DNA from: Desulfuromonadaceae bacterium
GTDB lineage: Bacteria > Desulfobacterota > Desulfuromonadia > Desulfuromonadales > JAAYDE01
Reading direction: 5' to 3'
Assembly (NCBI GenBank): GCA_012512925.1
Contig: JAAZDE010000127.1
Location: 1-34,834 of the forward strand
Length of the DNA: 34,834 nucleotides
This document shows positions 1-34,834 of this stretch, piece by piece; position 1 is the stretch's first letter, and the number at the start of each line of letters is the position of its first letter. The notes below the pieces were generated by a model. The model saw only the letters and a list, made by a program, of their open reading frames with translations, had not been told where the DNA came from and did no database searches. The translations under genes and the position numbers were made by a program.

Positions 1-207
1 CCCTCGCCAGAGATCAGCGGCTTCCTCCAGGGCGTCAGCTTTTCCATGGTCCAGATTATCGAAGAAATCCGGATACTCATCATGGAAGTGAAGAGCCACG
101 TGCGCCAGTTCATGCCCAAGGGTAAACCAAAAGCATTCCAAACGGTCGAAAGGTAAGGTCAGGGAAACAGGGAGGGCGCCGTCGGGCAGGCGTGGACGGA
201 AAACCCG
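1..207 (-). pseudogene. ImmA/IrrE-like metallopeptidase fragment, N-terminus missing
   Basis: Read on the minus strand, this frame encodes a stretch ending in FWFTLGHELAHVALHF, with the HEXXH zinc-protease motif (HELAH) at about 91-105. The FWFTL-HELAHV context is typical of the ImmA/IrrE domain found at the C-terminus of HTH (HigA-like) antitoxins and stress regulators. The frame is closed upstream by a stop at 208-210, and no ATG, GTG or TTG precedes the conserved core, so the N-terminal part, normally a helix-turn-helix in such antitoxins, is absent. It starts inside the 3' end of the Dnmt2-like gene on the same strand in another frame. The rest runs off the left edge. I infer a decayed remnant. 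A frameshifted live gene cannot be excluded without the flanking sequence. Confidence 0.6.
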
Positions 208-1103
208 TTAAGAACTTCGCGTACGGCGCAAACCGACAGGCTGTTGCCGAGCAGCTTCCAGCGCTTGCGCAACGACAATTTTTCAGGAAAGCGGAAGGAA
301 ACGGGGAAGCCGAGCAGGCGGGCGATTTCATGGGGGGCGAAGTGGCGTACTCCATCACGGCAGCGCAGGTAAGAGCCGGCGTGCATCAGTGATTTGCCAT
401 AGCCGCCGGTAAAGCAGGTGGTGTAGGCGGTATCCTCGTCGGGGTCGAGGATGCGGAAACCGTCCCCGAAACGGGTTAGAACTTCGGGAGCGAGGAGCAG
501 CTCCGGCGGCGGGTCATCGTTCAGCGAGAGGTCGAGGAAATCTAGGAGCGGGCGCAAAGGCCTCTCCTCGAATGAGAAACTCGGCCTCAGGGGAAGCCGC
601 GAGGCACTCAGATAGTAGCGGGGGCGGCGCGACGGGATGCCCAGTTCGGTGGGGCAGAGGTGCCGTTCGCGAATCTGGTAGCCTCTTTTCAGCAGAAGGC
701 TGGTCAGCCGGTCCCTGGCCTGGGATAGAGCGAAGCCGGGGACGTTTTCCAGGGCGAGGTGGATGGGCAGGCGGTCTGGAGGAATTTCCGGAAAGACGGC
801 GAGAAGGTGCCCCAGGCTGCGCGCCCTCGGATCATCCAGATCCCTTTTGCGGCCCCGCACCGTGTAGGGCTGGCAGGGTGGGGACAGCCACCAGAGATCG
901 GCGCCGTAACCGGCCAGTTCATCGGCGGTGATCTTTTCCAGGTCGGCCTGGCGGGCCGGGTGTTCCGGGAAGTTCCATCGGTAGACTGCCAGCGCCACCG
1001 CACTCTGGTCCAGGGCGCCGGCAATGCGGATGTTGGTTCCGGCCGCGGCGGCGAAACCGCCGATGCCGCAGAACAGTTCCAGGGCTTTCAGCGGCGGAGT
1101 CAT
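159..1103 (-). CDS. Dnmt2-like C5-cytosine methyltransferase, probable tRNA methyltransferase
   Basis: 314 residues with the C5-cytosine methyltransferase motifs in order: SAM-binding FCGIGGF (11-17), catalytic PPCQPYT with Cys77, ENV (119-121), and GNS near residue 287. Two features point to the Dnmt2 (TRDMT1) branch rather than a restriction methylase. One is the CFT motif at about residues 230-232, followed by a GYGK...GSYL pattern. The other is the short target-recognition region. Dnmt2 proteins methylate cytosine 38 of tRNA, and a Geobacter homologue has been described as acting on tRNA-Glu. The last dozen residues read through into the neighbouring ImmA/IrrE fragment and look unconserved. 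No restriction endonuclease is adjacent. The ATG at 1101-1103 is chosen because the motif I region follows directly. The family is secure; the tRNA substrate is inferred. Confidence 0.85.
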   Translation of the reverse strand: MTPPLKALELFCGIGGFAAAAGTNIRIAGALDQSAVALAVYRWNFPEHPARQADLEKITADELAGYGADLWWLSPPCQPYTVRGRKRDLDDPRARSLGHLLAVFPEIPPDRLPIHLALENVPGFALSQARDRLTSLLLKRGYQIRERHLCPTELGIPSRRPRYYLSASRLPLRPSFSFEERPLRPLLDFLDLSLNDDPPPELLLAPEVLTRFGDGFRILDPDEDTAYTTCFTGGYGKSLMHAGSYLRCRDGVRHFAPHEIARLLGFPVSFRFPEKLSLRKRWKLLGNSLSVCAVREVLNGFSVHACPTAPSLFP

Positions 1104-1386
1104 GAATCATTCCTCATCGATTGTCGATTTTGCTTTCCTTGGGACGTTGACCCGCTTTTTGGCAGGGCAGCGTGCGGCATTATCTCACAAAGCGGAACTT
1201 GTGGAAAAAACTCATTCATTTATCAAGGGGAAATTTTTCTGCCGACCGCGGATTCTGTTGCTTTTCCAGCCCTGATTTTGTTAGTTTTCGAGGTTATCGG
1301 CAACCTGAAGTTGCGCCACCGGGCAGAGCCAAACTGATTGTCCCCGCCTTTCCAATTCTAAATGGACCAGAGGATCGGCAAGATTC
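1104..1386. promoter_or_regulatory. Divergent intergenic region, dnmt2-like / Nramp-like
   Basis: This 283-bp gap separates two divergent genes and must hold both promoters, but no convincing -35/-10 pair was found. A small stem-loop (GCAAC at 1300-1304 with GTTGC at 1310-1314) lies in the probable leader of the Nramp-like gene. AGAGGA about 12 nt before the ATG at 1387 is the likely ribosome-binding site. The leader did not match any riboswitch consensus I could recall, including the manganese yybP-ykoY class, which would have fitted a metal transporter. Confidence 0.35.
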
Positions 1387-2613
1387 ATGAAGGGCGAATC
1401 CAAAATTTTGAAAACCCTCGGCAAGATGGGCCCGGCCTGGATCATCGCCGCCGACGCCTGCGGACCGGCGACTCTGGCCAGTCTTTCCATCGCCGGCGCC
1501 ACCTACGGCTATAAACTGCTCTGGGTAGTGTTGTTGAGCGTCCTGTTCGGCGCCACCGCCCAGCATCTTTCGGTGAAGATCGGTGTCATCGAAGGGCGGG
1601 GGATCATCACCACCACCGAACAGCGTCTCGGGCCGGTCTGGGCCTGGTTTTTGACGGTGGACGCCGTTCTGGTCACTCTGTTGGCGGCTCTGGTTCTGAT
1701 GAACGCCTTGAGCGGCGTCACTTCCCTGGTTACCGGTATCCAAACCCCCTATTGGGGTTTCTTCTTCGCCGCCATTATCTGCCTCATTCTGATCAAGGGA
1801 GGATACCGCTGGTTCGAAATACTGTGCAAAGGGCTTATCGTTCTTATCCTGACCTCCTTCCTCGGTACTCTGGCCTTTGTCGATCTTACATGGACAGAGA
1901 TCGCCGGGGGACTGATGCCCAATCTTCCCGGCGGGATGGATTCGGCCCTGATGATGGCCGCCATCATGGGCGGGGCGGTTCACATCACCATCATCGGCAT
2001 GCACACCTACAACTGCAACGCCAAAAAATGGACCCGCAGCGACCTGCGCCTGGCCAAAATCGACAATGCTCTGTCCATGGGCGGCGCCTTCGGTCTTTAC
2101 AGCATTCTGGTTTTCCTCGTCGCCGCCGCGGTGCTCTTTCCCAATCAGATCAAGGTGGTCACCGCCACCGACGCGGCCTTGAGCCTGAAACCGCTGCTTG
2201 GCTCCGGCGCCATGGCGATCTTTCTCCTCGGGCTGTGGGGGGCGGCTTTTTCGACCCTGTCGCCAACGGTTCTGGCCGGGGTCTATTTCATCATGGACAG
2301 GATGAAGTGGCCCCTCTACGACAACAACCGCGACCGGCGTTTCATCTGGACCGTGATCGGTATCTGCCTGGTGGTCGCCTTTGGGCCCTTCCTCAGGGGA
2401 GGATTTTTTCTGTTGCTTCCCCTGATGCTGGCCCTGGGGCTGTGCGGCACTCCCCTGATTCTTGCCATCATCCTCTACCTTCTGAACAAGGAGGAGATTG
2501 TCGGCGAGGACAAAAATTCCCGGCTGCTCAATTTTCTCGGGGGCATGACCCTTTTGGTCACGATCCTTCTTGCCATGCGTTTTGTCGCTGGGAGGCTGGG
2601 GTTTTTCAGCTGA
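1387..2613 (+). CDS. Divergent Nramp-family membrane transporter lacking the DPGN/MPH metal motifs
   Basis: A 408-residue polytopic membrane protein that aligns with Nramp/MntH in its first helix (GPAWIIAAD, then GATYGYKLLWVV, matching GASFGYQLLWVV of MntH). Classical Nramps move Mn2+ or Fe2+ with protons, using Asp and Asn of DPGN in TM1 and Met of MPH in TM6. Here the DPGN position reads GPAT and the TM6 segment reads GAVHITIIGMHTY, so the Asp, Asn and Met ligands are all replaced. The overall fold is therefore Nramp-like while the substrate is unknown. It is followed 25 bp later by a P-loop NTPase on the same strand, so the two are probably co-transcribed. The ATG at 1387 is preceded by AGAGGA at rather long spacing. 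A long open frame antisense to it is a codon-bias artefact. Confidence 0.75.
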   Translation: MKGESKILKTLGKMGPAWIIAADACGPATLASLSIAGATYGYKLLWVVLLSVLFGATAQHLSVKIGVIEGRGIITTTEQRLGPVWAWFLTVDAVLVTLLAALVLMNALSGVTSLVTGIQTPYWGFFFAAIICLILIKGGYRWFEILCKGLIVLILTSFLGTLAFVDLTWTEIAGGLMPNLPGGMDSALMMAAIMGGAVHITIIGMHTYNCNAKKWTRSDLRLAKIDNALSMGGAFGLYSILVFLVAAAVLFPNQIKVVTATDAALSLKPLLGSGAMAIFLLGLWGAAFSTLSPTVLAGVYFIMDRMKWPLYDNNRDRRFIWTVIGICLVVAFGPFLRGGFFLLLPLMLALGLCGTPLILAIILYLLNKEEIVGEDKNSRLLNFLGGMTLLVTILLAMRFVAGRLGFFS

Positions 2614-2638
2614 GCCGCTGAAGAAGCGTTCCTTTTTC

Positions 2639-3214
2639 ATGAATATTCATATTGAGAATCTTCTCGACAGGAAAACTCTCGTCATCGGCGGCATTAAATC
2701 GGGCAAGACCCGCTTCGCCTGTGCTTTTGTGGAAAAGGTGCTGGCAGAGCGGGAGGATCGGGTGGCGGTGCTCGATTTGGCTCCCGATCTCTATCGCGGG
2801 GTGGGTGGGAAGATGGTTCTTCCCGACCATCCCCGGCTCCGCTATCTGACCACCTGGATCACTGCACCCCGCCTTCGGGGGAGGGATCCCGCCGAGGTGC
2901 TCGAGTTGGCTGAAGGGAACCGGCGGCGCATCGAGATGGTTCTGGAGTCCTATCTCGCCTCACCCGCCCCGATTCTGGTGATCAATGATGTCACTCTTTT
3001 TCTCCATGCCGGATCTGTCGAAAGGCTGATGGAGGTGGCTTCGACCGCCGCCACCCTTTTAGTCAACGCCTATTTCGGGGAAGATTTCGAGGAAATCGCT
3101 CTTTCCCTCCTTGAACGGCGGAAAATGGAGCTTTTCCTGCCATTTTTCGATCGCGTCCTGCGCATGGAAAGGGGACATGTTTTTGAAGAAAGAGGGAACG
3201 CCTCAAGGAAGTAA
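2639..3214 (+). CDS. CobU-like P-loop NTPase of unknown role
   Basis: A 191-residue soluble protein with a Walker A loop GGIKSGKT (residues 17-24) and a probable Walker B segment, ILVINDVTLFL, near residue 110. The order and form of these motifs resemble adenosylcobinamide kinase CobU (GGARSGKS, then DCLTLWL). The similarity is distant, however, and no cobalamin genes lie nearby, so a cobinamide kinase assignment is not justified. The ATG at 2639 is chosen over an in-frame start at 2570 because the earlier start would overlap the Nramp-like gene and precedes no conserved sequence. It follows that transporter by 25 bp, suggesting a two-gene operon and perhaps a nucleotide-dependent function linked to transport. 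The ribosome-binding site is weak (AGAAG about 10 nt upstream). Confidence 0.7.
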   Translation: MNIHIENLLDRKTLVIGGIKSGKTRFACAFVEKVLAEREDRVAVLDLAPDLYRGVGGKMVLPDHPRLRYLTTWITAPRLRGRDPAEVLELAEGNRRRIEMVLESYLASPAPILVINDVTLFLHAGSVERLMEVASTAATLLVNAYFGEDFEEIALSLLERRKMELFLPFFDRVLRMERGHVFEERGNASRK

Positions 3215-3283
3215 GTTTTTTCCTTCTCTGCTAAACTGATATTTGAGGTCCTTTATTCAAGAAAAAAGACGAATGAGACGGTC

Positions 3284-3670
3284 ATGAACAAGGACAACGT
3301 CCTGAACGTCGTAGAGCAATCGGCGGAAAAGCGGGCCCGTTTCCTGGCCGCCTGGAAACAGGGAGTGGAGTTTCTGGGGCCCGGGCTTTTCGGCCCGGCT
3401 TCGCCGAAAACGGCCCGAAGCAAGGAGGAACTGCAGCCGCTGAAAGAGGAGATCGAGGCGGTTTTCAATCGGGAAAGCGGTGGCGAGGAGCAGTTTCTGG
3501 CGGCGATGGTGAGCTTTTTCGATCCCGAATGGGGCGCCGAACTGGCGGCGAGAATCGAATGCTACAAGTCGGTTTGCGGGCTGACCTTCAACCTTGACCA
3601 TGAGCGGATCGAAATTCTGTGTGAGCTGTTGAGGAACTATGAAGGGTGGTGTCTGCATGATGGAGGGTGA
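3284..3670 (+). CDS. Hypothetical protein, 128 residues
   Basis: I do not recognise this family. The product is a small acidic, mostly helical soluble protein without signal peptide or membrane segment. A central stretch around residues 47-60 is rich in Glu and Lys (EELQPLKEEIEAV). Three cysteines lie in the C-terminal third (ECYKSVCG, EILCELL), and a fourth is near the end (GWCLHDGG). It sits 69 bp after the CobU-like NTPase on the same strand and may be the last gene of that run, although the AT-rich gap could hold its own promoter. Codon use matches the neighbours, and the frame is uninterrupted and well filled, so I consider it a real gene. The start has only a poor ribosome-binding site. 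Confidence 0.55.
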   Translation: MNKDNVLNVVEQSAEKRARFLAAWKQGVEFLGPGLFGPASPKTARSKEELQPLKEEIEAVFNRESGGEEQFLAAMVSFFDPEWGAELAARIECYKSVCGLTFNLDHERIEILCELLRNYEGWCLHDGG

Positions 3671-3752
3671 ATTATGCAAACGCAAATGACCGTTTGCCAC
3701 CCTTTGTTCGCCACTCGCCAGGGGAGGCGGTGAGTATATTGAAGAAAAACCG

Positions 3753-4748
3753 TCAGGGTTTGAATCCCTCCACCAAAGAGGACATCTCCCGTTCCCTGAT
3801 CAACCTGATCTTTTTAAAGCCTGCAGCGGCCAGTCCGGCCCTGATTTCCGCAAAAGTGTAACTGTTGCCACCTTCGGTAGAGGTCAGCATATTGACTGCA
3901 AAAAGGGCGCCCTCCGGTGGCATGGTGCGATCGGCGGACATGACATAGTCGCGGATCACGATCCGGCCGCCCGCTTCCAGGGCGCGGAAGATTCGCCGGT
4001 AAAGGGCCAGGTTCTGCTCCGGGCTGTTCTGATGGATGATGGCCGAAAGCAAGGCCAGGTCGTGTCCTGGTGGAAATTCATCCTGGTTGTAATCCCCTGC
4101 GGCCAGCGTCACCCGATCCAACAGGCCGACGGCGAGAAGTCGTTTGCGGGCCATTTCGACAACCCGCGGCAGATCAAAGAGCGTTGCCTTCATTTCCGGG
4201 ACCACCGCAAGAAAAGCGATGGTATAGGTACCGGAACCTCCCCCGACGTCGAGAAGACGGGGGGCCGTTCCCGGAGCGACGGCCGTGACAATCTCAGGGG
4301 CCGCTTTGGCGCCGATCATATGCATGGCGTCGATGAAGGCATTGGCATTGTCCGGTGACAGCACTCCCGTTTCCACCCCGTCCGGCGCTCTGTGGCTTAA
4401 AATGATGTCGTTGAGCCGGGACCAGTTTTGCCACAACCTCCCCATATGAAGCAGCATCGGCAGAATCGAATCCTTTCCATGGGCTGAAAGGAAAGGGACA
4501 GCCGACGCTTCGGTGCAGTAACGCCCCTCCTTTTTGACCAGGAAGCCGAGGGCGCTCAGGGCGTCAAGAAGAATGGTCAGGCCGCGCGTTTCGGCTTTTA
4601 TCTTTTCCGCGGTTTCCCCGGCCGTCAGGGCGGTTTTCTCCAGAAGGCTGAAAAGATCGAGTTCGGCACCGCTGAGAATGACCCGGGCGGCCATGAAACC
4701 ACGCACCGTGCCGAGGATGGATTCCGCCGAATGGTGTTGAGTGCTCAT
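3753..4748 (-). CDS. SAM-dependent O-methyltransferase, CrtF/BchU-like family
   Basis: 331 residues with the two-part layout of the plant/bacterial O-methyltransferase family (PF00891). An N-terminal winged-helix dimerisation region (GETAEKIKAETRGLTILLDAL, residues about 44-64) precedes a class I SAM domain with motif I LLDVGGGSGTYT and acidic loop ATLFDLP. The later segment DLALLSAIIHQNSPEQ matches the catalytic-region pattern of this family. Members methylate small hydroxylated compounds such as carotenoid intermediates, bacteriochlorophyll precursors or quinone-like molecules; the substrate here cannot be told. The start at 4748 is preferred to an ATG 14 codons upstream because GGGAGG lies about 7 nt before it. 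It stands alone and diverges from the VanZ-like gene. Confidence 0.8.
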   Translation of the reverse strand: MSTQHHSAESILGTVRGFMAARVILSGAELDLFSLLEKTALTAGETAEKIKAETRGLTILLDALSALGFLVKKEGRYCTEASAVPFLSAHGKDSILPMLLHMGRLWQNWSRLNDIILSHRAPDGVETGVLSPDNANAFIDAMHMIGAKAAPEIVTAVAPGTAPRLLDVGGGSGTYTIAFLAVVPEMKATLFDLPRVVEMARKRLLAVGLLDRVTLAAGDYNQDEFPPGHDLALLSAIIHQNSPEQNLALYRRIFRALEAGGRIVIRDYVMSADRTMPPEGALFAVNMLTSTEGGNSYTFAEIRAGLAAAGFKKIRLIREREMSSLVEGFKP

Positions 4749-4812
4749 CCTGTTCCCTCCCGAAAAGCGGCTGAAGAGGTTATCCCACAAGGGTCTAGCC
4801 GGTCATCTTTCT

Positions 4813-4830
4813 CACCATAAGGATATGGTG
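4813..4830. promoter_or_regulatory. Dyad between O-methyltransferase and VanZ-like genes
   Basis: An inverted repeat CACCAT-aaggat-ATGGTG lies 65 bp upstream of the O-methyltransferase start in the divergent region 4749-4941. It could be a repressor operator or a small leader hairpin. Weak -10-like sequences (TATGCT minus strand, TAGCAT plus strand) sit near 4892-4898, with poor -35 partners. No regulator is adjacent, so the assignment is tentative. Confidence 0.3.
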
Positions 4831-4941
4831 GAGCTTGCCTCGCGGAATGAAAAGCAGCGGGTAAGCCTTTTCCAACGCCATGAGAAAATGCTAGCATAAA
4901 GAACCGGCGGATGGCGGCAAATCGGCCCGCTAAGGTTTGAG

Positions 4942-5658
4942 ATGTCCGACTGCCGGAGATTTTTGATCTGCTGGCTGAGGTTGACGATGAAATGGCTGAT
5001 CCTGCGTATCCTGATCTTTTTCATCCTGTCATCGGCGTCGTTGCTGTTTTTGACGAAAGGGCAGGAGCTCTTCGACTTCCTGCCGGGAATTACCTCAAAC
5101 CATTTTTTGTTTCTGTGGGGGGCATTTCTGGCCGCCATGCTTCTCCCCTATCTCTTTGGTATCAGGTTTTTCTCAAGGATTGTCCTCGTTCTGCTGATAT
5201 TCCTTGTTTTGGCCGGGACCCTCACCACCCGAAGTTTTCGCTTTCAGATCGTTTCCCAGGTTCGGGAGCAGGTTCACGCCATCTTCCGTCAGAAAGAGCC
5301 GCCGTCCCGGGACTTCAGCGGTGATAAAAAAGCCAAAAGCCTTGAGTCGGGTCAGCCGGCACGGCAGAATCGAGATCTGCCCCGATTCGTGTACCGGGCC
5401 AACAAAACCGGCCATTTCATCCTTTTCGCTCTGTTGACCCTGACCCTTTTGACGGTATCGGCGCCGGGCCGATGGGTGATCGTTCTGGCCGATGTTCTGT
5501 TGCTGGCCGGCAGCACCGAGATGATGCAGCTTTTTGTGCAGGGACGGGCCGCGGGAGTGGGGGATTTTTATCTGGACGCCGGCGGCGGCGCGTTGGGATT
5601 TTTTCTCTGGCTCCTTGGCGTCGCCTGGCGGTCGAGGGACGGTTGCCGTTTTTCCTGA
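4942..5658 (+). CDS. VanZ-like family membrane protein
   Basis: 238 residues with an N-terminal pair of hydrophobic helices, a basic and acidic linker (about 110-150) and a C-terminal VanZ-like block. That block carries the family pattern KTGHFILFALLTL, then STEMMQLFVQGRAAGVGDF followed by a Gly-rich helix (LDAGGGALGFFL). VanZ-like proteins are membrane proteins of mostly unknown function, named after a teicoplanin-resistance accessory protein; no resistance role should be inferred. The second ATG at 4987 is an equally possible start. The gene ends 17 bp before hrpB and is probably co-transcribed with it. Confidence 0.75.
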   Translation: MSDCRRFLICWLRLTMKWLILRILIFFILSSASLLFLTKGQELFDFLPGITSNHFLFLWGAFLAAMLLPYLFGIRFFSRIVLVLLIFLVLAGTLTTRSFRFQIVSQVREQVHAIFRQKEPPSRDFSGDKKAKSLESGQPARQNRDLPRFVYRANKTGHFILFALLTLTLLTVSAPGRWVIVLADVLLLAGSTEMMQLFVQGRAAGVGDFYLDAGGGALGFFLWLLGVAWRSRDGCRFS

Positions 5659-5675
5659 CCTGTGGATGATGATTG

Positions 5676-8186
5676 ATGTCTTTACGCCCTTTCCCTCCGC
5701 TGCCCATCGACAGCGTTCTTCCTGAAATTAAAAAAGCTCTGAATGTCCATGGCGCGGCGGTGTTGCAGGCGCCGCCGGGTGCCGGCAAAACCACGCGGGT
5801 GCCGCTGGCCCTGCTCGACGAGCCCTGGCTGACAGAGCGGTCGATCCTGATGCTTGAGCCGCGCCGCCTGGCGGCGACCAATGCCGCTGCCTACATGGCT
5901 TTTCTGCTCGGCGAGGAGGCGGGGGGAAGGGTCGGCTACGCCATTCGCTACCAGCGCCGCGTATCCCGGGAAACCCGCATCGAGGTGATTACGGAAGGGA
6001 TTCTGACCCGCCGGATGCAACGGGATCCGCTTCTGGAGGGGGTCGGCGCGGTCATTTTCGACGAGTTTCACGAACGCCATCTCCATTCCGATCTGGCCCT
6101 GGCCCTCTGCCTCGACGTCCGTTCCGCCTTGCGGCCGGACCTGCGCATCCTGGTCATGTCGGCCACTCTCGACAGCGAACCGGTGGCCCGTCTGCTCGGC
6201 AACGCGCCGCTGGTGACCAGCCGGGGAAGGGCGTTTCCGGTGACGGTCCGTTATCTGGTTCGCGATCCTGATGGAAATGTCGCCGACTATACCGCCGCGG
6301 CGGTGCGCCGGGCGCTGCGGGACCGCGATGGAGATCTGCTGGTTTTTCTGCCGGGAACGGGGGAGATTCGCCGTTGCCATGAACTTCTGGTCCAGGACGG
6401 CCGCTTTCCCGATGTGGAATTTCTCCCTCTCTACGGCGATCTCCCCTTTGCCGAGCAGCAGCGGGCCATTCTCCCGGGGGAGAGGCGGCGGGTGGTGCTG
6501 GCCACCAACATCGCCGAGACCAGCCTCACCATCGAGGGGGTGCGTATGGTCGTGGACAGTGGTCTGGCCCGCCGTCCCCGCTTTGATCCGGCTTCCGGCC
6601 TGTCGCGCCTGGAGACGGTGAAAATTTCCCGGGCCAGCGCCGAGCAGCGCGCCGGACGGGCGGGCAGGGTGGCGCCGGGGGTTTGCTACCGTCTGTGGAG
6701 TGAAGCGAGCCACGGCACCCTGCTTCCTTTCACGCCGCCGGAAATCCGCTCCGCCGATCTCGCCCCGCTGGGCCTGGAACTGGCTGCCTGGGGGATAACG
6801 GACGCTTCCGCTCTGTCCTGGCTCGATCCCCCTTCCTCCGGCGCTCTGGCCGGAGGAAGGCAGCTGCTGACCTGGCTGGGGGCCTTGGATGACCGGGGGA
6901 GGATCACTGCTCTGGGCCAGGAGATGGCGGAGCTGCCGATCCATCCCCGTCTCGGCCGCCTCCTGACGGCGGCCCACCGCTGGCAAATGGCGGCCTTGGG
7001 GTGTGATCTGGCCGCTCTGCTCGGTGAAGGGGATCTGTTCAAAAGGCGCTCCGCTTCGGGCTGTCGATCCAGAAACGATCTTCTCGATGCTTTCGAGGAG
7101 CAGGTCCGCCAGCGTCGGTGCAGCGGGGATAACTCTTCTTTCGCCGCCGTCGAACGGGCGGCCCTTTTCTGGCGCCGCCATTTGGGGGTCAAAGACGAGG
7201 GGAAACGGCCCGATTCCCGAACTGTGGCCCGTCTTCTAGCCCTCGCCTATCCCGAACGGATCGGCCGGGAACGCCGTCCCGGAAGCCGCAGCTATCTTCT
7301 CGCCGGTGGGCAGGGGGCTGTTCTCGCCCCTACTTCTTCCCTGCACGGCGAACCCTGGATCGTGGCGGCGGAGGTTTGTGAAGGCCAACGGGGTGAGGGG
7401 GAGATCCGCGTTGCCGCCGCCCTTGAAGGTGAAGATATCGAGAAACTTTTTGGAGCAGGGCTGCCCTGGCGGCGGGAGGTTGTCTGGGACGAGCGGGAGA
7501 AGCGGGTCACGACGCAGGAGGTGCGGCGGCTGGGCGCGGTTACGGTGGCGAGCCGGCCGCTGCAGGCCACGGCCGAGGAAGTCGCGGCGGCTTTGCTTCA
7601 AGGGATCCGCGGCATGGGGATGACGGCGCTCAACTGGAGCACAGGGGTTGAACTGCTGATGGCGCGGGTCCGTTTTGCGGCCGCCCTGTTCCCCGAGGAA
7701 GGATGGCCCGACTTCCGCTGCGAGGCGTTGCTGGAGAAAGTGGCGGAATGGCTGCTGCCCTTCCTCGGCGGCATCCGCTCCAGGGCCGAACTGGCCCGCC
7801 TCGATCTGGTGCCGGCCCTGTCGGCGCAACTTTCCCGACCCCAACGCAAAGCCCTCGATGAGCTGGCGCCGACCCACCTGACGGTGCCGAGCGGCTCCCG
7901 CATCCCCCTCGATTATGGTGCCGAAGGCGGTCCGGTGCTGGCCGTCAAACTCCAGGAGTTGTTCGGTCTGGCCGAAACCCCGCGTATCGCCGGAGGGAAG
8001 ATAACGGTGCTGCTCCATCTTCTCTCTCCGGCGCGGCGTCCCATTCAGGTGACCCGCGACCTTGGCCATTTCTGGCGGAAGGTTTACCCCGAAGTGAAAA
8101 GAGAATTGAAAGGACGCTATCCCAAACATCCCTGGCCCGACGATCCCTGGAACGCCGTGCCGACAAGGGGGACGAAAAGGAAATAA
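5676..8186 (+). CDS. hrpB: ATP-dependent RNA helicase HrpB
   Basis: 836 residues, close to the usual length of the bacterial DEAH/RHA helicase HrpB. Counting from an in-frame TTG three bases earlier, Walker A GAGKT is at 36-40, DEFH (motif II) at 130-133, SAT (motif III) at 163-165, and the QRAGRAGR motif VI is near residue 330. The C-terminal HrpB-specific region is complete and ends with WRKVYPEVKRELKGRYPKHP, a hallmark of the family. Such helicases unwind RNA with NTP hydrolysis; HrpB's own cellular substrate is poorly defined. The ATG at 5676 is preferred to the TTG at 5673. It lies in the VanZ-like gene's run with a 17-bp gap. A 499-codon antisense frame inside it is a GC-bias shadow. 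Confidence 0.93.
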   Translation: MSLRPFPPLPIDSVLPEIKKALNVHGAAVLQAPPGAGKTTRVPLALLDEPWLTERSILMLEPRRLAATNAAAYMAFLLGEEAGGRVGYAIRYQRRVSRETRIEVITEGILTRRMQRDPLLEGVGAVIFDEFHERHLHSDLALALCLDVRSALRPDLRILVMSATLDSEPVARLLGNAPLVTSRGRAFPVTVRYLVRDPDGNVADYTAAAVRRALRDRDGDLLVFLPGTGEIRRCHELLVQDGRFPDVEFLPLYGDLPFAEQQRAILPGERRRVVLATNIAETSLTIEGVRMVVDSGLARRPRFDPASGLSRLETVKISRASAEQRAGRAGRVAPGVCYRLWSEASHGTLLPFTPPEIRSADLAPLGLELAAWGITDASALSWLDPPSSGALAGGRQLLTWLGALDDRGRITALGQEMAELPIHPRLGRLLTAAHRWQMAALGCDLAALLGEGDLFKRRSASGCRSRNDLLDAFEEQVRQRRCSGDNSSFAAVERAALFWRRHLGVKDEGKRPDSRTVARLLALAYPERIGRERRPGSRSYLLAGGQGAVLAPTSSLHGEPWIVAAEVCEGQRGEGEIRVAAALEGEDIEKLFGAGLPWRREVVWDEREKRVTTQEVRRLGAVTVASRPLQATAEEVAAALLQGIRGMGMTALNWSTGVELLMARVRFAAALFPEEGWPDFRCEALLEKVAEWLLPFLGGIRSRAELARLDLVPALSAQLSRPQRKALDELAPTHLTVPSGSRIPLDYGAEGGPVLAVKLQELFGLAETPRIAGGKITVLLHLLSPARRPIQVTRDLGHFWRKVYPEVKRELKGRYPKHPWPDDPWNAVPTRGTKRK

Positions 8187-8191
8187 AGGGC

Positions 8192-8238
8192 TATAATGTA
8201 AACCCGTAGGGCGGCCGCAACCTTTAGCGCCGGGTTGC
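8192..8238 (+). promoter_or_regulatory. Possible promoter and leader hairpin of the DUF748 gene
   Basis: A perfect TATAAT at 8192-8197 lies just after the hrpB stop, but the -35 position (8169-8174, GGGGAC) is poor. A stem GCAACC (8217-8222) / GGTTGC (8233-8238) with a 10-nt loop follows in the presumed leader. It has no T tract, so it is not a complete terminator. Confidence 0.35.
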
Positions 8239-8279
8239 CGCGCATCTCCAAACCCAATCTATGTCCCGAGGTTTATTTT

Positions 8280-11200
8280 ATGATGAAGAAAATTTTCCGG
8301 TTTTATTCCGAGCATCGGCAGCGGATCCGGCGGATCGCGCTGTGGACTGCGGCTATTGTCGCCCTGTGGGCGGTGGGGATGGGGCTCATCCTGCCGCCGA
8401 TTCTCCGGCGTACCGCCGAAACTCAGCTTTCCAAAAACCTCGGCAGCGCCTGCACCCTCGAGCAGGTGAAATTCAATCCTTTCACCCTGCGCCTGTCCCT
8501 GAAGGATCTGCGCATCCCTCTGCCCGATGGCGGCGATTTTTTTTCTCTGGAGGGTTTCGAGGTGCGTCTCAGCCCGGCCAGCATCTACCGCTTGGCTCCG
8601 GTCCTCAGCGACCTGCGTCTCGTCGCCCCCAAAGTGAAGTTGGCATTGCGTAAGGACGGCCTGCTTTCCGTCACCGATTTGACCAAAAACCTGTCAAAGG
8701 AGACCCCCGCCGAAGAGGAGAAACCTCCGGCCGCCGAAACCGATCAGGGGATGAAGCTCTTTGGCGTGGTTGTCACCGATCTGGAAATCAAGGGGGGTGA
8801 CCTGCATTTTAGCGACGACATCCGTCAGGCGGAGCACACTGTCTCCGATCTCTCCTTTTTTGTCCCTTTCACCTCCACCCTGAACCGCCATCGTGACCAT
8901 CCCATCACCCCATTTCTCGAGGCAGTCGTCAACGGCCGTCCGTTGCGGGTGGACGGACAGCTGACCCCCTTCGCTGAGCAGCTGCGCACCGAATTCAACA
9001 TTCATCTCGACAACCTCGAACTGGCCCGCTTCCAGCCCTATGCGGCGCCCTTCACTGCCGCCGTGGTCAAGGATGGAAGTTTTAGCACGGAACTCGTTTT
9101 CAGCATGCTGCAACTCCCCGATACCGGCCTCCGCCTGGGTCTGGAGGGCAATGTGACCCTCAACGACCTGGACGTCCGCGCTCCGGATGGCAAGGAGGCG
9201 CTGCGTCTGCCCCGTCTGCGGGTGGATCTCGACGGCAGTCTCAATACGGCTGAAGGAATGACCCTGAGAAAGGTGGAGGTTCATGGACTGGAGGCGCGTC
9301 TGGCTCTGCTCGAGGACGGTCGCCTCGACTGGCTGAGCTGGATGAAAAAGAGCCCCGCCGGGGCCGAGACACCCAAAAAGGACGGCGCCCAGGAACCGCA
9401 ACTGCCGATCCATGTCGAACTCTTTGAATTCCGTGACGGACGGGTGCTGTGGGAGGACCGCAAGGTAGCCGGCGGTTTCCAGGCCAAGGCGGAACAGATC
9501 GCCCTCACCCTGTCCGGTCTCCACCTGCCCGGGACCGATCCCGCCGATCTGCAGGGAAGCATGACCCTCAACGAGGGCGGCCGCTTTGCTCTGGAAGGGA
9601 AACTGGCGGTGCTCCCTCTCAAGGGGGATATCCGCCTGCGCCTGGATGAGCTTTCACTGGCCGATTTTCAGCCTTATATCGCCGAGAGCGGCATTGCCGC
9701 CACCCTCGGCAAGGGCCTTCTGCGTTTCGCCGGACGTCTGGAACTGGCTGAAAAAGAAAATAATATCTCCATCTTTGTGAAAGACGGAGAGGCCGGTCTC
9801 AAGGCCTTGACACTGCTTCGCAACGACACCAAGAAGGCTTTTTTCGAGATGGGGGAACTGGCCGTGACCGGGCTGGCCGTCGATCTGCAGGAGCGGCAGG
9901 TGGAGGTGGCCCGGCTTCTCGTCAATCGCCCCGATCTGCGCCTGCGCCGCGACCGCACCGGGGCGATCGATCTGTTGGCTCTTCTGCCCCCGGAGCCTGC
10001 CCCTGTTGGCGCCGATAAAGCTTCCGCTCCCGCAGAGCCGGCTGCCGGGACCGAAGAGATGCCGTGGCGGGTGCGTCTGGCCGAGCTGAAATTGCAGGAG
10101 GGACGAGTATCCGCTACCCTCGAAGCGGCGCGGGAGACGACCACCGCCGTTTTCCACAAGCTGGCCGGCACCATCACCGGTTTCGACACGGTCCCCGGCA
10201 GCGCCCTCGGCATCGCCCTGAGCGGCAGGGGGGAAAAGGGAGGAGGGTTCAATGTTGATGGCAAGGCGCTACTGGAGCCTTTGGATCTCGATCTTCGACT
10301 CCGCCTCGACAAACTCAATCTCAAGCCGCTCTCGCCGATGTTGGCTGAGGTTTCCCCAAACCTGCGCCTGGGCAGCGGTGAACTGACCCTCAACCTTCAC
10401 AGCACGGTCAAGAAAAAGGGTGAAGAGAACCTGGCGCAGGTCAAGGGGCTGGCCGTTCTGGATCACCTTTCACTTCTCGACGTTCGTCAGGAGTTCGCCG
10501 CGCTACGTACCCTGCGGGTGCAGGATGTGGATATCGACACCGGCCGGCAGCGTTACGGCGCCGGCAAGGTTTCGGTGCTGCGCCCCCGTCTCAATCTGGT
10601 CGTGGCCAATGATGGCATAAACAATATTTCCCGGCTTCTGGGCGCCGCTCCCGCCGCCGAAGGAAAGGCCCCGGCTCCTGCTGCCACGGAGAAAACCGGC
10701 AAGGGCGATGAGCCCTATCTGCGCTTTGGTGAAGTGGCGGTCAGCGAAGGTTCGCTGATGGTGCGCGACGAGCGTTATCAGCCGGCGGTGACCAACCGCC
10801 TCGAAAAGATGGCGGTCACCGTCCGCGGCCTGGAAAGCGACCCCGACAGCAGGGCGCAGGTGGTTTTCAGCGGCGAACTGGACGGGGCGCCGATCAAGGG
10901 GGAGGGAACCATGAATCCCCTGCTGGCCGATTTCCGCATCGATCTGACGGCCGAGATGCGCACCCTCAATCTGGCGCCTTTCTCCCCTATGTCCGAGAAA
11001 TTTATCGCCTATCCGCTGAGGAAAGGGGCGTTCACCATCACCAGCAAAATTCTGGTCGATCAGGGGCGTCTCGATTCCCGGCACCGCATCAGACTGGACA
11101 GCCTGGAGCTGGGCGACAAGGTCAAATCGCCCGATGCTCCCGACCTTCCCGTCAAGTTGGGGGTCAGCCTTTTGCAGGACCCCTCCGGCAATATCAATCT

Positions 11201-11894
11201 CAACCTGCCGGTGCGCGGCGATCTGAACGATCCGAGTTTCAGCGTTGGCGGCCTGATCCTCAAGGTCATCGTCAACCTGCTGATGAAAGCGGTGACCTCA
11301 CCCTTCGCCTTGCTGGGAGGAATGATGGGGGATGGGGACGGCGGTCTCGAGTACATCTCCTTCAATCCGGGGGAAGGACGCCTTCTCGCCAAGGATGCCG
11401 GAGGGATTCCCGCCGTTGCCGACATGCTGATGTCCCGTCCCAAAATCAAACTGGTGCTCATTCCCCACGCCGACGAGGGGGATCGCAAACAGCTGGCGGA
11501 TGCCTATGTGCTGCGGCGCATGCAGGAGCTCAAGCATGAGGATCTGCCCAAGAAGGAGCGGGGGGAAGCCAAGCCGCAGGAGTTGCCGGTGAGTCCCCAG
11601 GTGGACGCCGACGAATATCAGAAACTTTTGTTCAAGGTTTACAAGGAACAGACTTTCGACAAGCCGAAGAATGTCCTTGGCCTGGTCAAGGAGTTGCCGC
11701 CCGAGGAGATGATGGAGATGATCCGGGAGCATCATCCCCAGGATGACGTCGCCCTCAAGGCGCTTGCCGTGGAGCGGGCCGAACAATTGCGGGAGGCTTT
11801 CATCGCCTTGAAGCCGGAGCTGGAAAAGCGCATCGTTATCGATTCGCCTGTGGTTCCGGGAGAGGGGTCGAGGGTGGTCTTCGGCATCAAATAA
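8280..11894 (+). CDS. DUF748 / AsmA-like envelope protein
   Basis: A 1204-residue protein with one N-terminal membrane helix (residues about 20-40, RIALWTAAIVALWAVGMGLI), followed by a very long periplasmic region built of beta-rich repeats. The segment VVTDLEIKGGDLHFSD and the following FTSTLNRHRDHPITPF match the DUF748 family, which belongs to the wider AsmA/TamB-type group of repeating beta-groove proteins. That group is thought to span the periplasm and support lipid or outer-membrane protein transport. Low-complexity Pro/Ala/Glu linkers separate the repeats near residues 140, 360, 575 and 800. The C-terminal region (KIKLVLIPHADEGDRKQLAD) is also characteristic. ATG 8280 is chosen over 8235 because CGAGG lies 8-9 nt upstream and the hydrophobic helix follows at the usual distance. 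It converges with the YkgJ-like gene, leaving 17 bp. Confidence 0.82.
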   Translation: MMKKIFRFYSEHRQRIRRIALWTAAIVALWAVGMGLILPPILRRTAETQLSKNLGSACTLEQVKFNPFTLRLSLKDLRIPLPDGGDFFSLEGFEVRLSPASIYRLAPVLSDLRLVAPKVKLALRKDGLLSVTDLTKNLSKETPAEEEKPPAAETDQGMKLFGVVVTDLEIKGGDLHFSDDIRQAEHTVSDLSFFVPFTSTLNRHRDHPITPFLEAVVNGRPLRVDGQLTPFAEQLRTEFNIHLDNLELARFQPYAAPFTAAVVKDGSFSTELVFSMLQLPDTGLRLGLEGNVTLNDLDVRAPDGKEALRLPRLRVDLDGSLNTAEGMTLRKVEVHGLEARLALLEDGRLDWLSWMKKSPAGAETPKKDGAQEPQLPIHVELFEFRDGRVLWEDRKVAGGFQAKAEQIALTLSGLHLPGTDPADLQGSMTLNEGGRFALEGKLAVLPLKGDIRLRLDELSLADFQPYIAESGIAATLGKGLLRFAGRLELAEKENNISIFVKDGEAGLKALTLLRNDTKKAFFEMGELAVTGLAVDLQERQVEVARLLVNRPDLRLRRDRTGAIDLLALLPPEPAPVGADKASAPAEPAAGTEEMPWRVRLAELKLQEGRVSATLEAARETTTAVFHKLAGTITGFDTVPGSALGIALSGRGEKGGGFNVDGKALLEPLDLDLRLRLDKLNLKPLSPMLAEVSPNLRLGSGELTLNLHSTVKKKGEENLAQVKGLAVLDHLSLLDVRQEFAALRTLRVQDVDIDTGRQRYGAGKVSVLRPRLNLVVANDGINNISRLLGAAPAAEGKAPAPAATEKTGKGDEPYLRFGEVAVSEGSLMVRDERYQPAVTNRLEKMAVTVRGLESDPDSRAQVVFSGELDGAPIKGEGTMNPLLADFRIDLTAEMRTLNLAPFSPMSEKFIAYPLRKGAFTITSKILVDQGRLDSRHRIRLDSLELGDKVKSPDAPDLPVKLGVSLLQDPSGNINLNLPVRGDLNDPSFSVGGLILKVIVNLLMKAVTSPFALLGGMMGDGDGGLEYISFNPGEGRLLAKDAGGIPAVADMLMSRPKIKLVLIPHADEGDRKQLADAYVLRRMQELKHEDLPKKERGEAKPQELPVSPQVDADEYQKLLFKVYKEQTFDKPKNVLGLVKELPPEEMMEMIREHHPQDDVALKALAVERAEQLREAFIALKPELEKRIVIDSPVVPGEGSRVVFGIK

Positions 11895-11911
11895 TAAACG
11901 ACCCGGTTTTT

Positions 11912-12589
11912 TCAGAATCCTGGCAGGTTCCGCCAGTCGACGGCGTCATAGTCGGTGAGCAGAACCAAGGGGATGAAGGTGTCCATTTCCCGATGAGGGA
12001 ATCTGGTGAGAATCTCGGCGAGTTTTCCGATCAGGGCCGCTTCCCGGGCGAAGGCCTCCCGGAAGGTCCAGCGCAGGGCAGGATCGTCCAAAGGCTTTTC
12101 CCCCCGGAAGTTGTGGCTGCACCAGCTTTCCAGGAAAACCTCTCCGGAACGGTCGACGTGTGGCAGGCCTTGGAGCCGGCAGGTCATGGGCCGCGCCTCA
12201 TAGATCAGGCAAAGCCGATTTTCTCCGAGCAGTGGGCAGGGGGTTGGGTCGTCCTCGGGCATCTCCATCCACTCCTCCCCGGGCAGGCCGTTGAGAAGAT
12301 AAGGGGGGGACAAGTCGGGCCAGAGCCGTTTCAGCTCCGGCAGCCGAGAGACCGCTCGCTGCCGCGCTTCCTCCCGAGCTGCTTGCGGCAAATCCGCTAT
12401 GGCCTCCTGGATCAGAAAAGCGTCGAGCAGGGTGATATCGAAAAGTCCCCGGCAGCATTCGCTGCAACCCCGGCCACAGGCGATGCGCTCCGTCCCCGCT
12501 GAAGCTATGCAGCCGGCAAACCAGCTGTCGACCTCCCTCAGCAGGCGTCGATAATCCTCGAGAATGCGACGCAGTCCGCCCCTATCCAT
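11912..12589 (-). CDS. YkgJ-type cysteine-cluster protein
   Basis: 225 residues with the CxxxCxxCC signature of the putative zinc- or iron-chelating family (CGRGCSECC near residue 37). Further conserved cysteines occur in PCPLLGENRLCLIYEARPMTC and ESWCSHNF, the usual set of eight or so ligands. The biochemical role of the family is unknown; some members are suspected to carry a metal or Fe-S centre. The start at 12589 is inferred because its ATG overlaps the stop codon of the preceding small Cys-rich gene, which suggests translational coupling. A TTG at 12640 would extend it by 17 basic residues with no conserved look. The pairing of two Cys-cluster proteins downstream of nrfA is notable. Confidence 0.78.
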   Translation of the reverse strand: MDRGGLRRILEDYRRLLREVDSWFAGCIASAGTERIACGRGCSECCRGLFDITLLDAFLIQEAIADLPQAAREEARQRAVSRLPELKRLWPDLSPPYLLNGLPGEEWMEMPEDDPTPCPLLGENRLCLIYEARPMTCRLQGLPHVDRSGEVFLESWCSHNFRGEKPLDDPALRWTFREAFAREAALIGKLAEILTRFPHREMDTFIPLVLLTDYDAVDWRNLPGF

Positions 12590-12800
12590 CGGTTTTCGGG
12601 GAAGCGTTTCCCGCCGGTGCTTTCTCCTCCAGGGCTTCAATTCCTTTCTTTCGATTTACTTCATCGTAAAGGGCGATCTGTTCCGTCATGGAGAGTTTTT
12701 TGCGGCGGCAGCATGGTTTGCTCTTCAGGCAGAGGCGGCAGCGTTCGTCGCTGCACCAGAGGCATTCCCGGCAGTCGGCGCAGGGGTGTTTCTTGTCCAT
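12582..12800 (-). CDS. Small cysteine-rich protein, 72 residues
   Basis: I do not recognise the family. The product has eight cysteines in its first 31 residues, spaced C-x2-C-x2-C-x2-C-x4-C-x2-C-x5-CC, followed by a basic patch (RRKK) and a helical charged tail ending in KTDG. Such spacing suggests a compact metal site (Zn or Fe-S). None of the pairs is followed by His, so it is not a c-type haem protein. The ATG at 12800 is preceded by AAGGA at good spacing; an upstream extension of this frame carries no conserved sequence. Its stop overlaps the YkgJ-like start, and it follows nrfA after a hairpin-containing gap, so it may belong to the nrf transcript. Confidence 0.65.
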   Translation of the reverse strand: MDKKHPCADCRECLWCSDERCRLCLKSKPCCRRKKLSMTEQIALYDEVNRKKGIEALEEKAPAGNASPKTDG

Positions 12801-12862
12801 GGGGATCCTTGGCGGGAGAGCGGTTTGAGACCTTTTTGCCATGGTAGAGGATGACACCGCGT

Positions 12863-12902
12863 GGGAGCAAGGAGAAACCGGCGAATCGATTTCCTTGCTC
12901 CC
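12863..12902 (-). repeat. 11-bp perfect inverted repeat downstream of nrfA
   Basis: GGGAGCAAGGA at 12863-12873 pairs perfectly with TCCTTGCTCCC at 12892-12902 across an 18-nt loop, and a G-U and an A-U pair extend the stem. It lies between the nrfA stop (12923) and the small Cys-rich gene (12800). There is no T tract on either side, so it does not meet the intrinsic terminator form. It could act as an mRNA 3'-end stabiliser, a processing site or an attenuator that lowers expression of the downstream genes. Confidence 0.7.
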
Positions 12903-12922
12903 TTTCGGGGATTCCGGGGAGA

Positions 12923-14344
12923 TCAGTTGTCCCGCCAGCGGATGGCGTGAATCTGGCCCTGGCGGGCAAGGTCGGCGGCGTTGGCGAGAATGCGCGCCGT
13001 CTCCTGGGGGGCGTGGAAGCCCATGGAGTTCTCCGAGGAGACGAAATCGAGATACCACTGGGCCTTGCGCTGCAGCTCGCGGCTTTTCCGCAACTGGTCG
13101 TCATTGGCTCCGTCGCCGCGCGCTTTGACGATGGCGTGGATCAGATCCTCGACCGCCTTTCCGGCGTTCTGCAGCAGTTCATAGTTGCGGTCCTGGATTT
13201 TGTCGGCGCGGGCCTGCAGTTCCTTCTCGTCGACGGCGTGGCAGACCTGGCAGCTGCGGTTGATATTCAGGAGAGGGCTGCGTACCCAGTGATCGGAAAT
13301 TTTGGTGGCGCCGACGCGCAGATAGGGCATATGGCAGTCGGCGCAGGCGACTCCGGCGCGAGCGTGGGTGCCCTGACTCCAGACCTCGAATTCAGGATGC
13401 TGGGCCTTGAAGATCCGAGCGCCGGTGAGCTTGTGGACAAAATCATGAAACTCGCCGCCATCGGGGAACTTCTTCTCGTTCCAGAAAGCCTCGACATTTT
13501 CCACGGTCAGACCCTTTCCCCATGGGTAGACGAGGGGCATCTTGCCGGCGCAGTAATACTCCACATGGCATTGGGCGCAGACAAAGGAGCGCATTTCGTT
13601 GCGGGTGGCCTCGCTGTTGGGATCGTAGGGCTTTTGGCGTTTCCCCTGCCGCCACAGTTCGATGGAGGGGAGGTGGGGAAGAGGTTCGCCGGAATCGGCC
13701 AGGAGCTGAATGCCTCGGACAAAGCCGGGCCGGGTGATGCGGAGCTGCATGGAATCGGGGTCATGGCAGTCGACGCAGGAAACGGGGTGGGCGTGTCCCA
13801 TGTCATGCAGTTTAGCGTTCATCTCCTGGTAGGACAACTTGTGGGAGGCCTCGAAACCCGCCATGGCGTCACCGCCGCCCAGGGCCCGGTAAACGGGCAT
13901 AAGGGATGCGTGACAATGGAGGCAGGAACCGGACTGGGGGACTTGCTGGCGCAGGGTTTGTTCCTGGTCGACGAGCATATAGGCGTGGCCGCGCCGTTCC
14001 CGATAGTCGATGGAGAAGGCGTAGCCCTGATAGATGGTGCTGAGCCAGGGAAAAGTGGACGATTTTTGTGGCGGCAATGATTCCGAACCGCCATGGCCAC
14101 CAAAGCGGGTGCGTGTGGTCAGGGCGGTGCGCTGGTAAAAGTCGTACTGCATCGGCCAGTTGCGCCCCCAGACGGCGGGATCGGTGGTGTCCTCATCCAC
14201 CTCGACCACGCGCACGAAGGGGAGAGCGCCTTCCGCCTTGCGTTGCTGGATGTTCATCAGCAGGGCGCCGATGGCCGCCGCGGCGATGGCGCTGCCGACA
14301 AAGGCGAGTGCCAAAAGGATGCGAAAACCCTTGTTTTTGTTCAT
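12923..14344 (-). CDS. nrfA: Ammonia-forming cytochrome c nitrite reductase, catalytic subunit NrfA
   Basis: 473 residues with an N-terminal signal/anchor helix and five haem c motifs: CLHCH (141-145), CVDCH (190-194), CAQCH (256-260), CADCH (334-338) and CQVCH (365-369). NrfA reduces nitrite to ammonium with six electrons in the periplasm. The catalytic set is present by position: Arg in [11 protein letters not shown], Tyr in CHVEYY after haem 3, and His in [14 protein letters not shown]. The active-site haem motif is CXXCH rather than the better-known CXXCK, so the proximal lysine is replaced by histidine, a variant known in some NrfA lineages. The ATG overlaps the nrfH stop by 4 nt (ATGA) with GAGGAGG upstream, giving tight coupling. 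A 409-codon frame on the opposite strand is a shadow. Confidence 0.93.
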
Positions 14345-14868
14345 CGAAAACCTCCTCGGATTTCATCCTTTGAATAAAAACCACCCAACCCGGTCCGCGG
14401 GCCGTGACCGGCCCCGGCATGGCAGTGGACGCAGTTCAAAACCTGGCCGGGCCTATCCCCTTCAGGGCGCAATGCGTGAACGAGGTCTCCGTGACACAGG
14501 ATACAGTTGGCCTGAAGGATGCGGGCATTCTTTTCCTTGATCTGGATCGGTTCGTGAAAATCCTGGAAGGTGAAGCCTTTGGAGTGATGGTAGCCGTTTT
14601 CCGCCTTGGCGATGTACTTGGCCACAAAGGTGTGGGGCAGGTGGCAATCGACACAGGTGGCCACATGGTGATGCCCCGATTTCTGCCAGGAGTCGAACTG
14701 GGGGCGCATGATGTGGCAATTGACGCAGGCCCGCGGATCGGCGCTGAGGTAGGAAAGGCCCTCGGCGTAATGCAGGGTGTAGAGGCCCAGGCCGGCCACC
14801 CCGCCCAGACAAACGACCAGCCACAGGGCGGTTTTCGAACTCAGGAAGTTTTCCAACGAAAAATTCAC
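14341..14868 (-). CDS. nrfH: NrfH, NapC/NirT-family tetrahaem quinol dehydrogenase
   Basis: 175 residues with one N-terminal membrane helix (about 13-33) and four haem c motifs: CVNCH (48-52), CVDCH (72-76), CILCH (122-126) and CVHCH (146-150). NrfH anchors NrfA to the membrane and passes electrons to it from menaquinol. The [14 protein letters not shown] segment, with Met close to the first haem, matches NrfH's unusual Met-ligated haem 1. The start is a GTG at 14866-14868 preceded by AAGGA; upstream frame is not conserved. The nrfH-nrfA order without nrfBCD is that of deltaproteobacteria and epsilonproteobacteria rather than enterics. No clear promoter was seen in the 95 bp upstream. Confidence 0.92.
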
Positions 14869-14963
14869 GGCCGGTGAGTCCTTGTTGGATGATTTCTTAT
14901 CCTGGCGAGCGTTGGTGATTTGACGGCCCCCCCGGTGGCAAACCGGAAGTCCCCCAGGTTTTT

Positions 14964-16415
14964 TTATCTTTTCTTGCCGAGCATGGAGCCGAGGATACCG
15001 CGGATCAGCTGCCGGCCGACCTGGCTGCCGATGGCGTGGGCGGCGCTTTTGGCCAGTGCCTCGAACATCCCGACTTGCGAGCCCCTCCGCCCGGCGCGGG
15101 ACGGGGGCGGCTCGGCAGGGGCCGGCGCCTGTTCCGCCCGTCGGCTGAGGCGTTCGTAGGCCGAATCACGGTCGATGCTCTCCTGATAGCGCCGGTAGAG
15201 GGGAGAACTCCTGACGATGGTGTCCCGTTCCCGATCCTCCAGGGGGCTCATGCGGCTGACGGGGGGATAGATGAGGGCGCGCTCCACCATCGCCGGAATC
15301 CCCTTGTCGTCCAGAAAGGAAACCAGCGCTTCGCCGACCCCCAGTTCGCCGATCGCCTTTTCCACATCCAATCCGGGGTTGGCGCGAAAGGTTTGGGCAG
15401 CGGCCCGCACCGCCTTCTGGTCGCGGGGGGTGAAGGCGCGCAGGGCGTGCTGGACGCGGTTGCCGAGCTGGCCGAGGACTGCATCGGGCAGATCGAGGGG
15501 ATTCTGGGTGACGAAATAGATCCCTACCCCTTTGGAGCGGATCAGGCGCACTACCTGTTCGATCTTGTCCTGGAGGGCCCGGGAGACATCCTTGAAGAGG
15601 AGATGGGCTTCATCGAAGAAAAAGACCAGTTTTGGCTTGAGGGGATCGCCGACCTCGGGAAGTTGTTCGAAGAGTTCGGCCAGCATCCACAGCAGGCAGG
15701 TGGAGTAGAGGTTGGGGGAGGACATCAGCCGGTCGGCGGCGAGGATGTTGATGACACCGCGTCCCTCCGGGTCGGTGCGCATGAAATCGTCGAGATCGAG
15801 GGCGGGCTCGCCGAAAAAACGATCGGCGCCTTCCTCTTCCAGTCGCAACAGTCCGCGCTGAATGGCGCCGATGCTGGCGCTGCTGACATTGCCGTAGGCG
15901 TTGCGGAACTGGCTGGCGTTTTCGCCGACGTGCTGAAGCATGGCGCGGAGGTCCTTGAGATCGAGGAGCAGCAGGCCGTTGTCGTCGGCGATGCGGAAGA
16001 CCATGCTGAGTACCCCGCTCTGGGTCTCGTTGAGGTTCAGCAGGCGCCCCATCAACAGCGGCCCGACATCGGAAATCGTCGCCCGCACGGGATGCCCCTT
16101 GACGGCGAAGAGATCCCAGAAGACAACAGGAAAGCCGCGGTAAGTGAAACCTTCCAGATTCAGATCACTGGCCCTTTGGGCGATCTTGGCGTGGTTTCCT
16201 CCCGGATCGCACAACCCGGAAAGATCCCCCTTGACGTCGGCCAGGAAGACGGGCACGCCGGCGGCGCTGAAATTCTCCGCCAGCACCTTCAGCGTAACCG
16301 TTTTTCCCGTGCCGGTGGCTCCGGCTATCAGGCCGTGGCGGTTGGCCATGCGCGGAATCAGGTTGAGAACTGTCTTTCCTCGGGCGATCGGCAATCCGCC
16401 GGCATGAGTTTCCAT
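14964..16415 (-). CDS. HerA-like / YjgR-type ATPase (DUF853)
   Basis: 483 residues with Walker [14 protein letters not shown] (about 32-44), the [12 protein letters not shown] segment after it, and Walker [14 protein letters not shown] near residue 265. A later [30 protein letters not shown] block matches the YjgR/DUF853 family of HerA-FtsK superfamily ATPases. The C-terminal 60 residues include a Pro/Ala/Arg linker and then a short conserved tail ending in [11 protein letters not shown]. The physiological role is unsettled; a DNA- or protein-translocating motor is assumed from homology. The start has AGAGGA about 8 nt upstream. It follows the ABC permease on the same strand after a 135-bp gap and may have its own promoter, although none was clear. 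Confidence 0.85.
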
Positions 16416-16550
16416 GGTCTTTCCTCTCCTTCTATAGTCGATCCTGAATCACTTCAACATGATACAGCCGATTTCCTTTTTCCGCTCGCAAAAAATGATA
16501 ATTCCATTTATGGGGGTCGCCATGAGAAAAGCGGTCTGTTCCCATTCCTT

Positions 16551-17342
16551 TCAATTGCGCAGGCGATAACCGGTGGCGATGAGCAGCCCGGCCCAGATGA
16601 AAAGGGCTGCGGCGAGAAGCGCGGCGGCGCCGAAGGAGAGCCAGAAGGGATTGTCGCCGGTGCCGAGGAGGGCAAAACGGAACCCGTCGATGAGGTAGAA
16701 GAGGGGGTTGCAGCGGGACACCCCTTCCCAGAAAGGGGGAAGGATCGATACCGGGTAGAAGACCCCGCCGAAGTAGATCAACGGCAGCAGCAGGAAATTG
16801 GTGAACATGCTCAGGGAATCGAAGTTGTTGGCGTGGATGGCGGCGATGATCCCAAACTGGGCAAAGAGGAAGCTGGAAAGCAGGGCCATCAGCAGGCAGA
16901 GAAAGGGATGAAGCCAGGGAAGGGGTGCAAAGCCGAGGGCGATCAGGGTGATGACGGCGCCGACCAGCATTCCCCGCAGCATGGCGGCGACGGTGTAGGC
17001 GAGGATGATCTGGGCCGGGGTGATCGGAGATACCAGCAGATCGACGATATTGCCCAGATAGCGGGACATGAAAAGGGATGAAGAAGTGTTGGAAAAGGAA
17101 TTGTTGATGATTCCCATCAAGATCAGGCCGGGAATGACGAACTGGGCGTAGCTGAATCCTTCCAGCACCGAGATCCGCTGACCAAGGGTGGCGCCGAAGA
17201 CGAAAAGGTAGAGGGAGGCGGTGATGACCGGGGCGAGCAGGGTCTGAAAAGAGACCCGCATGAAGCGCATGATTTCCCTTTTGAGCAGGGTCAGAAAGGG
17301 TATCCACGGCTCGAAGGGGGGAAGCGGCAGGGGATTTGTCAT
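16551..17342 (-). CDS. ABC-2 type transporter permease, YadH-like
   Basis: 263 residues, six hydrophobic segments and the ABC-2 membrane domain layout: an amphipathic N-terminus with KREIMRFMRV, then helices separated by short loops, with SPITPAQIILAYTVAAMLRG in the middle and the late loop GGVFYPVSILPPFWEGVSRCNP, a hallmark of this family. It should form the membrane half of an exporter with the ATPase encoded just upstream, acting in the inner membrane. Its ATG overlaps the ATPase stop by 4 nt (ATGA), so the two are translationally coupled. The exported substrate is not evident. Confidence 0.87.
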   Translation of the reverse strand: MTNPLPLPPFEPWIPFLTLLKREIMRFMRVSFQTLLAPVITASLYLFVFGATLGQRISVLEGFSYAQFVIPGLILMGIINNSFSNTSSSLFMSRYLGNIVDLLVSPITPAQIILAYTVAAMLRGMLVGAVITLIALGFAPLPWLHPFLCLLMALLSSFLFAQFGIIAAIHANNFDSLSMFTNFLLLPLIYFGGVFYPVSILPPFWEGVSRCNPLFYLIDGFRFALLGTGDNPFWLSFGAAALLAAALFIWAGLLIATGYRLRN

Positions 17343-18334
17343 GATCTTTCTCCGGAGCGGTTAACCTTCCCCCTGCCGGTAAGCTGCAGAAAAACCTCTT
17401 CCAGATCGGGTTTGTGGAGATCGATATCGGCGATTCGCAGGCCACTGTCGTGGAATCGGCGGAGGATGTCGCCGGTGGTGCAGTTCCCGGCCAGAAAAAA
17501 GGTCAGACGATTTTTTTCCCGGGAGAGCAGGCAGCCGTTTTCCAGGAGAGATTCAGGCAGGGCCTGAGGGGGTTCCTCGGTCAGGGTCACGGTGATCCGC
17601 CGTCCTCCCAGCCGGTTGAGGAGGGTTTCTTTTCGTTCCAGGGCGATGAGTTTTCCCTGGTTCATGATGGCGATCCGCCCGCACATCCTCTCGGCCTCTT
17701 CCAGGTAGTGGGTGGTGAGCAGCACCGTGGTGCCGGCGTTGTTGATTTCCTGGACGAACTCCCACAGGGAGCGGCGCAGTTCAATATCGACCCCGGCCGT
17801 CGGCTCGTCCAGAATCAACAGCCGGGGCTTGTGGATCATCGCCTTGGCGATCATGAAGCGGCGCTTCATCCCTCCTGAAAGCTCCCGCAGCGGTTTGTCG
17901 AGATGGGGGACCAGGCCCAGTCTTTCGATCAGGGTGCGGCGCCATTGGGGGTCGTCGCGCAGTCCGTAATAGCCGGCATGGATGCGGATCGCCTGGTTGA
18001 CAGTGAAAAAGTGGTCAATGACGATCTCCTGGTGCATGACCCCGATCAGCCGCCGGGTGATTAGAGAATTCCCACGGTTGTCGTAGCCGAAGACCGAAAC
18101 CTTTCCGGAGCCGATGCGGGTTACCCCGGTGATCATGTTGATGGTGGTGCTTTTGCCGGCGCCATTGGGGCCGAGCAGGCCGAATATCTCCCCCGGAGCG
18201 ATGTCAAGGGAGAGGTCGTCGACGGCGGTGGTGGCGCCAAAGGTTTTGCCAAGATGCTCGATTTTCAGAGCGGGGACAGCCATGCCATGGTCCGGTTCGG
18301 CGCATAGGTTGGTTAAGGTGGTGGGAAATGTCAT
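17339..18334 (-). CDS. ABC transporter ATP-binding protein, YadG-like
   Basis: 331 residues with Walker A GPNGAGKST, Q-loop in GVMHQE, signature LSGGMKRR, Walker B RLLILDEPTAG and the H-loop LLTTHYLEEAERM. The C-terminal 90 residues are the regulatory extension common to ABC-2 exporter ATPases. It energises the partner permease that follows. The start at 18334 lies 6 bp after the Nramp-like gene's stop and is accepted for that coupling; an internal ATG at 18283 sits directly before the ABC domain and is an equally good alternative. The three-gene order Nramp-like, ATPase, permease is the interesting context. Confidence 0.9.
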   Translation of the reverse strand: MTFPTTLTNLCAEPDHGMAVPALKIEHLGKTFGATTAVDDLSLDIAPGEIFGLLGPNGAGKSTTINMITGVTRIGSGKVSVFGYDNRGNSLITRRLIGVMHQEIVIDHFFTVNQAIRIHAGYYGLRDDPQWRRTLIERLGLVPHLDKPLRELSGGMKRRFMIAKAMIHKPRLLILDEPTAGVDIELRRSLWEFVQEINNAGTTVLLTTHYLEEAERMCGRIAIMNQGKLIALERKETLLNRLGGRRITVTLTEEPPQALPESLLENGCLLSREKNRLTFFLAGNCTTGDILRRFHDSGLRIADIDLHKPDLEEVFLQLTGRGKVNRSGERS

Positions 18335-18340
18335 CGGCGG

Positions 18341-19828
18341 TCAATCGAGATGGAGAAAACGGGTCACCATGAGGACGATGCTGACGCCGGTGAAAATCAG
18401 GCAACTCCCCCAGGCGAAAAAGGCCGCCAAGGGGGAAGGGTACCATTCCCGATTGTCCTTGGGAATGATCGAGAAACAGTAGTAGAGATTGAGAAAGAAT
18501 ATCACCGGAGCGATGATCACGGCAAGGAGGGAAGCGGTCAGGACGATGGCGGTCGGCTTGGGCCCTCCGAGAATGATGATGACCGAGGTGGCGAGGGAAA
18601 AGAGCATGGTCAGCCGGTAGATGTTGTATTCGGAATACCAGGTCCCGCGTTTGGCCGGGGTCAGGTCGGCCTGGGCGATGCCGGGAAGTTCCGCTGTTTT
18701 CCGGAAGAGGTTCCGGCAGCAGGCCCCGACCACCCTTGGCCAGCCGTCGAAGTAGTTGAAGGCAGTAGAAAAGGCGGCGGCAAAGACCCCCAGCAGCAAG
18801 ACGATCATCATCCATGGGCCGACGGCGAAGATTTTGGGGTAATCCGCCGCGATGTCCGCACTGTTGTGTCCCGGAAAGATCCAGATGGCGGCGATCAGCA
18901 GGAAGATGCAGGCCGAGGCGAAGGAGACGATCTGGCCGCAGCGGTAGTCGCTGAGGCTTGTTTTCATCCAGCGCCGGCAGTATTCCCGGGCATGAGGAGG
19001 GAGCCGGCCCATGTCGACGGCGAGATCCTTTTTGGCCGGAGCGAAGGGGTCGAAACGGGGCGCCAGGTTGAGGTCCTCCAGCAGGGGACGGATGTTGACG
19101 ACCCCCGCTTTCTTGGCCCGCACCCATTCGGAGGCCTGCAGGGAGACGTCCATCCCCGTCGGCAGCAGCCCCAGAAAGGCGCTGATGATGATCCATGAGC
19201 CTTCCGGAGTGTCGAGAATGGCAAAGTGGCGGAAGGCCGATAGAGGTGCCGGCTCCACCAGGTAGATCATGAGCTGGGAGACGATCAGTATTCCCGCCAG
19301 CCATTTGCAGGCGGTCTCCACGGCATGGTACCCACCGCGCAGGATGATGGTGACCGACAGCAGGGCCAGAAAGAGGGCGTAGACCCCCATCGACAGAGGG
19401 AGGCCGAAGTAGACGCTGAAGATGTAGTAGGTGACGGCGGCGGCGGCGATCAGGCGGCCGGCCTGGCCGATGCAGCACTGAATCAGGGTGGTCAGCAGCA
19501 TATACCAGAGGGGCCATTTCATCCAGGCCGTGGCATAGGCCTCCATAATGCTTTTGCCGGTGGCGTTGGTGAAGCGGATGGCCATTTCGTAGCCGTAGTA
19601 TTTCAGGATATAGGCCAGAGGAATGACCCACAGCAGATCGTAGCCGAAACGACCGCCGGCGGTAGGCGCCGTGATGATATGACTGGTGCCGATGCCGGTC
19701 ATCATCAGGATGATCCCCGGCCCGAAATTTCGCACCATTCCGCTGAAATTCATCTTCGGCAGTTCAAGGGCTTCCAGTTCGGGGAAGCCGTCATCCCTTT
19801 TTTTATCTTTGTCTTCCTTGGCGTTCAT
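18341..19828 (-). CDS. Second divergent Nramp-family transporter, in an operon with an ABC exporter
   Basis: A 495-residue polytopic membrane protein of the Nramp fold. The first helix reads GPGIILMMTGIGTSHIIT and continues GGRFGYDLLWVIPLAYILKY, aligning with MntH so that DPGN is replaced by GTSH. In the TM6 position the sequence is GLLPTGMDVSLQAS, where MPH is not preserved. The classical Mn/Fe ligands are therefore absent and the substrate unknown. A charged cytoplasmic N-tail (KEDKDKKRDD) and a long soluble loop around residues 265-310 (RPLLEDLNLAPRFDPFAP) are additions compared with the other Nramp-like protein of this window. The start is firm: CCAGGAGG lies immediately upstream. It leads an operon with the ABC ATPase and permease. 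Confidence 0.77.
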   Translation of the reverse strand: MNAKEDKDKKRDDGFPELEALELPKMNFSGMVRNFGPGIILMMTGIGTSHIITAPTAGGRFGYDLLWVIPLAYILKYYGYEMAIRFTNATGKSIMEAYATAWMKWPLWYMLLTTLIQCCIGQAGRLIAAAAVTYYIFSVYFGLPLSMGVYALFLALLSVTIILRGGYHAVETACKWLAGILIVSQLMIYLVEPAPLSAFRHFAILDTPEGSWIIISAFLGLLPTGMDVSLQASEWVRAKKAGVVNIRPLLEDLNLAPRFDPFAPAKKDLAVDMGRLPPHAREYCRRWMKTSLSDYRCGQIVSFASACIFLLIAAIWIFPGHNSADIAADYPKIFAVGPWMMIVLLLGVFAAAFSTAFNYFDGWPRVVGACCRNLFRKTAELPGIAQADLTPAKRGTWYSEYNIYRLTMLFSLATSVIIILGGPKPTAIVLTASLLAVIIAPVIFFLNLYYCFSIIPKDNREWYPSPLAAFFAWGSCLIFTGVSIVLMVTRFLHLD

Positions 19829-19864
19829 TTTCCTCCTGGAGCAATTATCGCCAGGCTTTCACCT

Positions 19865-19892
19865 TTGATTTCCCTTTCCACTTCCCTATAAT
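19865..19892 (+). promoter_or_regulatory. Sigma-70-type promoter of the JAMM-DinG gene
   Basis: TTGATT (19865-19870) and a perfect TATAAT (19887-19892) are separated by 16 bp, about 29 bp before the ATG at 19921. It lies in the 92-bp divergent gap to the Nramp-like gene, whose own promoter on the minus strand must overlap it. AAGGGA at 19904-19909 is the likely ribosome-binding site, though 11 nt away. Confidence 0.65.
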
Positions 19893-19920
19893 ACCAATTT
19901 TTTAAGGGAATCTGACGGTT

Positions 19921-22449
19921 ATGAAGGACGTTTTTTCAGAGGCGGCGCGCCGCGACATCCGGTCGGCCATCGCCGAGGCGGACGGAAACGAGGTCTTCCT
20001 GGTCGGAACCACTGATGCTTCGCTGCGGCTGGAAAAGGTCGCGGTGGTGGCCCGCGGCTCTCGCGAGGCGGTTCCCGCGGTAACCGCGGGCTGCCGTTTT
20101 GGCGACGTGGTTATCCACAACCATCCTTCCGGCGATTTGCACCCATCGACGGCCGATCTGGACATCGCCGGCCGTCTGGCCGGGCTCGGCGTCGCCTTCT
20201 ACATTGTGGATAACTCTGTGGAAAATGTGTATAAGGTGGTTGAGCCATTTGCCCCCCGACAGATCTCCCCCATCGACTATGCCGATCTGGAAAAAATCTT
20301 CGCCCGCGACGGCCAGATAGCCGCCGTTCTGGCCGGTTTTGAAGAGCGTCCCGAACAGCTGCGCATGGCTTTTCTGGTGGCCGAGGCTTTCAATGGGGAG
20401 AAGCTGGCTCTGGTGGAAGCCGGCACCGGCACCGGCAAGAGCCTGGCCTACCTGGTTCCGGCCATCCTCTGGGCGGGAGTCAATCGGGAACGGGTGGTGG
20501 TCTCCACCAACACCATCAATCTTCAGGAACAGCTGCTCAGCAAGGATATTCCCTTTCTGCAGCGGGCCACCGGCCGTTCCTTCAAGACCGCTCTGATCAA
20601 GGGGCGAAGCCAGTATCTTTGCCTGCGCCGCCTGGAAAGCGCCCGTCAGGAGCCGGGTCTCTTCGAGTCCCTCCAGGAGCAGGAACTGGCCGACCTCTGC
20701 AACTGGAGCCGGCAGGCCGAGGAGGGTTCCCGCAGCGAGCTTCCTTTCGTTCCCAGCGAAGCAGTCTGGGAGGAAGTCTGCAGCGAGTTCGACCAGTGTC
20801 TGCGGGTCCGGTGTCCCGAATTCGGCAGATGCTTCTTCCATCAGGCCCGCCGCCTCGCTTCCCAGGCCGATCTGCTGGTGGCCAATCACGCCCTGGTGCT
20901 GACCGATCTGGCCATCCGCGTTCACAGCGGCAACTATTCCTCAGCGGCCATTTTACCGCCCTGCGAACGCCTGATTCTGGATGAGGCCCATCATCTGGAG
21001 GATGTGGCCACCCGCTTTTTTTCCCTGGAGGTGAGCCGTTTCTCCTTTGCCCGGCCTCTCAACCGGCTGCGTCATCCCCGCAAGACGGACAAGGGCTTCC
21101 TTCCCAAGTTGCTGCTCAAGTTGGCGACACTTCTTCCCGCCCATGAAAACGTCCTTTATGCCCGATTGTTTGAAAGAATCCAAACCCTGAGCGGGGAATG
21201 CGGGGAACTGCACGGGGCCGCGGTCAGCGAACTGGAAGGGGTGGCCGAGCAACTGCTGGCCTTCCTCGATAGGCCAAAGAAGGAGGGGGAGGAACTCCGT
21301 TTCCGGATTACCGATTCTTTCGCCGCTTCCGCGACCTGGGGGATGATCCGGCAACGGCTGGAAACTCTGGAAACGGAGGTCCGGGCCATGGTGGCCGGGC
21401 TGGAGGAGCTGCTCAACGAGTGTGAAGCTCTGGAAGAGGGATTTCAGGAGGAGCTTCTTCCCCTGCTGACCGACATCCAGGCCATCTACGGCCGTCTGGA
21501 GCGGCTGGCCGACGGTTTGCAGAAAATCTCCTTGCGGGAGGCTTCCGTCTGCGTCTGGATCGAGGTGGCCGAGGGACGGATCGGGCGCGGCAAGGGAACC
21601 GTCTGCCGCCTCTGTTCAGCCCCTCTGCAGGTTGCCCCCATTCTCCGTGACGCCCTTTTTGACCGCCACAAGACGGTGGTAATGACCAGCGCCACCCTGG
21701 CGGTGGGAAAATCCTTCCGTTATTTCAGGGAGCGCGCGGGTCTCGATGGTGTCGGCGCCGACCGTCTCCTGGAACTTCAACTCTCCTCCCCTTTCGATTT
21801 TCGGCGGCAGGCGCTGGTCGCGGCGCCGAGGGATCTCCCCGAACCGGGCAGCGGCGGGTATCCGCGCATGGTCAGAGAGCTTTGCGAGCGGGCGATCGTT
21901 GCCGCCGACGGCAGAACCTTCGTCCTCTTCACGGCCTACTCGCTGTTGAAATCGGTATTCACCGAGGCCGCGCCGGTTCTTAACGCCCGTGGCTTTCACT
22001 GTCTGCGCCAGGGGGAGGAGAACCGCCACCGTCTGCTGAAAACCTTTGCCGCCGATCCCACCAGCGTCCTCTTCGCCACCGACTCCTTCTGGGAGGGTGT
22101 GGACGTGCCGGGAAGGGCGCTGGAACAGATCATCATCACCCGGCTCCCCTTCCGAGTACCCACCGATCCGATCCTCGAAGCGCGGGCCGAGGCCCTGGAG
22201 AAAGCCGGCGGCGATCCCTTCCGGGAATACACCGTTCCCCAGGCGGTGATCCGCTTCAAGCAGGGGTTCGGCCGCCTGATCCGCAACCGCACCGACCGCG
22301 GGGTGGTGCTGATTCTCGACAGCCGGGTGGTGAACAAGAGTTATGGGCGGATCTTTCTGGAGTCCCTCCCCGGCCCCAGCCTGGTCGCCGGCGGCGTGGA
22401 GGAGGTCTTTGCCGCCGTGGAGCGCTTTTTCGCCGGTTTCGGGGAGTAA
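19921..22449 (+). CDS. JAMM metalloprotease domain fused to DinG/XPD-type iron-sulphur helicase
   Basis: 842 residues in two parts. Residues 1-110 form a JAMM/RadC-like domain with H66-x-H68-P-S-G...S76-x2-D79, exactly the ExnHxHx7SxxD zinc signature, and a candidate Glu24. Residues about 140-840 are a DinG-type superfamily 2 helicase: Walker A GTGTGKS (168-174), DEAH (354-357), SAT near residue 585, and QGFGRLIRNRTDRG near the end. Four cysteines C234, C293, C298 and C304 match the 4Fe-4S site, with the same C-x4-C-x5-C spacing as E. coli DinG. DinG unwinds DNA structures 5' to 3'. Some bacterial homologues carry an N-terminal DnaQ exonuclease; here a JAMM domain takes that place. What the JAMM part cleaves or binds is unknown. 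Confidence 0.88.
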   Translation: MKDVFSEAARRDIRSAIAEADGNEVFLVGTTDASLRLEKVAVVARGSREAVPAVTAGCRFGDVVIHNHPSGDLHPSTADLDIAGRLAGLGVAFYIVDNSVENVYKVVEPFAPRQISPIDYADLEKIFARDGQIAAVLAGFEERPEQLRMAFLVAEAFNGEKLALVEAGTGTGKSLAYLVPAILWAGVNRERVVVSTNTINLQEQLLSKDIPFLQRATGRSFKTALIKGRSQYLCLRRLESARQEPGLFESLQEQELADLCNWSRQAEEGSRSELPFVPSEAVWEEVCSEFDQCLRVRCPEFGRCFFHQARRLASQADLLVANHALVLTDLAIRVHSGNYSSAAILPPCERLILDEAHHLEDVATRFFSLEVSRFSFARPLNRLRHPRKTDKGFLPKLLLKLATLLPAHENVLYARLFERIQTLSGECGELHGAAVSELEGVAEQLLAFLDRPKKEGEELRFRITDSFAASATWGMIRQRLETLETEVRAMVAGLEELLNECEALEEGFQEELLPLLTDIQAIYGRLERLADGLQKISLREASVCVWIEVAEGRIGRGKGTVCRLCSAPLQVAPILRDALFDRHKTVVMTSATLAVGKSFRYFRERAGLDGVGADRLLELQLSSPFDFRRQALVAAPRDLPEPGSGGYPRMVRELCERAIVAADGRTFVLFTAYSLLKSVFTEAAPVLNARGFHCLRQGEENRHRLLKTFAADPTSVLFATDSFWEGVDVPGRALEQIIITRLPFRVPTDPILEARAEALEKAGGDPFREYTVPQAVIRFKQGFGRLIRNRTDRGVVLILDSRVVNKSYGRIFLESLPGPSLVAGGVEEVFAAVERFFAGFGE

Positions 22450-22461
22450 TGGGGGCAGGCC

Positions 22462-23250
22462 TCAGTTGGGGAACAGGCGCTCGCCGTTGGTGAGCAACTC
22501 TTCCAGCTCCCGGTCGGCCAGGCGCATCCTGATCCGCAGCAGCTTCATCTCTTCCCGTGGATCGAAGAGGGGGTAGTCGCTGCCGAAGAGGATCCGTTCT
22601 CGAGGATGGTGGGCGAAGATGTCGAAGAGAAGCCGGCTGGGGATGGCGTTCAGGGAACTGGAGGTGTCGAAATAGAGGTCGCGGCCGGCGAGGTGCTCGA
22701 CCACCCAAGGCCAGTGCTGAAAGCCTCCCAGATGGGCGGCGATGACCTTCAGGCGGGGGAACCTGTCGAGCAGGGCGGCCAGTTTCTGGGGGCTGGAGGG
22801 ATTTTCCTCGGGGGGGCGAAGGTCTCCAACATGGACCATAAGGAAAAAACGTTGCCCGATGGCTTCCAGGATCGGATCGAGGCGCGGATCGTCCAGGGAG
22901 AAGCCCTGAAAGTCGGGATGGATCTTGATACCCTTAATGCCGGCGGCGGCCAACCGGTCGAATTCTCCCTCCCAATCCGCGAAGGCGGGGTGAAATGTGC
23001 CGAAGGGGATCAGGCGGGGATAGTTTTCCTGGACGTGGAGGGCCCAGTTGTTGGCCGGGACGACCTGCTCCGGCTTGGTGGCGGCGCAGTGCATCACAGC
23101 CCGGTCAATGCCGGCGCGGTCGAGGCGGGGAAGCAGATCCTCCAACAGGCCGTTGCCCACGGGAGAGATGCGGTAATGATCCTCGAGCTGGCGGACCACC
23201 TTGTCGGCGATTTTGGGGTGAAAGGCGTAGGTATGGACATCGATGGGCAT
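22462..23250 (-). CDS. Amidohydrolase-2 family protein
   Basis: 262 residues of the TIM-barrel amidohydrolase family (PF04909). Strand-end motifs are visible: GIKIHPDFQGFSLDD, MVHVGDLRP, VIAAHLGGFQHW and ILFGSDYPLFDP with the catalytic-type Asp. The first metal motif, normally HxH in DxHxH, reads DVHTYAFH, so the second histidine is replaced by tyrosine. Family members are metal-dependent hydrolases or decarboxylases, such as ACMSD; the substrate here is not predictable. It converges with the JAMM-DinG gene, leaving 12 bp, and diverges from the DUF4126 gene. A good promoter lies upstream (see 23330-23357). Confidence 0.8.
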   Translation of the reverse strand: MPIDVHTYAFHPKIADKVVRQLEDHYRISPVGNGLLEDLLPRLDRAGIDRAVMHCAATKPEQVVPANNWALHVQENYPRLIPFGTFHPAFADWEGEFDRLAAAGIKGIKIHPDFQGFSLDDPRLDPILEAIGQRFFLMVHVGDLRPPEENPSSPQKLAALLDRFPRLKVIAAHLGGFQHWPWVVEHLAGRDLYFDTSSSLNAIPSRLLFDIFAHHPRERILFGSDYPLFDPREEMKLLRIRMRLADRELEELLTNGERLFPN

Positions 23251-23329
23251 GGGATACTCCCGGCAGCTGTTTGACGGATTGGGAACGGGAATTTCCTAAA
23301 TGCCGCTTAATGAAGGCGGCTCCGTTGTC

Positions 23330-23357
23330 AAAATAACCCTCCGGCGGGGATTGTCAA
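23330..23357 (-). promoter_or_regulatory. Promoter of the amidohydrolase gene
   Basis: On the minus strand, a perfect TTGACA (23352-23357) is followed after 16 bp by TATTTT (23330-23335), about 80 bp before the ATG at 23250. A short stem GCCGC/GCGGC lies in the leader. A second TTGACA overlaps the -10 region and could serve an alternative start. Confidence 0.55.
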
Positions 23358-23519
23358 GGAAAAATTGCCCTTGAGGAAGTTGTCACCGGCGGGCAAACAA
23401 TCTGCCCAAAAGCCCGCAAAAAGGTTCATGGTCGGCCGGCCCGGGTGGTGGTAAAATATCCGCTCCGGCCCACCCACAGAACCTGTCGGATGATTTTCCT
23501 TTGGAAAGGATCATTTGCT

Positions 23520-24176
23520 ATGGAAAACAATCTGAATCAGATTGTGCAGACCCTCTCCCTGACCATGGGGGTGGCCTGGGCCAGCGGTATCAATCTCTAT
23601 GCCGCCGTCCTGATGCTCGGTCTGCTGGGCGCCACGGGCTATATGACCCTTCCCGAAAATCTGCAGATCCTCGGCAGTCCCCTGATTATTGTGGCCGCCG
23701 CTTTCATGTATCTGGTGGAGTTTTTCGCCGACAAGACGCCGGGGGTCGATTCGGGGTGGGATGCGCTTCATACCTTCATCCGCATCCCTGTCGGGGCGGT
23801 TCTGGCGGCAGGGGCCGTGGGGGAAGTGGATCCGGCGGTTGTCATCGCCGCGGGGATCGTCGGCGGCGGGCTGACCGCCGGAGTGCATGCCACCAAGGCC
23901 GGTTCGCGGGTGCTCATCAACAGCTCGCCGGAACCTTTCTCCAACTGGGTGACGTCGGTGGCCGAGGATGTCATCGTTTTCGGCGGTCTCTTCACCGCTC
24001 TTTATCACCCCTGGCTCTTTCTCGGGCTACTGCTCCTTTTCATTCTGCTGATGATCTGGATGCTTCCCAAGTTGTGGCGGGGACTCAAACGGCTGTTCAG
24101 CTTTCTCGGGGGCCTGTTCGGCCGCAAAACCCCGCCGCCCGGCGAGGATCCGGTCAGCGGAGACAAAACGGCCTGA
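23520..24176 (+). CDS. DUF4126 domain membrane protein
   Basis: 218 residues with a DUF4126 layout: several Gly/Ala-rich helices, the motif WASGINLYAAVLMLGLLG near the N-terminus and PGVDSGWDALHTFIRIP in the middle, then a Gly-rich pair (AAGIVGGGLTAGVHATKAG). The tail has a strongly hydrophobic helix, a basic patch and a Pro-rich end. The function of the family is unknown. The ATG at 23520 is chosen because GGAAAGGA lies just upstream; frame sequence before it is unconserved. TAAAAT with an upstream TG (TGGTAAAAT, 23449-23457) may be an extended -10 promoter. Confidence 0.78.
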   Translation: MENNLNQIVQTLSLTMGVAWASGINLYAAVLMLGLLGATGYMTLPENLQILGSPLIIVAAAFMYLVEFFADKTPGVDSGWDALHTFIRIPVGAVLAAGAVGEVDPAVVIAAGIVGGGLTAGVHATKAGSRVLINSSPEPFSNWVTSVAEDVIVFGGLFTALYHPWLFLGLLLLFILLMIWMLPKLWRGLKRLFSFLGGLFGRKTPPPGEDPVSGDKTA

Positions 24177-24196
24177 TCGCCGGTGTCGTTTTTCAG

Positions 24197-24628
24197 TCAG
24201 ATCTGGTAGATCTCCTCGCGGGTCAGTTTTTTGATTCCCGCCTCGTCGATCAGAATTTCCACCTGTTCGATATTTTCAGCATCGATAACCAGAATCGCCG
24301 CTCCCTCCTTGGGCATGAGGGTGGCGTAGGCGTTTTTGATGTTGACTCCCGCCTTGGCCAGGTGTTCCAGAAGGTCATGGAGTCCGCCGGGGCGATCGGG
24401 CATGCGGACGGCGACAATTTTTCGCAGTACCGCGCTGTAGCCGGCGGCGTTCAGGACCTCGCATCCCTTTTCCGGCTTGTCGAGCAGCAGGTTGAGAATT
24501 CCCCAGCCGTAGGAACTGCTGGAGAGGGTCATGGCGCGGATGTTGATCAGCTGCCTGCGCAGTACCGCGGTTACCTTTTCCAGATGTCCGGGCTGATTTT
24601 CCAGGAAGATGGATACTTGACAGGGCAT
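24197..24628 (-). CDS. Tandem ACT-domain regulatory protein
   Basis: 143 residues forming two ACT domains: the first begins VSIFLENQPGHLEKVTAVL and the second AVRMPDRPGGLHDLLEHLAKAGVNI. ACT domains bind small ligands, mostly amino acids, and this two-ACT protein is a common partner of phenylacetate-CoA ligase genes in anaerobes. It follows that ligase by 2 bp, with AAGGAG inside the ligase's last codons as ribosome-binding site. It probably senses an aromatic or branched-chain compound linked to the ligase; this is inferred from context. Confidence 0.85.
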   Translation of the reverse strand: MPCQVSIFLENQPGHLEKVTAVLRRQLINIRAMTLSSSSYGWGILNLLLDKPEKGCEVLNAAGYSAVLRKIVAVRMPDRPGGLHDLLEHLAKAGVNIKNAYATLMPKEGAAILVIDAENIEQVEILIDEAGIKKLTREEIYQI

Positions 24629-24630
24629 GG

Positions 24631-25944
24631 CTATTCTCCTTCTCGGGTTCGCAGATCCTGGACGCGGACGGCTTTACCCTCCGGTTTCGGCAGGGCTCCC
24701 GGTTCCACCAGCCGCACCTCGGGGGTGAGCAGAATCTCGTCACGGACCTCTTCCTGTATCCGTCGCCGCAGGTTTTCCAGAGGTTCCATTTCACCGGTGA
24801 ACCAGTTCGGGCTCACCTCCACTTTGATCCGCATTTCATTCACGCCGTTGACGGTTTCCAGAACGATCAGGTAATCGCTGCCGATTTCCGGGAAGGCCAT
24901 GAGGATTTTTTCGATCTGCATGGGGAAGACGTTGCACCCCTTGATAATGAACATGTCGTCGGTGCGGCCGGTGATCCGGTCGATGCGGCGGTGGCTGCGG
25001 CCGCAGGGGCAATCTCCCGGCAGGAAACGGGTCAGATCGCGGGTCCGGTAGCGAATGATCGGCATTGCCTGGCGGTCGAGGGTGGTCATGACCAGTTCGC
25101 CAACAACTCCTTCGGGGACCGGTTCCAGGGTTTCCGGATCGACGATTTCAGCGATGAAGGCATCCTCCCAGAGATGAAGGCCGTTCTGACATTCGCATTC
25201 AAAAGCGACTCCGGGGCCGTTCATTTCGGAAAGGCCGTAGGAGTTGAAGGCTTTGACGCCGAAGAGATCCTGGATGCGGCGTCGCTGTCCTTCGGTGTGA
25301 GGCTCGGCGCCGATGACGAGAAGGCGCAGTTTGGTGTCCCGGGCGATATCGGCTCCCATTTCTCTGAAGGCCTCGTGAAGCCGGGCCAGATAGCTGGGGA
25401 TGGCGTGGATGACCGTAGTGCCGAAATTTTTCATCAGTTGAATCTGGCGGCGGCTGTTGCCGGCGCCGGCAGGAATGGTCAGGGCGCCGAGGCACTCTGC
25501 GCCGTATTGGAAGCCTAGTCCGCCGGTGAACAGTCCGTAGCCGCAGATGTTCTGAAAAACGTCGCCGGGGCGTGCTCCGGCGGAGAACAGGGAGCGGGCC
25601 ACCAGATTGGCCCAGGAGTCGAGGTCGTGGCGGTTGTGGAAGATCACCGTCGGGTTGCCGGTGGTGCCGCTGGAGCAATGGAGGCGGATGACAGCGTCGC
25701 GCGGTACGGAGAGAAATCCGTAGGGAAAATGCTGGCGCAAATCCTCTTTGGTGGTCATCGGAAGTTTGTCGATATCCGCCAGGGACCGGATATCCTCGGC
25801 GGCAAGGCCCCTTTGTTTGAGAGCGGCGCCGTAAAACGATGATTTGGTCGCCTGCCTGACGGTTTCTCGGAGTTTCTCCGCCTGGTAGCGGGCCAGGTCG
25901 GAGCGGTTCATGGTTTCCATTTCCTTTTGCCAGTAGATCGACAT
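24631..25944 (-). CDS. paaK: Phenylacetate-CoA ligase family enzyme
   Basis: 437 residues, the usual size of PaaK. The adenylation motifs are SSGTTGNPT (91-99), the AMP-binding segment FNSYGLSEMNGPG, the RYRTRDLTRFLPGDC region with the CxCG pattern, and GRTDDMFIIKGCNVFP near residue 335. PaaK activates aryl acetic acids with ATP and CoA in the cytoplasm. In anaerobic deltaproteobacteria such ligases are often linked to indolepyruvate/phenylpyruvate oxidoreductase and serve amino acid fermentation or aromatic metabolism. The oxidoreductase genes are not in this window, so the exact acid is uncertain. The start at 25944 has GGAAAGAG upstream; an ATG 12 codons later is possible. Confidence 0.88.
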   Translation of the reverse strand: MSIYWQKEMETMNRSDLARYQAEKLRETVRQATKSSFYGAALKQRGLAAEDIRSLADIDKLPMTTKEDLRQHFPYGFLSVPRDAVIRLHCSSGTTGNPTVIFHNRHDLDSWANLVARSLFSAGARPGDVFQNICGYGLFTGGLGFQYGAECLGALTIPAGAGNSRRQIQLMKNFGTTVIHAIPSYLARLHEAFREMGADIARDTKLRLLVIGAEPHTEGQRRRIQDLFGVKAFNSYGLSEMNGPGVAFECECQNGLHLWEDAFIAEIVDPETLEPVPEGVVGELVMTTLDRQAMPIIRYRTRDLTRFLPGDCPCGRSHRRIDRITGRTDDMFIIKGCNVFPMQIEKILMAFPEIGSDYLIVLETVNGVNEMRIKVEVSPNWFTGEMEPLENLRRRIQEEVRDEILLTPEVRLVEPGALPKPEGKAVRVQDLRTREGE

Positions 25945-26401
25945 CCCTATTCTCTTTCCGGGAATTTCCCAACGATTTCAAGTCACCAAAAAGCGCTCCT
26001 TATATAGCACAAGGAATGATGGCTTCGCAAAACTTTCTCGGGGCGAATATTGACTGACGGCAGGTGGACCTTTGTTCCAAAGGGGCTGCCCTGGGTTGCT
26101 TTTTTCCTGCTTATGAACGGGTTTCTCCAGAGCTCTCTTTTGGTTCGGGTGGTGGAAAGAAAGCTTGAATTTTTTTCCATTCGTTTTGAAAAGAAATATT
26201 TGCATTAAAAAAACGGCGGGATTTTTTTTGAAGAAGTTGGCTTTAAGGCAATCATTTTTTTCGGCAGGTTTTATTTTTCGTCTGCTGTGATATATTTAAC
26301 ACCGGTTTGATCAAGATTGTATTTACGTTTGTCACCAAGGGCACAAAAAGGGGATTTTAATTTTTGAGATCACTCCTCGGGCAGGGAGAAAGGAAGACGA
26401 G
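25945..26401. promoter_or_regulatory. 457-bp AT-rich divergent intergenic region, paaK / peroxiredoxin
   Basis: No credible gene was found here. On the minus strand, TTGCGA followed after 18 bp by TATATA (26001-26030) is a plausible paaK promoter. A nested hairpin lies at 26059-26090. Runs of T and A between 26160 and 26350, with TATATT at 26291-26296, probably hold the peroxiredoxin promoter, but no good -35 was found. AAGGA about 8 nt before the ATG at 26402 is its ribosome-binding site. Confidence 0.45.
26059..26090. repeat. Nested hairpin in the paaK-peroxiredoxin gap
   Basis: Outer stem GGCAG (26059-26063) / CTGCC (26086-26090) encloses an inner stem CCTTTG (26069-26074) / CAAAGG (26078-26083) with a 3-nt loop. 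A run of six T begins about 9 nt later on the plus strand, too far for a standard terminator. It may be a decayed terminator or a structured leader; no function can be assigned. Confidence 0.45.
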
Positions 26402-27055
26402 ATGACCGAAACAGAATGCTGCAAAGAAGTGATTTTCCCCCGCCTCAACGAGCCGGCCCCCGATTTCGAGGCGGTTACCACTCATGGCACCAAGAAATTA
26501 TCGGAATATCGGGGAAAATGGCTGATCCTCTTTTCCCACCCCGCCGATTTTACCCCGGTATGCACCACAGAATTCATCGGTTTCGCCAACCACTATGAGG
26601 CATTCCGCAAGCTGGATTGTGAACTTCTCGGACTTTCCATCGACAGCCGCTCCGCCCACATCGCCTGGGTGCTGGCCATCAAGGAAAAGTTTGGCGTGGA
26701 CATCCCCTTTCCCATCATTGAGGATCTGTCCATGTCCGTGGCTCACAAGTACGGCATGATTCAGCCGGGTGCCAGCGATACCTCTGCCGTACGGGCCACC
26801 TTTTTCATCGACCCTAAGGGGATTCTGCGGGCGATGGTCTATTATCCGATGAGTAACGGACGTTCCATCCAGGAGTTTCTCCGCTTGCTGGCGGCGCTGC
26901 AGACCTCCGATCGCCATGGGGTGGCCACGCCTGAGGGGTGGCAGCCTGGAGAGAAGGTCATCGTTCCTCCCCCGAAAACCGTGGCCGAGGCGGAAAAACG
27001 GATCAACGAGGGGTATGAGTTCACCGACTGGTTCTTCTGTAAAAAGGAGATTTGA
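26402..27055 (+). CDS. Prx6-type peroxiredoxin
   Basis: 217 residues with the peroxiredoxin core DFEAVTTHG...HPADFTPVCTTE and peroxidatic Cys54, plus the C-terminal Prx6/AhpC dimer extension (VATPEGWQPGEKVIVPP). The enzyme reduces peroxides using thiol donors in the cytoplasm. It follows the archaeal-type thioredoxin peroxidase layout: a further cysteine, Cys213, lies near the C-terminus in WFFCKKEI and may act as a resolving or recycling cysteine, so 2-Cys chemistry is possible rather than pure 1-Cys. Vicinal cysteines 6-7 at the N-terminus (TECCKEV) are unusual. It stands alone, with AAGGA upstream, in an AT-rich region. Confidence 0.9.
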   Translation: MTETECCKEVIFPRLNEPAPDFEAVTTHGTKKLSEYRGKWLILFSHPADFTPVCTTEFIGFANHYEAFRKLDCELLGLSIDSRSAHIAWVLAIKEKFGVDIPFPIIEDLSMSVAHKYGMIQPGASDTSAVRATFFIDPKGILRAMVYYPMSNGRSIQEFLRLLAALQTSDRHGVATPEGWQPGEKVIVPPPKTVAEAEKRINEGYEFTDWFFCKKEI

Positions 27056-27262
27056 CACACCAAAGCGATTTTTATCCTTTAAAAGTCAATTGTGAGCACA
27101 GAAAAATGGCAATGAATTCAGTTCTGGAGATTTTCGGGAGATGGTCGAATTAAGGTGGAGAGGTGTTTAGTTATTGAAATTCGGCATAAAATTTTAACCG
27201 CTTCCTCAGGCAAGAATTGACGCTTCAAAAAAAACAGGCTCATTTCCAAAAGGAGAGAGACA

Positions 27263-27814
27263 ATGAAAGGCGTATCTTTTTTAGTTGCTTTGCTGTTTGT
27301 GGTGGTTAGTTCTGTGACGGTTTTAGCGGCGCCGGCCCCTCAGAAGGTTGTTGACCTGGCCAACGGCCAACTGGCCGAACTCGGAAAGGACAAAGTCATT
27401 GTCAAGGCGGTCCGCAGAACAAATGCCGAAGGGCGGACCATGGACGAGATCAAAAAGATCGATGAGGAATGGATCGCCGCCAAAAAAGCCGGCACGGCCT
27501 ATCCCCTCATGACCGAGATGATGGAAAACGATTGCGCCAAGCATCTCAAAGAGATCATGGCGGCCCATCCCTTCATCACCGAGATCTTCGTGACCGGCAA
27601 CCTGGGCGGCAATGTCTGCCAGACCGCTCCGACCGGCGACTTCTGGCAGGGGGATGAAGCCAAGTTCAAGGAAGTTTACAAGAAAGGGATTCTTGTCGGC
27701 GAGGTAGAGCAGGAAGACGGCAAGAATATCTCCCTGGTTTCCGTCCCCGTCAAGATGGGCGAACTGCATGTCGGGACCATGAATATCGGCGTTGATGTCG
27801 ACAAGGTGCCCTGA
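27263..27814 (+). CDS. Periplasmic single-domain PDC/Cache-like protein
   Basis: 183 residues with a clear signal peptide (MKGVSFLVALLFVVVSSVTVLA, cleavage after about residue 22-23) and then one small PDC/Cache-like sensor domain. Visible family features are the ITEIFVTGNLGGNVCQT segment, TGDFWQGDEAKFKEVYKKG and the later ISLVSVPVKMGELHVGTMNIGVD. Such domains usually form the periplasmic ligand-binding part of chemoreceptors and kinases; here no membrane helix or output domain follows, so it would be a free periplasmic binding protein. The AAGGAGAGAG ribosome-binding site is strong, and a terminator follows at once, so it is a single-gene transcript. Confidence 0.78.
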   Translation: MKGVSFLVALLFVVVSSVTVLAAPAPQKVVDLANGQLAELGKDKVIVKAVRRTNAEGRTMDEIKKIDEEWIAAKKAGTAYPLMTEMMENDCAKHLKEIMAAHPFITEIFVTGNLGGNVCQTAPTGDFWQGDEAKFKEVYKKGILVGEVEQEDGKNISLVSVPVKMGELHVGTMNIGVDVDKVP

Positions 27815-27867
27815 TTGTCCGTGGCAATAAGTCTTTAATCTTTTCCCCGAAAAACCATCTCCAGAAA

Positions 27868-27904
27868 ATGCCGGGAGCCGTGGTAAGACTCCCGGCATTT
27901 TTTT
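27868..27904 (+). terminator. Rho-independent terminator after the PDC gene
   Basis: A 10-bp perfect stem ATGCCGGGAG (27868-27877) / CTCCCGGCAT (27889-27898) with an 11-nt loop is followed by seven T. It lies 54 bp after the PDC gene stop. A short A run on the other side could let it work weakly in reverse. Confidence 0.92.
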
Positions 27905-27969
27905 GCCGGAAAAGGACCGGAAAGGTTCAGGAGAGAGTCGTTTCCCTTCAACTTCTGCCTTTTAGCGGA

Positions 27970-27999
27970 TTACTATTCCATATGAAAAAATGATAGAAT
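27970..27999 (+). promoter_or_regulatory. Possible promoter of the Prc-like protease gene
   Basis: TTACTA (27970-27975) and TAGAAT (27994-27999) are spaced by 18 bp, about 50 bp before the ATG at 28049, directly after the preceding terminator. The match is moderate. Confidence 0.4.
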
Positions 28000-28048
28000 C
28001 CTATTTTACGGACATTTCCGGATACTCCAATCATCGGCAGGCACGCTC

Positions 28049-30139
28049 ATGAATCGCTCGGTTTCAAAGTTCCTTCTGTCAATCCTACTTTTCGGGCTCT
28101 TTTTCAGCTCTTTTTCAACGGTACGGGCCGAAGAGCGCCCGGGATTCGAAGCCGACCGGGCCAAGGTCCTGAGCTTCATCATTCGCCAGCACCTTACCCG
28201 CTTTCATTTCAGCCAGAAAACTTTTGATGATGAGCTGTCGAAAGCGGCTTTTTCCCTGTTCCTGGAACAGGTCGATTTCCAGAAAAGATTTCTGACCGCT
28301 TCCGATGTGCTTCAACTCAAATCGTATGAGATGCTGATCGACGACGAGATGGTTCTCGGGCAGATCGATCTGCCTGTGCTCTGTTTCCGGTTGATGAAAC
28401 AGCGGGTGGAAAAGGTGGAGAAGATGGTTGAAAAACTGCTTCTCGGCGGTTTTGATTTCAATGCTGAGGACCAGTTCGAAACCGACCCCAAAAAACGTCT
28501 GTTTTGCACCACTGACGAAGAGTTGGAAGATCATTGGCGCAAGCTCCTCAAGTATCAGATCATCCTCAATTACCTGAGCCTCGTGGAAGAGCAGCAGGAG
28601 AAGAGGACCAGGGATGGAATTCTTTGGAAAACAGCCACGGAGAGAACCCGCAAAAGTTTTCGCAGCCTCTTTTCCCGTTTGCGCCGGCAGGATCTGCGAA
28701 CCTATTACTCCCTTTATCTGAATGCGGTGTCCCGCGCCTTTGACCCCCACACGCACTACCTCGATCCCAGCACGGAAGAGGATTTCGATATCAGCATGAA
28801 GGGGTCTCTGGAAGGAATCGGCGCGAGTCTTCGGGAGGATGACGGCTCCATCAAGGTAGTCGATATCATTCCCGGCAGTGCTGCGGCGCGGCAAGGACAG
28901 CTGGCCAAGGAAGATGTCATCCTCAAGGTGGCTCAGGGGGACATGGACCCGGTGGATGTTTCCGAAATGCGCCTGCGGGATGCGGTCAAAATGATTCGCG
29001 GCAAAAAAGGGACGGAGGTCCGCCTGACGACCCAGAAGCCGAACGGCGATATTCTCGTGGTGCCTATCGTGCGGGATGTGGTCAATATCGAGGAAACCTT
29101 CATCAAGGCCGCTGCCCTGGTGGGCAAGGGGAATCCCTCCCAGTTGTTCGGCTATGTCCATATCCCCTCTTTTTACAGGGATTTGAGTTCCCCCGGCAGG
29201 GACGGCGGGGGGCGGAACGCTTCCGATGACTTTAGAGCCGCCCTGGAGCAGCTTGAGTTGGAAAGAGTGCGGGGAGTGATTATCGATCTGCGCAACGACG
29301 GTGGCGGAGCGCTCCAGGACGCTGTCAATATCGCCGGGTTTTTTATCGACCAGGGACCCGTCGTGCAGATCAAGGACAGCCAGGGAAGGATCAAAACCCT
29401 CTTCGATCCGGAGGATGGGATTGTCTATTCGGGCCCGGTGGTGGTTCTTGTCAACAAGTTCAGCGCTTCCGCCTCGGAGATTCTGGCCGCAGCCCTTCAG
29501 GATTACGGAAGAGCGATCATCGTCGGGGGAGAACATACCCATGGCAAGGGGACGGTGCAGGCGCTGATCGATCTGGATCAGGGCTATTATTCCAGGAAAA
29601 TGGAGAGGTTTGGACCCTTGGGAGCCCTCAAGGTGACCATTCAGAAATTTTATCGCATCAATGGCGATTCGACCCAATATCGGGGAGTCATTCCTGATAT
29701 CGTGCTGCCCGACCTGCTCTCTCCCCTGGAAAGCGGCGAACGCTATATGAGTAATTCCCTACCCTGGGACAAGGTGCCGGCCGTTGAATATGAGCCCTGG
29801 CCGGAGGAGAGCGGCGATCTGGAGACTCTGCGGCAGAGAAGTCTGGCCCAAGTGGACAAGAACCCCGCATTTTCCCGTATTCTCGATGAGATTGAACTGG
29901 AGCGCCAAAAGATCGCCAATACCCTCAGGCCGCTGAATCTGGAGAAGATTCGTCAGGAACGCAAAGAAATCGACAAGATTCGCAATGGGGAGGAAGTTCT
30001 CTTCGATGATTACATGGTGCAGGAGAAAACCGCTTCTTCCCGCAGGGAGAACGACGAAAAGAGCCTGACAAGCCAATTGGTCCGGGATCCTTATGTGCGG
30101 GAGGCGTTCCGTATTCTCGATGAGGTGACCCGCAACTAG
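28049..30139 (+). CDS. Carboxy-terminal processing protease, Prc/Tsp type (S41A)
   Basis: 696 residues, the length of the Prc/Tsp subgroup and far longer than CtpA. The order is: signal peptide (1-27), a long helical N-terminal domain containing RAFDPHTHYLDPSTEEDF, a PDZ domain (about 255-345, GIGASLREDDGSIKVVDIIPG), then the S41 peptidase domain. The Ser-Lys dyad is Ser474 in FSASASE and Lys500 in HGKGT, aligned with Ser430 and Lys455 of E. coli Prc. It degrades or trims periplasmic proteins with nonpolar C-termini and controls envelope turnover. The C-terminal helical tail is intact. The ribosome-binding site is weak (GGCAGG). It converges with bamD. Confidence 0.9.
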   Translation: MNRSVSKFLLSILLFGLFFSSFSTVRAEERPGFEADRAKVLSFIIRQHLTRFHFSQKTFDDELSKAAFSLFLEQVDFQKRFLTASDVLQLKSYEMLIDDEMVLGQIDLPVLCFRLMKQRVEKVEKMVEKLLLGGFDFNAEDQFETDPKKRLFCTTDEELEDHWRKLLKYQIILNYLSLVEEQQEKRTRDGILWKTATERTRKSFRSLFSRLRRQDLRTYYSLYLNAVSRAFDPHTHYLDPSTEEDFDISMKGSLEGIGASLREDDGSIKVVDIIPGSAAARQGQLAKEDVILKVAQGDMDPVDVSEMRLRDAVKMIRGKKGTEVRLTTQKPNGDILVVPIVRDVVNIEETFIKAAALVGKGNPSQLFGYVHIPSFYRDLSSPGRDGGGRNASDDFRAALEQLELERVRGVIIDLRNDGGGALQDAVNIAGFFIDQGPVVQIKDSQGRIKTLFDPEDGIVYSGPVVVLVNKFSASASEILAAALQDYGRAIIVGGEHTHGKGTVQALIDLDQGYYSRKMERFGPLGALKVTIQKFYRINGDSTQYRGVIPDIVLPDLLSPLESGERYMSNSLPWDKVPAVEYEPWPEESGDLETLRQRSLAQVDKNPAFSRILDEIELERQKIANTLRPLNLEKIRQERKEIDKIRNGEEVLFDDYMVQEKTASSRRENDEKSLTSQLVRDPYVREAFRILDEVTRN

Positions 30140-30171
30140 AAATTATCAAGCGGATACTTCCACTGCGGGGG

Positions 30172-30915
30172 TCACTTGTCTGGAAGAGTTTTACGCGCTT
30201 TGATCACGAAGGGGCTGCTGGGAAATTCCGTGTTCAGGCGGTTGTAGGTTTCGATGGTTTTGGGAAGCTGGTCGCTTTTCAGATAGGCCTGCCCCAGGAG
30301 AAAATAGGTTTCGTCCTTTTTCTGGAAATCGGGGTAGTTTTCAAGGAGTTCTTCCAGGCGGCCGATAGCGGAAGAGTATTTTTTGGTGCGCAGATAGAAG
30401 CGGCCGACATAAAATTCATGCTCGGCCAGTTCCTGACGCAGCTCCTCTACCTTCTTTGCCGCACTGGCAGCGTTGGGATCCTGGGGGAACATCCTGGCCA
30501 GGCTCTGGAAGGTGACCAGAGCGCTGTGGGTGGCGGTCTGGTCCCGATCGGGGGTCAGCCGCTGCTGGTAATAGGACATGCCGAGGCGGTACATTACTTC
30601 CGGGATCTGCCTGGCGTCGGGATGTCGCTTGAGATAGTCCTCATAGGCGGCGGTGGCCTCAGGATATTCTTTGGCCAGGTAGTGAGCTTCGGCGATTTTC
30701 ATTTCCGCCAGCATATTAAGCTGCGGGGAAAGGTAGGCATCGAGGACCTTCTGCCAGTTATCGATGGCCTCCTTGTATTTTCCCTTCTCCATCATTTTCT
30801 CCCCCCGCAGGAAATGTTCTTCCGGAGAGAAATAGGTCTGCTTTTTTTCAAACAGAGAGCATGCGGTCAACAACAGAATGAGAGCGGGGGCGAGCCATTT
30901 TATGAACCGTTTCAT
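30172..30915 (-). CDS. bamD: Outer membrane assembly lipoprotein BamD
   Basis: 247 residues: lipoprotein signal peptide with lipobox LLTAC (Cys19), then TPR-like repeats. Visible repeats include EEHFLRGEKMMEKGKYKEAI, AEAHYLAKEYPEATAAYEDY, YVGRFYLRTKKYSSAIGRLE and YFLLGQAYLKSDQLPKTI. The EHEFYVGRFYLRTKKYSSAI stretch and the A-M-Y-R-L-G-type pattern match BamD/YfiO. It is a periplasm-facing outer-membrane lipoprotein that works with BamA in inserting beta-barrel proteins. The 141-bp gap to rpoH, on the same strand upstream, shows no clear promoter, so read-through from rpoH is possible. Confidence 0.87.
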   Translation of the reverse strand: MKRFIKWLAPALILLLTACSLFEKKQTYFSPEEHFLRGEKMMEKGKYKEAIDNWQKVLDAYLSPQLNMLAEMKIAEAHYLAKEYPEATAAYEDYLKRHPDARQIPEVMYRLGMSYYQQRLTPDRDQTATHSALVTFQSLARMFPQDPNAASAAKKVEELRQELAEHEFYVGRFYLRTKKYSSAIGRLEELLENYPDFQKKDETYFLLGQAYLKSDQLPKTIETYNRLNTEFPSSPFVIKARKTLPDK

Positions 30916-31056
30916 ATCAGTCTTTAACCGGAGAGCTTAAAAAGGTTGGGTTGGATCGACGGTCCAAATGTATCCGCTCTTTTTCATTGGTGTCAATGCG
31001 TTTTTGCCGGTCGGCGGAAAAGTGATCTCCAGGGTCGTTCAAATCTGCCCGACTTT

Positions 31057-31914
31057 TTAGGCCAGGAGAGAGGCCGCCTGAGGCTCGAGGATGTTTTTCA
31101 GCTTTCTGAGGGCGTTGTTTTCCAGTTGCCGTATCCTTTCCCGGCTGAGCTGGTAATGATTGGCCAGGTCCTGCAGGGTGGATGGCCGGTCGGAAAGTAT
31201 CCGGGCCTCGATGATGGCCCGTTCCCTCTCGTTGAGCTGGCTTAAGGCTCCATGGATTTCGGCGGCGAGGTTTTCTTTCCGTTCTTGATGAAGAAAGATC
31301 TCCTCCTGATTGTCCCGCTGATCGGGAATAGTTTCCAAAAGGGTATAGTCGCTCCCTTCCGTCAAGGGGATGTCGATGGAGGTGTCACGAAGGTAGATCC
31401 TTTGCTCCATTTCCTCCATTTCCCCAAAGGCGACATCCAACTCCTTGGCCGCCTCGATTTTCGGATATTCGTCCCCCCGCTGACGGAAAGCCCGGCGTAC
31501 CTGGTTTAGTTTGAAAAAGAGCTTTTTCTGGGCCTGAGTGGTGCCGATCTTGACGAGCGACCAGCTGCGGATGATGAAGTTGTTGATGTAGGCCTTGATC
31601 CACCAAACGGCATAGGTAATCAGGCGCAGCCCTCTGTCCGGATCGAATTTTTTCACCGCCATCATCAGGCCGATATTGCCTTCCTGGATGAGGTCGAGGG
31701 TTTTCATGCCGTATCCTCGGTATTCGTGGGCAATTTTGACGACAAAACGCAGATTGGCGCAGATCAGCCGCTGAGCGGCCTCCAACTCGCCGTGACGCCG
31801 ATAGCGGGAGGCCAGTTCAAACTCCTCCTCCCGGCTCAAAAGTTTGAATTGCTTGATCTGGGCCATGTAGTATTCCAGGGTGTCGGATGTGACAACAGCT
31901 TTCAAATCATTCAT
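31057..31914 (-). CDS. rpoH: Heat-shock sigma factor RpoH (sigma-32)
   Basis: 285 residues with the sigma-70 family regions: 1.2 (YYMAQIKQFKLLSREEEFEL), 2 (ANLRFVVKIAHEYRGYGMKTLDLIQEGNIGLMMAVKKFDP, split here over the core-binding and -10 reading parts), and 4 (LNERERAIIEARIL, then LQDLANHYQLSRERIRQLE). The RpoH-type box TTQAQKKLFFKLNQ after region 2.4 separates it from RpoD and RpoS. It directs transcription of heat-shock genes. The start at 31914 is preferred to an ATG at 31953: GGAGG lies 11 nt before it, whereas the earlier ATG falls inside the CIRCE element and has no ribosome-binding site. Control by HrcA through CIRCE is inferred. Confidence 0.9.
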   Translation of the reverse strand: MNDLKAVVTSDTLEYYMAQIKQFKLLSREEEFELASRYRRHGELEAAQRLICANLRFVVKIAHEYRGYGMKTLDLIQEGNIGLMMAVKKFDPDRGLRLITYAVWWIKAYINNFIIRSWSLVKIGTTQAQKKLFFKLNQVRRAFRQRGDEYPKIEAAKELDVAFGEMEEMEQRIYLRDTSIDIPLTEGSDYTLLETIPDQRDNQEEIFLHQERKENLAAEIHGALSQLNERERAIIEARILSDRPSTLQDLANHYQLSRERIRQLENNALRKLKNILEPQAASLLA

Positions 31915-31936
31915 GAATGGTGTATCCTCCGCGAGA

Positions 31937-31963
31937 TTGGCACTCATCGACATAGAGTGCTAA
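31937..31963 (-). promoter_or_regulatory. CIRCE operator (HrcA site) upstream of rpoH
   Basis: The plus strand reads TTGGCACTC, a 9-nt spacer, then GAGTGCTAA, matching the CIRCE consensus TTAGCACTC-N9-GAGTGCTAA at all but one base. It lies 23 bp upstream of the preferred rpoH ATG and just downstream of the -10 box, where bound HrcA would block transcription. hrcA is not in this window. Confidence 0.9.
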
Positions 31964-31970
31964 CAAGCAA

Positions 31971-31999
31971 TTTATAACAGAGGCCTGTGACGGTTTCAA
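31971..31999 (-). promoter_or_regulatory. Sigma-70 promoter of rpoH
   Basis: On the minus strand TTGAAA (31994-31999) and TATAAA (31971-31976) are separated by exactly 17 bp. The expected transcription start falls 1-5 bp before or at the edge of the CIRCE element, which fits operator-type repression. Confidence 0.8.
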
Positions 32000-32081
32000 G
32001 AAGAAACTCCATCCCTCGTTGACAAAAGGGTGGCGATAGACTGAAGGAAATGGAGACCTGGGGTCATAACGGGAGGTGGTG

Positions 32082-32672
32082 ATGGACAGAATGGTGACAC
32101 TTGCCCACAAATTTCTGGAAGACGTGTTATCCTTCGGTGATACCGCCGTTGATCTGACCGCCGGAGGTGGCCGTGACACCCTTTTTTTGGCTGAAAGGAC
32201 GGGGCGGCAGGGAAAGGTTTTCGCCTTCGACATCCAACGGGAAGCCATTGTCCGCACTCAATCACTGCTGACGGGAAAAGGGTTTCGGGCGATTTCCCAT
32301 TGGGAAGAAGGGTCAATCCTTCCGGAGAGCGGAATCTTTCTGGTGAACGACGGCCACGAACGGATTCGTTCCTATGTCCGGGAAAAGGTCAAAGGAGTGA
32401 TTGCCAATCTCGGCTATCTGCCATCCGGGGACAGAAGTATCGTCACCCGTGCCGAAACGACCCTGCAGTCCTTGCGGGAAACCCTGCCGCTGCTGGTATC
32501 CGGCGGCCGCCTGGCGGTCATCGCCTATGTCCGTCATCAAGGAGGGCGGCGGGAGGCCGAGGAAATCAGCGGATTTTTCGGAGGCTTGCCTTCAAACTGT
32601 TGGCACACCATAAAAATGGAGATGCTGAACAGGGAAAATGCTCCCTTTTTGTTGATGGCGGAGAAAACTTAG
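32082..32672 (+). CDS. YtqB-like class I SAM methyltransferase
   Basis: 196 residues of the small YtqB/MraW-related methyltransferase family (PF06962). The SAM loop is AVDLTAGGGRDTLFLAE, followed by VFAFDIQREAI, and the family-specific block VKGVIANLGYLPSGDRSI contains the NLGYLPGGD-type motif. The end LNRENAPFLLMAEK also fits. Some members have been linked to modification of tRNA wobble uridine; the substrate in this organism is unproven. ATG 32082 is chosen because GGGAGG ends 5 nt before it; a GTG at 32076 lies inside that site. It diverges from rpoH and precedes the mla genes by 123 bp. Confidence 0.8.
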   Translation: MDRMVTLAHKFLEDVLSFGDTAVDLTAGGGRDTLFLAERTGRQGKVFAFDIQREAIVRTQSLLTGKGFRAISHWEEGSILPESGIFLVNDGHERIRSYVREKVKGVIANLGYLPSGDRSIVTRAETTLQSLRETLPLLVSGGRLAVIAYVRHQGGRREAEEISGFFGGLPSNCWHTIKMEMLNRENAPFLLMAEKT

Positions 32673-32795
32673 GAGAAAATCGAAAATGAGCTGTTGGCCC
32701 TTATTCTTCAAGATGAGAAGATTGCCAGCCCGGCAATCCGACGGAAAGTGAACTGCGTTTAACCTGTTGACCGCTTTCGGATCTGGTGAAATTAC

Positions 32796-33584
32796 ATGAT
32801 GAAATATCTGGAAAAAATCGGGGATGACTTTTTTTATTACCTCGACCAGGCGGGACGTATGGGAATTTTTCTCTTTCATTGCCTGCTCGGCATCCTCAAG
32901 CCCCCCTACAAGCTAGGACCGACCATTCGGCAGATTCACTTCATCGGCGCGCGATCCCTCTTCGTCATCCTCTTTACCGGCGCTTTTACCGGGATGGTTC
33001 TCGCTTTGCAGGGCTATTATGCCTTGCGCAAGGTCGGCTCCGAGGGCTTTCTCGGTTCGGCGGTCGGATTGAGCCTGATCCGCGAACTCGGTCCGGTGTT
33101 AACCGCCCTCATGGTGGTCGGCCGGGCCGGCTCGGCCATCTGCGCCGAAATCGGCATCATGCGCAATTCCGAACAGATCGACGCCCTGGAATGCATGGCC
33201 ATCGATCCCCATAAATATCTGATGGCGCCGAAATTCATCGCCGGCATCATTTCCCTGCCGCTGCTCACCTTTGTCTTCGATGTTATCGGCATTTTCGGGG
33301 GATATCTGGTCGGGGTCGGAATGTTCGGGGTCAATGAAGGGGCCTATTTCCAGGGGATGTACAGCAGCGTCGAGTGGCGGGATATTCACATGGGGATCGT
33401 AAAGTCCCTTGTTTTCGGATTGCTGATCATTTGGATCGCCGCCTCCAAGGGCTATTTTCTTCATTTTGAGAGGTCCGGCGGATTTGGCGCCGAAGGGGTC
33501 AGCCGGACCACCACCAATGCGGTGGTCCTCTCCTCGGTGACGATTCTGGTCTGGAATTATCTGATTACGGCGATTCTTCTTTGA
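32796..33584 (+). CDS. mlaE: Lipid-transport ABC permease MlaE
   Basis: 262 residues of the MlaE/YrbE permease family. Motifs visible are FTGAFTGMVLALQGYYALRK, then LIRELGPVLTALMVVGRAGSAICAEIG and MRNSEQIDALECMAIDP, the characteristic cytoplasmic loop. MlaE forms the inner-membrane core of the MlaFEDB complex that moves phospholipids between inner and outer membrane. The gene begins the operon, with mlaF 18 bp and mlaD further downstream. A small stem GATTGCC/GGCAATC at about 32718-32736 lies upstream, and TTGACC at 32767 is a weak -35 candidate. Confidence 0.92.
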   Translation: MMKYLEKIGDDFFYYLDQAGRMGIFLFHCLLGILKPPYKLGPTIRQIHFIGARSLFVILFTGAFTGMVLALQGYYALRKVGSEGFLGSAVGLSLIRELGPVLTALMVVGRAGSAICAEIGIMRNSEQIDALECMAIDPHKYLMAPKFIAGIISLPLLTFVFDVIGIFGGYLVGVGMFGVNEGAYFQGMYSSVEWRDIHMGIVKSLVFGLLIIWIAASKGYFLHFERSGGFGAEGVSRTTTNAVVLSSVTILVWNYLITAILL

Positions 33585-33602
33585 AAATTGGACGGCAGGT
33601 TG

Positions 33603-34430
33603 ATGGAAGAGATTGGAAAGGAAACGGGGAAAGAGGGTGGCAAGCCGATCATCGAACTGATCGATGTGGTGAAGTCCTTTAAGCAGCAGAAGGTTCTCGA
33701 TAGGGTGAGCCTGACCATTCGGGAAGGGACCACCATGGTCATCGTCGGCGGCAGCGGCCAGGGGAAAAGTGTTCTGCTCAAACATATGCTGGGCTTACTT
33801 AAACCCGACCAGGGCAAGGTCCTGGTCTTCGGGCGGGATCTGGCCAGGGTCAGCAAGGGGGAACTCAAGGATGTCCGCAAAGAGTATGGCGTCCTGTTCC
33901 AGAATGTGGCTCTGTTTGATTCCATGACGGTTTTCGACAACGTCGCCTTGCCGCTGCGGGAGCGGACCAAACTGGGCGAAAATGAAATCCGCGCCCAGGT
34001 GGAGGAAAAGCTGTCCATGATGGATCTGGAGGGGACCGGTGAAAAGTATCCCGCCCAACTCAGCGGAGGAATGAAAAAAAGGGTCGGACTGGCCAGGGCG
34101 CTGATTCTGAACCCCCGGATCGTCTTTTTCGACGAGCCAACCACCGGTCTCGATGTCAGCCGCAGTAACGAGATCTACCGATTGTTTTACAAGACCCAGA
34201 CGCGGCTTAAATATACGGCGGTGATAGTCAGCCACGATGTTCCCAAGATATTCAAGCTGGCCGACTATGTCGCACTGGTGGCCGACGGCAAGATTCAGGA
34301 ATGTCTCACTCCGGAAGATTTTCAGCTGTCGGAAAATCCGGCCATAAAATCCTTTGTCAAGGAAACCATGGGTCCCATATACTCGAGCGAAGAGGAGGAG
34401 ATGGGTTTTTATGAAGCGGATCAACGTTGA
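33603..34430 (+). CDS. mlaF: Lipid-transport ABC ATPase MlaF
   Basis: 275 residues with Walker A GGSGQGKSV, signature LSGGMKKRVGLARAL, Walker B RIVFFDEPTTGLD and H-loop VIVSHD. The GGSGQGKSVLLKHMLGLLKP form, with Gln in the P-loop, and the tail ending near NPAIKSFVKE are typical of MlaF (Mkl-type) ATPases. It powers the MlaE permease. The ATG at 33603 is preferred over a TTG at 33588, with GGCAGG just upstream. The stop overlaps the mlaD start by 20 nt, indicating coupled translation. Confidence 0.92.
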   Translation: MEEIGKETGKEGGKPIIELIDVVKSFKQQKVLDRVSLTIREGTTMVIVGGSGQGKSVLLKHMLGLLKPDQGKVLVFGRDLARVSKGELKDVRKEYGVLFQNVALFDSMTVFDNVALPLRERTKLGENEIRAQVEEKLSMMDLEGTGEKYPAQLSGGMKKRVGLARALILNPRIVFFDEPTTGLDVSRSNEIYRLFYKTQTRLKYTAVIVSHDVPKIFKLADYVALVADGKIQECLTPEDFQLSENPAIKSFVKETMGPIYSSEEEEMGFYEADQR

Positions 34431-34834
34431 AACGGCCGTCGGCCTCTTTTTGGTAGCTGGTTTTCTCTGTTTCGCCTATCTTTCCGTGCGATTGGGCGAT
34501 GTCAATTTTTTCGGCGACAAATCCTATCCGGTTGCGGCCTGGTTCAATTCTATTTCCGGCCTCAAGGAGGGCGCCGTGGTGGAGATCGCCGGGGTTAAAA
34601 TCGGCAAGGTGGCGCGTATCGCCCTCAATCCTGATACCTATCAGGCCCAGGTGGAAATGGCCATCGACAACAACGTAGTCCTCCAGGAGGACAGCATCGC
34701 CTCCATCCGCACCGCAGGCATCATCGGCGATAAATATGTGAACATCTCACCCGGCGGTTCCCTCGAGACGATCAAGCCGGGGGGCAGAATCATTGAAACT
34801 GAGTCGGCAGTCAATCTGGAGGAGATGGTTAGCA
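34411..34834 (+). CDS. mlaD: MlaD, MCE-domain lipid-binding protein (5' part)
   Basis: The first 141 residues are present and the gene runs off the right edge. An N-terminal membrane helix (about 7-27, ETAVGLFLVAGFLCFAYLSV) is followed by an MCE domain: FNSISGLKEGAVVEIAGVKIG, then TAGIIGDKYVNISPGG. MlaD forms a periplasm-exposed hexamer bound to MlaFE and holds phospholipid. The ATG sits inside the mlaF 3' end with AGGAGGAG about 11 nt upstream. Confidence 0.9.
   Translation, partial: MKRINVETAVGLFLVAGFLCFAYLSVRLGDVNFFGDKSYPVAAWFNSISGLKEGAVVEIAGVKIGKVARIALNPDTYQAQVEMAIDNNVVLQEDSIASIRTAGIIGDKYVNISPGGSLETIKPGGRIIETESAVNLEEMVS

Follow-up and report, generated by a model that had tools for sequence, protein, structure and literature searches.

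A RadC-type JAB/JAMM domain fused to a YoaA/DinG-type Fe-S helicase in Desulfuromonadales: conservation, natural variants and a possible action on nucleic acids

The window analysed here is a stretch of 34,834 nucleotides of contig JAAZDE010000127.1 from a Desulfuromonadaceae bacterium (assembly GCA_012512925.1). The reading frame on the plus strand that the initial annotation had singled out proved exact, and its placement within the Desulfuromonadales holds. In the encoded protein, a RadC-type JAB/JAMM domain at the N-terminus precedes a complete YoaA/DinG-type Fe-S helicase, and homologues, nearly all of them full-length, are present in all 38 other sampled genomes of the order. The features of the gene and its upstream region are as follows:

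19887..19892, plus strand: TATAAT (-10-like) hexamer, 34 nt before the ATG
19921..22449, plus strand: radC-like dinG gene, ATG start, 842 aa
19921..20256, plus strand: RadC-type JAB/JAMM domain, residues 1-112
19990..19992, plus strand: E24, the conserved JAMM glutamate
20116..20124, plus strand: H66-N67-H68, metal-ligand motif
20146..20157, plus strand: S76...D79 of the JAMM motif
20296..22446, plus strand: YoaA/DinG-type Fe-S SF2 helicase, residues 126-842
20416..20442, plus strand: Walker A EAGTGTGKS, residues 166-174
20620..20832, plus strand: Fe-S cluster region with C234, C293, C298 and C304
20980..20991, plus strand: DEAH box, residues 354-357
22396..22443, plus strand: C-terminal helix, residues 826-841

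A TATAAT hexamer was found within 150 nt upstream in 26 of 34 orthologues of the order, at a distance of 14-42 nt from the start, compared to a mean of 0.9 after shuffling. It was the only shared element: LexA boxes of the E. coli, Bacillus, Geobacter and alpha types were not shared upstream, and SOS control was rejected with respect to these four consensuses, from which a lineage-specific box may differ. The neighbouring gene on the minus strand (18341-19828) encodes an Nramp-family transporter and is divergent from the helicase gene, the start codons being 92 nt apart. Further away, a gene for a HerA-like C-terminal (YjgR-type) ATPase is located at 14964-16415 (minus strand; PF05872, E 2e-222).

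The helicase part matches the NCBIfam model repair_DEAH_YoaA (NF053712) with an E value of 2.6e-174, ahead of the DinG models, and is thus closer to YoaA than to DinG proper, although its 581 bits lie below the equivalog cut-off of that model (680 bits). AlphaFold2 modelled the full-length protein with a pLDDT of 89.8, and Foldseek matched it to DinG (6fwr, E 7e-39). Across 57 sequences, E166, A167, G170, G172 and K173 of Walker A, D354, E355 and H357 of the DEAH box and all four cysteines are invariant, which bears out the earlier description of an Fe-S helicase with four cysteines. The C-terminal helix, seen in the AlphaFold2 secondary structure and the C-terminal alignment, is the counterpart of YoaA alpha-7 without R619/T620.

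Using the N-terminal 117 aa as query, Pfam RadC (PF04002) was matched at residues 63-90 with an E value of 4.4e-8, compared to only 0.038 for Prok-JAB. A profile built from 47 sequences of the domain matched the RadC of C. tepidum (2qlc) with an E value of 3.6e-7 and AfJAMM weakly, and profile-profile comparison (hhalign) with canonical RadC gave a probability of 97.3%. Residues 1-122 were modelled by AlphaFold2 with a pLDDT of 90 and a pTM of 0.83; the best PDB match of this model in Foldseek is again RadC 2qlc (E 4.6e-6), followed by BubCD and Rpn11 homologues, with modest TM-scores of about 0.45-0.6. Both the JAMM/MPN+ signature E...HxH-x7-S-x2-D and the MPN fold, the latter in the model, are present. 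The initial annotation had called a JAMM/RadC-like domain from HxH-x7-S-x2-D, and this call is corroborated by the Pfam match, the model and its top structural match; H66, H68, S76 and D79 were correctly located, and the glutamate which had remained unnamed is E24 according to the domain alignment.

The residues of the predicted zinc site are strongly conserved. In the 47-sequence domain alignment, from which the degenerate homologues G034 and G204 were excluded, E24, R45, G46, H66, N67, H68, P69, S76, D79 and N98 are invariant. Among 135 homologues, E24 is conserved in 131 (two of the remainder being gaps), H66 and H68 in 134, and S76 and D79 each in 133; only two of the 135 lack the conserved HxH/S/D residues. 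Pairwise identity within the order (528 pairs) amounts to 67.3% for the JAMM domain and 65.5% for the helicase. The two parts of the protein are thus equally conserved, and the zinc-site residues are under purifying selection. Exceptions are two fused proteins with degenerate sites, G034 (L053, 6618-9125), in which E is replaced by A, S by T and D by E, and G204 (L044, 6566-9043), in which E, HNH, S and D are all altered, with RVR in place of HNH. In these two proteins the JAMM domain has diverged more than the helicase (32% versus 49% identity for G034 and 31% versus 43% for G204). Judged from these two degenerate sites, catalysis is dispensable in some lineages.

The domain pair, which the initial annotation had proposed to follow through the Desulfuromonadales, is kept across the class. 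The gene is present in 39 of 39 genomes of the nearest sample; in the class sample, which spans the order of the window plus one sister order or more, the helicase was found in 145 of 146 genomes, with the JAMM domain attached in nearly all in which the contig extends far enough. Matches beginning past the JAMM domain include contig-end fragments (e.g., G087 and G128), and the gene of G020 is divided between two contigs, an intact JAMM domain being found at L293. The domain is truly absent in G069; further matches (e.g., G147 and G093) are likewise partial. In the rest of the phylum approximately ten sampled genomes carry the fusion, and nearly all other matches start only at residue ~106-135. 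A scan of public genomes yielded 80 loci, 74 with the domain and a complete helicase and six ended by the contig. A few of these loci derive from metagenome-assembled genomes labelled Calditrichota, KSB1, Dadabacteria or Chloroflexi; the Chloroflexi-labelled genome is probably mis-binned, as its protein groups within the window's order.

In a tree calculated from the helicase part only, two state changes account for the distribution, one gain or split of the fusion and the loss in G069. The JAMM-less helicases form, together with E. coli YoaA, one group apart from the fused helicases (SH-aLRT 97). This quick tree, which leaves some deep forks open and has E. coli DinG as a long-branch outgroup, is compatible with a single origin of the fusion. 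A phage origin was rejected: among 80 viral loci with RadC-like JABs, no YoaA/DinG helicase match was obtained.

The initial annotation knew of no functional description of this combination. This is confirmed for the function; the architecture, however, has been described. Iyer et al. recorded RadC-DinG fusions in 2017 and proposed a nuclease (PMC5512222), and Aravind and colleagues have put forward a contextual argument for a nucleic-acid substrate or nuclease function of RadC (PMC5512222; PMC3482391). Cheng 2025 (PMC11981726) defines a "RadC-like DinG", models a type protein from Desulfuromonas soudanensis, states that no research on RadC-like DinG has been done and cites a view that RadC is unrelated to repair. 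Our literature search found no reported activity for any RadC JAB and no experiment on RadC-like DinG. The present gene is an additional member of the type: it shares the N-terminal RadC-like domain with E/H/H/D (here E24, H66, H68 and D79), the YoaA-like Fe-S helicase with its ATP, DNA and metal residues, and the C-terminal alpha-7 (here helix 826-841). It differs from the published account, in the portion available, in that HolC is common in the order and that degenerate and split variants occur which are not mentioned there. As far as the literature accessible to us shows, the breadth with which the fusion is retained, the matching conservation of both domains, these variants and the correction concerning HolC described below are new.

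Besides RadC-like DinG, three better known types of protein are close to the fusion. E. coli YoaA, the closest helicase family model, shares the Fe-S cysteines and the C-terminal helix but has no N-terminal domain, whereas the fused protein lacks R619/T620 and has a C-terminal loop extended by approximately five residues. Canonical RadC (UPF0758; E. coli YicR, C. tepidum 2qlc) belongs to the same JAB clade and has the signature HNHPSG...PSxxD in common. The N-terminal part of canonical RadC is an HhH region; it is missing from the fused protein, in which the JAB alone is attached to a helicase and the invariant D-H of RadC near the end of the JAB is D-N. ExoDinG, the DinG of B. subtilis and S. 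aureus with DnaQ, likewise carries a hydrolase N-terminal to an XPD/DinG helicase, in agreement with the earlier remark that the JAMM domain takes the place of DnaQ in related helicases. That hydrolase is a DEDDh exonuclease rather than a JAMM fold, and the N-terminal part of the fused protein gave no exonuclease match in Pfam.

One rival explanation sees in the protein nothing more than the order's own YoaA, a helicase recruited by HolC that gains little from its JAMM domain. According to Cheng 2025 (PMC11981726), the C-terminal helix of RadC-like DinG does not serve HolC, since the encoding organisms lack HolC. This premise fails in the window's order, in which HolC was detected in 64 of 75 class-sample genomes, in 38 of the 39 nearest genomes and also in Pelovirga terrestris and Geothermobacter hydrogeniphilus, and in which the HolC copies read have kept W57 and F64. 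For the sister order the premise is borne out (HolC in 0 of 71 genomes, assuming that unlisted rows are sister-order genomes), and HolC is also missing from genus g36 (0 of 7). HolD is absent from all 39 nearest genomes. The counts thus correct a published statement that had been used against a link to HolC. The conclusion itself still looks right, because R619 and T620, which YoaA needs for HolC (PMC8378479), never occur together in fused proteins (0 of 35 proteins from the window's order, 0 of 11 from its sister order, 0 of 9 others and 0 of 74 from the public scan). Moreover, the altered C-terminus is much alike with or without HolC. The draft genome of the window itself (G000, 213 contigs) yielded no HolC, which may reflect a true loss or an assembly gap, as G001 of the same genus has one. 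Thus, the family match, the frequent HolC with its kept residues, the absence of HolD and the C-terminal helix speak for a HolC-recruited YoaA, whereas the missing pair, the fused protein kept in HolC-less lineages and the HolC-less draft genome make this explanation quite unlikely. HolC as an obligatory partner was rejected on account of its absence from the sister order and genus g36 and of the missing R619/T620.

As a second possibility, the domain might be an active JAMM peptidase or isopeptidase that frees proteins on the DNA tracked by the helicase, for example DNA-protein crosslinks or blocked replication proteins, of protein adducts or a ubiquitin-like tag. The complete E-HxH-S-D site and the additional Foldseek matches to BubCD and Rpn11 are in favour of such an activity. 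However, sequence and top structural match point to RadC and not to JABs that process ubiquitin-like proteins, and published work argues that the groove accommodating the ubiquitin tail is absent from RadC JABs (PMC5512222; PMC3482391). Of the co-occurring ubiquitin-like genes which the initial annotation had suggested looking for, those of the E2 type are scarce: Prok-E2 was matched in two of 39 relatives and missing from the other 37, and only one of the two matches passed the family cut-off; a ubiquitin-like system was rejected as partner on these E2 counts. We consider the peptidase unlikely. Of the two functions originally proposed, both predicted, the RadC-like role linked to DNA fits better than cleavage of peptide or isopeptide bonds, because the domain is of RadC type, Prok-E2 is scarce and the groove is argued to be missing.

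G069, a genome of the sister order, encodes a helicase without JAMM domain that is nested among fused relatives in the tree. Its sole RadC-family gene is a full canonical radC, which ends 55 nt upstream of the helicase gene on the same strand. In this one draft genome (contig C59, L305) the arrangement is:

7433-8125, same strand as the helicase gene: canonical radC
8181-10400, same strand as radC: helicase gene without JAMM domain

In G029 (L089, 6039-10055), radC-dinG, an open reading frame resembling an SGNH esterase as judged by eye, with which radC-dinG overlaps, and a canonical radC follow each other on one strand. Among 19 genomes with single or long contigs, radC and the helicase gene lie closer than uniform placement would give, ten of them within 125 kb (KS p 1e-7, a value inflated by the kinship of the genomes). 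These arrangements suggest that RadC and this helicase may cooperate. A separate canonical radC is present in nearly every relative, so redundancy with the fused domain is possible. General linkage of radC to the helicase in JAMM-less genomes was rejected, as radC was found in the examined flanks of only one of 19.

As a third explanation, the domain could be mainly a non-catalytic MPN-type module for docking or regulation, placing the helicase or binding DNA or a partner, with a structural zinc site. Such a module would explain why G034 and G204 retain the domain despite degenerate residues and why G069, lacking it, encodes a full RadC next to the helicase. Against it, not only the metal ligands but also the catalytic-type glutamate (131 of 135) and serine (133 of 135) are kept, and the relaxation of the whole domain in G034 and G204 fits loss of function rather than a kept scaffold. 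We therefore regard this explanation as somewhat unlikely.

The reading that we favour, although tentatively, is that RadC-like DinG represents a housekeeping repair helicase with a RadC/JAMM zinc-hydrolase domain acting in cis on nucleic acid. A nucleic-acid substrate is preferred because of the affinity to RadC, the place equivalent to that of DnaQ and the scarcity of ubiquitin-type E2. As a member of the YoaA branch of Fe-S helicases, the enzyme would move in the 5'-3' direction, the polarity being that of the family. It may operate at stalled forks or damaged ends, where it would load onto exposed single-stranded DNA and then unwind. The RadC domain, in the position held by DnaQ in ExoDinG, might cut or trim the unwound material, its target most likely being a nucleic-acid end or lesion. 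The protein is probably independent of HolC and of a ubiquitin-like conjugation system. The favoured reading is further supported by the near-complete retention in the class, the two state changes in the tree, the equal conservation of both parts with their kept zinc-site residues, the invariant helicase motifs, the persistence of the protein where HolC is missing and the neighbouring radC in G069. Against it stand the lack of any reported activity of a RadC JAB, the cited view that separates RadC from repair, the degenerate sites of G034 and G204, the missing operon partner and LexA box, and the possible redundancy with canonical radC. The more specific proposal, in which the fused domain works in cis with the helicase as a metal-dependent nuclease or a DNA-adduct hydrolase, is possible but doubtful.

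If the nuclease reading is correct, it would also indicate what stand-alone RadC does, a protein that may substitute for the domain from a neighbouring gene as in G069. It would then be, to our knowledge, the first nucleic-acid-cutting JAMM enzyme. RadC is widespread, with PF04002 matches in 8 of 14 control genomes, and has no agreed function; a lineage in which a RadC-type JAB is joined to a repair helicase and equally conserved is a good place to learn it, as the helicase part supplies a testable phenotype and a substrate class. The natural variants, namely the degenerate G034 and G204 and the domain loss with neighbouring radC in G069, represent built-in controls.

Concerning the wider neighbourhood, an all-against-all comparison of the open reading frames at 41 loci revealed no operon partner conserved across the order. 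Downstream of the fused gene, the window encodes a tail-specific protease (TSP_NTD, PDZ, S41, DUF3340; 28049-30139, plus strand), and homologous reading frames occur close to radC-dinG at 11 of these 41 loci, counting the window.
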